A stretch of 64,000 nucleotides of DNA from Flavobacterium sp. MDT1-60. GTDB lineage: Bacteria > Bacteroidota > Bacteroidia > Flavobacteriales > Flavobacteriaceae. Position 1 is the stretch's first letter. Each line of letters opens with the position of its first letter. The notes below the pieces were generated by a model. The model was given only the letters and a program-made list of their open reading frames with translations, was not told the origin of the DNA and did not search any database. Positions 1-64,000 of the stretch are shown piece by piece. The position numbers and the translations under genes were made by a program. The stretch is from contig NZ_CP062159.1 of NCBI RefSeq assembly GCF_014844035.1, positions 4,030,001 through 4,094,000 of the forward strand. The letters run 5' to 3'.

Positions 1-10
1 TTCATCGGTG

Positions 11-18
11 CAAAAGTA
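11..18 (-). promoter_or_regulatory. Bacteroidota -7 promoter element, gene off the left edge
   Basis: On the minus strand this reads TACTTTTG, a match to TAnnTTTG. CAA triplets (TTG on the minus strand) at 36-38 and 41-43 are possible -33 elements, 17 or 22 bases away. The promoter would fire leftward into a gene outside the window. Confidence 0.4.
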
Positions 19-93
19 CACTATTTTTTTATTTACAAAACAAAAAAATAAAATTCTAACATTTTTTTATCGTAATGTTATTTTTGTGAAACA

Positions 94-125
94 CTAAGAT
101 TCTAAGATGCTAAGGTTCTGAGGTT
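94..125. repeat. Four-copy octamer tandem repeat
   Basis: Four consecutive 8-base units of the form CTAAGATT, CTAAGATG, CTAAGGTT and CTGAGGTT. It is non-coding and resembles the short CTAAG-rich repeats scattered between genes in flavobacteria. No function is suggested by the sequence. Confidence 0.6.
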
Positions 126-250
126 TTTCTAAAAGTCATATTTTTATAAAAATTCCAAACTAAGTAATATGATTCAACAACCAAAGCATTGACCTGAGGT
201 TGAAACTCACAAATTAAAACCTGAAAATTGAAACAAGACAAACCAAAAAA

Positions 251-276
251 CCCGATAGTTACTAATAACTATCGGG
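251..276 (-). terminator. Rho-independent terminator of the M1 peptidase gene
   Basis: A perfect 10-bp stem (CCCGATAGTT / AACTATCGGG) closes a short loop. On the minus strand it is followed by six T residues. It lies 27 bases past the aminopeptidase stop codon. T residues on the plus side as well could make it bidirectional. Confidence 0.85.
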
Positions 277-302
277 TTTTAAATAATTTATATCTTTACT
301 AT

Positions 303-2573
303 TTAATTCTTGGTAAACGGAATTACTTGTCCATTTCCTAAAACGATCATATCAAATCCTGTCTTAGCTTCATTAAATCTGAACTTTAGACCAGCACTTT
401 TTGACTGAAAAGTATCTTTTTCTCCAGCAACCGGCTCAACAGAAAATTTTGGATAGTTTGTTATTTCTACACTAAGAACGCTGCTTTTCTCTGTAATTTC
501 AATTTTTAAAGGTGCTTTTGCAGTCGAGTAAATCCCAACATAAGCATCTAAAATGATATCTTTCTCTATTATTCCTTTTGTTGCTGTCCAAACATTATTG
601 CTTTCGTTATAATCTGGAAAAACATGATCAGGATCTAGTGTTACACTTTCAATCTCTTCTGTAGAATTATGTTTGAAAGACCATTCATTGTTACGCTGCC
701 AAATTTCAACAGGCAATTTAACCCTGGTTACTTTTCCACTTTTCGTTTTTACATCCAAAATAATTGGCATTGGCATTTTATCGAAATTTTCAACCGTAAT
801 TATAACTCCTTTTGATGGGTCGTTTTTCACATATTTAATAGAATTAATTCCCTGATCAAATCTCCAGTTATTTACAAACCAGCTTCTCCAAAACCAACTT
901 AAATCTTCTCCGGCAACATTTTCAATTGTTCTGAAAAAATCGTCAGGAGTTGGATGTTTGTAAGCCCAACGTTCAACATAAGTACGCAATGCTTTATCAA
1001 AACGTTCTTGTCCTAAAACCTGTTCTCTTAAAATTGTTAATCCTGCACTTGGTTTTACATAACATAAAACTCCAATATTAGCTTCTTTCATATTATCAGG
1101 AGAACTCATAATAGTTTCTAATTTTGGACTAGTTAAATACTCCACATCTTCATGAAGATCTGAAGTCTTTTGCTTGTATTCTCCATTATTAAAATCAAAA
1201 GAACTTACAGAATTAATAAAAGTATTAAAACCTTCGTCCATCCAGGCAAATAAACGTTCGTTTGAACCAACAATCATAGGAAACCAAATATGTCCGAATT
1301 CGTGATCTGTAACTCCCCATAGATCATCACCTTTAGATTTCCATCCGCAGAAAACAATACCAGGATATTCCATTCCGCCTTCATTTCCTGCCACATTTGT
1401 CGCAGCCGGATAAGGATATTCAAACCATCTTTTTGAATAATTTTCGATTGATGATTTTACATATTCTGTAGAACGACCGTAAGCATCATTTCCAGCACTT
1501 TCAACAGGGTATGCTGATAATGCTAGTGATTTTTTACCACTTGGTAAGTTTATTTTTGCTCCGTCTAAGATAAAAGCTGCAGAGGATGCCCACGAAAAAT
1601 CACGGGCATTTTTAATTTGATAATGCCAGGTTTTTTCAGCTATTGCATTTGTATTTGCTGTAGCAGCAACTTCTTCTGCAGTACGAATCATAACCGTTTT
1701 ATCGCTTTGTGAAGCAGCTTTATAACGTTTAAACTGTTCTGCAGGCAAGACTTCTGCTCCGTTTAACAATTCCCCTGAACCTACAACATAGTGATTGGCA
1801 GGTACTGTAATTTTTACATCAAAATTACCATACTCTAAATAAAACTCAGAAGCTCCTAAATATGGTGCAGTATTCCACCCTCTTACATCATCATACACAC
1901 ACATACGTGGATACCATTGTGCAATCGTGAAGATTTTTCCGTTTTTAGTTTCTAAAACCCCCATTCTGTCAGATCCTTCAAAAGGCGCTATAAATGAAAA
2001 TTCAATTTTAATTTTTACCGATCCTCCTTTTGAAGCCAATTCTTGCGGAAGGAAAATTTGCATTCTTGTATCTGTAACAATGAATTTAGCATCAGTTTCA
2101 ACCTTAGTTTTTCCATCAGAAATTACTTTAACTGATTTAATTTTGTTTCCTCCATCAAAAACTTGTCCTTGTGCCCCATTACGGCTCCCTGTCAAAGGAA
2201 CTACAGCATTTCCTCTTGAATCTTCCTTAAATAAGTTTTGTTCTAAGTTTAACCAGACAAAAGATAATCTATCAGGACTATTATTAGTATAAGTAATTTC
2301 ATCAGTACCAACAATTTCATTTTTTACAGCATTTAATTTTGCTGTAATTTGATAATCAGCTCTGTTTTGCCAATATTCAACTCCAGGCTGACCACTGGCA
2401 GAACGGGTTGATGTACCGTTTTTTGTATAAAAATGAGGTGCAAAAGCATCATGATAATTATAATTATTTACCGGGTTTGCTACTGTTGAAGCTGGGGTTT
2501 GTTGTGCCCAAACAGAAGTAATCCCTACAAACAAAGCCATGGTTAATATGGCTTTCGAGGATTGTTTTTTCAT
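303..2573 (-). CDS. M1 family metallopeptidase (aminopeptidase N-like), exported
   Basis: Zinc aminopeptidase of the gluzincin M1 family, expected to remove N-terminal residues from peptides outside the cytoplasm. Counting from the Met at 2573, the zinc motif HEFGH covers residues 424-428, with the third ligand Glu447 in the standard 18-residue spacing. The substrate-binding GGMEYPG segment, the counterpart of GAMEN, covers 399-405. The frame is open to 2597, but the Met at 2573 is preferred because it starts a clean signal peptide (MKKQ, hydrophobic stretch, cleavage after VWAQ). The protein is 756 residues long. The N-terminal beta domain and central catalytic domain are present; the last 100 residues are beta-rich and less conserved. 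It is transcribed alone, with a terminator directly downstream. The substrate cannot be read from the sequence. Confidence 0.9.
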
Positions 2574-2762
2574 ATTTTTTAGCTGTTTATGCAGCAAATT
2601 AATGAAAAAAAAAGCTATTTACAGAGAGAAGTTTAAGGTTAAATTTGATTTTTAGCAAAATTTTATCAAAAAAATAATTTAAGCTATTTCCTTCAAAAAC
2701 TAAAATTTATAAAATATATTTACCGTTAGATAAAAACTATTTTTTCATTCAACTCTATCATA

Positions 2763-3614
2763 TTGGATACAACTATTTCAAATTCAACACTTAAAGCTTC
2801 TATAAAACATTCGGGAGCAGAATTATCATCATTAAAGAACAGTCAAAATAAGGAATTTATCTGGGAAGGTAATCCTGATTTTTGGGGAAAGCATTCTCCG
2901 GTTCTTTTTCCGATTGTAGGAACTTTAAAAAACAATACATATAGAGTAAACGGAAAAGAATATCAACTGCCAAGGCATGGTTTTGCTCGTGAAATGGAAT
3001 TTCAATTGATTGATAAAAGAGAAAATAGTGCTGCTTTTTCCTTGAAGTCAAATACCGAAACGCTGAAAAAATACCCTTTTGAATTTGAATTACAACTCAT
3101 CTATACACTTCATGAAAGCACTTTAGATATTCAATATAAAATAACTAATAAAAGTGAAAGTAAAATACCTTTTTCTATAGGTGCACATCCGGCTATTGCT
3201 TTACCAGAGAATTTTGAGAGTTATGCATTAAAATTTGAAAGAGAAGAAGTTCTGAAATATTATCTTCTTGAAAATGATTTAATTTCGAATAGAACTGAAG
3301 TTCTAGAAACAACGAATAGTTTAGTCTCATTAAATTATAAATTGTTTGAGAATGACGCGTTAATTTTTAAAACGTTAGAATCAAATTCACTTACAATTCT
3401 TGAAAATTCAAAACCTTATATAAAAGTGGATTTTGAAGATTTTCCAAGTTTAGGGATATGGACAAAAGAACAAGCTCCATTTATCTGCATTGAACCTTGG
3501 TTAGGATATTCTGATACAGCTGTTAATTCAGGAGATTTATTCGAAAAAGAAGGAATTTTAATTTTGGATGCAAATCAGACATTCACTTCAAAATTCAGTA
3601 TACAAATATTATAA
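2763..3614 (+). CDS. Aldose 1-epimerase family protein (LacX-like)
   Basis: Probable sugar mutarotase of the galactose mutarotase-like fold, which interconverts alpha and beta anomers. The match is to the LacX/aldose epimerase group by the HGFAR segment near residue 76, the GAHPA histidine motif near residue 140 and the late ICIEPW segment, whose Glu is the usual catalytic base. At 283 residues it has the usual length of the LacX type and no signal peptide, so it should be cytoplasmic. The frame has no suitable ATG; translation appears to start at TTG 2763. It is followed after 10 bases by the acetyltransferase gene, so the two are probably co-transcribed. The real sugar substrate is unknown. 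Confidence 0.8.
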   Translation: MDTTISNSTLKASIKHSGAELSSLKNSQNKEFIWEGNPDFWGKHSPVLFPIVGTLKNNTYRVNGKEYQLPRHGFAREMEFQLIDKRENSAAFSLKSNTETLKKYPFEFELQLIYTLHESTLDIQYKITNKSESKIPFSIGAHPAIALPENFESYALKFEREEVLKYYLLENDLISNRTEVLETTNSLVSLNYKLFENDALIFKTLESNSLTILENSKPYIKVDFEDFPSLGIWTKEQAPFICIEPWLGYSDTAVNSGDLFEKEGILILDANQTFTSKFSIQIL

Positions 3615-3624
3615 AATCTAAAAA

Positions 3625-4173
3625 ATGTTAGAATTCAATTTTTCTCCATTTCCAATTATAGAAACAGAACGTTTGCTTTTAAGACGAATTACAAATGATG
3701 ATGTAAAAGAAGTTTTTGAATTACGTTCAAACCGTGAAACAATGAAATATATTCCAAGGCCTTTGGTAAAAAACTATGAAGATGCATTGGAGCATATAGC
3801 TATGATAGAAGATAAAATTGTAACGAATGTTGGAATCAATTGGGGTATCACTTTAAAAGATAGCCCAAAATTGTTAGGAATCATAGGCTATTACAGAATG
3901 CAGCCTGAAAATTATCGTGCTGAAATAGGCTATATGCTATTGCCTGAATTTCATGGAAAAGGAATTATTCCAGAAGCCGTAAATAGATTAATCAGATATG
4001 GTTTTGATGATCTGAAATTACATTCAATTGAAGCGGTAATTGATCCTGAAAATTTAGCTTCAGAAAAAGTATTACAAAAATGTGGTTTTATTAAAGAAGC
4101 GCATTTTAAAGAATCTGAATTTTATGAAGGTCGTTTTCTTGATAAGGTAATTTACTCATTACTAGACAAATAA
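3625..4173 (+). CDS. GNAT family N-acetyltransferase (RimJ/RimL type)
   Basis: Acetyl-CoA-dependent N-acetyltransferase of the GNAT superfamily. The N-terminal ETERLLLRR strand is typical of RimJ/RimL members. The acetyl-CoA binding loop is visible as PEFHGKGI near residues 111-118, and the ending pattern ASEKVLQKCGF is the usual motif B region. The protein is 182 residues long, the normal size for a single-domain enzyme, and lacks a signal peptide. The ATG at 3625 lies 10 bases after the epimerase stop, suggesting an operon. Family membership is secure; the acceptor, a ribosomal protein N-terminus or a small molecule, cannot be told. Confidence 0.85.
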   Translation: MLEFNFSPFPIIETERLLLRRITNDDVKEVFELRSNRETMKYIPRPLVKNYEDALEHIAMIEDKIVTNVGINWGITLKDSPKLLGIIGYYRMQPENYRAEIGYMLLPEFHGKGIIPEAVNRLIRYGFDDLKLHSIEAVIDPENLASEKVLQKCGFIKEAHFKESEFYEGRFLDKVIYSLLDK

Positions 4174-4248
4174 AAAACAACTAGTTTCCTATAAAAATAA
4201 ATCTTGTTAAATATACTTTTTCCACAATAGCAAATCGGTCTATTGCGT

Positions 4249-4256
4249 TATATTTG
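4249..4256 (+). promoter_or_regulatory. -7 element upstream of the small beta-barrel gene
   Basis: TATATTTG matches TAnnTTTG exactly. It lies 51 bases upstream of the ATG at 4308. No clear TTG is seen at the -33 distance. Confidence 0.5.
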
Positions 4257-4307
4257 CACGCGAAATAAATGACTAAACCTTATTTCGAATTCCGAAAACT
4301 TATTTTT

Positions 4308-4865
4308 ATGAAAAAAATACTTATCCTTTTTGTTCTTTTCTCTTCTGTTCAAAGTCAAAGTCAAACTTACTTAAAATTTAATGCTGCAACTGCTTTATTT
4401 GCTATTCCAAATGTAGGTATAGAAACAAGTATTGGAGAAAAAACTACTTTTAGCGTTGATGTTATGGCATCTTTCTGGGAATCTGTAAATGGTCATAATC
4501 CTATGAAATTTGTTACTTTGACCCCTGAAATTCGTTACCATTTTAAAGAAAAATATAATGGTTTTTATGTTGGAGGTCATATTGGTGGTGATGTATATGA
4601 CATACAAAAGTGGAATTATTGGGATAGCAATAGATATGAACATGGATTTGGATATAGACTAGGGGTTACAATAGGATATAATATCAAATTAAACGATAAA
4701 TTTTTATTAGATATTTTTGCAGGAGGTGGTTGGCATCAGGGCTTCTATCATGGCTATTATAATGATGGAACTCCAGGTAGATATGAAAAAGCCGAAAATT
4801 GGAATAAAAGCGGAGAATGGCTTCCGTACCGTGGCGGTGTAATGCTTTCTTATAAATTGAATTAA
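4308..4865 (+). CDS. Small outer-membrane beta-barrel protein (DUF3575-like)
   Basis: Predicted secreted or outer-membrane protein of 185 residues. An upstream ATG at 4269 is in frame, but the Met at 4308 begins a standard signal peptide (MKKIL, hydrophobic core, SQSQT), so it is chosen. The mature part alternates aromatic and glycine residues in short strands, as small beta-barrels do, and ends in hydrophobic residues (SYKLN). The overall pattern resembles the DUF3575 family, proposed to include FimA-accessory-like outer-membrane proteins; this assignment is tentative. The stop codon overlaps the stop of the convergent downstream gene by the shared TTAA. No partner gene is evident. Confidence 0.7.
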
Positions 4866-5083
4866 AATTTAGAAAGCGATTTAATATATAAATCTTCCAC
4901 TTTTTTACGAGCCCAATCTGTTTTACGTAAGAAGGTCAAGCTGGATTTTATACTTGGATTTGAAGTAAAACATTTTATCGGAATTAATTCTGATAATGTA
5001 TCAAAACCATAATAAGCGACAAGCTTTTCTAATATTGATTGAAGTGTAATTCCGTGTAAAGGATCTTTTGATTGATTTTGCAT
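4862..5083 (-). CDS. VF530 family DNA-binding protein (DUF2132)
   Basis: Short cytoplasmic protein of 73 residues matching the VF530/DUF2132 family. Visible signatures are the N-terminal KDPLHGITL segment, the YYGFDTL core and the [18 protein letters not shown] stretch, ending [10 protein letters not shown]. Family members were annotated as DNA-binding from a structural study of a Vibrio protein, but their role in the cell is unknown. It is a single-gene unit, convergent with the beta-barrel gene, sharing four bases at the stops. The family assignment is strong; the function is not established. Confidence 0.85.
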
Positions 5084-5106
5084 TTTATCTTTTTAAAATA
5101 ATAGTA

Positions 5107-5138
5107 AAAAGACCGTACTCCAAAAAAGTACGGTCTTT
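5107..5138 (-). terminator. Terminator downstream of the frameshifted outer-membrane gene
   Basis: Inverted repeat AAGACCGTACT / AGTACGGTCTT with a loop of about seven bases. On the minus strand the stem is followed by a run of T. It serves the gene ending at 5192 and also insulates the VF530 gene. Confidence 0.85.
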
Positions 5139-5191
5139 CCTTTTTGCAAAATTAACGAATTGAAATTAAATTTAAATCAAATCGACTACTA

Positions 5192-5814
5192 TTAGAATAT
5201 AAATTTAAATCCGAAAGAAAGTGGTGTGGTTAAATTTGGATTCCCTACCAAATAAGCTGAATCAACATTTGCTACGTGGGCTAACCCAAAATTAGTAACA
5301 GTAGTTTTTTCTCCAACTTTTGGATCCAGGGTCGTGGAAGTAAAATTTGCTAAATCATAAGAAAACTCGACTGAAAAACTTTTAGTTACAAAATAATCAA
5401 ATCCACCAGATAAAGCTAAACCAACCTGATTTACTTTTAAGTCTCTTTCCTTTTCTTTTCCAGTAATAATTGGAGCAGCTAATTGTCCGAAGAAATATAA
5501 AGAACCGGCAACATTCCAATATTTTCTGGCTAGTGGTTCAATAACGATTAAATCAGTTTTTACAGCCGTTCCTGCATTTGATTCAGATTTCATATTAATA
5601 AATCCCAATCCAGCTCCAACTGCTACTGACGGTGTTATAAATGTACCAACAACAGGCAGTATACTTACGTTTTTTTAAAATCTCCTGTTTTAGTTTGCTG
5701 ATAACCAATTTGAGAAGTAGCGAACCACGCTCCTTTTAAACTTTGATTTGCCTCTTGTGCCTTTGCGGTTAAACCAATCATCACAATACCAACTAATGAT
5801 AAAATCTTTTTCAT
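5192..5814 (-). pseudogene. Outer-membrane beta-barrel protein, broken by a one-base frameshift
   Basis: The gene starts at ATG 5814 with a signal peptide (MKKILSL, hydrophobic stretch, TAKAQ) and is open for 49 codons to a TAA at 5665-5667. The rest of the protein is in another frame, ending at 5192. The frames meet at a run of seven T (5670-5676; A on the coding strand). Adding one base there joins them into a continuous 207-residue protein reading DFKKNVSILPVVGTF across the junction, then a typical barrel ending in FGFKFIF. The second part could be translated alone from 5608, but would lack a signal peptide. Either a true inactivating slip, phase variation, or a homopolymer sequencing error is possible. 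Confidence 0.8.
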
Positions 5815-5840
5815 GTTTGAGTTTGTTTTAAATTATTCAA

Positions 5841-5848
5841 CAAACTTA
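5841..5848 (-). promoter_or_regulatory. -7 element of the frameshifted outer-membrane gene
   Basis: Minus strand reads TAAGTTTG, matching TAnnTTTG, 26 bases upstream of the ATG at 5814. The spacing to the start is normal. No clear -33 TTG is seen. Confidence 0.5.
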
Positions 5849-5941
5849 TATGTAAGTTTTTTCCTTAAACATGATCTAAGTCATAGATTAAAAAAAATCT
5901 TTAATTATCTTAGATTGTATTAAAGTTTTTCAATTTTGTTT

Positions 5942-5949
5942 TACATTTG
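5942..5949 (+). promoter_or_regulatory. -7 element immediately before smpB
   Basis: TACATTTG matches TAnnTTTG and ends only five bases before the smpB ATG at 5955. A start of transcription at the normal distance would fall on or next to the start codon, so the message may be leaderless. Confidence 0.6.
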
Positions 5950-5954
5950 CAACT

Positions 5955-6410
5955 ATGTTAAAAACAGTCAATATACTTAATAAGAGAGCTCGTTTCGATT
6001 ACGAGATAATCGATACTTATACTGCCGGAATTGTTTTATCCGGAACAGAAATCAAATCTATACGCTTAGGGAAGGCTAATATCACTGAAAGCTTTTGTGA
6101 ATTTAATAATCTTGAGCTTTTTGCAATCAATACTTATATTGAAGAATATTCTTTTGGAAATCAATTCAATCATAAGTCAAGAAGTGAAAGAAAATTACTT
6201 TTGAATAAAAAGGAGCTAAAAAGCCTTCATAAAAGTGTACAGGCAAAAGGACTTACTATTGTCCCGCTAAAGTTATTTACAAATGAAAAAGGTCTTGCAA
6301 AATTGCAAATAGGCCTTTGTAAAGGAAAGAAAAACTACGACAAACGCGAATCTTTGAAAGAACAAGACACAAAACGTGACTTAGACCGAATTAAAAAAGC
6401 TTACAATTAA
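5955..6410 (+). CDS. smpB: SsrA-binding protein SmpB
   Basis: SmpB binds tmRNA and brings it to ribosomes stalled on messages without a stop codon, so that the nascent chain is tagged for degradation. The 151-residue length is typical. The N-terminal [10 protein letters not shown] strand, the GTEIKS(I)R motif near residues 30-36, the central [11 protein letters not shown] segment and the basic C-terminal tail ([10 protein letters not shown]...DRIKKAYN) are family hallmarks. The ATG at 5955 gives the canonical start. It is a monocistronic gene here; the ssrA gene itself is not in the window. Together with prfH at 17011-17700 it is the second ribosome-rescue gene in this segment. Confidence 0.97.
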
Positions 6411-6487
6411 GTTGCTTTAATTATCCCTAAAGTGTTGTTTATTAATATTTTATCTTTAATTTTATACAAACAATTTAACTGTAAAAT

Positions 6488-7126
6488 ATGAAAAAGTACT
6501 TAGTTTTCTTAATCGCCGTACTGACACTTTCAGGTTGTGGCAGTAATACATCAATTGTAAATAGCTGGAGAGATCCAGATGTAACTGTTGCACAGGAGCA
6601 CTTTAAAAAAGTCTTAGTTGTTGCTTTAGTAAAAGATGAAGCTTCCAGAAGAATTACAGAAAATAGGATTGCAGCCAGTAATCAAATATTTAAAACTTCT
6701 TATCAATATTTAAACGAAAGCACTAAACAACTTACCCAGGAACAAAAATTAAAAATTTTACAAGATGAAAATTTTGATGGCGTTGTTACGATGCGTTTAG
6801 TAAGTACTGATAAAGAGACAAACTACGTTCCAGGAACTTATACTGGAATGTATTATGGAGGATTTGATGGCGCATATACAGGAATGTATGGATATGGATT
6901 TGGTAACTGGTACGGAATGTATTCCCCAAATTTCTACGATCCGGGCTATTATCAGGAAACTACATCTTATATGGTAGAAACTAATATTTTTTCCTTAAAA
7001 CAAAACAAATTAATCTGGACAGGAACGACAAAATCTGAATATGTTACGGATTTGGGACAAACTGTAGACGCCATTATGCAAGCCGTAGTTGGCGAAATGA
7101 AAAAAGACGGATCATTACCAAAATAA
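6488..7126 (+). CDS. Lipoprotein of unknown function (DUF4136-like)
   Basis: Predicted lipoprotein of 212 residues. The signal peptide ends with the lipobox LSGC, placing the modified Cys at residue 17. The mature protein has the beginning SIVNSWRDPD, then an alpha/beta domain with DGVVTMRLVS, a glycine- and tyrosine-rich loop between residues 117 and 150, and a conserved ending KLIWTGTTKSEY. The pattern recalls DUF4136-type lipoproteins, but I am not certain of this. It is transcribed alone; a terminator hairpin follows directly. Location in the inner leaflet of the outer membrane is likely but not provable. Confidence 0.75.
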   Translation: MKKYLVFLIAVLTLSGCGSNTSIVNSWRDPDVTVAQEHFKKVLVVALVKDEASRRITENRIAASNQIFKTSYQYLNESTKQLTQEQKLKILQDENFDGVVTMRLVSTDKETNYVPGTYTGMYYGGFDGAYTGMYGYGFGNWYGMYSPNFYDPGYYQETTSYMVETNIFSLKQNKLIWTGTTKSEYVTDLGQTVDAIMQAVVGEMKKDGSLPK

Positions 7127-7133
7127 AATAATT

Positions 7134-7164
7134 AAAAGCAATAATTATTTATTGCTTTTTTTAT
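7134..7164 (+). terminator. Terminator of the lipoprotein gene
   Basis: An 11-bp perfect stem (AAAAGCAATAA / TTATTGCTTTT) with a four-base loop, running into a T tract. It starts eight bases past the stop at 7126. Confidence 0.8.
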
Positions 7165-7214
7165 AAACTAAAAAATGACCAAATTTGTCAAGACAATTTA
7201 AATCATTTATTCAA

Positions 7215-8222
7215 ATGAGGACACTTCTTAAAAATGCAAGAGAGCAAAAAGGATTTAAAACCCGTGAGGTGGCACAGCTTCTTGGAATCGATCAGGCATT
7301 AATAAGTAAATTTGAGTCAGGAACCAGAAAACCTACTAAGGAGCAAATTTCTAAACTTTCTCAACTCTTAGAAATTGACTTTGAAACTTTAATGATTGCC
7401 TGGCTTAAAGAAAAAATTCTTTATGAAATTGGCGATGAGGAATTTGCCCTAAAAGCATTATTACTTGTTGAACAGGAAATTCAGAACAATAAAAGACACA
7501 ATAATGCTGCTGTCTTATCAACCGTTCAAAATATTTTGGATGAAATTGAACTGCTTCGGCAAAAAATCCAATCTTTTCAACATTTTGAATTACGTCGTAT
7601 TTCCAAAATAATTGAATTAGAATTTATTTTCGAAACCAACCGCTTAAACGGAAACTCATTAACATTTCAGGAAACAAAAGCTGTAATTAATGATGGAATA
7701 ACAATTCCAGGAAAAAGCATGCAAGAACATCTTGAAGCTGTAAATCTTCACGAAACTATTTCCTATATAAAAGATTTGAATCAGAAAAAAATCCCTTTAA
7801 ATGAGAAAGAATTCCTGACAATTCATAATTTAATTTTGAAAGGGATTAAGCCAAAAAATGCCGGAAAATACAAAAATGATGCATTAGTAATTCGCGAAAT
7901 GAATTTGTTTTTTAACTGGTTTGAAACCCAAAAAAACAATGTACACCCCATACTTTTGGCTTCGGAGACGCATTTGAAAATTATGACTATAAATCCCTTT
8001 GAAAATGCAACTGTACAAATGGCTCATCTAATCATGAATTGGATTTTACTTCAAAATGACTATGTATTTGCCACCATTGAAGGAAGTGAAGAAAATATCA
8101 CCCAATATTTCGCTGTTTTAGCGGAATGCCAGAAAATGAATAACAACTCCCATTTTATTAATTATATTCTTCAAATTGAAAAAGCGAATTTAAATCGTGC
8201 GATCCAATTGGTTTCACAATAA
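7215..8222 (+). CDS. XRE-type HTH protein with a degenerate Fic domain
   Basis: The product combines an N-terminal Cro/C1-type HTH (residues 1-55, with VAQLLGIDQALISKFESG) and a C-terminal Fic-fold domain (about 126-270). The fold is recognised by the flap segment NAGKYKNDALVI and by the helix leading to the active site. The catalytic HPFx(D/E)GNGR motif is replaced by NPFENATVQ at 260-268, so the His, acidic, Gly-Asn-Gly and Arg positions are lost. The inhibitory helix motif, normally containing (I)EGN, reads TNRLNGN at 141-147, with Asn in place of the inhibitory Glu. AMPylation is therefore unlikely. It may act as a transcription factor with a nucleotide- or protein-binding remnant. The ATG at 7215 fits the HTH start; an in-frame TTG at 7185 is an alternative. 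No toxin or antitoxin partner is adjacent. Confidence 0.85.
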   Translation: MRTLLKNAREQKGFKTREVAQLLGIDQALISKFESGTRKPTKEQISKLSQLLEIDFETLMIAWLKEKILYEIGDEEFALKALLLVEQEIQNNKRHNNAAVLSTVQNILDEIELLRQKIQSFQHFELRRISKIIELEFIFETNRLNGNSLTFQETKAVINDGITIPGKSMQEHLEAVNLHETISYIKDLNQKKIPLNEKEFLTIHNLILKGIKPKNAGKYKNDALVIREMNLFFNWFETQKNNVHPILLASETHLKIMTINPFENATVQMAHLIMNWILLQNDYVFATIEGSEENITQYFAVLAECQKMNNNSHFINYILQIEKANLNRAIQLVSQ

Positions 8223-8223
8223 A

Positions 8224-8243
8224 AAAAGCCCAACTGGGCTTTT
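8224..8243. terminator. Bidirectional terminator between the HTH-Fic gene and pcm
   Basis: AAAAGCCCA / TGGGCTTTT hairpin with a small loop, flanked by A and T runs on both sides. It lies between two convergent stop codons. Confidence 0.8.
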
Positions 8244-8247
8244 CTAT

Positions 8248-8889
8248 TTAATTTTTATCTTCTAATAAAGGAACAAATCTAAACTCTCCAAACTCATGTT
8301 TTTCAAATTGAGTTTCATTTTTACGAATTAATAAGGTCATAATCTGAACATCTTCACCTAGCGGAATAACCAGCCTGCCTCCTATTTTTAACTGCGCCAT
8401 TAAAGGCTGAGGGATAAACGGAGCACCTGCCGTAACAATAATACTGTCAAATGGAGCATGATTTGGCAAACCTTTATAACCATCTCCAAAAGAAAGATGT
8501 TTTGGACGGATATTTAGCTTCGGAAATAAATTTGAAGTGGCTTTAAATAATTCGTTTTGTCTTTCAATACTATAAACTTTAGCACCAAGCATAAACAAAA
8601 CAGCGGTTTGATAACCGGAGCCTGTTCCAATTTCTAAAATTTTGTGATCTTTTTTAACTTCTAACAACTGGGATTGAAAAGCAACTGTATAAGGCTGTGA
8701 AATAGTTTGTCCGGCTCCAATAGGAAATGCCTTATCCTGATAAGCGTAATCTTCAAAACTTGAATTCAAAAAAAGGTGTCTTGGGATTTTTTTTATCGCA
8801 TCCAGGACCGCTCTGTCAGTAATCCCTTTTTGCTCTAAAGTGCTTACTAATTGATTACGAAGTCCTTGATGTTTGGCAGTGTCTTTCAA
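8248..8889 (-). CDS. pcm: Protein-L-isoaspartate O-methyltransferase
   Basis: Repairs damaged proteins by transferring a methyl group from S-adenosylmethionine to L-isoaspartyl residues. Motif GAGQTISQPY (residues 58-67) is the family signature, and EIGTGSGYQT (86-95) is the SAM-binding motif I; the late segment RLVIPLG matches the C-terminal strand. The length of 213 residues is typical. There is no ATG in the upstream frame; TTG at 8889 gives the expected N-terminus. A promoter with both elements lies 22 bases upstream. The gene stands alone and converges with the HTH-Fic gene. Confidence 0.95.
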   Translation of the reverse strand: MKDTAKHQGLRNQLVSTLEQKGITDRAVLDAIKKIPRHLFLNSSFEDYAYQDKAFPIGAGQTISQPYTVAFQSQLLEVKKDHKILEIGTGSGYQTAVLFMLGAKVYSIERQNELFKATSNLFPKLNIRPKHLSFGDGYKGLPNHAPFDSIIVTAGAPFIPQPLMAQLKIGGRLVIPLGEDVQIMTLLIRKNETQFEKHEFGEFRFVPLLEDKN

Positions 8890-8910
8890 AATGGGTAGGT
8901 TTTATTTTGG

Positions 8911-8939
8911 CAAAAATAAGAAAGTAAAAAAGAAATCAA
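8911..8939 (-). promoter_or_regulatory. Promoter of pcm (-7 and -33 elements)
   Basis: The minus strand carries TATTTTTG at 8911-8918 and TTG at 8937-8939, separated by 18 bases, close to the Bacteroidota consensus spacing. It supports the TTG start at 8889. Confidence 0.65.
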
Positions 8940-9008
8940 ATATTGATTTTTAATTATTAAATCGCTAAATCTTTATTGTATTAACTTTTACTTTCGACAA
9001 ATAAATTA

Positions 9009-9016
9009 TATTTTTG
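9009..9016 (+). promoter_or_regulatory. -7 element of the Gfo/Idh/MocA gene
   Basis: TATTTTTG matches TAnnTTTG and lies 16 bases upstream of the ATG at 9033. No TTG is found at the expected -33 distance. Confidence 0.5.
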
Positions 9017-9032
9017 TTTAAAATACATTCTC

Positions 9033-9998
9033 ATGTTAAAAGTAGGAGTTTTAGGTGCTGGTCACTTAGGTAAGATACATTTACGCTTATTACAACAATC
9101 TGACAAATACGAATTAGTTGGATTTTACGACGAAAATCAAGAAAATGCCGAAAGAATTTCAAAAGAATTTGGCTATAAAAACTTCAACACTATTGCAAAA
9201 TTAATCCATGCTGTGGATGTCATCGATATTGTAACACCAACACTTTCGCATTATAAATGCGCTAAGGTAGCTATAAAATCAGGAAAACATATCTTCATAG
9301 AAAAACCTATTGCCAACACTGTAGAAGAAGCTGAAGAAATTATTGCTTTAGCCAAAGAATACAATGTAAAAGGTCAGGTTGGTCACGTGGAGCGTTTTAA
9401 TCCTGCCTTCATTGCGACAAAAAATATGATCGAAAATCCGATGTTTATTGAAACACATCGTTTGGCCGAGTTTAATCCACGTGGTACTGATGTTCCGGTA
9501 GTTTTGGATTTAATGATTCATGATATTGATGCGATTCTGAGTGTAGTTCATTCAAAAGTAAAAGATATTCATGCTAGTGGGGTTTCTGTAATCAGTGATA
9601 CTCCGGATATTGCCAATGCCCGAATTGAATTTGAAAATGGTTGTGTGGCTAATTTAACTGCTAGCAGAATTTCGATGAAAAATATGCGTAAAACACGTTT
9701 CTTTCAAAAAGACGCCTACATTTCAGTTGACTTTTTAGAGAAAAAATGTGAAGTAGTTCGTATGAAAGATGCACCTGAAGTTCCCGGCGATTTCGATATG
9801 ATTCTTCAAAATGCTGAAGGCGTGAAAAAACAAATCTATTTTACAAATCCTGATGTTGAGCAAAATAATGCTATTTTGGATGAATTAGAATCATTTGCAA
9901 ATGCAATCAATACTGATACTACTCCAGTAGTAACTTTAGAACAAGCTACAGATGCTTTGCGTGTAGCCTATCAAATTATTGATTGTTTCGATAAATAA
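9033..9998 (+). CDS. Gfo/Idh/MocA family oxidoreductase
   Basis: NAD(P)-dependent sugar or inositol dehydrogenase-like enzyme. The Rossmann motif GAGHLGKIHL covers residues 8-17, the EKPIANT segment near residue 92 carries the conserved Lys, and the C-terminal substrate domain contains DLMIHDID, including the His of the active centre. The length of 321 residues is normal and there is no signal peptide, so it is cytoplasmic. It precedes the 3-hydroxybutyryl-CoA dehydrogenase gene on the same strand, but the two are separated by an inverted repeat and need not be one operon. The substrate is not evident from the sequence. Confidence 0.9.
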   Translation: MLKVGVLGAGHLGKIHLRLLQQSDKYELVGFYDENQENAERISKEFGYKNFNTIAKLIHAVDVIDIVTPTLSHYKCAKVAIKSGKHIFIEKPIANTVEEAEEIIALAKEYNVKGQVGHVERFNPAFIATKNMIENPMFIETHRLAEFNPRGTDVPVVLDLMIHDIDAILSVVHSKVKDIHASGVSVISDTPDIANARIEFENGCVANLTASRISMKNMRKTRFFQKDAYISVDFLEKKCEVVRMKDAPEVPGDFDMILQNAEGVKKQIYFTNPDVEQNNAILDELESFANAINTDTTPVVTLEQATDALRVAYQIIDCFDK

Positions 9999-10017
9999 TA
10001 AATTCAAAAAATATAAT

Positions 10018-10057
10018 TAGCCACGAATTCACGAATTATCTGGTGAATTCGTGGCTA
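10018..10057. repeat. 15-bp inverted repeat with the motif GAATTCGTGGC
   Basis: Perfect 15-bp arms (TAGCCACGAATTCAC and its complement) with a ten-base loop. A related sequence containing AAATTCGTGGC occurs near 16389-16412, so it is probably one copy of a dispersed intergenic repeat. It could also act as a terminator for the oxidoreductase gene, although no long T run follows. Confidence 0.65.
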
Positions 10058-10085
10058 AAATCATAAATATAATACCTCAATTTAA

Positions 10086-10973
10086 ATGAAAACTATAGCT
10101 GTAATTGGTGCAGGAACAATGGGTAACGGAATTGCTCATACTTTTGCGCAAAGTGGTTTTACCGTAAAACTAATTGATGTTTCAGAAAAATCACTGGATA
10201 AAGGAATGGCAACAATCGCTGCTAACTTAGACAGAATGTTGTCTAAAGGAACTATCACTCAGGAAGATGTTGCCAAAACAATTACCAATATTATCACTTA
10301 TACAGATATTAAAGATGGTGTCGTTGGAGTTGATTTAGTTGTCGAAGCTGCAACAGAAAATGTTGAATTAAAACTAAACATCTTCAAACAATTAAACGAA
10401 GCTTGTTCTCATAACACCATTTTAGCGACGAATACTTCTTCTATATCCATTACACAAATCGGAGCGGTTGTTGCACACCCAGAGCGTGTTATCGGAATGC
10501 ATTTCATGAATCCGGTGCCAATTATGAAATTAGTTGAAATTATTCGTGGATACAATACTAGCGATGAAGTCACTAAAATCATTATGGACTTATCTGTAAA
10601 ACTAGGAAAGACTCCTGTTGAAGTAAACGATTATCCAGGTTTTGTGGCAAACAGAATTTTAATGCCAATGCTAAACGAGGCAATCGAAACGTTATATAAT
10701 AAAGTCGCCGGAGTTTATGAAATTGATACAGTAATGAAATTAGGAATGGGACACCCAATGGGACCGCTACAATTAGCTGATTTTATTGGTCTTGATGTTT
10801 GTCTTGCGATTTTAAACGTAATGTACGAAGGTTTCAAAAATCCGAAATATGCGCCTTGTCCGTTATTGGTAAATATGGTAAGAGCCGGAAAATTGGGCGT
10901 CAAATCTGGTGAAGGTTTTTATGATTATAGTGAAAGTAAAAAAGCAGAAAAAATCTCGAAGCAGTTTGTTTAA
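10086..10973 (+). CDS. 3-hydroxybutyryl-CoA dehydrogenase
   Basis: NAD-dependent 3-hydroxyacyl-CoA dehydrogenase that interconverts acetoacetyl-CoA and 3-hydroxybutyryl-CoA. The N-terminal Rossmann motif GAGTMG covers residues 8-13. The segment ATNTSSISIT and the HFMNPVP motif, holding the catalytic His, are visible, followed by the helical C-terminal dimerisation domain ending KSGEGFYDY. At 295 residues it is a stand-alone enzyme of the Hbd/PaaH type, without a fused hydratase. No thiolase or crotonase gene is nearby, so its pathway (fatty acid, phenylacetate or butyrate) cannot be fixed. The next gene starts 12 bases downstream. Confidence 0.93.
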   Translation: MKTIAVIGAGTMGNGIAHTFAQSGFTVKLIDVSEKSLDKGMATIAANLDRMLSKGTITQEDVAKTITNIITYTDIKDGVVGVDLVVEAATENVELKLNIFKQLNEACSHNTILATNTSSISITQIGAVVAHPERVIGMHFMNPVPIMKLVEIIRGYNTSDEVTKIIMDLSVKLGKTPVEVNDYPGFVANRILMPMLNEAIETLYNKVAGVYEIDTVMKLGMGHPMGPLQLADFIGLDVCLAILNVMYEGFKNPKYAPCPLLVNMVRAGKLGVKSGEGFYDYSESKKAEKISKQFV

Positions 10974-10985
10974 GAATTTTTAAAT

Positions 10986-11507
10986 ATGATAACATTTGAG
11001 AGCGAATATAAAAATTTCAGTCAACGTCTTTTTACCTCAAAAAACTTGGTCTATTTTATATCATTTATTTTTTATTCATATCTAATTTTCATTTCTAAAA
11101 TTTTAAACTTTTATACAATTACTATTGAATTAGCTCTTTTCACATTTTATGCCTTTACCATTATTAACGAAAGCAAAAGCAATATTGATACAGTAACTTT
11201 CAAAGAAAATAGTATTATTTTACATGGTGAAACATTTAATACGAAATGGATAAAATCAATAAATATAAAAAAAACTTATATACAGATACAGAGTATCGGT
11301 TCTCGACAAGGATTACGTAGCGCGACCTTTTATTTAATGTTAAAAAATAAAAAAGATAACTACGTTATAAATTCAATCGACACCTATTCTGATGAAGGAA
11401 TAATACAGATCTTTAATGAGTTTAAAAAGTTCAAGGAAGAAAAAATAATTGTAGACGAAAGACTAATATTGTTGAGAATTCAAGAAAAAATAGAAAAATG
11501 TCAATAG
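10986..11507 (+). CDS. Hypothetical protein with two N-terminal membrane segments
   Basis: I do not recognise this 173-residue protein. Two hydrophobic segments, around residues 20-38 and 42-60, form a membrane hairpin. They are followed by a soluble part of about 110 residues with alternating beta strands (VTFKENSIILHGE, KWIKSINIKK) that resembles the PH-like or bPH2 layout found behind membrane hairpins. The C-terminus is highly charged and helical. The gene starts 12 bases after the dehydrogenase and its last ten bases overlap the start of the YggS-type gene, so all three are probably co-transcribed and translationally coupled. Confidence 0.65.
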   Translation: MITFESEYKNFSQRLFTSKNLVYFISFIFYSYLIFISKILNFYTITIELALFTFYAFTIINESKSNIDTVTFKENSIILHGETFNTKWIKSINIKKTYIQIQSIGSRQGLRSATFYLMLKNKKDNYVINSIDTYSDEGIIQIFNEFKKFKEEKIIVDERLILLRIQEKIEKCQ

Positions 11508-12142
11508 CATCAAATTTAAATACAATCAAATCCACATTACCAGAAAATGTAACTCTTGTTGCTGTTTCTAAAACCAAACCCGTTTCAGACTTAATGCAAG
11601 CCTATGAAGCTGGTCAACGCATTTTTGGAGAAAACAAAATCCAGGAAATGGCCGAGAAATGGGAAGAAATGCCAAAAGACATTCAATGGCACATGATTGG
11701 TCATGTTCAAACGAATAAAGTCAAATTTATGGCACCTTTTGTGAGTTTGATCCATGGTGTAGACAGTTTGAAATTATTGCAGGAAATCAACAAACAAGCT
11801 TTAAAAAATAATAGAATTATTGATTGCCTGCTTCAGATATATATTGCTGAAGAAGAATCTAAATTTGGTTTGGACGAAAACGAATTAAATGAACTTATTT
11901 CTTCATCAGAGTTCAAAGAACTCAAAAATATTCGTACCTTAGGTTTAATGGGAATGGCAACATTTACAGAAGATCAAAACCAAATCAAAAAAGAATTCCA
12001 ACATTTAAAATCGATTTTTGATTCGATTCAAAATGATAATTTTTCAATTATTTCCATGGGAATGTCCGGCGATTATCAACTTGCTATAGAATGTGGCAGC
12101 ACAATGGTGCGCATTGGAAGCAGCATTTTTGGAAACCGCTGA
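11498..12142 (+). CDS. YggS family pyridoxal phosphate homeostasis protein
   Basis: PLP-binding protein of the YggS/PROSC family, which controls the free pyridoxal phosphate pool and has no clear enzymatic activity. Lys25 in AVSKTKP is the Schiff-base lysine. The segments FGENKIQEM, WHMIGHVQTNK and the phosphate-binding end SMGMSGDYQLAIECGSTMVR are all present. The protein is a single alpha/beta barrel of 214 residues, the usual size, and cytoplasmic. The ATG at 11498 overlaps the previous gene by ten bases. No PLP enzyme is next to it. Confidence 0.95.
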   Translation: MSIASNLNTIKSTLPENVTLVAVSKTKPVSDLMQAYEAGQRIFGENKIQEMAEKWEEMPKDIQWHMIGHVQTNKVKFMAPFVSLIHGVDSLKLLQEINKQALKNNRIIDCLLQIYIAEEESKFGLDENELNELISSSEFKELKNIRTLGLMGMATFTEDQNQIKKEFQHLKSIFDSIQNDNFSIISMGMSGDYQLAIECGSTMVRIGSSIFGNR

Positions 12143-12224
12143 TAAAAATCAACTATAGTAAGACGTGCTGCGATACGCCTTTACAAACAAACTGAATACT
12201 GATACTGAATACCGAAAACTAAAT

Positions 12225-13586
12225 TTGTACGCAATACTAGACATAGAAACCACTGGAGGCCAGTTTAATGAAGAAGGAATTACCGAAATTGCCATTTATA
12301 AATTTGATGGACATGAAGTAGTTGACCAATTCATTAGCCTTGTTAATCCTGAAATTCCGATTCAGCCTTTTGTGGTGAAATTAACCGGAATCAATAATGC
12401 TATGTTGCATTCAGCTCCAAAATTCTTTGAAGTTGCAAAACGAATCATCGAAATCACATCAGATTGTATTATTGTAGCACACAACGCTTCTTTTGATTAC
12501 CGAATTTTACGTACCGAATTCAGACGCTTAGGATACGATTTCGAAGCCAAAACACTTTGCACTGTTGAATTGGCTAAAAAATTAATTCCGGAACAACCTT
12601 CTTACAGTTTAGGAAAATTAGTGCGTGCACTCGGAATTCCGATGGCAGATCGTCATCGCGCCAGTGGAGATGCTATGGCAACGACTAAGTTGTTTAAAAT
12701 GCTTTTAGAAAAAGACTTAGAGAAAACGATTGTAAAAGATTTTATTAAACTCGAAGTTGAAAAAGGTATTGCACCAAAATTATTAGATCTGGTCGGCCAA
12801 ATGCCAACTAAAACGGGTGTATATTACATTCATAACGAAAGCGGGACCTTAATATATATAGGAAAAAGTCAGAATATTAGAAAAAGGGTAAATCAACATT
12901 TCACTGGAATCACAACAAAAAGCAAAAAAATCCAGGCTGAAGTTTTCACTATAACATATGATGAAACCGGAAGCGAATTAATTGCGCTTTTAAAAGAAAG
13001 TGAAGAAGTAAAAATAAACCGCCCGAGACACAATCGCTCACAGAAGAAAACGGTATTTCCATTTGCTTTGTATGCGGAAAAAGATTCAAATGGCTATTTG
13101 AATATAAAACTTCAAAAAGCTGATGGTCGCAAAAAAGAAATCACCTCATTTGCTTCTTTACAGGAAGGCAAAAATATGCTTTTCAAGTTCACTGAAAAGT
13201 ATCATCTATGCCAAAAGTTAACAGGATTATATCAAACTAAAAAAGAGTGTTTTCAATACAAAATCAAAGAATGTGATGGAGCTTGTATTGGTGAAGTTAG
13301 TCCTGAAATCTACAATACACGTGTACAACAATTCATTTCTGAAAATAGTTTTGAAAACAAAAGCATGATTTTGCTTGACAGAGGAAGGAACATCAACGAA
13401 CGTAGTGCTGTTTTAATCGAAAATGGTATTTATAAAGGCTATGCTTTTTATGATTTAAACTATCAAATTACCAACATCGAAATCCTAAAAAACATTCTTA
13501 TCCCGATGCAAAACAATCGCGATGTAAAAAACATAATTCAAAATTACATGCGCAAAAGCAGGTCAATCAAAATTCTACATTTTTAA
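12225..13586 (+). CDS. DnaQ-like 3'-5' exonuclease fused to a GIY-YIG nuclease (UvrC/Cho-like)
   Basis: Two nuclease domains in one chain of 453 residues. The N-terminal DEDDh exonuclease has DIET (Asp6, Glu8), HNASFD (Asp91) and HRASGD (His144, Asp149), so all catalytic residues are present. A GIY-YIG endonuclease follows, with VYYI near residue 200 and YIGKS near 211-215 plus a conserved Arg. The rest resembles the UvrC-N/Cho region, with cysteines in KKECFQYKIKECDGACIG. A role in excision repair or DNA processing is inferred. I choose TTG at 12225 because it places DIET directly after the start; a GTG at 12165 would add 20 poorly conserved residues. Confidence 0.85.
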   Translation: MYAILDIETTGGQFNEEGITEIAIYKFDGHEVVDQFISLVNPEIPIQPFVVKLTGINNAMLHSAPKFFEVAKRIIEITSDCIIVAHNASFDYRILRTEFRRLGYDFEAKTLCTVELAKKLIPEQPSYSLGKLVRALGIPMADRHRASGDAMATTKLFKMLLEKDLEKTIVKDFIKLEVEKGIAPKLLDLVGQMPTKTGVYYIHNESGTLIYIGKSQNIRKRVNQHFTGITTKSKKIQAEVFTITYDETGSELIALLKESEEVKINRPRHNRSQKKTVFPFALYAEKDSNGYLNIKLQKADGRKKEITSFASLQEGKNMLFKFTEKYHLCQKLTGLYQTKKECFQYKIKECDGACIGEVSPEIYNTRVQQFISENSFENKSMILLDRGRNINERSAVLIENGIYKGYAFYDLNYQITNIEILKNILIPMQNNRDVKNIIQNYMRKSRSIKILHF

Positions 13587-13616
13587 AATTTCTAAATTTT
13601 CATTACCTTAGTCAAT

Positions 13617-14459
13617 ATGACAAAAATGAAATCCAAATACGAAAGCTTTAGAGAAAAAATAAAAGTAGTTCTTTACGGAACAGATACCATTCTTGGACGC
13701 CTTTTTGATCTGGTGCTACTCGGATTAATTCTATTAAGTGTTCTTTTGGTCATGATGGAAACCGTTCAGGGAATCAACCAAAAATACCATTCTCAACTCA
13801 TTATCTGTGAATGGATAATCACCGTCTTTTTTACCATCGAGTATATTTTGCGTATTATTTCCATTCAAAAACCAATAAAATATATTTTTAGTTTTTATGG
13901 TATTATAGATTTACTTGCTGTACTACCGATGTATCTGTCAATATTTTTCCCGGGAGCGAGTATTTTATCGGTCATAAGAGCTTTACGTTTCTTCCGATTA
14001 TTCAAAATACTTCACATTCCTCAAATTTCACATCAGTCCCTTCAACTGCGTGATGCGATTGAAGCCAGTAAAGAAAAAATTCTGGTTTTTATCTATTTTG
14101 TATTGATCAGCACCGTAATTATCGGCTCTATTATGTACATGATAGAAGGCAAAGAAAGCGGTTTTACAAGTATTCCGGCTAGCATTTACTGGACTATAGT
14201 AACCTTAACAACAGTTGGTTATGGCGACATTTCACCTATAACGCCTTTAGGACAATTTGTTGCTTCATTGGTCATGATTTTAGGTTACGGAATTATTGCA
14301 GTTCCCACCGGAATTGTTACTGCAGAGTTTGCAAAAAACAGTTTAAAAAATAATAATACAGTAAGCGGAAAGAAAACTTGCAAAAACTGCAACTCTCAGG
14401 TTCATTTTGATAATGCCAGATATTGTTACGAATGTGGAACAGAATTACCAAATAATTAA
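13617..14459 (+). CDS. Voltage-gated-type potassium channel with C-terminal zinc ribbon
   Basis: Six-transmembrane ion channel of 280 residues. Segments S1 to S4 fall at about 27-50, 61-82, 92-110 and 116-133. S4 carries regularly spaced positive charges (Arg121, Arg124, Arg127, Lys130), as in voltage sensors. S5 is at 154-176, the pore has the potassium filter TTVGYGD at 198-204, and S6 ends near 237. The cytoplasmic tail ends in a short zinc ribbon with Cys255, Cys258, Cys270 and Cys273. Permeation of K+ is well supported by the filter; the role of the ribbon is unknown, perhaps assembly or sensing. It is a single gene starting 30 bases after the nuclease gene. Confidence 0.9.
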   Translation: MTKMKSKYESFREKIKVVLYGTDTILGRLFDLVLLGLILLSVLLVMMETVQGINQKYHSQLIICEWIITVFFTIEYILRIISIQKPIKYIFSFYGIIDLLAVLPMYLSIFFPGASILSVIRALRFFRLFKILHIPQISHQSLQLRDAIEASKEKILVFIYFVLISTVIIGSIMYMIEGKESGFTSIPASIYWTIVTLTTVGYGDISPITPLGQFVASLVMILGYGIIAVPTGIVTAEFAKNSLKNNNTVSGKKTCKNCNSQVHFDNARYCYECGTELPNN

Positions 14460-14497
14460 TTTTATAGAGCTATTCCAGCTGTACACTCCAACTCCTC

Positions 14498-14578
14498 CTT
14501 ATCTTTGTTGTTTTTTTAAGGCATAAAAGGAGCTTCCGCTGGTCGCTCTTTTATCCCAAAAAAACGAACAAACATAAG
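14498..14578. repeat. REP-like long imperfect palindrome upstream of miaA
   Basis: Arms of about 35 bases fold back on each other. The left arm runs from CTTATCTTTGTTG through ATAAAAGGAGC, and the right arm from GCTCTTTTAT through GAACAAACATAAG, around an 11-base loop. A few bulges and mismatches occur. It lies in the 155-base gap between the channel gene and miaA, which is richer in GC than the neighbouring gaps. The form suggests a dispersed repetitive or MITE-like element. Confidence 0.65.
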
Positions 14579-14614
14579 TCCGGGGTTTTCATTCCCATCC
14601 GGGCTAGAAGAAAT

Positions 14615-15535
14615 ATGAAATACTTAATTACCATTGTCGGACCAACAGCTATAGGCAAAACAGCCTTAAGCATTGCTTTGGCACAGCATTTCAATTGTGA
14701 GATAATCTCCTGTGACAGCCGTCAGTTTTTTAAAGAGATGACTATCGGGACAGCGGTTCCAAATCAAGTAGAATTAAAATCGGCAACACATCATTTTATT
14801 CAAAACAAATCCATTTTCGAGAATTATACCGTTGGAGATTATGAAAAAGAAGCCCTTTTAAAATTAGAAGAATTATTTCAGAAGAATGATTTTGCTATTT
14901 TAATTGGTGGTTCAGGTTTATACGTAGACGCTCTTTTAAAAGGGTTTGATGAATTTCCTGAAATAAATCCTGAAGTTCGTTCTGAAGTAAATTCAAATTA
15001 TGAAAAACTTGGAATTACGTATTTACAAGAGCAATTACAACGTTTAGATCCGGACTATTTTCAAAAAATAACTTTAGAAAATCCACAAACACTTCAAAAT
15101 CCACAGCGAATGATGCGTTTTGTAGAAGTTTGTATCGGGACTCAAAAACCATATTCTTCTTTTTTAAACCAGAAGAAAAACAACCGAAACTTCACTCCTA
15201 TTCTAATTGGTTTAGAAGCAGATAGAAAAATAATTTATGATCGTATTAACCAGCGTGTTGAGATTATGATGAATGAAGGTTTATTGGATGAAGCGAAAGC
15301 TTTGCATCCTAATAAAGCCTTAAATGCGCTTCAAACGGTGGGTTATAGAGAATTATTTAGTTATTTTGACGGAGAATTTTCGTTGCCATTTGCCATCGAA
15401 GAAATCAAGAAAAATACCAGAAGATTTTCCAAAAGACAATTAACATGGTTTAAAAGAAACGAAAACACGAAATGGTTTGATTACGCAGCAGATAGAAAAA
15501 ATATCATCAATTACATAGAAAATCTTATAACGTAA
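14615..15535 (+). CDS. miaA: tRNA dimethylallyltransferase MiaA
   Basis: Adds a dimethylallyl group to N6 of adenosine 37 in tRNAs that read codons beginning with U. The P-loop GPTAIGKT covers residues 9-16, followed by ISCDSRQFF, which includes the catalytic Asp, and GGSGLYVDALL near residues 101-111. The C-terminal half has the usual RQLTWFKR motif. At 306 residues the length is normal. It is preceded by the palindromic repeat and followed 72 bases later by the thioesterase gene on the same strand. No hfq gene is nearby, as is usual in Bacteroidota. Confidence 0.97.
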   Translation: MKYLITIVGPTAIGKTALSIALAQHFNCEIISCDSRQFFKEMTIGTAVPNQVELKSATHHFIQNKSIFENYTVGDYEKEALLKLEELFQKNDFAILIGGSGLYVDALLKGFDEFPEINPEVRSEVNSNYEKLGITYLQEQLQRLDPDYFQKITLENPQTLQNPQRMMRFVEVCIGTQKPYSSFLNQKKNNRNFTPILIGLEADRKIIYDRINQRVEIMMNEGLLDEAKALHPNKALNALQTVGYRELFSYFDGEFSLPFAIEEIKKNTRRFSKRQLTWFKRNENTKWFDYAADRKNIINYIENLIT

Positions 15536-15564
15536 ATCAAAAGTCTATTTTCTTGCATCTTTCT

Positions 15565-15588
15565 TCTATTCTCTTTATTCTATTCTCT
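15565..15588. repeat. Short direct repeat TCTATTCTCT
   Basis: Two identical ten-base copies, 14 bases apart, in the gap between miaA and the thioesterase gene. The stretch is pyrimidine-rich and non-coding. It is probably simple sequence without function. Confidence 0.45.
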
Positions 15589-15607
15589 AAATAAATATAA
15601 AATAAAA

Positions 15608-16354
15608 ATGCCAATATCACCAAATTTTACATCAGTTTTAAGCAAAGACTGGGAAATCAATTTCACACAATGCACACCAAACGGTTTTTTAAAATATACT
15701 GATTTGTGTAATATTCTGCAATTAACTGCGGCTGCGCATTCTGAAGTTGGAGGCATCAGTTTTTTTGACATGCAGGAATTCCACCAGGCATGGGTTTTAA
15801 GCAGAATGCGTGTTGAAATTAGCGCTTTACCAAAATGGCAAGATATTGTTACTGTAAAAACATGGATTAACAGTTTAGAAAATTCACGTTCTGTTCGTGC
15901 ATTAGAGATGTATGTGAACGGAAAGAAAATTGTAGGTTGCGAAACATACTGGGCTGTTTTTAACACACAATTACGCCGTCCGGAAGCTTTGGCTTTACCT
16001 TATGAACATTTTGAATTATTTCCGAATAACAGAGCAACAACAGAAGGTTTTTCTAAAATCAATATCAATCATGAAAAAGAAGCCGTTTTTGAAAAAATAG
16101 TTTATTTATCAGATCTGGATATCGTTAATCACGTGAATAATGTCAAATATTTGGAATGGTGCCTGGATCATGTTGATTCCAAAAGAATTCTAAAACAAGA
16201 AGTTAAAAGCTTTGAAATGAATTTCATGAAAGAACTTTCATTAAAAGATAATGTCGTTATTCACGAAAGTGAAGACGATGATCATACTACTGCAACATTC
16301 AGCATTACAAAAGGTGAAAAGACGTGTTTTGCTTTAGAATTGCATTGGGAATAA
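15608..16354 (+). CDS. Acyl-ACP thioesterase
   Basis: Hydrolyses acyl-acyl carrier protein to free fatty acid. The protein contains two hotdog domains in tandem, as in the bacterial and plant FatA/FatB family. The first contains the long helix with EFHQAWVLSRMRVEI (57-71); the second contains DIVNHVNNVKYLEW (171-184), carrying the conserved Asn and His of the active site. The length of 248 residues is normal for the bacterial members and there is no signal peptide. It follows miaA at 72 bases. Its physiological role, supplying free fatty acids or relieving ACP sequestration, is inferred from the family. Confidence 0.9.
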   Translation: MPISPNFTSVLSKDWEINFTQCTPNGFLKYTDLCNILQLTAAAHSEVGGISFFDMQEFHQAWVLSRMRVEISALPKWQDIVTVKTWINSLENSRSVRALEMYVNGKKIVGCETYWAVFNTQLRRPEALALPYEHFELFPNNRATTEGFSKININHEKEAVFEKIVYLSDLDIVNHVNNVKYLEWCLDHVDSKRILKQEVKSFEMNFMKELSLKDNVVIHESEDDDHTTATFSITKGEKTCFALELHWE

Positions 16355-16388
16355 ACTACCGGAATAACAAAGACTTAATTTAAAATTT

Positions 16389-16412
16389 GTGCTAATTTGC
16401 GAAATTCGTGGC
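16389..16412. repeat. Dispersed intergenic repeat related to the one at 10018
   Basis: Reads GTGCTAATTTGCGAAATTCGTGGC. It shares AATTCGTGGC with the inverted repeat before the 3-hydroxybutyryl-CoA dehydrogenase gene. It is non-coding and contains only a short internal palindrome (AATTTGCGAAATT). Confidence 0.5.
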
Positions 16413-16434
16413 AAAAATATTCACAAAAAATAAA

Positions 16435-16469
16435 AAACGGTGCAATCCAAACTTAGAATTGCACCGTTT
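16435..16469. terminator. Bidirectional terminator between thioesterase and TPR gene
   Basis: Perfect 12-bp stem AAACGGTGCAAT / ATTGCACCGTTT with an 11-base loop and A/T runs on both sides. It separates the plus-strand thioesterase from the end of the minus-strand rtcB-prfH-TPR operon. Confidence 0.88.
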
Positions 16470-16487
16470 CTGTTTTTAAATCAAAAA

Positions 16488-17024
16488 TCATTTTGATTTC
16501 TTTTTTGAATCTTTCTTTGATTCCTTCGGCTTCTTTTTCTTTTCAAGCAACTCAATTTTGCCTTTAATTCTTTTCTCTACTTCTGTAATATCAGAATCAA
16601 AAGCAAACTGTAAGGTTGTAAGTTTAGCATTTTTAATTTCCTTTAAGGCCTTTTTAAACTCCTGCTGAGCTTCAAGAAGAATCGCTTTCTTTACAAAAAT
16701 TTCAGATTTATTTATTCCTTTTATAGTTAAAGCGAAATCGATCAATTTTTGTGCTTCTTCGTAATCTTCATTCAAAATCAAAACATGCAAATAATAAGGA
16801 TATACTTCAAGTGCATGAATATTAATGGATAAAGCTTCTTGAAAATAGTTTTTAGCTTCTTCATAATTCCATAATTGCTCTGCCTGAATTCTTCCATACA
16901 AACACAAAACCATTGTATTTTTTGCATCATAAGAAAAAGCATAATCTAAGGATTCAATCGTTTCTTCAAGAGAGTACGGATAATTATCCAAAGCCTGAAA
17001 AAGGTATTTATCAATTGTTTTCAT
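16488..17024 (-). CDS. TPR-repeat protein encoded at the end of the rtcB-prfH operon
   Basis: Cytoplasmic helical protein of 178 residues, built of TPR-like hairpins (for example YEEAKNYFQEALSIN near residues 54-68 and YEEAQKLIDFAL near 88-99). It ends in a long lysine-rich tail (KKKKPKESKKDSKKKSK), which suggests contact with RNA or ribosomes. It has no signal peptide. Its start overlaps the end of prfH by 14 bases, the mark of translational coupling, and it is the last gene before the terminator. A role in the ribosome repair system is inferred only from this position. I do not know a named family for it; a general scaffold function is the alternative. Confidence 0.75.
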   Translation of the reverse strand: MKTIDKYLFQALDNYPYSLEETIESLDYAFSYDAKNTMVLCLYGRIQAEQLWNYEEAKNYFQEALSINIHALEVYPYYLHVLILNEDYEEAQKLIDFALTIKGINKSEIFVKKAILLEAQQEFKKALKEIKNAKLTTLQFAFDSDITEVEKRIKGKIELLEKKKKPKESKKDSKKKSK

Positions 17025-17700
17025 TTCGTAAATCTTGTTTTAATTTCTGACGAGTTCCTTTGTAACCTTTCTCTACTTTATTATTTTTGAAATCACTTCC
17101 GGTAAAAACCCTAACAGGATTTCCACGTTCAATATGCAGTTGATTTTCCCATTGTTGACCAACATGATTTTTAAGTTGCTGCAAAGTTTCGTCTTCTAAT
17201 TTTTTTAATAATCTTTCTGTTGCCCGTTTTTTGTTTTGGTGTTGCGAACGGCTGTCCATAGAAACAACTGCAATTCCTGTTGGAATATGCGTTGCCCGAA
17301 CCGCCGAACTCACTTTATTAACGTGTTGCCCACCGGCACCGGAACTCCGCATGGCCTGATACTGAATATCATTTTCTGAAACTGAACTATTTTTTTGTGG
17401 TTCAATCTCAAAAATACCAATAAACCAATTTTTACGTTTGTGCATTTTACGAAACGGACTCTGTCCAATCCATTGAATAGTTCCAATCCAGGAATTCGCA
17501 AATGTCGCTGCATTTTTCCCTTTTACAGAAATTGTTGCCGTTTCAACAGTTCCATTTTCAGAACCAACTTCTCTTTGTAATAACGTCGTTTCCAATTGCT
17601 GTTCCTGAGCTTCTTCCAACACTTTTTTAAGCACTTGGGCAACCACCCAAGTGCATTCCGCAGGTCCGCGACCTGCCGTTATCTGAATTATTTTTTCCAT
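17011..17700 (-). CDS. prfH: Peptide chain release factor-like protein PrfH
   Basis: Release factor homologue of 229 residues with the GGQ tripeptide at 123-125, in the context SSGAGGQHVNKVSSAVR. It lacks the codon-recognition domain of RF1/RF2 but has the N-terminal region typical of PrfH, including GTIQW and the SPFRKMHKRKNWFIG segment (81-95). Published work on PrfH shows that it releases peptides from ribosomes whose 16S rRNA is cut in the decoding centre, so that the adjacent RtcB can religate the RNA. Here rtcB lies 14 bases upstream, giving the expected pair. The gene overlaps the downstream TPR gene. Confidence in the assignment is high. Confidence 0.93.
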   Translation of the reverse strand: MEKIIQITAGRGPAECTWVVAQVLKKVLEEAQEQQLETTLLQREVGSENGTVETATISVKGKNAATFANSWIGTIQWIGQSPFRKMHKRKNWFIGIFEIEPQKNSSVSENDIQYQAMRSSGAGGQHVNKVSSAVRATHIPTGIAVVSMDSRSQHQNKKRATERLLKKLEDETLQQLKNHVGQQWENQLHIERGNPVRVFTGSDFKNNKVEKGYKGTRQKLKQDLRNENN

Positions 17701-17714
17701 TTTTAATTTTCTTT

Positions 17715-19106
17715 TTAACGATCCATTCGAACAATTCTCGGAGTAAAAGTTCCCAGAACTTCAACCAATTCCGTTTGATTTCCCATCACTTTTGTAATGT
17801 CTTTGTACGCCATCGGAGCTTCATCAATATTTCCTCCAATTAAAGTGACATCATTAGCTTTCAAAACCTTTTTAATTTCACTCTGTGTAAAAGTACTTTT
17901 GCATTTAGCTCTCGAAAATAATCGACCTGCACCGTGCGAAGCCGAATTTAAACTCTCCGCATTTCCTTTTCCTTTCACGATATAGCCGGGAGCCGTCATC
18001 GAACCGGGAATAATTCCCAATTGCCCTTCTGCAGCCGGAGTTGCGCCTTTTCTATGTACGATACATTCTTTTCCAATTACCATTTCTTTCCATGCAAAAT
18101 TGTGATGGTTTTCAATTGTTACCACTACTCTTTTTCCAATAGCTTTGGCAATTCTTCTGTGAATATCATCGTGACAGGCTTTTGCATATTCTCCTGCTAA
18201 ATTCATCGCCAGCCAATATTCCTGACCATCATGTGTATTTAAATCAAGCCAGGCTAAATGCTGCACATTTTTAGGTAACGGACATTGTTTTGTTGCCAGA
18301 TACGTGTAATGTTTCGCAATATTTGCACCCAAACCTCGCGATCCGCTATGCGAAAGAACAGCGAAATATTCACCAACTCCCAACTTCCATTCATTTTCAG
18401 GATTGTCAATTTTTGCAATTCCAAATTCAACAAAATGGTTTCCTCCGCCTGAACTTCCCAATTGCTTGTAAGCTTTTGGCAAAAGATTTTTTAACAACGG
18501 AATATCCTGAAATTCACTTTTGTAAAAAACTTCATGATCTACTCTTGAAGCATGAACTTCATTCATCCCGAATTTGGTATTATCTTTCAAAATTGCTTCT
18601 AACTGATGTTCTTTTCCTTTAAAATAGGATGCCGGCAAATCAAAAATCGAAAGGCTCATTCTACATCCGATATCAACTCCAACTCCATATGGTATAACAG
18701 CATTATCTGTTGCTAAAACACCGCCAATTGGTAATCCATAACCTGAATGTGCGTCTGGCATTAAAGCTCCTGCTATCGAAATTGGTAATTTTAAAGAATC
18801 ATACAACTGAAACTTAGCTTGTTGATCAATTTCATTTTCTCCAAATATGGTAAAAGGCGCTCGTGTATTTTTCAGCTGATGCATTCTTACATGAACTGGA
18901 TTTATCAAACCTTCAGCAACTTTACCCCAGGTTCCGTGTCCTTCATACTTTTCAGGATGAAGCAAAACTTCTTTGGCTTCTGTTAGAATAGATTCTTTTT
19001 TTTCTCTTTTTCTATATCTATTTATTTGCCCTAAGGCGATATTTATTGAATTGTTTTTCGGAAAGCCTAATTTAATCAGGTCTTTTCCGGATAATTTATT
19101 TCCCAT
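17715..19106 (-). CDS. rtcB: RtcB family RNA ligase (PrfH-associated)
   Basis: GTP- and manganese-dependent ligase joining 2',3'-cyclic phosphate or 3'-phosphate ends to 5'-OH ends. Metal-binding residues are visible as GVGVDIGCRM (Asp145, Cys148), GGGNHFVE (His224) and LSHSGSRG (His253). HRKGATPA holds the His that becomes guanylylated (His351), and SASHGAGR follows at 388-395. The length of 463 residues fits RtcB. It is the first gene of an operon with prfH, which points to 16S rRNA repair, not to tRNA splicing; archease is not encoded nearby. The ATG at 19106 is supported by the normal N-terminus. No clear promoter element is seen directly upstream. Confidence 0.95.
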   Translation of the reverse strand: MGNKLSGKDLIKLGFPKNNSINIALGQINRYRKREKKESILTEAKEVLLHPEKYEGHGTWGKVAEGLINPVHVRMHQLKNTRAPFTIFGENEIDQQAKFQLYDSLKLPISIAGALMPDAHSGYGLPIGGVLATDNAVIPYGVGVDIGCRMSLSIFDLPASYFKGKEHQLEAILKDNTKFGMNEVHASRVDHEVFYKSEFQDIPLLKNLLPKAYKQLGSSGGGNHFVEFGIAKIDNPENEWKLGVGEYFAVLSHSGSRGLGANIAKHYTYLATKQCPLPKNVQHLAWLDLNTHDGQEYWLAMNLAGEYAKACHDDIHRRIAKAIGKRVVVTIENHHNFAWKEMVIGKECIVHRKGATPAAEGQLGIIPGSMTAPGYIVKGKGNAESLNSASHGAGRLFSRAKCKSTFTQSEIKKVLKANDVTLIGGNIDEAPMAYKDITKVMGNQTELVEVLGTFTPRIVRMDR

Positions 19107-19250
19107 AAATTTTTATTAAATCTTGTTTGTTTTGCAAACGAATGTTTTCAAAATTGAATTTGAATAAAACATAAGTATGCGGAATCTTTTATCCGTTTTG
19201 GATAAATAATAAAATCAATTATTCGGGAAAATTTGAAGTGTCTAGAATAA

Positions 19251-19286
19251 AAAAAAGCCCGAAACTAAATGTCTTCGGGCTTTTTT
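19251..19286 (-). terminator. Strong terminator upstream of rtcB
   Basis: 13-bp stem AAAAAAGCCCGAA / TTCGGGCTTTTTT with a ten-base loop and T runs on both sides. It lies upstream of rtcB and about 340 bases past the response regulator, which has its own terminator. It therefore seems to end a separate small minus-strand transcript. Confidence 0.88.
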
Positions 19287-19306
19287 TTATATCTGAAAAT
19301 GAATTT

Positions 19307-19390
19307 CTAAGATTGAAATAAGCCACGAAGAAGCGATGCACCAAATCTGTTTGGTGTGAAGCTTTGTGATGTCGATGTAAGTACAAACAT
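19307..19390 (-). CDS. Candidate 27-residue small protein or leader peptide
   Basis: An ATG at 19390 opens a frame of 27 codons ending in TAG at 19307-19309, with a mixed basic and hydrophobic content (SFTPNRFGASLLRGLF is the core). A promoter-like -7 element lies about 70 bases upstream and a strong terminator begins 20 bases downstream, so a transcript of roughly 200 bases is likely. The frame contains a 7-bp hairpin (CACCAAA / TTTGGTG, 19339-19356). It may equally be an untranslated regulatory RNA, or a transposable fragment. I do not recognise a family. Confidence 0.35.
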   Translation of the reverse strand: MFVLTSTSQSFTPNRFGASLLRGLFQS

Positions 19391-19457
19391 TTCTCTTCGT
19401 TTTAAAGGGTTATTATTTTTTTCGTCTGCAAATATTCAGAATTGTTTTTTAATTTTC

Positions 19458-19465
19458 CAAATTTA
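19458..19465 (-). promoter_or_regulatory. -7 element of the candidate small transcript
   Basis: Minus strand reads TAAATTTG, matching TAnnTTTG. It would start transcription near 19450, leading through the 27-codon frame to the terminator at 19251-19286. Confidence 0.4.
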
Positions 19466-19583
19466 AATTAAAGAAAATTCTTGTCAAGAAAACAAACACA
19501 TCACTTACATAACAGCAAAACATTCGTTATCAATAACATAAATACAATAAAAAAAATAATTTAATCATAAGTAAACAAAAAAA

Positions 19584-19605
19584 AAGCTCTGATTTCTCAG
19601 AGCTT
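19584..19605 (-). terminator. Terminator of the two-component operon
   Basis: Perfect 9-bp stem AAGCTCTGA / TCAGAGCTT with a four-base loop. The minus strand continues into a run of at least eight T. It lies 23 bases past the response regulator stop. Confidence 0.88.
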
Positions 19606-19627
19606 ATATTTTATTTAAGTGAATTTA

Positions 19628-20344
19628 TTATTCGGTTACCTTGCTTTTTACAACTAATCTAAAACCTTCACCGTGAATATTAAGAATCTCAACATCTTCA
19701 TCAGATTTTAGATATTTTCTAAGTTTAGCGATGTAAACGTCCATACTTCTTGAAGTAAAATAGTTGTCATCTCTCCAAATTTTTGTTAAAGCTAATTCTC
19801 TTGGCATTAAATCATTTTCATGAAGAATCAACATTTTAAGCAATTCATTCTCTTTTGGAGATAATTTTATTGGCTCATCATTTTCGAAAGTTAAAAATCT
19901 AAGTTTAGAATTAAGGTGGAATTTACCAATATTAAACTCAAACTGTACTTGTTCTGCTTTTGTATCGGCAGATTTTCTTTGAATAATAGCTTTGATTTTC
20001 ATCAATAAAACTTCTGAATCAAAAGGCTTATTCAAATAATCATCAGCTCCTGCTTTATAACCTTTTAATACATCCTCTTTCATAGATTTAGCAGTTAAGA
20101 AGATAATAGGCACTTCGCTATTCTTTTCTCTAATTTCTTTGGCTAAAGTATAACCATCTTTATAAGGCATCATTACGTCAAGAATACATAAATCATATAC
20201 ATCTTTCTTGAATTTTTCGAAACCTTCCATACCGTTTTTAGCTAAAGTAACTTCAAAGTCATTTAACATTAGATAATCTTTAAGAACTGCCCCGAAATTA
20301 AGGTCATCTTCTACTAAAAGTATTCTTTTGTTATTATTTTCCAT
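19628..20344 (-). CDS. OmpR-family response regulator (RprY-like)
   Basis: DNA-binding response regulator of 238 residues. The receiver domain (about 6-120) has the acidic pair VEDD, the phosphorylated Asp56 in ILDVMMP and Lys106 in NKPF. The winged-helix output domain (about 140-235) has KLSPKENELLKML and the recognition helix region SRSMDVYIAKLRKYL. The gene follows the histidine kinase after three bases and is closed by a terminator, so the two form a standard pair. The sequence resembles RprY of Bacteroides, whose regulon is not well defined. Cytoplasmic. Confidence 0.95.
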   Translation of the reverse strand: MENNNKRILLVEDDLNFGAVLKDYLMLNDFEVTLAKNGMEGFEKFKKDVYDLCILDVMMPYKDGYTLAKEIREKNSEVPIIFLTAKSMKEDVLKGYKAGADDYLNKPFDSEVLLMKIKAIIQRKSADTKAEQVQFEFNIGKFHLNSKLRFLTFENDEPIKLSPKENELLKMLILHENDLMPRELALTKIWRDDNYFTSRSMDVYIAKLRKYLKSDEDVEILNIHGEGFRLVVKSKVTE

Positions 20345-20347
20345 ATT

Positions 20348-21934
20348 TTAATTTATTAATGGTATTTTTATTATAAAGGTGCTACCTTTTCCTTTTTCGC
20401 TTTCAACATATACTTGACCATTGTGATCTTCAACTATTCTTTTTACATAAGCAAGACCTAAACCATGTCCTTTTACGTTATGTAAATCTCCAGTATGTTC
20501 TCTGTAAAATTTCTCAAAAACTCTTTTTTGAGCCACCTTACTCATTCCTAATCCATTATCTTTAACTTTTATCAGAATCATATCCTTTATGTTTTCTGTA
20601 AAAATTTCAATTTCAGGAACATCCGGAGAATACTTTATGGCATTCTCTAAAATATTTACCAATACATTTGTAAAATGCACTTCATTTATCAAACACGTCG
20701 TTCTTGAAGCATTTAGATGTTTTACAACCGTACCATGTCTATCTTCTAAAATTAAATTTACATGTTCAATTGCATCATCAATAATATCATGAATTGCAGT
20801 TGGTTCTTTTGTAATATCCAGTTCTCTTTTTTCTAATTTAGAGATACGAAGAACGTTTTCAACCTGAGCATGCATTCTTTTATTTTCATCTCTGATCATT
20901 TGAAGATATCTAAAAACCTTTTCTTTATCTTCAATAATCTTCGGATTTTTAATCGCATCCAAGGCCAAATTTATTGTTGCAATTGGAGTTTTAAACTCAT
21001 GCGTCATATTATTTATAAAATCTGTTTTAATTTCAGAAATATGTTTTTGACGCAACAATTGGTTTAATGCACTGGTATATGCAATTATTATAATCAGTGT
21101 AAAAACGATTGATAATATTGTTATGCTTAATAACTCTGATAACAAAAATTTCTTTTTATAAGGAAAGGTTATATATAATTCATACTTACTATTTCCTTCA
21201 TTATCAGTATATATCGGAATGTGATAGCTTGCATCTTTATCAAAATGAAAACCATCCGATTTTACTTTTGTTGGTAAACCACTGTTAAGAACACCGAATT
21301 CAAATTTGGTTTTTACACCATATTCTTCTAATTCCTTTTTTAATAACTTATTAAGCTTGTCTTTTGTAATTCTTCCTTCAATTGGCGTTAAAGAAGCAAT
21401 ATCTTTATATTGAATTTGTTGCTGTACTTTATTTAAAATATCTAAGCTTCCTGATTTCTCGATTTTTAAATCCGGAATAATACTTTGTCCTAAAGGATTA
21501 TTATCAATACCATTGTTGTTATTATAAACTTCAGTTACGCGTTTCGAACTAAAATTCTTAAACCTTTCGCTACTGAATTTTTTATTAAACAATGAGCCAC
21601 TTATATCATAATCTTCAGAGGTCAGTGTATTAGAATATACAATTGTTTTGTTTGTTTTGGTATTTCTCTGTACATAAAGAACTTCCAGTAAATCTTCTTT
21701 TTTAGGGATTTTACCAGTACTATCTTTTATACGATTATATTTATCATAAAAACTGTATTCTTCTTGCTGCTCAAGTTTATCAGCAACATTACCAATTACC
21801 TGAGTAACGTGATATTTAAATTGTTCATCATTATTTTTGAACGAAGAGTTGAACCAAAATACCTGAACCAGAATAATCCCTATTAAGGACAAGCTCATGA
21901 GCAAAACAAGTATTCTAAAAAATAATTTATTCAT
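20348..21934 (-). CDS. Membrane sensor histidine kinase (RprX-like)
   Basis: Sensor kinase of 528 residues. Membrane segments at about 6-28 and 266-290 enclose a periplasmic sensor domain of about 235 residues with no recognised ligand-binding fold. The H-box NNMTHEFKTPIATI places the phosphorylated His at 312. The ATPase part shows NILENAIKYSP (N box), DNGLGM (G1) and GHGLGLAYV (G2), so all catalytic motifs are intact. The domain order and the NNDEQFKYHVTQVIGNVADK segment after TM1 suggest the RprX group. It is co-transcribed with the OmpR-type regulator. The stimulus is unknown. Confidence 0.94.
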   Translation of the reverse strand: MNKLFFRILVLLMSLSLIGIILVQVFWFNSSFKNNDEQFKYHVTQVIGNVADKLEQQEEYSFYDKYNRIKDSTGKIPKKEDLLEVLYVQRNTKTNKTIVYSNTLTSEDYDISGSLFNKKFSSERFKNFSSKRVTEVYNNNNGIDNNPLGQSIIPDLKIEKSGSLDILNKVQQQIQYKDIASLTPIEGRITKDKLNKLLKKELEEYGVKTKFEFGVLNSGLPTKVKSDGFHFDKDASYHIPIYTDNEGNSKYELYITFPYKKKFLLSELLSITILSIVFTLIIIIAYTSALNQLLRQKHISEIKTDFINNMTHEFKTPIATINLALDAIKNPKIIEDKEKVFRYLQMIRDENKRMHAQVENVLRISKLEKRELDITKEPTAIHDIIDDAIEHVNLILEDRHGTVVKHLNASRTTCLINEVHFTNVLVNILENAIKYSPDVPEIEIFTENIKDMILIKVKDNGLGMSKVAQKRVFEKFYREHTGDLHNVKGHGLGLAYVKRIVEDHNGQVYVESEKGKGSTFIIKIPLIN

Positions 21935-21939
21935 CGAAA

Positions 21940-21947
21940 CAAAATTA
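21940..21947 (-). promoter_or_regulatory. -7 element directly before the histidine kinase
   Basis: Minus strand reads TAATTTTG, five bases before the ATG at 21934. As at smpB, the short distance suggests a leaderless or nearly leaderless message. Confidence 0.45.
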
Positions 21948-21993
21948 ATATTTTAACAATATACTAAATAATACATTAACCAAATATTAACAT

Positions 21994-22590
21994 TTAAGAC
22001 TGATTTTGTTTAATATCTAAAATTTTAAGAATTTTAACAACTTCTTCTTTAGCAATTTTAAGATTTACGTTATTAATAACAAAATTGCTCTTGGAAATTC
22101 GATCTTCATCCTTCCATTGCATTTGCATTCTGCTTAAAACTTGCGAGCGAGTAGTATTATCCCGCTTTAAGACCCTATCAATTCTAATTTCTTCAGGTGC
22201 GGTAACTGTTATTATGAAATCACATTCTTTATATCGTCCACTTTCAAACAAAATAGCAGCCTCATAAATTACATATTCATAATTTTTGTGCCGCAATAAC
22301 CATACCTCAAAATCTTTTTTTACAGCTGGGTGTACTATCGCATTTAATTTTGCCAACTTTTCTTTATCATTAAAGACAATTTCTGCAAGTTTACCTCTGT
22401 TTAAAATATCATTTTCAAAAACAATTTCTCCAAATACATTTTTCACTTCTTTTATAACAGGATCTAATTGCATTACAGCTCTTGAACCATTATCAGCTAT
22501 ATAAACAGGAACACCCATTTCTGCAAAATAATTAGCAATGGTTGTTTTTCCACTTCCAATACCCCCTGTTAAACCGATAACTTTTGTCAT
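21994..22590 (-). CDS. coaE: Dephospho-CoA kinase
   Basis: Phosphorylates the 3'-hydroxyl of dephospho-CoA, the last step of coenzyme A synthesis. The P-loop GLTGGIGSGKTT covers residues 6-17. The AAILFESG segment in the middle and the later ITVTAPEEIRIDRVLKR match the CoaE core. The length of 198 residues is normal. The gene begins one base after the stop of the glycosyltransferase gene, so both are on one message. Another CoA-pathway gene, coaBC, lies at 27667-28881 in the same orientation but is not adjacent. Confidence 0.95.
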   Translation of the reverse strand: MTKVIGLTGGIGSGKTTIANYFAEMGVPVYIADNGSRAVMQLDPVIKEVKNVFGEIVFENDILNRGKLAEIVFNDKEKLAKLNAIVHPAVKKDFEVWLLRHKNYEYVIYEAAILFESGRYKECDFIITVTAPEEIRIDRVLKRDNTTRSQVLSRMQMQWKDEDRISKSNFVINNVNLKIAKEEVVKILKILDIKQNQS

Positions 22591-22591
22591 A

Positions 22592-23590
22592 TTATATTTT
22601 AAAAAACATACGAGGGAAAACTTCTTGCGGTTTTTTCTTTAAAAGAATAATTTTTACAAATGATTCTAAAAATCCCGTTCCGTATCCATAAAATTGTTTC
22701 CACACCGCAATTACTGACAAGTATCCAATTTTAATGCTTTTATTCTGTATACTAGCTGTAAGAAATATTATAACGAAATATACGAAATATAATTGTAATA
22801 AAATATCAATATTGAAAATTAACAGTAAAAAAGCTAATAATAATCCAAGTATAAAAACGGTCGGAAAGAAAAAAGTAATTTTATTATGTTCTGGATACCA
22901 ACTATTTAATATTGGTCTTGCAATTCCAAACTTATGCACCTGAATAGAGAATTTTCCCCAATCAATTCTTCGTTTATGATAAACATAAGCTTCTGAAAAC
23001 AACCTCGTTTCAAAACCTAAATTCCATAAACGAATTGATAAATCCGGATCTTCACCAGGGTGAATATTACCAAATCCATTTGATGCTTCAAAAGCTTTTT
23101 TAGAAATTCCCATATTGAAACTTCTTGGCTGAAACTTATTGATTTTTTCAGACCCACCACGTATTCCACCGGTAGTCAAAAATGAAGTCATTGCAAAATT
23201 AATCGCTTTCTGTATATCTGAAAAACTATCCAAGGCTTTATCCGGGCCACCAAAACAATCCACATATTCTTCGTTTAAAGCTTTGCGGACTTCTGACAAA
23301 TAATTAGGCGGAATAATACAATCTGAATCAAAAATGATAAAGTAATCACCTCTTGCCTTTTGCATTCCAAAGTTTCTTGAATCTCCCGGTCCTGAATTTT
23401 CCTTAAAATAATAAGAGATATTCAATTTTCCCTGATAGGTCATTACCACATCTTTACATGGAATCGATGAACCATCTTCAACAAGAACAATTTCAAAAGG
23501 TTCATTATAATCAGATTTCGAGAGACTTTCTAAAAGCTCATCAACTTCATCTGGACGATTATACACGGGTATAATTAAAGAAAAAATCAT
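22592..23590 (-). CDS. Family 2 glycosyltransferase with C-terminal membrane segments
   Basis: GT-A fold glycosyltransferase of 332 residues that probably adds a sugar to a membrane-bound acceptor. The N-terminal IIPVYNRPDEV starts the fold, IVLVEDGS contains the first nucleotide-sugar contact, and FDSDCIIPP holds the DxD metal motif. HPGEDPDLSIRL (with the ED base) follows near residues 178-189. Two hydrophobic segments between about residues 233 and 282 anchor the protein. It precedes coaE by one base. The sugar and acceptor are unknown; polysaccharide or lipid glycosylation are possibilities. There is no larger polysaccharide cluster here. Confidence 0.88.
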   Translation of the reverse strand: MIFSLIIPVYNRPDEVDELLESLSKSDYNEPFEIVLVEDGSSIPCKDVVMTYQGKLNISYYFKENSGPGDSRNFGMQKARGDYFIIFDSDCIIPPNYLSEVRKALNEEYVDCFGGPDKALDSFSDIQKAINFAMTSFLTTGGIRGGSEKINKFQPRSFNMGISKKAFEASNGFGNIHPGEDPDLSIRLWNLGFETRLFSEAYVYHKRRIDWGKFSIQVHKFGIARPILNSWYPEHNKITFFFPTVFILGLLLAFLLLIFNIDILLQLYFVYFVIIFLTASIQNKSIKIGYLSVIAVWKQFYGYGTGFLESFVKIILLKKKPQEVFPRMFFKI

Positions 23591-23664
23591 AATGGGATGT
23601 GCGGTATTAAAGTAGCAATTTTTTAAGTTTCAAAATTTTAACAAAGATATGTTATATTCATAAA

Positions 23665-23692
23665 AAAACCACCAACTTTAGGTTGATGGTTT
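23665..23692 (-). terminator. Terminator of fabV
   Basis: AAAACCACCAAC / GTTGATGGTTTT stem with one mismatch and a five-base loop. On the minus strand it runs into a T tract. It begins about 20 bases past the fabV stop. Confidence 0.8.
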
Positions 23693-23712
23693 TCGTTTAT
23701 AGTAGCAAGTAA

Positions 23713-24903
23713 TTATTTGATACTTTCAATATTTACAACTTCATTTGCTTCGGCTTTATAATCAACTCCGGCAAATTCGAATCCAAATAAATTTAAGAAA
23801 TCGTTTCTGTATCCAGCTAAGTCTCCAATAGCCGGCAATGTTTCTGTTGTAGCTTCTTCCCAAAGTTTAGCCACTTTTGCCTGAACATCATCACGCATTT
23901 CCCAATCATCAATTCTGATTCTTCCCTTGTCATCTACTGGTACTTCAGATCCTGTGTATAATCTATCCTGGAATAAACGTTGAATTTGCTCAATACAACC
24001 TTCATGAATTCCTTCTTCTTTCATAATTTTATATAAAAGAGAAATATATAAAGGAATTACCGGAATTGCAGAACTAGCCTGAGTAACCAAAGCTTTGTTT
24101 ACAGAAACATAAGCTTGTCCACTGATAGATTTCAAACTATCCGTGATAGAGAAAGCAGTAGCTTCTAAATGGTCTTTAGCACGCCCGATTGTACCTTTAC
24201 GATAAACCGCTTCAGTTAATGATGGTCCAATATAAGAATAAGCAACTGTTGTAGCTCCTTCAGCCAGCAAATTTTCATTTTTTAAGGCATCCATCCACAT
24301 AGCCCAGTCTTCACCGCCCATTACAGCCACAGTATTTTCAATATCTTCCTCATTTGCAGGAGCTATAGAAACTTCAGTAACATTTCCGGTATGAAAATCT
24401 ACCGTTTTATTTGTAAAAGTTTGTCCAATTGGTTTTAAAACAGAACGATGCAGCACTCCTGTATTAGGGTTTGTTCGTACTGGTGAAGCCAAACTGTAAA
24501 TAATCAAATCTACCTGACCTAAATCAGCTTTAATTAAATCCAGTGTTTGTCTTTTTATTTCATTTGAAAAAGCATCTCCATTGATACTTTTTGCATATAA
24601 ACCTGCTTTGTGAGCTTCAGCTTCAAAAGCTGCAGAATTATACCATCCCGGAGAAGCTGTTTTTCCTTCAACTGGTGGTTTTTCAAAAAATACTCCAATT
24701 GTAGCTGCATTAGATCCAAAAGCACTTGTAATTCTTGAAGCCAATCCGAAACCGGTCGAAGCACCAATCACTAATACCTTTTTTGCACCTGCAATTGCTC
24801 CTTTTGATTTTATATATTCAATTTGATTTTTAACATTTTGCTCTGCTCCTTTTGGGTGGGCTGTCAAGCAAATAAATCCTCTCATTCTAGGTTCTATAAT
24901 CAT
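23713..24903 (-). CDS. fabV: Enoyl-[acyl-carrier-protein] reductase FabV
   Basis: NADH-dependent trans-2-enoyl-ACP (or -CoA) reductase, performing the last step of each fatty-acid elongation round. The 396-residue length is typical of FabV, which is larger than FabI. The catalytic pair of the Y-x8-K motif is Tyr234 and Lys243, in the context AVYRKGTIGRAK. The N-terminal RGFICLTAHP and the Rossmann segment VLVIGASTGFGLASR are conserved. FabV enzymes are known to be less sensitive to triclosan than FabI; whether this organism also has fabI cannot be seen. It is a single gene with a promoter element upstream and a terminator downstream. Confidence 0.95.
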   Translation of the reverse strand: MIIEPRMRGFICLTAHPKGAEQNVKNQIEYIKSKGAIAGAKKVLVIGASTGFGLASRITSAFGSNAATIGVFFEKPPVEGKTASPGWYNSAAFEAEAHKAGLYAKSINGDAFSNEIKRQTLDLIKADLGQVDLIIYSLASPVRTNPNTGVLHRSVLKPIGQTFTNKTVDFHTGNVTEVSIAPANEEDIENTVAVMGGEDWAMWMDALKNENLLAEGATTVAYSYIGPSLTEAVYRKGTIGRAKDHLEATAFSITDSLKSISGQAYVSVNKALVTQASSAIPVIPLYISLLYKIMKEEGIHEGCIEQIQRLFQDRLYTGSEVPVDDKGRIRIDDWEMRDDVQAKVAKLWEEATTETLPAIGDLAGYRNDFLNLFGFEFAGVDYKAEANEVVNIESIK

Positions 24904-24992
24904 ATTTTTATTGTTTATTCGTTCATTTGCTAATCATTAAAGTGAGGTAAATGATCCGCTTATTTACGTTTATTGAATTAGTTTTAAGATGA

Positions 24993-25000
24993 CAAATATA
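24993..25000 (-). promoter_or_regulatory. -7 element of fabV
   Basis: Minus strand reads TATATTTG, matching TAnnTTTG, 89 bases upstream of the ATG at 24903. A TTG at 25017-25019 (minus strand) is 16 bases away and overlaps the end of recN. Confidence 0.5.
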
Positions 25001-25010
25001 AAGTATTTCT

Positions 25011-26663
25011 TTAGTTCAACAAGGCTTTGGCATGATTTAAAGCTGAATCAGAGACAACTGCACCTGATAACATCTGGGCTATTTCGATAACTCTTTCGTC
25101 CTGAGACAGAAGCTTTAATTCTGATTGTGTATCATCATCAATAGTTGACTTGAATACTTTGAAGTGCGAATCTCCTTTTGCCGCTATTTGGGGTAAATGT
25201 GTAATAGCAAAAATTTGCATATTCTTACTCATCTCTTTCATGATCTCTCCCATTCTGATGGCAATTTCACCTGAAACACCGGTATCAATTTCGTCAAAAA
25301 TTAAAGTTGGTAACTTTGAATATTGAGCCAAAATTGCTTTCACAGCCAACATAATACGTGACATTTCTCCTCCAGAAGCTACTTTTTTCAACAACCCAAA
25401 ATCAGTTCCTTTATTAGCGGAGAATAAAAATTGCAATTCATCTTTTCCATTTTGAAAATAGGTTTCTGATGGTAAAAGCTCCATATTGAAACGAACATTT
25501 GGCATTCCTAAAGTTTCCAAAATCGAAATTAATTTATTCGATAAAACCGGAATCGCATTTGACCTATTCTGTTGAATTTCAGCTGAAAAAGCATCTAATT
25601 CTTGTACTTTTTGCGCTATTGAAGTTGTCAATAAAGTGATTTCTTCTTCAATATTACCTAATTCGATAACAGCATTTTCCAAATTGGTCTGAATTTGAAG
25701 TAATTCATCAACAGAAATCACCTGATGTTTCTTTTGCAAATTATAAATCAATTGTAATTTTTGATTTGTAAGTTCTAGTCTTTCCGGATCATTTAATAAT
25801 TTCTCCGAAGCGTTTTGCAACTCTCTTGAAACATCATCAAATTCAATTGCCACGCTTGTTACTCTTTCAAATAAACTTTGATATTCTGTCGAAAATGTTG
25901 CAATTTTTTGAAGAGACGCTTTTATTTCATTCAGATTATGAAAAACCCCAAATTGCTCCTCATTTGCAATAACAAGAGATTTATCTATAGACTCTTTTAT
26001 AACTTCAACGTTATTAAGCTTTTCAAATTCAGTTTCCAGTTCTTCCTGTTCGCCAGATTTTAACTTAGCTGCAATCAATTCATTCAATAGAAAAGTATTG
26101 TACTCCTGCTCTTTTCCGGAATCACTTTGTTTTTTCAATAAAGCATTTAATTTTGATTTATCTGACTTATAATCTTTCAATAACTTTTGGTATAATGCAA
26201 TAACATCAAAATTATTTGCTATTGCATCGATTATTTTAAACTGAACGGTTTCGTCTGATAATTCCTGAGTCTGCTGTTGTGAATGAATATCAATCAAAAA
26301 CAGACTTAAATCCTGGAGCTCCTGAAGATTTACAGGGCTATCATTAATAAAAGCTCTAGATTTTCCTGAAGGTAAAATTTCACGTCTTATAATCGTATCA
26401 TCCTCATAATCGAGATCATTTGCTTCAAAAAATGCTGCCAAATTGTATTTAGAAATTTCAAACTGTGCCTCTATAATACATTTCTCTTCTTTATTTTTTA
26501 AAGAAGTCAGATCGGCTCTTTTTCCTAAAACTAATCCTAAAGCTCCCAAAATAATAGATTTTCCAGCACCGGTCTCACCTGTAATTATAGAAAAGCCTTT
26601 TGAAAAATCAATTGACAATTTTTCAATAAGGGCATAGTTTTTAATTGACAGCGAAGTAATCAT
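25011..26663 (-). CDS. recN: DNA repair protein RecN
   Basis: SMC-like ATPase that helps repair double-strand breaks by recombination. The N-terminal head has the P-loop GETGAGKS at residues 29-36. The middle, about residues 150-360, is rich in Glu, Leu and Lys with heptad-like patterns, the coiled-coil arms. The C-terminal head has the signature VASGGEMSRIMLA and the Walker B segment TLIFDEIDTGVSG. The length of 550 residues is normal. It lies directly upstream of the fabV promoter. The DUF4835 gene precedes it by 52 bases on the same strand; this pairing is common in flavobacteria. Confidence 0.96.
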   Translation of the reverse strand: MITSLSIKNYALIEKLSIDFSKGFSIITGETGAGKSIILGALGLVLGKRADLTSLKNKEEKCIIEAQFEISKYNLAAFFEANDLDYEDDTIIRREILPSGKSRAFINDSPVNLQELQDLSLFLIDIHSQQQTQELSDETVQFKIIDAIANNFDVIALYQKLLKDYKSDKSKLNALLKKQSDSGKEQEYNTFLLNELIAAKLKSGEQEELETEFEKLNNVEVIKESIDKSLVIANEEQFGVFHNLNEIKASLQKIATFSTEYQSLFERVTSVAIEFDDVSRELQNASEKLLNDPERLELTNQKLQLIYNLQKKHQVISVDELLQIQTNLENAVIELGNIEEEITLLTTSIAQKVQELDAFSAEIQQNRSNAIPVLSNKLISILETLGMPNVRFNMELLPSETYFQNGKDELQFLFSANKGTDFGLLKKVASGGEMSRIMLAVKAILAQYSKLPTLIFDEIDTGVSGEIAIRMGEIMKEMSKNMQIFAITHLPQIAAKGDSHFKVFKSTIDDDTQSELKLLSQDERVIEIAQMLSGAVVSDSALNHAKALLN

Positions 26664-26715
26664 AAGATAAAATGTAAATAATAGAAATTAATGAAATAGT
26701 AAAATCGAAAATCAA

Positions 26716-27600
26716 TTAATACTTAATTTGCGACCATTTGGTAGAATTAAGAGGCGACACTTTATTCAAAACATCCGACAGATCACTCACCGTAATACTT
26801 GGGCCTCCAGAAAAAATAGAAACAATCTCATCCGATTTTGCATCAAAAAATACCCGGGTCAAAAAGGCATTCGGTTTAACGGAATTAAATTTTCCGATAA
26901 GCAGAACTGAAGATTTAATTCTTTCTTTAGCACCTTTTAAATCATCACTCATTTTATCCAAACCACTATGATATAAAAAAGTAACCTGACGTAAATCGCT
27001 ATACATTGGCGAAATCATATCTGTTATTAAATAATAACGATTCTGAATTCCGTCAGCCTGACTCCAACCTTTATAACCACCCTGTTGCGCCACGTTTGCT
27101 ATATTTTGAGCTGTTTCAAGATATTGATTTCCTGCTCCCATTTGAAATGAATCTGCATCCATGCCTAAAATCAAATAACTGTAAAAAGAAACCACCGATA
27201 CTAAATTTGACTCAAAAGTGGTAGGGTTAAACAACAATGGTTCGTATTCCGTATATCGAAAACTAAAATCTTTGTCGTTAAAATTGAATATAGGAGAAGA
27301 GTATGTTGAATTAAAAATCAATCTTGATGATTGCACCTGAATAGTCCCGGAAAATTGGTCCGAATTATTTGATGACAATGTGATATACATCGAACAATTG
27401 ATACGTTCGTTTTGTTTTAATACTGATCCTGTCCAATCTGTTTTATTTACAAATTCAGATAAAGAAGTTTGAAGTGTTTTAAATACTTGCTGATTAGGAT
27501 TTGGCAGCCTTTCAGTATTAATAGTTACAGTGCAATTTAGCTGTTGCGCTTGTGTAAAGCCAAAAATTAAAAATACTAAAAGAGTAACTATTTTTTTCAT
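26716..27600 (-). CDS. DUF4835 family protein, exported
   Basis: Exported protein of 294 residues assigned to the DUF4835 family of Bacteroidota. It has a signal peptide ending in TQAQ at residue 19, then the characteristic N-terminal QLNCTVTINTERL. No enzymatic motif is visible. The gene is placed between coaBC and recN, a conserved arrangement in flavobacteria next to rpoZ and bamD. This context and the signal peptide hint at a role in envelope biogenesis, but no experimental function is known to me. A lipobox is absent, so it is likely periplasmic. Confidence 0.85.
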   Translation of the reverse strand: MKKIVTLLVFLIFGFTQAQQLNCTVTINTERLPNPNQQVFKTLQTSLSEFVNKTDWTGSVLKQNERINCSMYITLSSNNSDQFSGTIQVQSSRLIFNSTYSSPIFNFNDKDFSFRYTEYEPLLFNPTTFESNLVSVVSFYSYLILGMDADSFQMGAGNQYLETAQNIANVAQQGGYKGWSQADGIQNRYYLITDMISPMYSDLRQVTFLYHSGLDKMSDDLKGAKERIKSSVLLIGKFNSVKPNAFLTRVFFDAKSDEIVSIFSGGPSITVSDLSDVLNKVSPLNSTKWSQIKY

Positions 27601-27666
27601 AGAAAGATACTATTTGCCTTGGCGTAAATATAAAATACTGGTAATTATTCTGAATCTTTAAATAAC

Positions 27667-28881
27667 TTATGAGTTTGCAAAATGCGAAATCACTTTGTTT
27701 AAAATATCAACCGCTACTGATTCTTTTGATTTTAATTCCATTGGCTCAATTTTAAAATTTTTATCAATAAAAGTAACTTTATTGGTTTCTTTTTTAAAAC
27801 CTGCGCCTTCATCCTGTAAAGAATTAAGAACAATCAAATCTAAGTTTTTTTTCTGAATTTTCAGCTTAGCATTTTCAATTTCATTTTGAGTTTCTAAAGC
27901 AAATCCAATTAAAAACTGCTCTTTTTTAATCGCTCCCAATGATGCTAAAATATCTTTTGTTTTTTCAAGCTCAATTGAAAACTCTTCTGCAGCTTTTTTA
28001 ATTTTCTGTAAAGCAACGACTTTCGGTTTGTAATCAGCAACTGCAGCAGCTGCAATAGCAACATCAACATGACTATAATGCAAATGACATGCATCGTACA
28101 TTTCTTGTGCAGAAACCACATTTACAACTTCAACTAAACTATTCTTAGTTTTAAAATGAGTTGGGCCCGTAACTAAAATTACTTGTGCGCCTAATTTTGC
28201 CGCTTCATTGGCAATATCGAAACCCATTTTTCCTGAAGAATGGTTTCCAATAAAACGTACAGGATCTATCGCTTCGTATGTTGGTCCGGCGGTAATTAGT
28301 ATTTTTTTTCCTTTTAAAGGTAATTTACTTTCTAAATCAGCCTCTAAAAAAGAAATAATATTTTCTGGCTCCGCCATTCTTCCTTCTCCGGACAAACCAC
28401 TGGCAAGTTCACCATTTTCAGCAGGAATCATTACATTCCCAAACTGTTTTAAGGCAGCGAAACTAGATAAAGTCGAAGGATGTTTATACATATCCAGATC
28501 CATTGCCGGAGCAAAATAAACAGGACATTTAGCCGATAAATAAGTTGCAATAAGAAGATTGTCACAGTTTCCTGTAGTCATCTTAGACAATGTATTGGCA
28601 GTTGCCGGAGCAATTAACATTAAATCAGCCCAAAGTGCTAATTCAACGTGATTGTTCCAAACTGCATCTTCATCATCCTGATTAAAAAAGGTAGAGTGAA
28701 CAGGATTTTTTGATAACGTAGATAACGTAAGTGGAGTTACAAAATCCTTAGAAGCAGGTGTCATTATCACTTGGACATGTGCACCTGCTTTTATAAAGAG
28801 TCGTACTAATGAGGCTGTTTTATAGGCTGCAATTCCACCAGAAACTCCCAGTAAAATTTTCTTCCCGTTTAAAACTGACAT
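27667..28881 (-). CDS. coaBC: Bifunctional phosphopantothenoylcysteine decarboxylase / phosphopantothenate-cysteine ligase
   Basis: Two-domain enzyme of coenzyme A synthesis. The N-terminal flavin-dependent decarboxylase (CoaC, about 1-185) starts KKILLGVSGGIAAYK and holds the active-site motif TGNCDNLL. The C-terminal ligase (CoaB, about 190-400) begins KKILITAGPTYEAIDPVRF, with the NHSSGKMG motif close behind, and joins cysteine to 4'-phosphopantothenate using a nucleotide triphosphate. The length of 404 residues is the norm. It follows rpoZ after nine bases, so bamD, rpoZ and coaBC form one operon. Cytoplasmic. Confidence 0.96.
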   Translation of the reverse strand: MSVLNGKKILLGVSGGIAAYKTASLVRLFIKAGAHVQVIMTPASKDFVTPLTLSTLSKNPVHSTFFNQDDEDAVWNNHVELALWADLMLIAPATANTLSKMTTGNCDNLLIATYLSAKCPVYFAPAMDLDMYKHPSTLSSFAALKQFGNVMIPAENGELASGLSGEGRMAEPENIISFLEADLESKLPLKGKKILITAGPTYEAIDPVRFIGNHSSGKMGFDIANEAAKLGAQVILVTGPTHFKTKNSLVEVVNVVSAQEMYDACHLHYSHVDVAIAAAAVADYKPKVVALQKIKKAAEEFSIELEKTKDILASLGAIKKEQFLIGFALETQNEIENAKLKIQKKNLDLIVLNSLQDEGAGFKKETNKVTFIDKNFKIEPMELKSKESVAVDILNKVISHFANS

Positions 28882-28890
28882 TATACTATA

Positions 28891-29208
28891 TTATTTGTTT
28901 GAACCTCTGTGGTAAGTTTTTCCGTCTAACCATTCCTGAACAGCTAAAGCGTGTGGTTTTGGTAATTTTTCGTAAAATTTAGAAACTTCAATTTGTTCTT
29001 TATTTTCAAAAACTTCTTCAAGACTGTCATTATAAGTAGCAAACTCTTCTAATTTCTCAGTTAATTCTTTTTTGATTTCAGAATTAATTTGGTTTGCTCT
29101 TTTAGCCATAATGGTAATTGCTTCATACACATTTCCTGTTGGCTCTTCAATAACCGTTTTATTGTATGTTATTGTATTTACAGGAGCATTCGTCTTTTTT
29201 AAATCCAT
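28891..29208 (-). CDS. rpoZ: DNA-directed RNA polymerase subunit omega
   Basis: Small accessory subunit of RNA polymerase. The 105-residue Bacteroidota form is divergent from the E. coli protein; the recognisable part is NVYEAITIMAKRANQIN near residues 25-41, corresponding to the family core. The C-terminal LPKPHALAVQEWLDGK is typical of flavobacterial members. The gene sits between bamD (eight bases upstream) and coaBC (nine bases downstream), the same arrangement as in related genomes, which supports the call. It binds the beta' subunit and helps assembly of the core enzyme. Confidence 0.9.
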   Translation of the reverse strand: MDLKKTNAPVNTITYNKTVIEEPTGNVYEAITIMAKRANQINSEIKKELTEKLEEFATYNDSLEEVFENKEQIEVSKFYEKLPKPHALAVQEWLDGKTYHRGSNK

Positions 29209-29216
29209 GACTTTAT

Positions 29217-30011
29217 TTATTTAGTAAATTTTTGTAAATCTGTTTCAACTCTGGCGTACATTTCGTCAGCTTGTTTTTTATATTTTGTGTCGCTTTTGTA
29301 CTTCAATAAGTTATTATAAGCAACTTTAGCAATATTTAAACGCTCTTCCATTTTTGCAGGAATACTGTTTATTGCCAATTGATATGCCGAATCGTATTTG
29401 TAGAACAACGCATCTTCTTTTAAAGGTGTTCCCGGAAAATCAGCAATAAAATTATCAAAAGCTACTAATGCAGATTTATAATCTGAAATAGTATTATATC
29501 CTTTAGCATTCTCGTATGCTTTTTTCTCTAATTTACCATTCAGTACTTTGACAGTCTCATTAGCCTGAGCGATGTATTCTGAATTTGGATAGTTATCAAT
29601 AAATGCTTGTAGTTTCTCCAATGCTTTTACCGTATCAGCCTGATCCAAGCTATAAACCGGCGCTAATTTTGAATAACTGTAAGCTCCTAAAAATGCAGCT
29701 TCCTGTACTTTTTCACTACGTGGATAACCTGAAACAAAACTTTCAAACTGATAACCAGCTAAATAATATTGTTGTGTTTTGTAATAAGATTGTGAAAACA
29801 TATAAAAAAGCTTTTCAGCCTGAGGTTTACCTCTATATGCTGGTGCCAATTGTTCAAAAAGACGAATTGCTTTTGAATATTTTCCTGCATCATACATCTT
29901 TGTTGCCATTTCAAATTTTGCCGCAACATCTTCATTTTTCAATACCTTTTGGTAATCACTACAAGAACAAAAAAGGACAACAACAATTAATAGAGATACT
30001 ATTTTTTTCAT
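29217..30011 (-). CDS. bamD: Outer-membrane assembly lipoprotein BamD
   Basis: Lipoprotein component of the BAM complex, which inserts beta-barrel proteins into the outer membrane. The Met at 30011 is chosen because it gives a signal peptide ending in the lipobox region LFCSC; the frame is open to 30062 without a better start. The mature protein is built of TPR units, for example SKAIRLFEQLAPAYRGKPQAEKL, an arrangement with long helices as in BamD, and ends in KYKKQADEMYARVETDL. The length from this start is 264 residues, close to the family norm. A near-perfect promoter lies upstream, and rpoZ and coaBC follow in one operon. Confidence 0.93.
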   Translation of the reverse strand: MKKIVSLLIVVVLFCSCSDYQKVLKNEDVAAKFEMATKMYDAGKYSKAIRLFEQLAPAYRGKPQAEKLFYMFSQSYYKTQQYYLAGYQFESFVSGYPRSEKVQEAAFLGAYSYSKLAPVYSLDQADTVKALEKLQAFIDNYPNSEYIAQANETVKVLNGKLEKKAYENAKGYNTISDYKSALVAFDNFIADFPGTPLKEDALFYKYDSAYQLAINSIPAKMEERLNIAKVAYNNLLKYKSDTKYKKQADEMYARVETDLQKFTK

Positions 30012-30078
30012 TTTCTTACTTTTATTATGATTTCTTAGACAATTATGCCAAAGCAAAATCACACCGAAGTTCCGGTGG

Positions 30079-30108
30079 CAAATTTAGTTATTAATTTAGC
30101 TACTACAA
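30079..30108 (-). promoter_or_regulatory. Consensus promoter of the bamD-rpoZ-coaBC operon
   Basis: Minus strand: TTG at 30106-30108 and TAAATTTG at 30079-30086, separated by 19 bases, the optimum for the Bacteroidota consensus. A CACCG/CGGTG inverted repeat (30062-30077) covers the predicted start of transcription and might be a binding site. Confidence 0.75.
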
Positions 30109-30141
30109 AATATTTTTTGGTATAATAAAATACCGATAATT

Positions 30142-31029
30142 TTACTCTAATTTAATGCTGTTTTTAACAAATTTATTCAATCTTTCTGCCAATGAATCAT
30201 CAACAGCTACCAAAGGCAAACGCACTGTATTGTCAGCAATACCAAGGGCTTGAAACACTTGTTTGATTCCGGCTGGATTTCCCTGCTCAAAAATCATATC
30301 AATACAATCTGATAAAAAATATTGTGTTTTAAAAGCTTCATTTACTTTTCTGTTCAGACCTAAACGAATCATTTCTGAAAATTCTTTAGGAAATCCCTGC
30401 CCGATAACTGATATCACACCTGCTCCACCAGCCAAAACAATTGGCAAAGCAATCATATCATCACCAGAAATAACAAGAAAATCTTTTGGTGCATTTTTTA
30501 GTAATTGTAAAGCCTGTGCCATATCTCCTGCCGCTTCTTTTATGGCAACCACATTACTAAAATCATTTGCCAGACGAACTACTGTTGCAGGCAACATATT
30601 ACTGGATGTTCTTCCCGGAACGTTATATAAAATTACCGGAATTGGAGATGCTTCTGCAATCGCTTTAAAATGCTGATAAATTCCTTCCTGGGTTGGCTTA
30701 TTATAATAAGGAGAAACAGAAAGAATTGCTTCAAAAGCAGAAAAATCACCTGTCTTTAATTCCTCAACAATCTGCATGGTATTATTACCTCCAACTCCAA
30801 GAACCAAAGGCAATCTTCCCTTGTTGGTATCAATTACTGTTTTTATAACTAATTCTTTTTCGGCTTGTGTTAAAGTAGCATTTTCTGCCGTTGTTCCCAT
30901 AACTACAAGATATTCAACTCCTCCATCAATCGAAAAATTAACGATGCGTTGTAAAGCTTCGATATCAACTGAAAAGTCTTTTTTAAATGGAGTTACAAGC
31001 GCAACACCAGTTCCTATTAATGATTGCAT
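30142..31029 (-). CDS. dapA: 4-hydroxy-tetrahydrodipicolinate synthase
   Basis: Condenses pyruvate with aspartate semialdehyde, the committed step of diaminopimelate and lysine synthesis. It is a TIM barrel of 295 residues. Lys164 in [10 protein letters not shown] forms the Schiff base with pyruvate, Tyr135 in ILYNVPGRT is the catalytic tyrosine, and [11 protein letters not shown] holds the pyruvate-binding threonines. All of these are present, so it should be active, not an N-acetylneuraminate lyase-like variant. It follows the DUF6913 gene after 15 bases and probably shares its transcript. Feedback inhibition cannot be judged. Confidence 0.96.
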
Positions 31030-31044
31030 ATTCTAGTTTATAAT

Positions 31045-31557
31045 TTATTTTATACTTTTTAAATACTTAAACAATTCGGAAACGAATAGTTTATAATTTC
31101 CCATTTCGGTATCAATCATCCATCGATTTAATCTTTTATCGACCGAAGAAAACCCTACCTTAAACTTCGCTTTTGATTTTGCAGTTGTCAGCATCAAAAT
31201 TGGCTTTTCGATTTCATAATAACTAATCAAAAGATCAAATTCCGTTTCAATAAATTCAGTCAAAAATTCTTCTGTTGACTCTGCTCTCCAGGTGATATGT
31301 TTTTCACCAAAAGTAAGCCTTGAGTACTCTTTTTTTTTGTCAAATTTATCTCTGTACGCAACAATTTTTATGTTTTCAGAAGCAATTCCGTGAAGAACGA
31401 GCTCTTTAGCTAACTCCTTTGAATGGCTAAATTTACTTTCATCTATCAATAAACCAATTGTTTGTACATTGCTTGTAAAGACTTCGTTTTTGACAATATG
31501 CAGGTTATTTTTTAATGATTTTTTTACAAAAAATTCCTTTATATAATTTAAAAACAT
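31045..31557 (-). CDS. DUF6913 family protein
   Basis: Cytoplasmic protein of 170 residues, assigned tentatively to the DUF6913 family found in flavobacteria beside dapA. It starts with a basic amphipathic helix (NYIKEFFVKKSLKNNLH), then an alpha/beta domain with IGLLIDESKFSH and FDLLISYYEIEKPILMLT. The segment AKFKVGFSS near residues 131-139 is another conserved-looking patch. No catalytic motif is recognised. The gene starts from its own promoter element and dapA follows at 15 bases. The close link to dapA suggests a role near lysine or cell-wall synthesis, but this is inference. Confidence 0.7.
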   Translation of the reverse strand: MFLNYIKEFFVKKSLKNNLHIVKNEVFTSNVQTIGLLIDESKFSHSKELAKELVLHGIASENIKIVAYRDKFDKKKEYSRLTFGEKHITWRAESTEEFLTEFIETEFDLLISYYEIEKPILMLTTAKSKAKFKVGFSSVDKRLNRWMIDTEMGNYKLFVSELFKYLKSIK

Positions 31558-31574
31558 AGTACTTTTACCAATTA

Positions 31575-31582
31575 CAAAATTA
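31575..31582 (-). promoter_or_regulatory. -7 element of the DUF6913-dapA operon
   Basis: Minus strand reads TAATTTTG, matching TAnnTTTG, 17 bases upstream of the ATG at 31557. It lies in the short divergent gap to the 5'-nucleotidase genes. Confidence 0.5.
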
Positions 31583-31603
31583 ATTATTTAAGTCGCATTT
31601 AAG

Positions 31604-32383
31604 ATGGTAAAACTAAAAAAGTATAACGGATTTTTAAAACTTTTTGTTATATTCTTAACACTTTTTTTTATATTCTCCTGTAGTGAGAAAAATTATAATC
31701 TAACGAAGATAGAAGGAAAGCAGCTTCCGATAACAGAAAAAGGCAGCGAAACTCCCAAAATCGAAAATTTCATCAAACCTTATCGCGATCATATTAATAG
31801 AGATTTAGATAGTATTTTGGCTTATTCTCCTGAAACTCTAGACAAAAGCACAGGAAAATGGCAAACAACAATTGGAAATTTAATGGCCGATGTTTGTTTA
31901 CAAAGAGGAAATTTAGTTTTTAAAGCGCGTGAGAAAAAAGATATCGATTTGTGCTTGTTAAACCATGGTGGAATTCGTGCTATTTTACCAAAAGGAAATG
32001 TAACAACAAGAACGGCGTACGAAATTATGCCTTTTGAAAACAGCTTGATTGTTGTTGCATTAAGTGGTAATCAAATTCTTGAAATTGCAAGCTATATTAT
32101 TAAAGAGAAAAAACCGCAACCACTATCCGGAATGACTTTTACGATATCAAAAGACAATACCGCCAAAAACATCCTGATTCAGGGAAAACCTATTGATGTT
32201 AGTAAAACGTATTACGTGGTTACTAATGATTATTTAGCTAACGGAGGCGACAATATGAGCTTTTTTCTAAAAGCAACTCAAAAGTTTGATCTGAATTATA
32301 AAATCAGAAACGTATTGATTGATTATTTCAAAGAAGTTGATACTATTCCGGTTAAAACCGATGTTCGAATTACAGTCGAATAA
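31604..32383 (+). CDS. 5'-nucleotidase C-terminal domain lipoprotein
   Basis: Lipoprotein of 259 residues with the nucleotide-binding C-terminal domain of 5'-nucleotidases only. The signal peptide ends in a lipobox (FIFSC, Cys at about residue 26). Motifs of the domain are NHGGIRAILPKG, YEIMPFENSL and NDYLANGGDNMSFF, which form the adenosine-binding pocket. The metallophosphatase half is missing from this protein and is encoded by the next gene, 52 bases downstream. The two products therefore probably act together at the periplasmic face to hydrolyse nucleotides. Order of the halves is reversed with respect to fused UshA-type enzymes. Confidence 0.88.
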   Translation: MVKLKKYNGFLKLFVIFLTLFFIFSCSEKNYNLTKIEGKQLPITEKGSETPKIENFIKPYRDHINRDLDSILAYSPETLDKSTGKWQTTIGNLMADVCLQRGNLVFKAREKKDIDLCLLNHGGIRAILPKGNVTTRTAYEIMPFENSLIVVALSGNQILEIASYIIKEKKPQPLSGMTFTISKDNTAKNILIQGKPIDVSKTYYVVTNDYLANGGDNMSFFLKATQKFDLNYKIRNVLIDYFKEVDTIPVKTDVRITVE

Positions 32384-32435
32384 ATCATTACTACACAAAA
32401 ATTAAATTACTGCGTTTAGGCAAAAAATATATACA

Positions 32436-33332
32436 ATGAAAAGAAGAGAATTTATCGAGAAAACAGCTGCAAGTACTGCCCTACTAAGTTTAGGCTTGTC
32501 ATTAAGTAGTTTTGAAACTAACGATATTAAGCACTTAACTATTTTGCATACGAATGACGTTCACAGCCATATAGATCCTTTTCCGGCTGATGATCCGCGT
32601 AATGCAAATAAAGGTGGTGTATCTCGAAGAGCAGCTTTGATTGAAGCTATTCGTAAAGAAAACCCAAATGTACTGTTGTTAGATGCTGGCGATATTTTTC
32701 AGGGAACTCCTTATTTTAATTATTATGGAGGCGAACTTGAATTTAAGCTGATGAGCATGATGAAGTATGATGCATCAACTATAGGAAACCATGATTTTGA
32801 TAATGGTCTTGATGGCTTGTGTGCACAAATGCCTCATGCAACTTTTGAATTTATCAATTCTAACTATGATTTTAAAAATACCGTAATGAATGGTCTTGTA
32901 AAACCGTACAAAATCTTCAATAAAAATGGAATTAAAGTTGGTGTTTTTGGATTAGGAATTGAACTTGACGGTTTGGTCGATAAAAAAATGTACAAAGAAA
33001 CCGTTTATAACAATCCGGTAGAAATTGCACAGGACATGACGCAATTACTGAAAAAAGAAGAAAAATGCGACCTGGTTATTTGTCTCTCTCACTTAGGTTA
33101 TAATTACAGAGATGACCAATCTAAAATTTGTGATTTGAAATTAGCCGAATTGACGCAAGATATAGATTTAATTATTGGCGGACACACGCATACATTTTTG
33201 GACAAACCAACTATTGTTAAGAATAAAACTGGTGAAAATGTGTTAGTAAATCAGGTAGGTTGCTATGGAATTAATTTAGGCCGAATTGATTTTTATTTTG
33301 ATAAAGACAAAGCACATACAAACCAAGGGAAA

Positions 33333-33347
<15 letters not shown>
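32436..33347 (+). CDS. 5'-nucleotidase N-terminal metallophosphatase with Tat-like signal
   Basis: Metallophosphoesterase of 303 residues. It has all the dimetal-binding motifs: HTNDVHSH, LDAGDIFQGT, GNHDFDNG, CLSHLG and GGHTHTF. The N-terminus MKRREFIEKTAASTALL, followed by a hydrophobic stretch, resembles a twin-arginine signal, suggesting that it is exported after folding with its metals. It ends just after the catalytic domain, so the nucleotide-binding domain is absent; the upstream lipoprotein supplies it. The last 15 bases overlap the convergent membrane protein gene. Substrate is presumably a 5'-nucleotide or a related phosphate ester. Confidence 0.9.
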
Positions 33348-36027
<2,680 letters not shown>

Positions 36028-36066
36028 TTAAAATGATGCGGATTGTAATGTTGAATAACCGAATAT

Positions 36067-36074
36067 CAAAATTA
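36067..36074 (-). promoter_or_regulatory. -7 element of ligA
   Basis: Minus strand reads TAATTTTG, 45 bases upstream of the ligA ATG. A TTG at 36097-36099 (minus strand) is 22 bases away and could serve as the -33 element. Confidence 0.5.
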
Positions 36075-36122
36075 GAATTATTTTGCTGAAAAACATCAAA
36101 AAACAAAAGTTTTAAAAAATCA

Positions 36123-36156
36123 AAAATCAAGTTGCAAAACGATGCAACCTGATTTT
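36123..36156 (-). terminator. Terminator of the adhesin operon
   Basis: AAAATCAAGTTGC / GCAACCTGATTTT stem with one mismatch and an eight-base loop; T runs follow on the minus strand. It lies about 110 bases past the OmpA-family gene and before the ligA promoter. Confidence 0.75.
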
Positions 36157-36266
36157 CTTCTTGTCCACTATTCTTAAAAAAGAATTAAACAAAACCAACT
36201 TCCAAATGGTTTCTTCGTTTTATACTTTTACACTGATTATCAAATAATTAGATCACAAATATAAAA

Positions 36267-38201
36267 CTATTTTTGAATAATGATAAAGTCAGAACGTCTA
36301 TTTAACAAATGTTCATTTTCGGTACATTTCACTCCGTTTTTACATTTATTAATCAATCGGCTTTCCCCATAGCCTATTGCACTTTCAATTCGGGACGCAT
36401 CAATATCCTGTGAAACAATATAATCTCTTGTTGACTTCGCTCTATTATCTGAAAGTTTCAGGTTATAAGAATCTTTTCCACGAGAATCCGTATGTGACTC
36501 TATTTTGATTCTGATATTTGGAAATTTCTTCATAATAAAAACCACTTTTGTTAACTCTTCTATTGCAAGAGGTGTAATATCGTATTTATCGTAATCAAAG
36601 TAAATTGGGTTAACATCAACTTTTTCAACCCCTTTCTTCTTCACTACTAAGTCATCGTAATTACTCAATTCGAAGTTAACATCTTTAATTTCGCCTTCAT
36701 TTTCGTTGGTAGTTTCAACTGTTTTCTCATCACTGCTGTAATTTGGTTTCGCAGCAATCATTTTGACAACTTTTCCGCACGGAACTACTAACGCATATTT
36801 ACCTTCATAATTCGTTTTTGTTTCACCAAGAACATCACTATAGGAATTATATCCCATAATTGTTACATCAGCAAGAGGCAATTTTGTTTTACGATCTGTT
36901 GCCATACCAGAAATAGTCTGATTACAAACAGGTTTTCCTTTAGTGAAAAAATAAATATCATCATCGCCTTTACCTCCTTCTCTGTTCGAAGAAACATATC
37001 CATAACTATCGGTGTTATCAATTATAAAAGAAAAATCATCTTTATTGCTATTTATTGGAGCTCCTAAATTTACAGGATCTGAGAATGTTCCGTCAGCTAA
37101 TAATTTACTTTCGTAAACATCTAAATCTCCATAACCATAATGCCCATCAGAAGAAAAATAGAGTTTTCCATTGTGGAAGAATGGAAAAAGATCATTTCCG
37201 ATAGTGTTAATTTTTGGTCCCAGATTCACTGGAGAACTCATTGTTCCGTCAGTTGCGATTTTCACATAATACAAATCGGTTTCACCTATACCGTTAGGCA
37301 TGTCTGAAGCGAAGAAAAGCCATTGTCCGTCTTCACTTAAAGAAGGATGCCCAACGGAATAATCATTACTATCAAAGAAAACCTTTTGTGGATTTTCTAA
37401 TTTATTATTCACAATATCACCTTTAACGATTTGAAAATTATTCGTTTTGGTCTCATCGATAATTAATTTGTTCTTTTTAACAATGTTTGTCGAATAATAA
37501 ATTGTTTTGCCGGCAGCATCAAAAGAAGCCGTTGCTTCGTGATATTTGGTCATTACATTTGGAAGGAATACTGTTTCGTTAAATAAACTTCCATCCGCAG
37601 GATTTCTTTCAGCTACATACAAATTTAAAAAAGGCTGATTGTTCCAGGTGTACAACTTTTCGCTGAACTTTGTAGTATCTCTTGCTGAAGTAAACACAAT
37701 TCTATCTTGAAAAAAAGTAGCTCCAAAATCAGATTTACTCGTATTAATATCAAGATTTTTAACCGTGTACAGCGATTTCGCTTTAGATAAACTGTCTATT
37801 TTCGCCTTTTGGGCAACATAACTATTAACTTCTTTTTGATCTCCTTTTTTGGTTAAATATTCCTTGATCATTTTATCTGCTTCATCATAATCCATTACAC
37901 CTTTTAGTGACTGGATATAACGCAGATAGTAAATATCAGTTAAATTATTGCCCTGAACTTCGTATAGTTTTTTGTACCATTTTAAAGCATTTCTGGCATC
38001 AGAAATAAAATAATACGAATCGGCAGCGTTTTTTAACGTCTGAGCTGTTGGGCTTTTGATATTCTGTAAAATTTCTTCGTATGCTTTTGAAGCATCAACG
38101 TAAGCATAATTTCTAAACAGAGCATCAGCCTTTTTTAAATTAGTCTGAGCAAAACTAAACGTAAAACTCAGAACTAAACTTAGGATATATAATTTTTTCA
38201 T
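36267..38201 (-). CDS. OmpA-family protein with TPR and PD40 repeats (PorE-like)
   Basis: Exported protein of 644 residues. A signal peptide (ending FSFAQ) is followed by TPR-like helices (about 20-150), a beta-propeller of PD40/WD40-like repeats (for example SLSEDGQWLFFASD and FHNGKLYFSSDG), a carboxypeptidase regulatory-like beta domain (about 430-510), and an OmpA C-terminal domain with HTDSRGKDSYN and LSDNRAKSTRDYI that binds peptidoglycan. This architecture is that of PorE and relatives, linked to type IX secretion and gliding proteins. It is the last gene of the adhesin-SprF operon, 11 bases after sprF, and probably anchors the complex to the cell wall. Confidence 0.88.
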   Translation of the reverse strand: MKKLYILSLVLSFTFSFAQTNLKKADALFRNYAYVDASKAYEEILQNIKSPTAQTLKNAADSYYFISDARNALKWYKKLYEVQGNNLTDIYYLRYIQSLKGVMDYDEADKMIKEYLTKKGDQKEVNSYVAQKAKIDSLSKAKSLYTVKNLDINTSKSDFGATFFQDRIVFTSARDTTKFSEKLYTWNNQPFLNLYVAERNPADGSLFNETVFLPNVMTKYHEATASFDAAGKTIYYSTNIVKKNKLIIDETKTNNFQIVKGDIVNNKLENPQKVFFDSNDYSVGHPSLSEDGQWLFFASDMPNGIGETDLYYVKIATDGTMSSPVNLGPKINTIGNDLFPFFHNGKLYFSSDGHYGYGDLDVYESKLLADGTFSDPVNLGAPINSNKDDFSFIIDNTDSYGYVSSNREGGKGDDDIYFFTKGKPVCNQTISGMATDRKTKLPLADVTIMGYNSYSDVLGETKTNYEGKYALVVPCGKVVKMIAAKPNYSSDEKTVETTNENEGEIKDVNFELSNYDDLVVKKKGVEKVDVNPIYFDYDKYDITPLAIEELTKVVFIMKKFPNIRIKIESHTDSRGKDSYNLKLSDNRAKSTRDYIVSQDIDASRIESAIGYGESRLINKCKNGVKCTENEHLLNRRSDFIIIQK

Positions 38202-38212
38202 AGGTTTTACTT

Positions 38213-39145
38213 TTAGAAGAATCGAGGAGATTTAATTTTACTTTCGCCTTTGTTAAACTGATAACGCAAGATTATTTCGTGCGAGCCATCGTTGTATTTA
38301 TTCAGATCACTAACGGTATAATCGAAAGCATATCCGATATAAAAACTTTTAGATATTTGAAAACCTGCAAGGATGCTTATTGAATCATCTGTTCTGTAAG
38401 ACCCTCCTATTACAAATTTCTCGGCAATCATAAAATTCGCAGAAATATCAGCAGTAATCGGAGCTCCGGTTACTGCTTTTACTAAAAATGCGGGTTTGAA
38501 TTTTAAATTTGGATTCAAATCAAAAACATAACCTCCCATCAAATAATAATGCAAACGGTCGTAGTCAATCGATTCCTGAACATCATCGTAATAAGTACTT
38601 TGAATAAAACTCGGAACTGAAAGCCCTAAATACCATTTATCAGTATAATAATAAACCCCCGCTCCAACGGCTAATTTTGCCTGATTATCAATGTTCTGAT
38701 TTAACAAAACATCATTTGGATCGTAATATCTCCCTTTTGACCAATCCACATTTAGCATTCTCATACCTGCTTTTAGACCAAAGGCTAACCTTTTTTCATA
38801 TCCCAAAGGAATTGAATAAGAAAAGTTTCCGTCAAGATATAGTTCATTTGAAGGACCAATTTTGTCATTAACAACACTAAGTCCCAAACCCACATTCTCA
38901 TTACGAAGTGGTGAATGAATAGAAAACGATTGTGTTTCTGGCGCCCCATCAATTCCTATCCATTGGGAGCGATACAAAAGTGCTGCCTCTAAATTGCCGG
39001 TAGACCCAGCATAAGCTGGATTTACCGCCATAGTGTTGTACATATATTGCGTGTACTCCGGATCTTGTTGTGCACTGACACAAACCGTGATAAAAGAACA
39101 TATTAAGATGAAATATGTTTCTAATGATTTTATATATAGTTTCAT
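38213..39145 (-). CDS. PorP/SprF family type IX secretion system membrane protein
   Basis: Outer-membrane protein of 310 residues with a signal peptide ending at CVSAQ. The mature N-terminus QQDPEYTQYMYNTMAVNPAYAG is split over the signature of the PorP/SprF family, and the C-terminal half forms a 14-stranded-barrel-like series of beta strands ending in ILRYQF. In F. johnsoniae, SprF is needed for secretion and surface attachment of SprB, and SprF-like genes are placed next to large adhesins. Here it lies directly downstream of the 3569-residue adhesin, which fits the same role for that partner. Co-transcribed with the OmpA-family gene. Confidence 0.93.
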   Translation of the reverse strand: MKLYIKSLETYFILICSFITVCVSAQQDPEYTQYMYNTMAVNPAYAGSTGNLEAALLYRSQWIGIDGAPETQSFSIHSPLRNENVGLGLSVVNDKIGPSNELYLDGNFSYSIPLGYEKRLAFGLKAGMRMLNVDWSKGRYYDPNDVLLNQNIDNQAKLAVGAGVYYYTDKWYLGLSVPSFIQSTYYDDVQESIDYDRLHYYLMGGYVFDLNPNLKFKPAFLVKAVTGAPITADISANFMIAEKFVIGGSYRTDDSISILAGFQISKSFYIGYAFDYTVSDLNKYNDGSHEIILRYQFNKGESKIKSPRFF

Positions 39146-39191
39146 AACGATACTTATTTAGTTAAATTAATTAGATGATTAATACAGTTGC

Positions 39192-42100
39192 TTATCTCAT
39201 TATAGATAACCATCCTTTTTTAACCGTTCCATCTCCAATGTCTATCACATAAAAATAAGTACCTGTTGGCAACATATCTCCTCTATTTATAACTCCAGAT
39301 ACATTGGCAGTTCCGTTCCAATCATTTTCATAATGTTCTTTACTGTAAACTAATGATCCATATCTGTTATAAACTTTTAACTCATTATTTGGATACGATT
39401 CGATACAGTCAATTCTGAAAAGATCATTTGCTCCGTCATTGTTTGGAGTAAACTCATTATAAACTGTCAAACAAATTGGATCAACAGAAACTGAAGCTGA
39501 ATTGTTTGCTGCATCAACATCTAAAGGAGTTGAAATTTCAACAGTTGCAACACTAAGGTAATCACCACCAGGTAATACTTCTGCAACAATAGTAAGCGTA
39601 ACACTTTGACCAGCATTTAAAGTTGGAATTGTCCAAAGTGATGTTGTCGGATTATAGGTTCCAGCAGTTGTACTGCTGCTTACCAAATCATAACCGCTCG
39701 GTAATAAATCACTAACTACTGTATTTATAAAATTACCTTGTCCAACATTATTAACCGTTATCGTAAATGTTATCTGTTCTCCAAAATTTGGAGTCGGATT
39801 GCTCACAGTATTAGTAATTGTTAAATCAGAACAAGTAGCAACAGTAACATTCAACGTTTTAGTGGTAGTTTCGTCACAAGTATTAATGTATGTAACAGTA
39901 ACTTTACCCGGTCCGATATCAGACCATGAAATAGTCGCAGAACCATCAGCGGTTCCTCCGCCAGAAGTAATTGTTCCGTTCGTAACTGACCATACATAGT
40001 TTGATTTTCCGTTTGCGATCGAATAAGTTACTCCCTGGAAAACACATGGAGTATCATCTGTAGACGCAAGTTGTACCAAAGCATCGTTTTCGAAATTAAC
40101 TGTTATTCCTAATCTTGTAGCGCTTTCGCAGCCATTTGTAATATTATTAAGAGCACCTGCGTAGTAAGTTCCGGCTGTAAGCAGTGTATTTGCTGCTAAC
40201 GGGGTTCCACCAGTTGCTGAAGAATACCATACTACATTTGTTTCATTTACCAATATATTAGCAAGAGTTGGTAATTTTGACAAGCAGAATGTTTGTGTTG
40301 TTCTTGGTGTTGTTATAACACCCGGAATATTCACATTCACTAAAACTGCCAATCTTACTGGGTTCTCACAACCAATTGTACTTGAAACAGCTCCATAATA
40401 AGTTCCCGTAACCAAAGCTGTTGTTACTGGTAATGCTGTTTCGCCTGTTGCTGTGTTATACCAAACTACATTTGTTTGATTAACCTGGATATTAGCAACT
40501 GTTGGTGCATTTAACGAACAGAAGTTTTGAGTTGCATTATTTGTAGTTGGAGTTGCAGCAGGATTATTTATGTTTACTGTTACTTGCAAACGAACAGTAC
40601 TCTCACAACCTGTTACAGGATCTTTAATGGCTCCGTAATAAATTCCGTTTGTTAAGGCTGTTGTTGATGCAAGCGCTGTTCCGCCAGTTAAAGTGCTATA
40701 CCAAACTACATTTGCTTCATTTACCTGAATACTCGCAACCGTTGGTGTACTAGTAATACAAAAACTTTGAGAAGCATTTGTTGTTGTAGGTGTTGCCGGA
40801 TTAGTTAAGTTAATAGTAACTTGTAATCTGATTGCACTTTCACAATTTGTTACAGGATCTAAAATAGCTCCGTAATAAAGGCCATTTGCTAAAGCTGTTG
40901 TTACCGGAATTGCTGTTCCTCCTGTTTGAGTGCTAAACCAAATTACATTTGCTTCATTCACTTGGATATTAGCAATTGTTGGCGCATTAATTAAACAGAA
41001 ATCTTGTGTATTATCTGCCGTAGTTGGCGTTCCCGGATCAGTCACATTGATTGTAACTTGTAAGCGAACTGAGCTTTCACAACCTGTTACAGGATCTTTT
41101 ATAGCTCCATAATAAACTCCAGTTGTTAAAAGAGTGGTTGCAGCTAATGCTGTTCCGCCTGTTTGAGTGCTGTACCAAACTACATTTGTTTCATTAACCT
41201 GAATATTGGCAACTGTTCGCGCATTTACCAGACAGAAATCTTGTGTATTATCTGTAGTAGTTGGTGTCAATGGATCACTGATAGTAATTGTTACCTGCAA
41301 TCTTGTAGTGCTTTCACAATTTGTTACAGGATCTAAAATAGCACCATAATAAATACCATTTACTAAAGCTGTAGTTACCGGAATTACTGTTCCCCCTGTT
41401 TGAGTGCCGTACCAAACTACATTTGCTTCATTCACCTGAATATTAGCAACTGTTGGCACATTAACCAAACAGAAATCTTGCGTATTATCTGCTGTAGTTG
41501 GCGTTCCTGGATCAGTTACACTAATCGCAATGGCTAATCTACCATTACTCTCACAAGTAGTTGTTGGATCTTTTATCGCAGCATAATAGGTTCCGGTTGT
41601 AAGTGCTGTTGTAGATGAAATTAAATTTCCTCCGGTCAAAGCATCGTACCAAACGATATTCGCAACAATCGCTGGACTTACATTAATAGTTGCAAAAGTT
41701 GGTGCGTTTACCAAACAGAATTCCTGAGTAGTATCTGCAATTACCGGTGTTCCAGGATCAGTTACGCTGATTGCAATAGCCAACCTAACATTACTCTCGC
41801 AAGTAGTTATTGGATCATTTATCGCGGCATAATAGGTTCCGGTTGTAAGTGCTGCTGTGGAGGCAATCAAGTTTCCTCCGGTCAAAGCATCGTACCAAAC
41901 GATATTCGCAGCAATCGCTGGACTTACATTAATACTTGCAAAAGTTGGCGCGTTTACCAAACAGAATTCCTGAGTAGTATCTGCAATTACCGGTGTGCCA
42001 GGATCAGTTACGCTAATCGCAATCGCTAATCTAACATTACTCTCACAAGTAGTTGTCGGATCTTTTATCGCAGCATAATAGGTTCCGGTAGTTAGCGCTG

Positions 42101-45100
42101 TTGTAGATGGAATTAAATTTCCGCCTGTCAAAGCATCGTACCAAACGATATTCGCAGCAACTGCTGGACTTACATTAATAGTTGCAAAAGTTGGCGCATT
42201 TACCAAACAGAATTCCTGAGCTGTATCTGTAATTACCGGTGTTCCAGGATCAGTTACGCTAATCGCAATCGCTAATCTAACATTACTCTCACAAGTAGTT
42301 GTCGGATCTTTTATCGCGGCATAATAAGTGCCTGTTGTAAGTGCTGTTGTGGATGGAATCAAGTTTCCTCCGGTCAAGGCATCATACCAAACGATATTCG
42401 CAGCAACTGCTGGACTCACATTGATACTTGCAAAAGTTGGTGCGTTTACTAAACAGAATTCCTGAGTAGTATCTGCAATTACTGGCGTACCAGGATCAGT
42501 TACGCTGATTGCAATGGCTAATCTAACATTACTCTCGCAAGTAGTTGTCGGATCTTTTATTGCCGCATAATAAGTACCGGTAGTAAGTGCTGTTGTGGAT
42601 GGAATCAAGTTTCCTCCGGTCAAAGCATCATACCAAACGATATTGGCAGCAACCGCTGGACTTACATTGATACTTGCAAAAGTTGGTACATTTACCAAAC
42701 AAAACTCCTGAGCTGTATCTGTAATTACCGGTGTTCCCGGATCAGTTACGCTGATCGAAATCGCTAATCTGACATTACTCTCGCAAGTAGTTGTTGGATC
42801 TTTTATCGCGGCATAATAGGTTCCGGTAGTAAGTGTTGTTGTGGATGGAATCAAGTTTCCGCCTGTCAAGGCATCATACCAAACAATATTCGCAGCAACC
42901 GCTGGACTTACATTGATACTAGCAAAAGTTGGCGCATTTACTAAACAGAATTCCTGTGCAGTATCTGTAATTACCGGTGTGCCAGGATCAGTTACGCTAA
43001 TCGCAATAGCAAGTCTAACATTACTCTCACAAGTAGTTGTCGGATCTTTTATCGCAGCATAATAGGTTCCGGTTGTAAGTGCTGTTGTGGATGGAATTAA
43101 ATTTCCGCCTGTCAAAGCATCGTACCAAACGATATTTGTAGCTGGACTTACATTAATAGTTGCAAAAGTTGGTGCGTTAATCAAACAGAATTCCTGAGCG
43201 GTATCTGTAATTACTGGTGTTCCAGGATCAGTTACGCTAATCGCAATCGCTAATCTAACATTACTCTCGCAAGTAGTTATTGGATCTTTTATCGCAGCAT
43301 AATAGGTTCCGGTTGTAAGTGCTGTTGTGGATGGAATTAAATTTCCACCTGTCAAGGCATCGTACCAAACGATATTGGCAGCAACCGCTGGACTTACATT
43401 GATACTTGCAAAAGTTGGCGCATTTACCAAACAAAACTCCTGAGCTGTATCTGTAATTACCGGTGTGCCAGGATCAGTTACGCTAATGGCAATCGCTAAT
43501 CTGACATTACTCTCGCAAGTAGTTGTTGGATCTTTTATAGCTGCATAATAAGTGCCTGTTGTAAGTGCTGTAATAGATGGAATTAAATTTCCACCTGTCA
43601 AGGCATCGTACCAAACGATATTCGCAGCAACCGCTGGACTTACATTGATACTTGCAAAAGTTGGCGCATTTACCAAACAGAATTCCTGAGTAGTATCTGT
43701 AATTACTGGTGTACCAGGATCAGTTACACTAATCGCAATGGCTAGTCGTACTGCGCTTTCACAATTTGTAATTGGGTCTTTTATTGCCGCATAATAAGTG
43801 CCGGTAGTGAGTGCTGTTGTGGAGGCAATCAAGTTTCCTCCGGTCAAAGCATCATACCAAACAATATTGGCAGCAACCGCTGGACTTACATTGATACTTG
43901 CAAAAGTTGGTGCGTTTACCAAACAAAACTCCTGTGTAGTATCTGTAATTACTGGCGTGCCAGGATCGGTTATAATTACTGTAGCAGTTTGAAGTGTTCC
44001 TGCAATATTTTCACAAGTTGTATCACTTGAAACCCCAACATAATATGAAATAGGGCTCATTGCAAGTGTTATCCCTGTTGCTGTTAACACTCCTAGAGGA
44101 CTAATCGCATAAGTTATTCCACCAATAGTCGATCCATTTACAATAGGTTGTGTTTTATTGCTATCCAAGTACCAATAAAATACTGGATTTGTCAATAAAC
44201 TTGCTGTTGGTGTTAAGATTACAGGTAAATCATGACAAATAGATACATCAGAAACTGAAAGATCGTTTTGATCTGAAGGTCTTAATATTGTGAATGTAAT
44301 TTGTTTTCTATCTGCTTCTGCAGTTTCACAATAATTATCTCCACTAACACCTACAAAATAAGTATAGGTTCCCGGAATCAAACCATTTACAATTAATTGA
44401 TTGGTAATTTCACCTGCAATTAATTGACTAGTTGTTCCATTAAAACTATACCAGTGATAAACAGGGTTCGTTATAGCAGGAGTGCCGGTTAAAACTGTCG
44501 CTAAACTAACAGTACCTGTTGGTGCACAAATTGTAGTTGCTGTACCTCCATTTAAAGTAATATTAGCTAAAGCATTAACAGGGCTTGAAGATCTTACTTC
44601 AATAGTTACTTCTCCTCTTGCAAATGATTCACAACCGTAACGTACTGGCTGTACATAGTATTTATAGATTCCTGCTGGTAATGTAGCCGGAACTGTATAA
44701 GTAATACCACTTGCTACGACTGCTCCTCCTGTAGGCGCATCGTACCATAAATATGTTGAGCAAGCCTCTTCTGGTATCTGAAGCGTAACATCTGTTCCCG
44801 GACAAACCGTAACTTTGTTATCAGGATCTCCACCTATAACCGAGGTATTTGCTACTCGTTCAATAGTATGAACTCTTAAAAACTCTAATACGCCTGCAAC
44901 TCCTCCAAAACGAATTCTAACGCGATCGTATGATTCTGTTGGCGAAGATACCAGAGCCACTGCCATGGTATTTCCTGGTAATAATCTTAAACTCAATAAT
45001 GTACTTGTATTTTGAATTGGTGCACCAACAGCAACGTTACCCAAATAACGTTGAATAGTGAAACCAGTAAGTAAATTAACATCTAAAAGCACAGCTGGTT

Positions 45101-48100
45101 TCGAAATCACAATTCTTAAAGTATCACTTACAATAGATGGGGTTTTGAAATCTACCATTAAATCTGCTGCTGCAAGTGCACCTACGCCACTGTACATTGT
45201 TGCGAAAGTCGTTACATCGTTATCAGCAATATTCCATGCATCACTTACTCCTACTGTTGCGGTTAGTGCTCCTATAGGGAGTCCTAAATCTGTAGCTCCA
45301 TAAAATATATCCTGAATATCACCAGGTGTACAAGCTACAGTTGCAACTGATCTCTCATAATAAGCATCAAATACTTTGGTATTTTGTGCTACGCTTACAA
45401 GTGATGCGGACTGAATTCTGATTCCATCATAATCTTGTGGCCCTGCAGCATTTGCCGGAACAAAAGTGAATTCATATGTATTATCTCCTGATAATAAATT
45501 CAATAAGGATCCTGAAACAGATTGCATAGTTCCAATATCAACTCCGGCCTTGGTACCAATTACTGATAAATTTTGACCTAAAGCTACTCCACTGTATTCA
45601 GATCCCAACTTAATAGTTACCGGAGTTCCTTTTACAATATTTGCTGGCCATGTTAAATTTTGCCAAGTTGTACCAATTCCTAAAAGTCCAATACCAGTTG
45701 CAATAGTTGAATAGGTTTGTGGATTTCCATCAATCGCATTAGTTGCATTAATTACGCTGCCAGTAATAATTGAACCAGATGATTGGCCATTAGCATAAAC
45801 GCGTTCAGTTAAGGATTGACAATCATTAGGATTTCTAACATTTATAGAAAGCGTTCCTGTTCTGGAACAATTTCCCAGAGTAGCTACTACTGTGTACGTG
45901 TAGATACCAGGGGTACTAAGTGCCCCAGTAGTAAATGATGGTGAGCCTGTAAGTGCATTTCCCTGAGGGTCATACCATGCTATAGTACCATTTGATGTCG
46001 CATTTAATGTTACATCAGTTCCAACTGGCACTGATTGTGCAGGATCGACAGTCAAAGTTGGTAATTGATTAATAGTTACATTTATGGTCGCTATTGCTGA
46101 TGGACAATTCGATCCTGTAGCCTGAGCCTGAACCGAATAAACACCACTAGTCGTTATATTTGCGGCAGCTTCTGCCGTAATTACCACATTTGACGGATTA
46201 AAGAAAGTATATGTATTTACGGCAGTATCAAAACCTGTAATAGCATCTGCTAAATTAGCACTTCCACAACCTACTAAAGGCGTACCGATTACTGCTAAAG
46301 GTGTAACTGTTGGAAAATTAACTATTACTTCTTTTAATGTTCCGTTTACGTTTTCACAGGTACCTCCGTTAAGTACTGAAAGATAATAAGCATAAGGAGC
46401 ATTCAAAGCATTAAGTCCGCTAATAGTTAGTGCTCCTGTTGTACCGTCTTTAACATAAGTTACTCCGGCTATAGTTCCTGTATTAATTTCTTGTGTTTTA
46501 TTTTGATCTGTATAATATTTAAAAGTAGCCCCGGCTAAAGCAGAAGTTGGAGTCAATACAATGCCTCCGGCACAAGAAGCTGTCAAAGGACTTGCAATTG
46601 TAATATCCGTAGCTGTTGGAATTGATAATACATTAATCGTCACCGGCTGACGAACACTATTAACACAAGTTCCTCCGCGTGTTGCCTCTAAATAATAAGT
46701 TGTAGTTCCAGTTAATGGAAGAGTTGGACTAACAGCTACTAGACTTCCCCCGGTTGGAGCATCATACCATGTAAATGTTTCTGTTCCTGTTGAAGATGCA
46801 GCTAATGTTGCAGTTTGTCCTGCGCAAATTGGTGCAGCCGCTCCAGTTATTGTTGCATTTGGAAATCTATAAGAAGCTCCATAAATATTTAAAGTCGTCA
46901 ATAAAGTAGCGAGTCCTCCACCTATACGAATTTCAAGTTTATCGAATGCCGCTGTAGCAGCAAAACTAGCTTTAAATTTATTTCCTGATAATAACTGTAA
47001 GCTTAACAAATTATTAGTTAGCAAAAATCTGTCATTATTATAAGTTACTCCATTATAGGTTGCTAAACTAATTCCTCCTCCCAATAATGAAACATCGGCA
47101 AGTCCTCCAGGTAATTCTAATTCAATATCTATAATATCTCCCGCCTGACCCGGAGTTGGAAAAGTTAACTGCTGTTGTATATATGCGCCAGCTGCTGCAA
47201 CAGGAGTAAAAAGGGTTGCAGCTGTATTTATATTTCCATCAACAGAATTATTAGGATTAGTTGAAGTACATAACAAACATAACAAACCATCAGTGGATGT
47301 TGTTTGAAAATTTGGTTGTAAACAATTACTAATCGTATTAATTACTGTTACATTAATTACAGCTCTTGAACTACTCACGCAATTTGACAATAAATCTCTT
47401 GCCTCAACATAAAAAGTTTTATTTGCAGTTAAAACCGGTGTAGGTATATAAGTACTACTGCCAGTAGCTTGCAAAATAGTTCCTCCAGTTGGAGCATCAT
47501 ACCAAGTATACGCAAATCCAGGATTACTTGTAACTGCTAACATCACACTCTGACCTGACTGAATAATTACATTAGAAGATACAGGAACAGGGGCCGCAGG
47601 TCGTGGATTTACATTTACACTTACCGATGTACGCGACGCACTAAGACAACTTCCAATTACAGCCTCAACATAATAAGTTGTAGAAGCAGTTAGCGTTGGT
47701 GTTGAAAAAGAGGTACCTGTAAATACTAAGTTTCCGCCTGAAGCAGCATCATACCAATTATAGGTGGTACCTGCAACTGGTGACTGTACAGTTATCGTTG
47801 TTGCATCTCCATCACATATATTTAAAGGAGAAGCGACAACTGATGCTGGGGCTACCGGATTGTTGACGGTAACAAGGACTGGATTTCTTTCGCTATTCAC
47901 ACAACCATTACGAGTAACTTCTACATAATAAGTTGTATTAGCAGTCAACGCAGGAGTTGTATAAGCTGCTGTACTAACTAATAAATTTCCTCCTGTTAAT
48001 GCATCATACCATTTTATAGTTTCTCCTAAAGATGTATCAGCCGTTAATGTTGTTGTAAGTCCTCCACAAATAGTTGTGTTACCAGTTATAGTAGGTGCTT

Positions 48101-49901
48101 TATATCTGTAAGTTGCCTGAAAAATATCTACAGTTGTCAAAAGTGTTGCTAAGCCTCCTAATCGAATTTCGACACGATCAAAATTGGCTCCTGCAACTAC
48201 ACTCGCTCTAAAACGATTACCTGATAATAATTGTAAAGTTATTAGTGGATTATTAACCGATATTCTATCATTATTATAAGTTGCTCCATTATAAGTCGCC
48301 AAACTAACGGCACCTAATAATTGAACATCTGCAAGTCCACCTGGTAATTCTAATTCAACATCAACAATATCGCCTGCTTTACCAGGATTATTAAATTGTA
48401 AGGTCTGTTGAACCCATCCATTTATTAAGCCAACAGGAATGGTTAGTCTTGCTGCTGTTGCAGGATTTCCGTCAACAGAGTTATTAGGATTTGTACTACT
48501 ACATAATAAACATAAACCATTTTGAACTGTTTGTTGACTGCCTGCTTCTAAACAACCTCCTAAAGCCGATGGTATAACTGTTACTGTGACAGGAGCTCTT
48601 GTTGCACTTACACAGTTTCCTGCCGCACTCTGAGCCTCAACATAATAAGTTTTTGTAGCTGTTAAAATCGGAGTTGTATAAGTTGCCATATTTGTGGCAA
48701 TTGCTGTTCCTCCGGTTGCAACATCATACCAGTTTAATGTAACTCCTGCTTGAGAAGTTTCGGCATTTAATATAGCATTTTGTCCTGATTGAATAGTAAC
48801 ACTTTGCGTTAAAACCGTTGGTGCAGCTGGAACAGCATTCGAAGTTACATCGACCTGAGTTCTTGTAGGACTCAAACAGCTTCCTATAACAGCCTCAACA
48901 TAAAAACTAGTTGTTCCTAAAGGGACAGTTGGAGAATAAGTGTCGCCCGATGCCAATACAGGACCTCCGGTTGCTCCACTATACCAATTATAAGTAGTTC
49001 CTGGTATCGGATTAACGACCGATAATGTAGTTTGCTGAGTTGCACCAGTTGAACAAATTGAAGTTCCGGATGTACTAATCGCAGGCGCAATAGGGTTTGA
49101 TACATTAACAACAACTGGTACACGTTCATTACCCTCACAACCTGCTGCTCTTGTAACACCTATATAATAAGTTGTGTTTGCAGTTAAAACTGGAGTTGTA
49201 TACGAATTTGTAGTAGCTAAAGCTGTAGTTGAAGTTGGCGAACTATACCACGCTACAGTTGTTCCGGATGCAGGAGTTGCAGTTAATGTGGTAGAATTTC
49301 CAGAACAAATTGTTTGATTTAAACCTCCTGTTACCGTTGGTGCAGCAAATTCTAAACGAACATCATAAATTCTTAAATCAGTCAGTACACTTACGAGTCC
49401 ACCTAACTGTATTTGAACCTGATTAGTATCACCTGTCAAAGTATACCTTAATACTCCAATAGTGTTTCCCGGTAATAATGACAGATTAAGCAAAGGATTG
49501 TTTATCGCCACTGCTGATCCCGAATTCGCACTATTAAGTTTCGGCTGAATTGTGCCTGTAGATAATAATGACAGATTAAGTAACCCTGCACCACTACCAA
49601 TATACAAAACAATTTGATCGCCTGCCTTTGCTGTTTGGTTAAGAACCAAAGTTTCCTGAGCAGAACATGCCAAGCCGACGACTGTACTCAATGTTGTAAA
49701 TGTCGTTAAGCCTGCATTATCGTAGGCTGCCGTGGGATTTGTTACACTTGAACCAATGCAAATACCGGAAACATTATTCGTATTTGATACTGGTCTACAA
49801 AAAGTTTGTGCAAAGTTTTTATTACACAAAAGCAATAAAAACACCAAACTTAACAATCTCTTTTTTAGAATGAGATCATAAAAAGTAAATTTTTTTTTCA
49901 T
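39192..49901 (-). CDS. Giant T9SS-secreted adhesin with Ig-like repeats and CHU_C domain
   Basis: Secreted surface protein of 3569 residues. Signal peptide 1-32 (ending NKNFAQ). The N-terminal half holds discoidin-like modules that open with cysteine-rich CLLC and SVDG segments, alternating with Ig-like modules carrying the WYD..TGG motif. Then come ten almost identical modules of about 82 residues (about 1978-2795), six related but diverged ones, a DUF11-type domain (about 3350-3475) and the C-terminal gliding-motility-associated CHU_C type B sorting domain beginning YNEFTPNNDGANDLF. The last domain directs export by the type IX system. Each module contains two conserved cysteines. Function is probably adhesion to surfaces or cells; the ligand is unknown. 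It leads an operon with SprF- and OmpA-type genes. Confidence 0.93.
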   Translation of the reverse strand: MKKKFTFYDLILKKRLLSLVFLLLLCNKNFAQTFCRPVSNTNNVSGICIGSSVTNPTAAYDNAGLTTFTTLSTVVGLACSAQETLVLNQTAKAGDQIVLYIGSGAGLLNLSLLSTGTIQPKLNSANSGSAVAINNPLLNLSLLPGNTIGVLRYTLTGDTNQVQIQLGGLVSVLTDLRIYDVRLEFAAPTVTGGLNQTICSGNSTTLTATPASGTTVAWYSSPTSTTALATTNSYTTPVLTANTTYYIGVTRAAGCEGNERVPVVVNVSNPIAPAISTSGTSICSTGATQQTTLSVVNPIPGTTYNWYSGATGGPVLASGDTYSPTVPLGTTSFYVEAVIGSCLSPTRTQVDVTSNAVPAAPTVLTQSVTIQSGQNAILNAETSQAGVTLNWYDVATGGTAIATNMATYTTPILTATKTYYVEAQSAAGNCVSATRAPVTVTVIPSALGGCLEAGSQQTVQNGLCLLCSSTNPNNSVDGNPATAARLTIPVGLINGWVQQTLQFNNPGKAGDIVDVELELPGGLADVQLLGAVSLATYNGATYNNDRISVNNPLITLQLLSGNRFRASVVAGANFDRVEIRLGGLATLLTTVDIFQATYRYKAPTITGNTTICGGLTTTLTADTSLGETIKWYDALTGGNLLVSTAAYTTPALTANTTYYVEVTRNGCVNSERNPVLVTVNNPVAPASVVASPLNICDGDATTITVQSPVAGTTYNWYDAASGGNLVFTGTSFSTPTLTASTTYYVEAVIGSCLSASRTSVSVNVNPRPAAPVPVSSNVIIQSGQSVMLAVTSNPGFAYTWYDAPTGGTILQATGSSTYIPTPVLTANKTFYVEARDLLSNCVSSSRAVINVTVINTISNCLQPNFQTTSTDGLLCLLCTSTNPNNSVDGNINTAATLFTPVAAAGAYIQQQLTFPTPGQAGDIIDIELELPGGLADVSLLGGGISLATYNGVTYNNDRFLLTNNLLSLQLLSGNKFKASFAATAAFDKLEIRIGGGLATLLTTLNIYGASYRFPNATITGAAAPICAGQTATLAASSTGTETFTWYDAPTGGSLVAVSPTLPLTGTTTYYLEATRGGTCVNSVRQPVTINVLSIPTATDITIASPLTASCAGGIVLTPTSALAGATFKYYTDQNKTQEINTGTIAGVTYVKDGTTGALTISGLNALNAPYAYYLSVLNGGTCENVNGTLKEVIVNFPTVTPLAVIGTPLVGCGSANLADAITGFDTAVNTYTFFNPSNVVITAEAAANITTSGVYSVQAQATGSNCPSAIATINVTINQLPTLTVDPAQSVPVGTDVTLNATSNGTIAWYDPQGNALTGSPSFTTGALSTPGIYTYTVVATLGNCSRTGTLSINVRNPNDCQSLTERVYANGQSSGSIITGSVINATNAIDGNPQTYSTIATGIGLLGIGTTWQNLTWPANIVKGTPVTIKLGSEYSGVALGQNLSVIGTKAGVDIGTMQSVSGSLLNLLSGDNTYEFTFVPANAAGPQDYDGIRIQSASLVSVAQNTKVFDAYYERSVATVACTPGDIQDIFYGATDLGLPIGALTATVGVSDAWNIADNDVTTFATMYSGVGALAAADLMVDFKTPSIVSDTLRIVISKPAVLLDVNLLTGFTIQRYLGNVAVGAPIQNTSTLLSLRLLPGNTMAVALVSSPTESYDRVRIRFGGVAGVLEFLRVHTIERVANTSVIGGDPDNKVTVCPGTDVTLQIPEEACSTYLWYDAPTGGAVVASGITYTVPATLPAGIYKYYVQPVRYGCESFARGEVTIEVRSSSPVNALANITLNGGTATTICAPTGTVSLATVLTGTPAITNPVYHWYSFNGTTSQLIAGEITNQLIVNGLIPGTYTYFVGVSGDNYCETAEADRKQITFTILRPSDQNDLSVSDVSICHDLPVILTPTASLLTNPVFYWYLDSNKTQPIVNGSTIGGITYAISPLGVLTATGITLAMSPISYYVGVSSDTTCENIAGTLQTATVIITDPGTPVITDTTQEFCLVNAPTFASINVSPAVAANIVWYDALTGGNLIASTTALTTGTYYAAIKDPITNCESAVRLAIAISVTDPGTPVITDTTQEFCLVNAPTFASINVSPAVAANIVWYDALTGGNLIPSITALTTGTYYAAIKDPTTTCESNVRLAIAISVTDPGTPVITDTAQEFCLVNAPTFASINVSPAVAANIVWYDALTGGNLIPSTTALTTGTYYAAIKDPITTCESNVRLAIAISVTDPGTPVITDTAQEFCLINAPTFATINVSPATNIVWYDALTGGNLIPSTTALTTGTYYAAIKDPTTTCESNVRLAIAISVTDPGTPVITDTAQEFCLVNAPTFASINVSPAVAANIVWYDALTGGNLIPSTTTLTTGTYYAAIKDPTTTCESNVRLAISISVTDPGTPVITDTAQEFCLVNVPTFASINVSPAVAANIVWYDALTGGNLIPSTTALTTGTYYAAIKDPTTTCESNVRLAIAISVTDPGTPVIADTTQEFCLVNAPTFASINVSPAVAANIVWYDALTGGNLIPSTTALTTGTYYAAIKDPTTTCESNVRLAIAISVTDPGTPVITDTAQEFCLVNAPTFATINVSPAVAANIVWYDALTGGNLIPSTTALTTGTYYAAIKDPTTTCESNVRLAIAISVTDPGTPVIADTTQEFCLVNAPTFASINVSPAIAANIVWYDALTGGNLIASTAALTTGTYYAAINDPITTCESNVRLAIAISVTDPGTPVIADTTQEFCLVNAPTFATINVSPAIVANIVWYDALTGGNLISSTTALTTGTYYAAIKDPTTTCESNGRLAIAISVTDPGTPTTADNTQDFCLVNVPTVANIQVNEANVVWYGTQTGGTVIPVTTALVNGIYYGAILDPVTNCESTTRLQVTITISDPLTPTTTDNTQDFCLVNARTVANIQVNETNVVWYSTQTGGTALAATTLLTTGVYYGAIKDPVTGCESSVRLQVTINVTDPGTPTTADNTQDFCLINAPTIANIQVNEANVIWFSTQTGGTAIPVTTALANGLYYGAILDPVTNCESAIRLQVTINLTNPATPTTTNASQSFCITSTPTVASIQVNEANVVWYSTLTGGTALASTTALTNGIYYGAIKDPVTGCESTVRLQVTVNINNPAATPTTNNATQNFCSLNAPTVANIQVNQTNVVWYNTATGETALPVTTALVTGTYYGAVSSTIGCENPVRLAVLVNVNIPGVITTPRTTQTFCLSKLPTLANILVNETNVVWYSSATGGTPLAANTLLTAGTYYAGALNNITNGCESATRLGITVNFENDALVQLASTDDTPCVFQGVTYSIANGKSNYVWSVTNGTITSGGGTADGSATISWSDIGPGKVTVTYINTCDETTTKTLNVTVATCSDLTITNTVSNPTPNFGEQITFTITVNNVGQGNFINTVVSDLLPSGYDLVSSSTTAGTYNPTTSLWTIPTLNAGQSVTLTIVAEVLPGGDYLSVATVEISTPLDVDAANNSASVSVDPICLTVYNEFTPNNDGANDLFRIDCIESYPNNELKVYNRYGSLVYSKEHYENDWNGTANVSGVINRGDMLPTGTYFYVIDIGDGTVKKGWLSIMR
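40092..41516 (-). repeat. Six diverged Ig-like modules of the adhesin
   Basis: Within the adhesin gene, 1425 bases encode six modules of about 79 residues. They share the pattern FC....PT.A.I.VN...VVWY and G.YY.A with the near-identical block next to it, but differ at many positions. They appear to be older copies of the same unit. Confidence 0.8.
41517..43970 (-). repeat. Ten near-identical 82-residue repeats of the adhesin
   Basis: 2454 bases encode ten units in head-to-tail order: nine of 246 bases and one of 240 bases, the fourth from the N-terminal side lacking two residues before NIVWYD. Units begin TDPGTPVI and end RLAIAISV. Differences between copies are mostly single bases. Such a block is prone to unequal recombination, and short-read assemblies often collapse it, so the copy number here should be regarded as provisional. 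Confidence 0.9.
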
Positions 49902-50520
49902 AATTTGGAAGATTAGAAAATGGACAATAAAATACCTGTTGCGATAAGCACATATGCTTAGGCAATTTTAAAAAACGTTAATAATCAGTTACTTAAAATG
50001 AGATTTAAAATACTAGTCGACTGTTATTTTAAACTTCATTTCATTAAAAAAACATTGCGTATACAGAAGTACACAAAGACCACCTCTTATTCTTTTGAAT
50101 AAAAAATGTCTCAAAAACTTTGGTGGAATATTGATATAAATCAATTTTCCAAATAAATAGAATGATTTGTTAGGAAGTTAATTTTCGGAAAGAAAATTTG
50201 TTTAGAAGTAGAATTGGGGAATTCTATTAAATATAAGAGTATGTTTCAATTTATATAAAATGTTGATTAGACAATTTATTTATTTTTACCTAGAAATTTA
50301 TATAATTCTAAAGCTGAAACACTATTTAATGCGAAGGATTATCAATAAAAAAAATTACGACAATACCTTTAAAAACAAAACCGTCAATTGGGGTTTGTAG
50401 ATATAAAGCTGACGTAATATTGGCTTTTTTGAAAAACGTTAATAATTAAATTAAAATTTGCTTTTTGAATAACCTTAATTCTATCTGTAACAATAAAAAA
50501 TAAGGCTAAAATAATAAGAC

Positions 50521-50554
50521 CAAATGTAAATTTGATGAGTAGAGTAAATGTCAA
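50521..50554 (-). promoter_or_regulatory. Candidate distal promoter of the adhesin operon
   Basis: Minus-strand TACATTTG at 50521-50528, with TTG at 50552-50554 after 23 bases. It would give a 5' untranslated region of about 600 bases before the adhesin. An opposite -7 match (TAAATTTG, plus strand) overlaps it at 50527-50534. Confidence 0.3.
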
Positions 50555-51063
50555 TTCCATAAGCAGATTAATTAAGGTATTTAAAAAAACTTTAAACTCT
50601 AAGGCAATAAAAATCTTTTATTAATATTTTATTTCATTAAGCAAGATCAAAGCTAAATTTTATATGTCTCATACAAATATTTTTGTTTAATCTTTCTTTT
50701 ACTAAAATTAGTTAAAATGAAGATATAAACAAGAATAAAATTCTTATTTTTTTAAATGTGGAAAATGGGAAAATGTTAAATAAATCACCAAAAAATCATA
50801 AAAATCAAGGCTTTACAATAAAAAACAAGTGTTATAAATATCACAAAAAAAAATAGGCATCATTAGGAATACCATAAAATAGAAAGAAATAACTTACTAA
50901 AACAACTCTTTCATTAGTCGTAATTAACTTAAAAAAAAGCATTTTAACTGTATAAACAACTAAAACAGCAGCAAAAGTGAAATTTCTATCATTATCTAAA
51001 AAAACACGTAGAAATACGGGGTAAAAAAACATAAAAGATTAAACAAAAGTTAAAAACAAAAAA

Positions 51064-51102
51064 AAAATAGGCAAACAATTGACATTATTGCTTGCCTATT
51101 TT
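51064..51102 (-). terminator. Terminator of the DUF6495 gene
   Basis: AAAATAGGCAA / TTGCCTATTTT stem, with a second pairing region inside the loop, and T runs beyond it on the minus strand. It lies 19 bases past the stop at 51121. Confidence 0.85.
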
Positions 51103-51120
51103 ATCCAATTTATTTCTGAA

Positions 51121-51594
51121 TTAAGATTCCAAAATAGTATTAATTTGTTTAAATAATTGTCCATCGCTTAAAAAAGCGCCCTGCTGAATCAATTCAAAAA
51201 TAGATACATTTCTATCTTCGGCAAATACTTTCTTTCCAACTTTCATTTCAATCGTCTCAGTAAACATATTATCACTTAACCATTGCAAACCCTCTTTGGT
51301 TAGAAAATCAGTTTCCGGAACCAATGATTTTAACACTATTGACTGAACATGTGTTTCAAAACATTGAAACAAGAAAATATGATTTTTAGAAAAATGTTCT
51401 AAAAATTCTGCTCTGGACAAAACACCTTCCCAAATCAAATCAGAGAAAACATCCAGTTCCTGTTCAGCCACTTCGGGTTTATTTATTTTAAGAGAATCCC
51501 ATTCTGCTTTATCAATAGCCTGAGTAGCTAAAAAGCTGGCAAATTCTGCGTGCAATTCATCAAATTGCTCTTTTGTAAGTCTTGCGTATTTCAT
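51121..51594 (-). CDS. DUF6495 family protein
   Basis: Cytoplasmic protein of 157 residues, largely helical, belonging to what I take to be the DUF6495 family of flavobacteria. The segment NKPEVAEQELDVFSDLIWEG (residues 39-58) is its most characteristic part, followed by the acidic helix LSRAEFLEHFSK. It has no signal peptide, membrane segment or catalytic motif that I can see. The gene stands alone between two terminators, in front of the adhesin region. No function is known to me; the high acidic content suggests a protein-binding role. Confidence 0.75.
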   Translation of the reverse strand: MKYARLTKEQFDELHAEFASFLATQAIDKAEWDSLKINKPEVAEQELDVFSDLIWEGVLSRAEFLEHFSKNHIFLFQCFETHVQSIVLKSLVPETDFLTKEGLQWLSDNMFTETIEMKVGKKVFAEDRNVSIFELIQQGAFLSDGQLFKQINTILES

Positions 51595-51656
51595 TTATTT
51601 CTTTTCTTTAAACATGCTAAAAAGAGCCTTATCATTTTTTTATTATTCAAAAAAAA

Positions 51657-51676
51657 GCCCTCGCAAATGCGAGGGC
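51657..51676 (-). terminator. Terminator of the TonB-dependent receptor gene
   Basis: GCCCTCGCA / TGCGAGGGC perfect 9-bp stem, rich in GC, followed on the minus strand by a run of T. It lies 24 bases past the receptor stop. Confidence 0.88.
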
Positions 51677-51700
51677 AAATTTATAACTTTTTTTCCTTTA

Positions 51701-54700
51701 CTAGAAAATGTATCTGATACCAAATTGCATTTGCCATCTTGAGGTTAAGCTAGCATCATAACTAAAGGTTTTAGTTGGTGTATTATTAAAAGTATAAGTT
51801 GGTGTATTTCCTGCAACGGTCACTCCTATTGGCTGAACGCTGGTTGGAACCTGAACAACTCCCCAATCTGAATTGATTAAATTTCCAAAATTCAAAATAT
51901 CGATACTAAATTGAATTGTATTCTTTTTTTCAGAAGCCGATGAAACTCTAAAATTATAATCCTGCAATAACTTTAAATCGCATCTTCCTCTCCATGGAGA
52001 TATAGCGCCATAACGTTCTGCATATTGCCCTCTTCTGTCTTTCATGTATTTATCCTGAGCAATGAATTTATCAAATGCCTCGGCTTGACCGGCCCCACTA
52101 AAAGTCATTTGAGAAATTTCTGCAGTAGTAGGGATATATATTAAATCATTTACGGATGAACCATCTCCATTAATATCTCCTCCATAAGTATAATTAAAAC
52201 GACCTCCCTGAGCATATTCCAAGAAAGTCGAAACTGTTGTTGCCCATTTGTCATTTCCATATTTCCATTTTTTAGAAGCAACTCCAATAAAACGATGATT
52301 GTCTCCATATTTAGAATTGGATAATACATCATTGTTTACATTTCCAAGTGCCGGATTAAAAGCAAAAGCATCTCCCGTAATTTCTGCTTCAATAGAGTTA
52401 ACATCTTTTGATTTCAAATAATTATAAGCAACACTGGCATACAAACCATTTTCAAATGTCTTCTGTAATTTAACCGTTGCATTAAAAGCACTTCCTTTAT
52501 CTGAATTGGTCATTACATAAGCATTATTTGCTCCTTTATCTGCTGCAGTATAAATTAATCTGTTGTCTACGCCGGCTAATGTTCCTGTCGGGTCTTTCAA
52601 TCCCCAATTCTGAACATGTACCGCATTAATATCTTTATTGTAAGACAGATCTAATGTTACTATATAATTACTTTCAAATCTATGATCAAATCCTAAACTT
52701 GTTCTCCAAACTTGTGGCCATTTGTAATCAGGATCCATTATTTGCAAGAAACTGTCATCAGCACCACTTACCTGATTTCCTAACCATACAAAAGGGATTC
52801 TTCCTGTAAAAATACCTGAACCTCCACGAAGTTGTGAAGTTGCATCACCTTTAACATCCCAATTAAAACCAATTCTTGGAGACCATAAAATTCGATCGCT
52901 TGGTAAATCTGTAGATATTAGTTTTACTGCCTGACCAGTTTGCGGATCATAATAATCAATACTATTGTCTCTGCCCGCTCCTCCATTATCCGTATCTATA
53001 TATTTCTGAATCAAATCAGCTGTATTAAAGTACAATGGTTTATCTATTCTTAAACCTAAAGACAATTTAAAATCATCATTTAAGCTAATATCATCCTGTG
53101 CATAAAATGCTAACTGGCCTACATTTAATTCAGCCAATTTCCATCCACCATCAGCTCCAACTTCAAATTGACTTTTTGTATTAAATGTATCTTGCGCATA
53201 TTGAAGGTTTTGCGCAATAATGCTTGTTGCATAAGGCTGAGCTGCATCGTCTAAAAAGTCTTGTGTTGTAAAATAAGGCGTGAAAAAAGTTCCTGCATAG
53301 CCATTTGGATTTCCAAAATTATCATATCCGGCTAAATTGAAAGAATTTTTAAATCCGAATTTTTCAAAAGAAGCTCCAAAAGTAAACACGTGTTTCCCCA
53401 CCGTATAAGTCAAATTATTAGTAATCTGAATTACTTTTTGGTCTAAAGTATTATTGATTGAAAATGGTTCATGCCCGGCAATAATATAATTAGAACCTGC
53501 GCCATCCTGAATATTAATTACAGGAGCCGGAACTGAAAACGGTACTCTGTAATCATTAAAGTGTGAATACCCTGCCTGTAGTTTATTTGAGATTTTTTCA
53601 CTGAATTTTGAATTTAGCTCAACTAAAAATGAACTTAAATTATTATTGATTTGATATCCTGAGTTTCTAAATTGCAATATTGAAGCATTTGGGCCTCTAA
53701 AACCTAAGGCTGTTGGGTGAGCCGGTTTATCTTTTGATGCATCTAAGAAATTATAAATTACAGCTAATTTATGATTATCATTTATATTCCAGTCTACTTT
53801 AATAATTCCTTTATTTGAATTAGATTCATGTATGAAACCCTGATAAGCACCGGTATCATATCCTAAAGCGGCCAATGCATTTGAAACTGCAATTAAATCA
53901 GATTCTAAAACTCTTGATTCATTAATTCCGGTTACACCATCGTTATTGTTTGCAACAAAGTTTGATCCTAAATCACTTCGTTTGTCGATTTCGAAATTTC
54001 CAAAAATGAATAATTTATCTTTAATAATAGGTGCTCCTAAACTAAATCCAGCCTGAGTCTGTTCTAAAGTTGGCACAAAAATCTTTTCTCCTTTAATTTT
54101 ACTTCCAGTTAAATCCTGATTTCTATAAAATGCATACGCTGTACCATGAAACTCATTGGTTCCCGATTTTGTAACCGCATTTACAGAAGCTCCCGTAAAA
54201 CCTGATAGTGTTACATCATAAGGCGCAGTTGCAACCTGAATCTGTTCAATTGCATCCAATGAAATAGGCTGAGCACCTGTTTGTCCACCCGGAGTTGCAG
54301 CATCTAAACCAAACGGATTATTAAATACAGCTCCATTTAAAGAATAATTATTATACTGATCATTTCTTCCCCCAAAGGAACCACCACTCGCCGTAGGTTC
54401 TAAACGGGTAAAATCTTCCGCCGATCTTGAAATTGTCGGTAAAGATGTTAATTCTCTTCGGCCAATTGTAGTTTCTGCACCTGTTTTTCCACTTTTAAAG
54501 ACCTTATCTTTAGATACAATTTTAACTTCTTCTAATGCCTGACTGGCATCTGCTAAAACTACATCAATATTAAAAGGTTTTCCCAGATCAAGATATATGT
54601 CATTATATTCCTGATCCTGAAAGCCCACAAAAGTAACTGTGATTTTGTATGGGCCTCCAATTCTCATATTTAAAATATTAAACCTTCCATCTTCATTAGA

Positions 54701-54871
54701 AACAGCTGAATATTTACCTCCTGTTGGAGTATGAATTGCTAAAATAGTAGCACCAGGTAATAGTTCATTCGTAGAACTTTTTACAATACCCTTAATACTC
54801 GAAGTTGTTGTTTGCCCTTTAGCCACGGTTAAGACCAGCAAACATAACAATAATGCAAAGATTTTTTTCAT
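51701..54871 (-). CDS. Oar-like TonB-dependent receptor
   Basis: Outer-membrane transporter of 1056 residues. The Met at 54871 begins a signal peptide (MKKIFALL...AKGQ); the frame is open to a TTG at 54913. A carboxypeptidase regulatory-like domain follows (about 20-105), then the plug domain with GRRELTSLPTISRSAEDF and GGRNDQYNNYSLNG, and a large barrel ending in the typical aromatic residue (FGIRYIF). The Oar-type sequence and the absence of a SusD partner argue against a simple polysaccharide system. Substrate is unknown; peptide or iron-complex uptake and protein export-associated roles are known in the group. It is a single gene with its own terminator. Confidence 0.9.
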   Translation of the reverse strand: MKKIFALLLCLLVLTVAKGQTTTSSIKGIVKSSTNELLPGATILAIHTPTGGKYSAVSNEDGRFNILNMRIGGPYKITVTFVGFQDQEYNDIYLDLGKPFNIDVVLADASQALEEVKIVSKDKVFKSGKTGAETTIGRRELTSLPTISRSAEDFTRLEPTASGGSFGGRNDQYNNYSLNGAVFNNPFGLDAATPGGQTGAQPISLDAIEQIQVATAPYDVTLSGFTGASVNAVTKSGTNEFHGTAYAFYRNQDLTGSKIKGEKIFVPTLEQTQAGFSLGAPIIKDKLFIFGNFEIDKRSDLGSNFVANNNDGVTGINESRVLESDLIAVSNALAALGYDTGAYQGFIHESNSNKGIIKVDWNINDNHKLAVIYNFLDASKDKPAHPTALGFRGPNASILQFRNSGYQINNNLSSFLVELNSKFSEKISNKLQAGYSHFNDYRVPFSVPAPVINIQDGAGSNYIIAGHEPFSINNTLDQKVIQITNNLTYTVGKHVFTFGASFEKFGFKNSFNLAGYDNFGNPNGYAGTFFTPYFTTQDFLDDAAQPYATSIIAQNLQYAQDTFNTKSQFEVGADGGWKLAELNVGQLAFYAQDDISLNDDFKLSLGLRIDKPLYFNTADLIQKYIDTDNGGAGRDNSIDYYDPQTGQAVKLISTDLPSDRILWSPRIGFNWDVKGDATSQLRGGSGIFTGRIPFVWLGNQVSGADDSFLQIMDPDYKWPQVWRTSLGFDHRFESNYIVTLDLSYNKDINAVHVQNWGLKDPTGTLAGVDNRLIYTAADKGANNAYVMTNSDKGSAFNATVKLQKTFENGLYASVAYNYLKSKDVNSIEAEITGDAFAFNPALGNVNNDVLSNSKYGDNHRFIGVASKKWKYGNDKWATTVSTFLEYAQGGRFNYTYGGDINGDGSSVNDLIYIPTTAEISQMTFSGAGQAEAFDKFIAQDKYMKDRRGQYAERYGAISPWRGRCDLKLLQDYNFRVSSASEKKNTIQFSIDILNFGNLINSDWGVVQVPTSVQPIGVTVAGNTPTYTFNNTPTKTFSYDASLTSRWQMQFGIRYIF

Positions 54872-54900
54872 TTTCCTGATTTTGAATAAGTTATTACTTT

Positions 54901-54908
54901 CAAAATTA
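54901..54908 (-). promoter_or_regulatory. -7 element of the TonB-dependent receptor gene
   Basis: Minus strand reads TAATTTTG, 29 bases upstream of the Met at 54871, between the start codon and the terminator of the ribosomal operon. It supports the internal Met as the start, because the TTG at 54913 lies upstream of this element. Confidence 0.5.
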
Positions 54909-54920
54909 GGCAAAAAAAAA

Positions 54921-54936
54921 CCACTCTTAAGAGTGG
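54921..54936 (-). terminator. Terminator of the rpsF-rpsR-rplI operon
   Basis: Perfect palindrome CCACTCTTAAGAGTGG followed on the minus strand by nine T residues, with A residues on the other side. It lies 35 bases past the rplI stop. Confidence 0.88.
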
Positions 54937-54971
54937 TTTTTATATTTTATTAACAAGAAGTTAACAAAATG

Positions 54972-55412
54972 TTATTTTTCAGCGATAATCTCGTATGGCA
55001 AATCAACGATAACATCTCTGTGTAAACGGATGCTAGCAGAATATTTTCCAGTACGTTTTACGATACCACTAGTGATGAATTTTCTATCAATAGCGTTACC
55101 TGATTTCTCTAAAGCTTCAGCAATGTCGATGTTTGTGATAGAACCAAAAAGTTTCTCTCCACCAGCTTTTGCAGTAAGTTTAATTTCAAGAGCTTTCAAA
55201 GTTTCAGCTAATGCTTTAGCATCAGCAACAATTTTAGCCTCTTTATGAGCTCTTTGTTTTAGGTTTTCAGCTAAAACTTTCTTTGCAGAAGGTGTAGCTA
55301 ATTGCGCGAATCCTTGAGGAATTAAAAAGTTACGACCGTAACCAGCTTTAACTGATACTACGTCATCTTTAAAACCTAAGTTTTGTACGTCTTGTTTTAA
55401 GATAAGTTCCAT
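54972..55412 (-). CDS. rplI: 50S ribosomal protein L9
   Basis: Structural protein of the large subunit, bound near the L1 stalk and important for translational fidelity. The N-terminal domain begins MELILKQDVQNLGFKDDVV with the conserved GYGRNFLIPQG, a long connecting helix follows, and the C-terminal domain contains KLFGSITNIDIAEAL. The length of 146 residues is typical. It is the third gene of the conserved S6-S18-L9 operon, separated from rpsR by 66 bases, and ended by a palindromic terminator. Confidence 0.98.
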   Translation of the reverse strand: MELILKQDVQNLGFKDDVVSVKAGYGRNFLIPQGFAQLATPSAKKVLAENLKQRAHKEAKIVADAKALAETLKALEIKLTAKAGGEKLFGSITNIDIAEALEKSGNAIDRKFITSGIVKRTGKYSASIRLHRDVIVDLPYEIIAEK

Positions 55413-55478
55413 GTTGTTGTCCTTTATTTGAGAAGTTAGGTTCCATCTTACCGGAAACCAACAACTATTCTTTTAATA

Positions 55479-55775
55479 TTATTTTAATAAATCGGCCACG
55501 TATGGCATTAATGCTAAGTGACGAGCTCTTTTTACAGCTACAGAAACTTTTCTTTGGTATTTCAATGAAGTTCCAGTTAAACGACGAGGAAGAATTTTTC
55601 CTTGCTCATTAACGAATTTCAATAAGAAATCAGCATCTTTATAATCGATATATTTGATTCCTGATTTTTTGAAACGACAATACTTTTTAGTTTTGTTAGT
55701 TTCAATGTTTAAAGGCGTTAAATATCTGATATCTCCGTCTTTTTTTCCTTTTGCAGATTGCTCTATTGTAGACAT
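55479..55775 (-). CDS. rpsR: 30S ribosomal protein S18
   Basis: Small-subunit protein that binds with S6 to the central domain of 16S rRNA. The core reads [18 protein letters not shown], then the conserved [20 protein letters not shown] and [11 protein letters not shown]. At 98 residues it carries a longer N-terminus than the E. coli form, as usual in Bacteroidota. It follows rpsF after five bases and precedes rplI. Confidence 0.98.
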
Positions 55776-55780
55776 AATAA

Positions 55781-56122
55781 TTAAGCTTTAGTAGATTTTA
55801 ATTTGGCTCTTCTTCTTTCAGCCCATGAAATAGCATGTTTGTCTAAACTTACAGTTAAGAAACGCATAACTCTTTCGTCACGTCTAAATTCAGTTTCAAA
55901 AGCAATTAGAACTTCTCCAGCTACTTTGAATTCGAATAAATGGTAAAAACCACTTTTTTTGTTTTGGATTTCGTAAGCCATTTTTTTCAGACCCCAATCC
56001 TCTTTCGACACCATTTCAGCTCCTCTAGTAGTAAGAAATTCTTCAAATTTCGTTACTGTTTCCTTCACCTGAACCTCAGATAAAACGGGATTTAAAATGA
56101 AAACAGTTTCATAATGATTCAT
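55781..56122 (-). CDS. rpsF: 30S ribosomal protein S6
   Basis: Small-subunit protein of 113 residues with a ferredoxin-like fold. The N-terminal [11 protein letters not shown], the middle [20 protein letters not shown] and the [12 protein letters not shown] strand are typical. It is first in the S6-S18-L9 operon, behind a promoter with both elements at ideal spacing. S6 with S18 commonly represses its own operon through a leader structure in other phyla; I see no such structure in the short leader here. Confidence 0.97.
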
Positions 56123-56153
56123 AAATACAATATTTATTTGTTAAAATTGGGTG

Positions 56154-56183
56154 CAAAAGTAACCATTATTTTTATATATACAA
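56154..56183 (-). promoter_or_regulatory. Consensus promoter of the S6-S18-L9 operon
   Basis: Minus strand TTG at 56181-56183 and TACTTTTG at 56154-56161, separated by exactly 19 bases. It predicts a start near 56147 and an untranslated leader of about 25 bases. Confidence 0.8.
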
Positions 56184-56299
56184 CACTTTTTTAGCTTTAT
56201 TCGTTGTAATGTAAAAAATAAGGCTTAAGTTTAGTTTTTTTTCTAGAAAAATAATACATTTACTACTGCTATCCTGAATTTATTCTAAATTTAAATGTT

Positions 56300-56998
56300 A
56301 TGAAACTAAACTGTGTTGTTGTAGATGATAGTTCTATACAGAGGACAATTATTGCAAAATTAGTTAATAATCACCCAGGTTTGCACTTAATCGGGGACTT
56401 TTCTAATGCAATAGAAGCAAAAAGTTGTATCTCTTTAAATAATATCGATCTAATATTCCTAGATATTGAAATGCCTGTTATCAATGGTTTTGATTTCCTT
56501 GATGGACTAAAATCAAAGCCTCAAATCATATTTATTACCTCTAAAGCCGAATATGCCTTAAAAGCCTTTGACTATGATGCCACTGATTATCTTCAGAAGC
56601 CCATTGCAGTTGACCGATTTAATGCTTCTGTAAAAAGAGCAATCGATATGCACTTGCTTAAAAAGGAAGTAAAAGAAGAAGAAGGCGAGCATATCTTTAT
56701 CAAAAGTAATCTTAAAAAGCTTAAAATTTTCACGTCTAAAATCAAATGGATTGAAGCTTTTGGAGATTATGTAAGAGTAGTTACAGAAGACGACAGCAAC
56801 CTGGTTCTTTCGACAATGAAATCTTTTGAAAATGATTTATCAAAAGACAAATTTATTCGCGTACACAAATCTTATATTATTAATATTGATAAGGTAGAGC
56901 GCTTTAACAGCAAATTTGCCGAAATTGGAATCACAAAAATTCCATTAAGCCGAAACAAAAAAGAAGATTTAGTTAAAGCATTGTCAACATCGTCGTAA
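56300..56998 (+). CDS. LytTR-family response regulator, orphan
   Basis: Response regulator of 232 residues. The receiver domain (about 1-120) has the acidic pair VVDD, the phosphorylated Asp55 in IFLDIEMP and Lys105 in LQKP. The LytTR DNA-binding domain (about 135-230) shows KIKWIEAFGDYVRV and FIRVHKSYIINIDKV. No histidine kinase is adjacent, so its partner must be elsewhere. Proteins of this group often control exopolysaccharide, virulence or motility genes. The stop codon abuts the convergent priA stop with no gap. Confidence 0.94.
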   Translation: MKLNCVVVDDSSIQRTIIAKLVNNHPGLHLIGDFSNAIEAKSCISLNNIDLIFLDIEMPVINGFDFLDGLKSKPQIIFITSKAEYALKAFDYDATDYLQKPIAVDRFNASVKRAIDMHLLKKEVKEEEGEHIFIKSNLKKLKIFTSKIKWIEAFGDYVRVVTEDDSNLVLSTMKSFENDLSKDKFIRVHKSYIINIDKVERFNSKFAEIGITKIPLSRNKKEDLVKALSTSS

Positions 56999-59449
56999 TT
57001 AATAAAAATCGACGTTGGCAATCACTTTTATAGCTCTGTACTGAGCGACAGCCTCGAAACTATTCAACATTTTCTGAATAGTTTTTTTTGTGCTTCCTAA
57101 ATTCATATTTTGCGGAATCTTAATCAAAATCGTCCTGATATATTCATTTCTGATTCTGCTGATCAGTGGTTCTTCCGGACCTAAAACCGGCATATTCAAA
57201 TTCTGGCTCAAAACCTGGTACAACCACATCGATCCTTCTTTCAACTTATCGAAATCTTTGTGCTTTAACGTCAGCTTTATAATTCTGAAATAAGGCGGGT
57301 ATTTATAGATTTGGCGATCGTATAATTGCTCCTTATACATGCCTATATAATTATGTGTCGTAACCTGCTGAATCGTATTATGATTTGGATTGTAGGTTTG
57401 AATCACAACTTTTCCTTGTTTTTCTGACCTTCCGGCTCTTCCGGCAACTTGTGTCATCATCTGAAAACTGCGCTCGAAAGCTCTAAAATCAGGATGATGC
57501 AACATATTATCGGCATTCATAATTCCGACGAGACTTACATTGTCAAAATCCAAACCTTTAGCCAGCATTTGGGTTCCGACTAAAATATCAATTTCTCTGT
57601 TTTTAAAAGTATCAATGATCTTTTCAAAACCAAATTTCCCTCTTGTAGTATCCTGATCCATCCTTCCGGTTTTGGCTTTCGGAAAAAGAGCTATTAATTC
57701 CTGTTCTATTTGTTCTGTTCCGAAACCTTTTGTTGTCAAATCAATACTTGAACAACTATGGCAATGTGTTGGTTTTGCTATTGAATATCCACAATAATGG
57801 CAACGCAATTGATTTTTATGTTTATGAAAAGTCAAACTTACATCGCATTGTTGACAATGAGGTACGTGACCGCAAGTGAGACATTCTATTATAGGAGAAT
57901 ACCCTCTTCTATTCTGAAACAAAATAACCTGTTCACCCAAAGACAAAGCTTCAGCAATTTCTTCGATTAAAAGATCACTAAAATGCCCCGTCATTCTTTT
58001 TCTAAAATGCTTGTCTTTTAAATCAACTAAAACAACTTCTGGCATTCGAACATTATTATAACGCTCTGTAATTGTAACTAAAGCAAATTTTTTACTTTGC
58101 GTATTAAAATAGGTTTCGATACTTGGAGTTGCTGACCCTAAAAGTACTTTGGCATTATGAAAATTAGCCAACACAATTGCTGAATCCCGGGCGTGATATC
58201 TTGGTGCCGGATCCGTTTGTTTAAAAGTCTGTTCGTGCTCTTCGTCCACAATCAATAATCCCAGATTATTAAAAGGTAAAAACAAAGCTGACCTCGCTCC
58301 TATTACAATTTGAGCTTTATCTGAATTTTCCAGCGTCTGTTTCCAAACTTCTACTCTTTCGTTGTTACTGTACTTCGAATGAAAGACAGCAACTTTATCC
58401 CCGAAATGCAGTCTTAAACGAGAAACTAATTGCGTTGTTAATGCAATTTCAGGCAACAGATACAAAACCTGTTTTCCTGTTTCTAAATAGTCCTCAATTA
58501 ACTTAATATATATTTCTGTTTTACCACTTGATGTAACGCCGTGCAATAAACAAACTTCTTTCTCTGTGAAACTATCTTTAATTTCTGAAAAAGCGGTTTC
58601 CTGGGCATCGCTTAATACTAATTGTTTCTCTGAAGCCTTTCCACCAAAAGAAACTCTGTCGTGTTGCAAATAATATTCTTCAAAAATTTCTTTTTCAATT
58701 AATGTTTTTACAATTGTTGAAGTCGAATTCGAAACTTCAGTCAATTTCTTAACTGTAATAGGCTTCTTTTCCGAAGCACTAATTTGAAAATAAGCCAAAA
58801 CAATTTCTTTTTGTTTCCTGGCACTTTTCAGTTCTTCTAATAATTCACTTAAACCATTATTTGATTCATATTTTGAATGCAATTTTACATATCGAATCAA
58901 CTTCGGCTTATAATTTTCTTTTATTTCTTCTTCCAAAACAATGATGTCCTTTTCCATTAATTTTTGAAGAACCGGAAGAATATTTTTTTTGTTCAAAATT
59001 GAAATAATCTCCTGAACTTTAAGAGAACTCTGTTGCTGTAAAGCTTCGTAAACTAAAAATTCATCATCAGAAAGTTCATTTTGATTGACGATAACATCTA
59101 TTTTATGCGAAATAATAGTTTCACTTTCCAGCAATAATCCACTCGGAAAAGCACCACGATATACATCACCAATGCCACACATATAATAGTTCGCCACCCA
59201 AAGCCAGTGCTTAATCTGAGTTTCGGTAGCAATTGGTTTTTCGTCTAATATCTGATGAATTTCTTTAGCCTCATACAAACTTGGTTCATTCTGATGCATA
59301 TCTATTACCAAAGCCGTATAAATTTTGCTTTTACCAAAAGGTACTGCCACCCGCATCCCTTTTTTTATAAAATGGAATTCAGCCTCAGAAATACGATAAG
59401 TGAAGATTTTAGCTAGAGAAAGTGGTAAAATGACTTCGACAAAAAACAT
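56999..59449 (-). CDS. priA: Primosomal protein N' (replication restart helicase PriA)
   Basis: Superfamily 2 DNA helicase that reloads the replisome at collapsed forks. The N-terminal 3' DNA-binding domain (about 1-100) is followed by a winged-helix region, the Walker A motif HGVTSSGKTE (about 303-312), DEEH in IVDEEHEQTFK, and the zinc-binding region with eight cysteines (CLTCGHVPHCQQC, CHYCGY, CHSCSS). Late helicase motifs include VAGRAGR. The length of 816 residues is typical. It converges with the LytTR gene and is followed on the far side by the toxin-antitoxin pair. Confidence 0.97.
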   Translation of the reverse strand: MFFVEVILPLSLAKIFTYRISEAEFHFIKKGMRVAVPFGKSKIYTALVIDMHQNEPSLYEAKEIHQILDEKPIATETQIKHWLWVANYYMCGIGDVYRGAFPSGLLLESETIISHKIDVIVNQNELSDDEFLVYEALQQQSSLKVQEIISILNKKNILPVLQKLMEKDIIVLEEEIKENYKPKLIRYVKLHSKYESNNGLSELLEELKSARKQKEIVLAYFQISASEKKPITVKKLTEVSNSTSTIVKTLIEKEIFEEYYLQHDRVSFGGKASEKQLVLSDAQETAFSEIKDSFTEKEVCLLHGVTSSGKTEIYIKLIEDYLETGKQVLYLLPEIALTTQLVSRLRLHFGDKVAVFHSKYSNNERVEVWKQTLENSDKAQIVIGARSALFLPFNNLGLLIVDEEHEQTFKQTDPAPRYHARDSAIVLANFHNAKVLLGSATPSIETYFNTQSKKFALVTITERYNNVRMPEVVLVDLKDKHFRKRMTGHFSDLLIEEIAEALSLGEQVILFQNRRGYSPIIECLTCGHVPHCQQCDVSLTFHKHKNQLRCHYCGYSIAKPTHCHSCSSIDLTTKGFGTEQIEQELIALFPKAKTGRMDQDTTRGKFGFEKIIDTFKNREIDILVGTQMLAKGLDFDNVSLVGIMNADNMLHHPDFRAFERSFQMMTQVAGRAGRSEKQGKVVIQTYNPNHNTIQQVTTHNYIGMYKEQLYDRQIYKYPPYFRIIKLTLKHKDFDKLKEGSMWLYQVLSQNLNMPVLGPEEPLISRIRNEYIRTILIKIPQNMNLGSTKKTIQKMLNSFEAVAQYRAIKVIANVDFY

Positions 59450-59495
59450 GTAAATATTTTATAGGATTTATAAAGGAAAATTTTAGCAGTGGAAA

Positions 59496-59900
59496 TTAAT
59501 TTCTTTCAAACCAATTTTCCATTCGAATTCCATCCAAAAGTTTAAAATCCTTAATATTATCGGTAACTAGAATTAATTGGTTTTCTATTGCTGTAACACC
59601 AATCAAAAGATCAAACTCATCATGCATTGGTTTTCCAATTTTTCTAAGTCGTACTTTTTCTATAGCATATCTTTTTATAGAACCAAAAATTGGAATAATT
59701 GTTAATCCTTTTAAAAATATATCAACTGCTTTATTTGACTTTACAGGATTATCACTATTTTCAGCTCCAAAACGAAGTTCTGCAACAGTAATTTCAGAAA
59801 TATAACACTTTTCCAATCCTATTTCTTTTACCATTTTATCCAGATTGAGTCTTCCTCTTAAAAAGAAAACGCAAATACTTGTGTCCAGTAAATACCCCAT
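59496..59900 (-). CDS. VapC-type PIN-domain toxin
   Basis: PIN-domain ribonuclease of 134 residues, typical of the VapC toxins that cut tRNA or rRNA. Acidic catalytic residues are visible: Asp6 in LLDTSI, Glu41 in TVAELRFG, Asp97 in HDEFDLLIG and Asp114 in LVTDN. The start codon overlaps the stop of the upstream partner gene by one base, the usual arrangement for toxin-antitoxin pairs. No host gene is broken by the insertion. It is a probable toxin; its RNA target cannot be inferred. Confidence 0.9.
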   Translation of the reverse strand: MGYLLDTSICVFFLRGRLNLDKMVKEIGLEKCYISEITVAELRFGAENSDNPVKSNKAVDIFLKGLTIIPIFGSIKRYAIEKVRLRKIGKPMHDEFDLLIGVTAIENQLILVTDNIKDFKLLDGIRMENWFERN

Positions 59901-60136
59901 TAAAACTTAATTTCAGTATTTTTAAATTTTCTATTGGATTTAATCTCAGAGACAATTTCTTCTGCAGATTTCTCTGAAGCAAATGCACCAAACGATTTAT
60001 AAAAGTTATTTTCTTTTGATTTATTAACTTTCAAAGACTTTGTCAGTCTTTCAATAAGTTCAATTTTATTATTAAAACTAAGTCCTTCAAATAAATCTGA
60101 ATAGCTTTCAAGTATATTTTTATCTGTGACGGTCAT
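59900..60136 (-). CDS. Putative antitoxin partner of the VapC toxin
   Basis: Small acidic and lysine-rich protein of 78 residues, encoded directly before the VapC toxin with one base of overlap. The helical N-terminal part SYSDLFEGLSFNNKIELIERLTKSL does not clearly match the AbrB-type or RHH antitoxins usual for VapC. The C-terminal part with ASEKSAEEIVSEIKSNRKF resembles the toxin-binding tail of such antitoxins. It probably neutralises VapC and represses the operon, but no DNA-binding fold is obvious. A -7 element lies 23 bases upstream. Confidence 0.75.
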   Translation of the reverse strand: MTVTDKNILESYSDLFEGLSFNNKIELIERLTKSLKVNKSKENNFYKSFGAFASEKSAEEIVSEIKSNRKFKNTEIKF

Positions 60137-60159
60137 CTTATTTTAAATTTAATTAATTT

Positions 60160-60167
60160 CAAATATA
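60160..60167 (-). promoter_or_regulatory. -7 element of the toxin-antitoxin operon
   Basis: Minus strand reads TATATTTG, matching TAnnTTTG, 23 bases upstream of the antitoxin start at 60136. No TTG is seen at the -33 distance. Confidence 0.5.
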
Positions 60168-60193
60168 AGCAAAATAAGCTATTTAAAAAAAAC

Positions 60194-60949
60194 CTATTCT
60201 TTCTTGGATTTATTTGAAGTTTTCGAAACATTATATTCCTGAACTAATTTCAAAGTATGCTTTAAAGAAGTCAGGTCTTTCCAATCATCATGACCGGTTA
60301 TGATATATTTAGGGCTCTTAAATTTAGATTGTACTTTTTTAATGGATTTCTCCCACTCCTTTACATCTGCATCACCCAAATATCCTAAATCTTTTGCTTC
60401 TGCGCTCTTGATAAAACAACCTCCATAAAGCACTTTTTCTTTTTCAAACCAAACTACAATATTATCCGGCGCATGCCCTTTTCCCGGATAATAAACCTCA
60501 AAAGAATGCTGTCCAACTGTAAATGTAGTATCATTGGAAATTACAAATTCAGCTCTTTTTTCGTTCTTCTCCTTAAGGATTTGATCTGTAGTTTTTATGG
60601 TGTAAGTCTTAATTCCTTTTTGTCTGTAAAAATCTAATCCTCCTGCACGATCCTCATGAGAATGCGTTGCAAAACACATAATGACTTCTTTGTTATACCT
60701 CTTTTTTATAGTATCTAACAATGGCTGAAACTGCGTTTGATCCCAAGGTGCATCAAACAAAACAACACCCTTATTTGTAACAAGATACATGGCATTGGCA
60801 GAAATCAAAGTTCCTTTATAATCATGAAATGTTTTATAAACATAAAAGTCACCTGTAAGATGACTTATTTGTAATAGCGAATTCTTAGATTGTCCAAAAC
60901 TATTGGATAGTATTGCTAAGAATAAAATTATTGACGCAAATCTTCGCAT
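60194..60949 (-). CDS. Subclass B1 metallo-beta-lactamase
   Basis: Zinc hydrolase of 251 residues, exported by a signal peptide ending LSNSFGQ. The zinc ligands of subclass B1 are all present, counting from the Met at 60949: His96, His98 and Asp100 in THSHEDR, His159 in GKGHAPDN, Cys178 in YGGCF and His220 in ITGHDDW. This is the pattern of the chromosomal B1 enzymes of flavobacteria, such as JOHN-1 and IND types, which hydrolyse carbapenems. The frame extends upstream to 61015 but overlaps the DUF2147 gene; the Met at 60949 starts seven bases after that gene and fits the signal peptide. Substrate range is inferred from the family. Confidence 0.92.
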   Translation of the reverse strand: MRRFASIILFLAILSNSFGQSKNSLLQISHLTGDFYVYKTFHDYKGTLISANAMYLVTNKGVVLFDAPWDQTQFQPLLDTIKKRYNKEVIMCFATHSHEDRAGGLDFYRQKGIKTYTIKTTDQILKEKNEKRAEFVISNDTTFTVGQHSFEVYYPGKGHAPDNIVVWFEKEKVLYGGCFIKSAEAKDLGYLGDADVKEWEKSIKKVQSKFKSPKYIITGHDDWKDLTSLKHTLKLVQEYNVSKTSNKSKKE

Positions 60950-60956
60950 ATTTATT

Positions 60957-61385
60957 TTATTTCGCTCGTGTCCAATATTGTGTTCTTCCCATAATAGAAA
61001 TCCCAACGTAACCACGAAGTTTTAATTTATCAGCAGATTCTAACTCAATATAACATTTGTATTTTTTACCATTTGTAGGATCCAAAATTGTTCCTCCGTT
61101 ATATTCAGAACCATCTTTTTTAAGTCCGTTAATGATAACCATTCCTAAAATTGGTTTGTTTTTTTCGGCGCCTTCACATTTAACGCACACATCCTTTTTA
61201 TGATCGGCACGAAGTATCTCTACCACTTTACCGTATATCTTACCCGATTTTTCGTAAACCTCTACAACCGATTTTGCCTCGCCAGTTTCATCATCAATTG
61301 TTTTCCATTTTCCAATGACACTTTGCGCCTGAATAGTGCTTATTGTTAGAAAAAAAACACCAATTGCTAACATCCAATTTTTCAT
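60957..61385 (-). CDS. DUF2147 family protein, exported
   Basis: Exported protein of 142 residues with a signal peptide ending TIQAQ. The mature part has the DUF2147 pattern: VIGKWKTIDDETGEAKS at its start, GKIYGKVVEIL, and a final LRGYVGISIMGRTQYW. The cysteine pair CVKC lies in the middle. Family members are small beta-barrel lipocalin-like proteins of unknown function. The gene precedes the metallo-beta-lactamase by seven bases and follows the BrkB gene, so the three are probably one transcript. Whether it helps the lactamase is unknown. Confidence 0.88.
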   Translation of the reverse strand: MKNWMLAIGVFFLTISTIQAQSVIGKWKTIDDETGEAKSVVEVYEKSGKIYGKVVEILRADHKKDVCVKCEGAEKNKPILGMVIINGLKKDGSEYNGGTILDPTNGKKYKCYIELESADKLKLRGYVGISIMGRTQYWTRAK

Positions 61386-61386
61386 A

Positions 61387-62310
61387 CTATTTATTTTTTT
61401 TTTGTTTTAATTTTCTGATAGAAGCATTCAATTCGAACCCTAAAAGCAGAATCATACAGTTAATCCAAATGTAAAACATTAGAATTAATAATGTCCCAAT
61501 AGAACCATAAAGTTCGTTATATTTTGAGAATTTTATAACCCAAATCCCAAAAAAGAACGAAGATATAACAATTAGAATGGTTGTAAAAACAGATCCAATG
61601 CTGATAAATGGTACTTTACTATACTGTTTTGTACCATAACGCAGTAATATTGAAGATGTTATCAAAATCATTAAAATAACAAACAAATATCGTCCTAAAA
61701 TAATGAGCGGAATACGATCACTCAACACATCCTGAATGATTGTTTTTTGAATAAACACCTCAAAAACGACAATTGTGGCCACCGTTACAAACAATATAAT
61801 TGTCATTACAAGTGAAATCGCTAATGCAACCAAGTATTGACTAAAGAAACCACGTTTATCAAAAACATGTTTCGAAGATTCAAAACCACTCAAGATTCCA
61901 TTAATACCATTTGACATCAAAAAAATTGAAAGTAAAAATCCTGATGAAAGTAATCCAGAGTGACTATTATTCAAAATATCACTGATAATTTTACTAATTG
62001 CATCGTAAGTATTTGGTGGAACTCCCTGCTGAACAAACTGCAGAAAATCATCCTGAAAACCTTCAATTGGAATATAAGGAATCAAGTTCAAAATAAACAA
62101 TGCAAAAGGAAACAGCGCCATAAAAAAACTAAACGAAACAGCACTCGCATGATACGAAAATGCTCCTTCGAGAATTCCGAGCGTATACATTTCGAGCAAA
62201 TCGTATAACGAGAATCCTTCTAACCAAGGCAATTTTATTTTCTTTAAAAGCCGGGCTAACGAACGTACAACGGGTACTTTTTCAATCCGATCTTCTATCT
62301 CTTGAGACAT
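61387..62310 (-). CDS. YihY/BrkB family membrane protein
   Basis: Integral membrane protein of 307 residues. It has about six hydrophobic segments, and the family motif YHASAVSFSFFMALFPF in the first, together with the later FISIGSVFTTILIVISSFFFG. YihY/BrkB proteins have been called ribonuclease BN in error and are now regarded as transporters or envelope proteins of unknown substrate. It ends one base before the DUF2147 gene, indicating one operon with the lactamase. The N-terminal 40 residues are charged and cytoplasmic. Confidence 0.9.
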   Translation of the reverse strand: MSQEIEDRIEKVPVVRSLARLLKKIKLPWLEGFSLYDLLEMYTLGILEGAFSYHASAVSFSFFMALFPFALFILNLIPYIPIEGFQDDFLQFVQQGVPPNTYDAISKIISDILNNSHSGLLSSGFLLSIFLMSNGINGILSGFESSKHVFDKRGFFSQYLVALAISLVMTIILFVTVATIVVFEVFIQKTIIQDVLSDRIPLIILGRYLFVILMILITSSILLRYGTKQYSKVPFISIGSVFTTILIVISSFFFGIWVIKFSKYNELYGSIGTLLILMFYIWINCMILLLGFELNASIRKLKQKKNK

Positions 62311-62363
62311 ATAATTATTTTAGATTTTAGATTACAAACTCATAACTTATAACTCAAAACTTT

Positions 62364-63221
62364 TTAAAAAGCTTTCAAGCTCAAATCCATGTTATAAATC
62401 GAATGCGTCAAAGCCCCGGATGAAATATAATTTACACCACAAAGACCATATTCGCGAATGGTTTTTTCGTTGATATTTCCAGATGATTCTGTTTGGCATT
62501 TTTTACCGATTAACGCTACAGCCGTTTTAGTGTCTTCATAATTAAAGTTATCAATCAGGATTCTGTGAACACCGTCGCTTAACAGGATTTCACGGATTTC
62601 ATCCAAATTTCTGGCCTCCACAATAATCTTTAAATCTAAGCTATTAGCTTTCAAAAACTCTTTTGTCTTCTTTATGGCAAGTGTAATTCCGCCAGCAAAA
62701 TCGATATGATTGTCTTTCAGCATTATCATATCATACAAGGCATAACGATGATTTTCGCCTCCTCCTATTTTCACGGCCCATTTTTCAGCGACTCTAAAGT
62801 TTGGTGTTGTTTTACGAGTATCTAATATTTTAGTGCCAGTTCCTTCTAAAAGTTGCATCAATTGACTGGTTTTTGTAGCAATTGCAGACATACGTTGCAT
62901 GGTATTCAAAACCACTCTTTCGGACTTTAAAATAGACTGTGAACTTCCTGAAACTTCAAAAACCACATCGCCATATTCTACATGTGTTCCATCTTCTATA
63001 AAAGTTTTCACTTTTAATTTTGGATCAACAAATTCAAAAATCATTTTTGCCAATACAACACCGGCAATAATTCCCTGATCTTTTACCAATAATTTAGCTT
63101 GTCCGTGTGCTGTATCAGGAATACAGGCTAATGAACTATAATCTCCCGGACCTACATCTTCTCGAATTGCATTGCTGATCAATAGTTGTAATTCGGTTTG
63201 AAATTGTGCTTCGCTAATCAT
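62364..63221 (-). CDS. nadC: Nicotinate-nucleotide pyrophosphorylase (carboxylating)
   Basis: Converts quinolinate and phosphoribosyl pyrophosphate to nicotinate mononucleotide, in de novo NAD synthesis. The N-terminal REDVGPGDYSS segment, the catalytic stretch MQRMSAIATKTSQL, LDTRKTTPNFRVAEKWAV (substrate-binding Arg and Lys), and NHRYALYDMIMLKDNHI are the family hallmarks. The ending YISSGALTHS is the phosphate-binding loop. The length of 285 residues is normal. It lies 53 bases upstream of the BrkB gene in the same direction, so co-transcription is possible. Confidence 0.96.
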   Translation of the reverse strand: MISEAQFQTELQLLISNAIREDVGPGDYSSLACIPDTAHGQAKLLVKDQGIIAGVVLAKMIFEFVDPKLKVKTFIEDGTHVEYGDVVFEVSGSSQSILKSERVVLNTMQRMSAIATKTSQLMQLLEGTGTKILDTRKTTPNFRVAEKWAVKIGGGENHRYALYDMIMLKDNHIDFAGGITLAIKKTKEFLKANSLDLKIIVEARNLDEIREILLSDGVHRILIDNFNYEDTKTAVALIGKKCQTESSGNINEKTIREYGLCGVNYISSGALTHSIYNMDLSLKAF

Positions 63222-63324
63222 TTTTCTTAAATTTTATAAGATGCTAAAGTAGGACATATTTTGTGGATTTAAAAGCTCTTTTAACACGAAAAGTCAATTA
63301 CTATCTTAATTATCTCTTTTTTTT

Positions 63325-63386
63325 ACCATTAAGATATTAAGAAAAATTAAGCTTTTCTCCTTACTGAAACTTAATATCTTAATGGT
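63325..63386. repeat. 17-bp perfect inverted repeat
   Basis: Arms ACCATTAAGATATTAAG and its complement enclose a 28-base loop. It lies in the divergent gap between nadC and the alkylation-repair gene. The ATTAAGA-type arms resemble repeats scattered in flavobacterial intergenic DNA. There is no clear T run, so a terminator role is doubtful. Confidence 0.65.
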
Positions 63387-63431
63387 TTAAATATTTTTAT
63401 TTTTTGTTCGTCACTAATAAGTAACATTAAA

Positions 63432-63439
63432 TATCTTTG
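63432..63439 (+). promoter_or_regulatory. -7 element of the DNA alkylation repair gene
   Basis: TATCTTTG matches TAnnTTTG and lies 20 bases upstream of the ATG at 63460. A TTG at 63404-63406 is 25 bases away, longer than optimal. Confidence 0.5.
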
Positions 63440-63459
63440 AGGTTCATTCAAACAAAATC

Positions 63460-64000
63460 ATGGGCTTAATTAAAGATATTTACTCGGTTTCCTTTTACGA
63501 AAAATTTGGTCAGGCTGTGGCCGAAGTACATCCAGACTTCAACAAACAAAAATTTATTGAAGCGATTTACGAAGGCGATTTTGCCCAAAAAGAATGGAAA
63601 GACCGCATGAAGCATACAACAGTTGTTTTGCATCAATTTATGCCTGCGAATTTTTCCGAAGCTGTTGCTTTAATTGATAAAATTATTAAAAATCTGAAGA
63701 AAAACAGTTTTACCGATGGTAATCTGGCCTTTATTTTCTTTGCCGATTATATCGAAAAGTACGGTTTAGACGATTTTAAAACCTCAACGAAAGCTTTTGT
63801 TTCAATAACTCAATTTATTAGTTGTGAATTTGCCGTTCGTCCTTTCATTTTAAAATATAAAGAAAAGATGATTGATGAAATGGTAAAATGGTCTTTACAC
63901 GAAAATCATCATGTTCGTAGGTTGTCCAGCGAAGGTTCCCGACCGAGGTTACCGTGGGCAATGGCGATTCCGTTTTTAAAGAAAGATCCAACTTCTATTC
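63460..64000 (+). CDS. DNA alkylation repair protein (AlkD-like), partial at the right edge
   Basis: The first 180 codons of a HEAT-repeat-like protein, cut by the window end. It begins MGLIKDIYSVSFYEKFG. The segment HHVRRLSSEGSRPRLPWA at about residues 148-165 is a hallmark of the DNA alkylation repair family related to AlkD, which contacts the DNA backbone and removes alkylated bases. The helix-rich layout agrees. The start is set by the ATG at 63460 and a promoter element in front. Whether the C-terminal part is complete cannot be seen. Confidence 0.85.
   Translation, partial: MGLIKDIYSVSFYEKFGQAVAEVHPDFNKQKFIEAIYEGDFAQKEWKDRMKHTTVVLHQFMPANFSEAVALIDKIIKNLKKNSFTDGNLAFIFFADYIEKYGLDDFKTSTKAFVSITQFISCEFAVRPFILKYKEKMIDEMVKWSLHENHHVRRLSSEGSRPRLPWAMAIPFLKKDPTSI

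Follow-up and report, generated by a model that had tools for sequence, protein, structure and literature searches.

The rtcB-prfH-TPR operon and its leader

We analyzed a stretch of 64,000 nucleotides from Flavobacterium sp. MDT1-60 (hereafter, the window), which is part of a 5.56-Mb genome on a single contig. Its minus strand carries genes for an RNA ligase, a release factor and a TPR protein, preceded by a short leader open reading frame (ORF) and a hairpin of its own. The features are listed here from the 5' end of the operon to its 3' end.

19429..19462 (approximate), minus strand: promoter-like site of the leader transcript, TTTG ... AATATTTG, of the Bacteroidota sigma-A type
19395..19399, minus strand: region 1, CGAAG just 5' of the leader ATG, which can pair with region 2 (weak; probability 0.01 in the window)
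19307..19390, minus strand: leader ORF of 27 codons, MFVLTSTSQSFTPNRFGASLLRGLFQS (an ORF of 24-29 codons is present in 54 loci)
19322..19330, minus strand: region 2, CUUCGUGGC, codons Leu-Arg-Gly, putative antiterminator arm
19273..19280, minus strand: region 3, GCCCGAAG, terminator 5' arm, which can also pair with region 2
19257..19264, minus strand: region 4, UUUCGGGC, terminator 3' arm (pairs with region 3 in 245 of 245 cells)
19249..19288, minus strand: leader terminator hairpin and U run, from the minimum-free-energy fold
17715..19106, minus strand: rtcB, RNA ligase of 463 aa, of a Bacteroidota lineage and not RtcB2 (profile match and tree)
17011..17700, minus strand: prfH, peptide chain release factor H of 229 aa with a basic C-terminal tail (profile and structure matches)
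16488..17024, minus strand: TPR protein of 178 aa with a lysine-rich C-terminus (ORF and predicted fold)
16433..16471, minus strand: operon terminator 3' of the TPR gene, a 16-pair stem followed by a T-rich tail

The rtcB gene lies directly upstream of prfH on the same strand, and prfH overlaps the TPR gene by 14 bases. The original prediction had described a ligase gene and prfH 14 bases apart in one operon with a terminator, which the coordinates and the 16-pair hairpin confirm; it was also right about a GGQ motif at residues 123-125 of PrfH (G123, G124 and Q125) and about smpB within the window (SmpB at 5955-6410; PF01668, 185 bits). Its range of 16488..19106 holds for the three genes and stops short of the leader and the predicted attenuator, which occupy 19249-19462. 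Genes for an acyl-ACP thioesterase and a two-component system flank the operon, and because its gene order is found again in relatives, the grouping goes beyond chance.

Release factor, ligase and TPR protein

PrfH scores 245.4 bits against TIGR03072, above the cut-off of 166.65, and so belongs to that equivalog family. It is without the N-terminal domain 1 and aligns to E. coli RF2 from RF2 residue 130 onward; a predicted model has a mean pLDDT of 80. The nearest solved chain by sequence is 9mor (E 5e-77), with 7sa4 next, and the top three fold matches are 9mor, 9mq4 and 7sa4, whose titles describe a damaged 70S ribosome with PrfH bound. Identity to the window PrfH is 53-55% for 9mor and 9mq4. 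The original report of PrfH on cut ribosomes is said to have appeared in PNAS in 2022. Since the protein falls within the PrfH family and its close relatives were solved on damaged 70S ribosomes, our analysis supports 16S rRNA repair as the best reading of the operon. A short 16S pattern matched five places in the genome; two of these 16S copies were read, and both carry the cut-site letters AA and GTC, with the cut between them.

PrfH above the cut-off occurs in 41 of 150 genomes of the genus, 81 of 395 of the order and 28 of 395 of the phylum. PADLOC gave one weak match, of JAB to PrfH (E 0.009). Among the 20 of 69 matches listed, PrfH matches in phage records stood mostly in unannotated records or under the name prfB.

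The basic tail of PrfH spans 23-29 residues. The long form comprises the window protein and the chain of 9mor and 9mq4 (231 aa), and 7sa4 (204 aa) is not of this form. The tail was at first found paired with a TPR gene in each locus having an intact PrfH, and we considered it as a dock for the TPR protein. That idea was dropped because of exceptions in further loci: L207 and L208 have a TPR gene and no tail, L216 has a tail and no TPR gene, and L245 and L246 encode a PrfH of tailed length (232 aa) with no TPR gene. On the tree, tail and TPR gene each change twice, too few times for an association test.

The ligase scores 277.6 bits against PF01139 (cut-off 27), and its Asp/Cys, GNHF, HSGSRG and HGAGR blocks, which we take to be catalytic (metal, guanylylation), align with those of 1uc2. 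Against the RtcB2 family TIGR03073 it reaches 133.7 bits, about half of the cut-off of 271.8, and is not a member. In trees of 63 and then 51 rows, PrfH-linked ligases of Bacteroidota group with unlinked Bacteroidota RtcB, and those of E. coli, alphaproteobacteria, actinobacteria and Desulfobulbaceae stand apart from them. A single clade of all PrfH-linked ligases was rejected (lnL difference 52.1, p-AU 2.3e-6) in a test of 32 rows versus 19, the 51 rows being those left from 63 once 12 close ones were dropped. Two orphan rtcB genes (L069 and L070) were counted in with the group, the tree program gave a long-branch warning, and the test was run after a quick tree had been seen, with the group defined by linkage to prfH and not by the tree. 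It follows that prfH is linked to two RtcB lineages. A second rtcB elsewhere in the same genome is 49% identical to that of the window.

This placement bears on the original prediction, which had named a position of RtcB and PrfH outside the repair clades as evidence against itself; for the ligase, a position outside the RtcB2 clade is what both the profile score and the AU test give. The original interpretation is partly supported, and because the ligase is not RtcB2, assigning its substrate by analogy is weaker. We read the placement as a different ligase lineage paired with PrfH, and not as a loss of function. The available text of PMC9223846 describes an rtcB2-prfH operon of E. coli that protects from colicin E3. 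With this system, from E. coli ATCC 25922, the window operon shares gene order, PrfH family, RtcB fold and a likely job; judged by the same text, it differs in the basic PrfH tail, the TPR gene and a leader of the Flavobacteriales type, and its ligase differs from RtcB2 in lineage and in an extra N-terminal stretch of about 80-90 residues.

A ligase that groups with unlinked Bacteroidota RtcB and not with RtcB2 would also suit an operon that mends other RNAs, tRNA or mRNA, after cleavage by host RNases, with PrfH freeing ribosomes stalled for other reasons and decoding-centre cuts not the main substrate. The search for an E3-type nuclease (PF09000), which found 0 in 150 genus genomes without any positive control match, points the same way. 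Against this stand the close PrfH relatives solved on damaged 70S ribosomes and the linkage between this ligase lineage and prfH, kept through divergence, and we regard such an operon as improbable.

The model of the TPR protein shows a confident TPR fold (pLDDT 90) with a lysine-rich tail; a fold search with it returned general TPR matches alone, and the named matches to the protein are mostly from Flavobacterium. Among 395 genomes of the order, 81 have PrfH (E <= 1e-45), 97 have the TPR family (E <= 1e-15) and 78 have both. In the 19 genomes with the TPR family and no PrfH (G807 omitted), rtcB lies within the 9-kb locus in 4 of 18 loci. A PcfJ-like gene, rtcB and the TPR gene follow one another in this order, without prfH, in five of the 150 sampled genus genomes (in one, L065, rtcB is broken) and in G480, and three further PrfH-less loci (L228, L232 and L242) have the TPR gene near rtcB. 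Within the genus sample, G107 has the TPR gene by itself and G066 has a fragment of it. Because the TPR gene recurs beside rtcB in the absence of prfH, the protein more likely serves the ligase than PrfH, a view for which the evidence is moderate since the TPR gene also stands alone. A Fulvivirga locus (L205) has a weak TPR match (31 bits) beside an rtcB, which was left uncounted.

Operon neighbours in relatives include NTase-like proteins (a weak Pfam match), Cys-rich zinc-ribbon-like proteins (by eye) and charged proteins. In the accessible part of PMC6514570, a TPR gene is already published as an accessory of RFH-RtcB operons, along with NTase, zinc-ribbon and charged proteins, and the TPR, NTase-like, zinc-ribbon-like and charged neighbours of the relatives here are likely counterparts. 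Section 8 of that paper names no leader, and our analysis adds to it the TPR gene beside rtcB without prfH and the PcfJ-like gene.

Conservation and pairing of the leader

We assembled 54 leaders, of which 53 came from a rule for a leader plus a terminator and the window's own was added by hand; the list made by the rule includes nested starts, genomes present more than once, and a few rows that are unrelated. Under this rule the same arrangement stands 5' of the first gene in related operons. Where a charged-protein gene comes first, the leader sits 5' of that gene, and it is also found 5' of TPR genes in L071, L228, L231 and L232 (the last with a pattern match in G825). Leaving aside the PcfJ type, 35 of 37 operon loci in Flavobacteriales carry the core CTTC[AG]...CCG[AG]AG 5' of their first gene, and 28 carry the full form. 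The pattern is missing 5' of unlinked rtcB (0 of 12 loci), from five of five PrfH operons outside Flavobacteriales (L081, L091 and L093-L095) and from six of six PcfJ-type loci; L218, with a broken prfH, has none within 520 bases, and L210 is truncated by the contig end. Not every RtcB-PrfH operon, then, has the Flavobacteriales form of the leader. Leaders of another kind precede five PcfJ-type operons and one Fulvivirga operon; by eye, the late codons of each match the terminator arm of the same leader. L094 and L095 have short ORFs 5' of rtcB with no terminator under the leader rule.

A pattern search of 40 genomes matched the leader in 17 of them, with a single match, and thus one copy, in the genome studied here. 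Matches off leaders numbered 12, no more than the 16 given by a reversed control pattern, and the search missed variant leaders in G123, G624, G782 and G885.

The 314-nt leader stretch folds with a z of -6.2 versus shuffles, and its whole-leader minimum-free-energy fold is the terminator form. Terminator scans of the window did not list the leader hairpin, apparently since the U run is part of its stem. Rfam gave no match at gathering score; leader matches below threshold fell at the attenuator and were left uncounted.

Relative to the leader ATG, TTTG lies near -71 and -42, and PMC9723704 gives TAnnTTTG as the -7 box. The best-scoring promoter site of the window is elsewhere, ending at -67, and for that reason the site was chosen from relatives. 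There the best site ends 36-44 bases 5' of the ATG in 23 of 34 loci, with a mean score of 9.06 of 10 versus 7.11 in letter shuffles (34 loci). A sigma-70 scan found fewer sites than shuffles did (4 versus 11.9).

A second helix is predicted for the leader, in which region 3, the 5' arm of the terminator, can pair with region 2 in the late codons of the ORF. Across an alignment of 35 of the 54 leaders, 273 of 280 possible region 2:3 pairs form, with both-sided change in 19 cells, at two pairs. None of 500 shuffles reached the observed percent paired, number of both-sided cells or covariation score, although these shuffles ignore the relatedness of the leaders; two further measures fail against them, namely how many pairs show both-sided change (reached in 223 of 500) and how many further pair types occur (499 of 500). 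Slid versions of region 2:3 reach 55% at most. The Gly or Asp codon after Arg tracks the terminator arm (GGC with GCC, GGU with ACC, GAC with GUC, GAU with AUC), and 16 distinct arm pairs are Watson-Crick at 23 of 32 variable places, a count that 179 of 100,000 shuffles also reach. Mismatches in region 2:3 occur in L066, L067, L096, L090, L217, L184 and L231.

The position of region 2 is held relative to the stop codon. From its start to the end of the stop codon there are 18-27 nt in 53 of 53 measured leaders, and exactly 24 in 43, whereas counted from the ATG its position ranges from 54 to 66. Region 2 sits inside the footprint of a ribosome at the leader end. The peptide itself is weakly conserved, as would be expected if it is the act of translation that matters and not its product: the synonymous share of single-base codon differences is 422 of 1115 and 410 of 903, versus 0.25 expected, in counts whose pairs are not independent and whose third-position excess is small. 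The leader thus has the makings of an attenuator, with a short ORF, a terminator and an alternative antiterminator helix kept by compensatory change.

The same hairpin could instead close a short transcript of its own. Hairpins of the type GCCCGAAG...CTTCGGGC are common as Flavobacterium terminators, which would fit a leader that is a separate small gene or small RNA, with rtcB read from its own downstream promoter and the match between codons and arm incidental. Codons and arm, however, change together from one family to another, region 2 keeps its spacing to the stop codon, and the operon retains the element even when another gene (charged protein or TPR) comes first; a peptide sequence so weakly kept also argues against a separate gene, and we consider one unlikely.

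Proposed repair and control of the operon

Attenuators of the trp type have a leader ORF and alternative antiterminator and terminator helices, as does the window leader. They differ from it in their run of marker codons, and the window leader is predicted to read a general failure of translation. We weighed whether it senses one scarce amino acid and not ailing ribosomes, a mode for which there is precedent in F. psychrophilum, where leader-peptide attenuation before amino-acid operons is described in the accessible text of PMC9723704 (rtcB is absent from its main text). In 53 of 54 leaders, however, no residue occurs more than twice in a row, the remaining one having a run of 3, and leaders of the Flavobacterium and Weeksellaceae types have by eye no common codon cluster outside region 2, which makes an amino-acid signal very unlikely.

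The response to ribosome position was modelled in 17 leaders as an equilibrium fold with fixed masks. With the P site at codons 1-15 of the window leader, region 2:3 forms with a probability of 0.86-1.0; the value is 0.63 at codon 16, 0 at codons 17-26 and 0.14 at codon 27. Two of the modelled leaders, L263 and L090, depart at several stall positions, with region 2:3 near 0, and in L080 and L214 region 2:3 returns at the last codon (0.69 and 0.73). The masked-fold model predicts read-through when a ribosome stalls at an early codon of the leader. Given the weak region 1:2 of the window, lack of leader translation is likewise predicted to give the ON state, and as the terminator form is the most stable, the ON state would need region 2:3 to form before region 4 is made.

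From the sequence we infer where transcription would start, terminate and be antiterminated, and which signal would induce it. Transcription would begin some 30-40 bases 5' of the leader ORF. A ribosome reaching the leader end would cover region 2, so that region 3:4 pairs and the terminator halts transcription before rtcB. A stall within about the first 15 codons, or a leader left untranslated, would let region 2:3 form in place of the terminator, and rtcB, prfH and the TPR gene would be transcribed. A ribosome cut at the A site is expected to place the initiator tRNA yet fail at codon 2; starting without decoding codon 2 would be such an ON state. By analogy with its relatives, PrfH would then enter the A site of the cut 70S ribosome, free the peptide and let the subunits part, and RtcB would reseal the 2',3'-cyclic phosphate and 5'-OH ends. 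A scaffold role is probable for the TPR protein, with the ligase a likelier partner than PrfH.

We thus favor, at a probability of roughly two in three, a repair operon for ribosomes cut at the decoding centre that is controlled by a transcription attenuator reading the ability to translate. Its logic has a precedent in P. aeruginosa. According to the accessible parts of PMC12057347 and PMC3516279, the rtcB-like armZ (PA5471), which lies next to prfH (PA5470), is described as controlled by a 13-residue leader peptide, PA5471.1, and as induced by ribosome-targeting drugs, and attenuation by impaired ribosomes has been proposed. As these sources describe them, the two loci share an RtcB-like gene beside prfH and a short leader peptide with terminators. 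The likeness of the leaders is one of description, that of P. aeruginosa having 13 residues and lying about 250 bp upstream, and ArmZ, as a feature of P. aeruginosa, is also an anti-repressor of MexZ. We found no report of a leader for an RtcB-PrfH operon of Bacteroidota in the open-licence literature, as far as its accessible text goes. The kind of repair system, TPR included, is already published; new here are the ligase lineage and the predicted leader control. We lean slightly toward the view that the Flavobacteriales attenuator senses ribosomes that start and do not elongate and that it arose separately from the armZ-prfH leader, in which case such control of rRNA repair would be recurrent.

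The occurrence of two RtcB lineages with prfH suggests that decoding-centre repair was probably assembled more than once or switched its ligase. The short DNA element of the leader may be used to seek further members of the regulon. If the attenuator works as proposed, the damaged ribosome would itself set the RNA switch, and this would be how the cell senses that its ribosomes have been cut.

Operons with a PcfJ-like gene

In loci from Flavobacterium-group genomes (L061-L065 and L227), the gene order is PcfJ-like gene, rtcB and TPR gene, without prfH. The PcfJ-like gene matched PF14284 in both of the loci tested among these, L061 and L064. A literature search listed one paper that mentions both PcfJ and RtcB and is, to judge by its title, unrelated.

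Leaders of the PcfJ-type and Fulvivirga operons

We inspected five PcfJ-type loci (L061, L062, L063, L065 and L227). Their leader differs from that of the rtcB-prfH-TPR operon and, as judged by eye, the late codons GAACCG(G) match the (C)CGGTTC arm of the leader's own terminator. The rtcB-prfH operon of Fulvivirga (L091 and L206) has a leader ORF of 16 residues and a terminator; here, also by eye, GACCGGG in the ORF is matched by the terminator arm CCCGGTC.

Reduced, decaying and duplicated arrangements

Both prfH and the TPR gene are gone from two loci that retain the leader and an operon-type rtcB (L069 and L070), the latter also keeping the gene for a charged protein. Two further operon copies are decaying, one with several frames broken (L073) and the other with a single stop in prfH (L218). 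On a Shinella plasmid (L086, 1-2499), two differing RtcB genes adjoin each other ahead of prfH.

Other genes in the window

39192-49901: protein of 3569 residues, in which 21 Ig_7 stretches accompany a type IX secretion domain of the CHU_C kind
59496-59900: 134-aa protein containing a PIN domain
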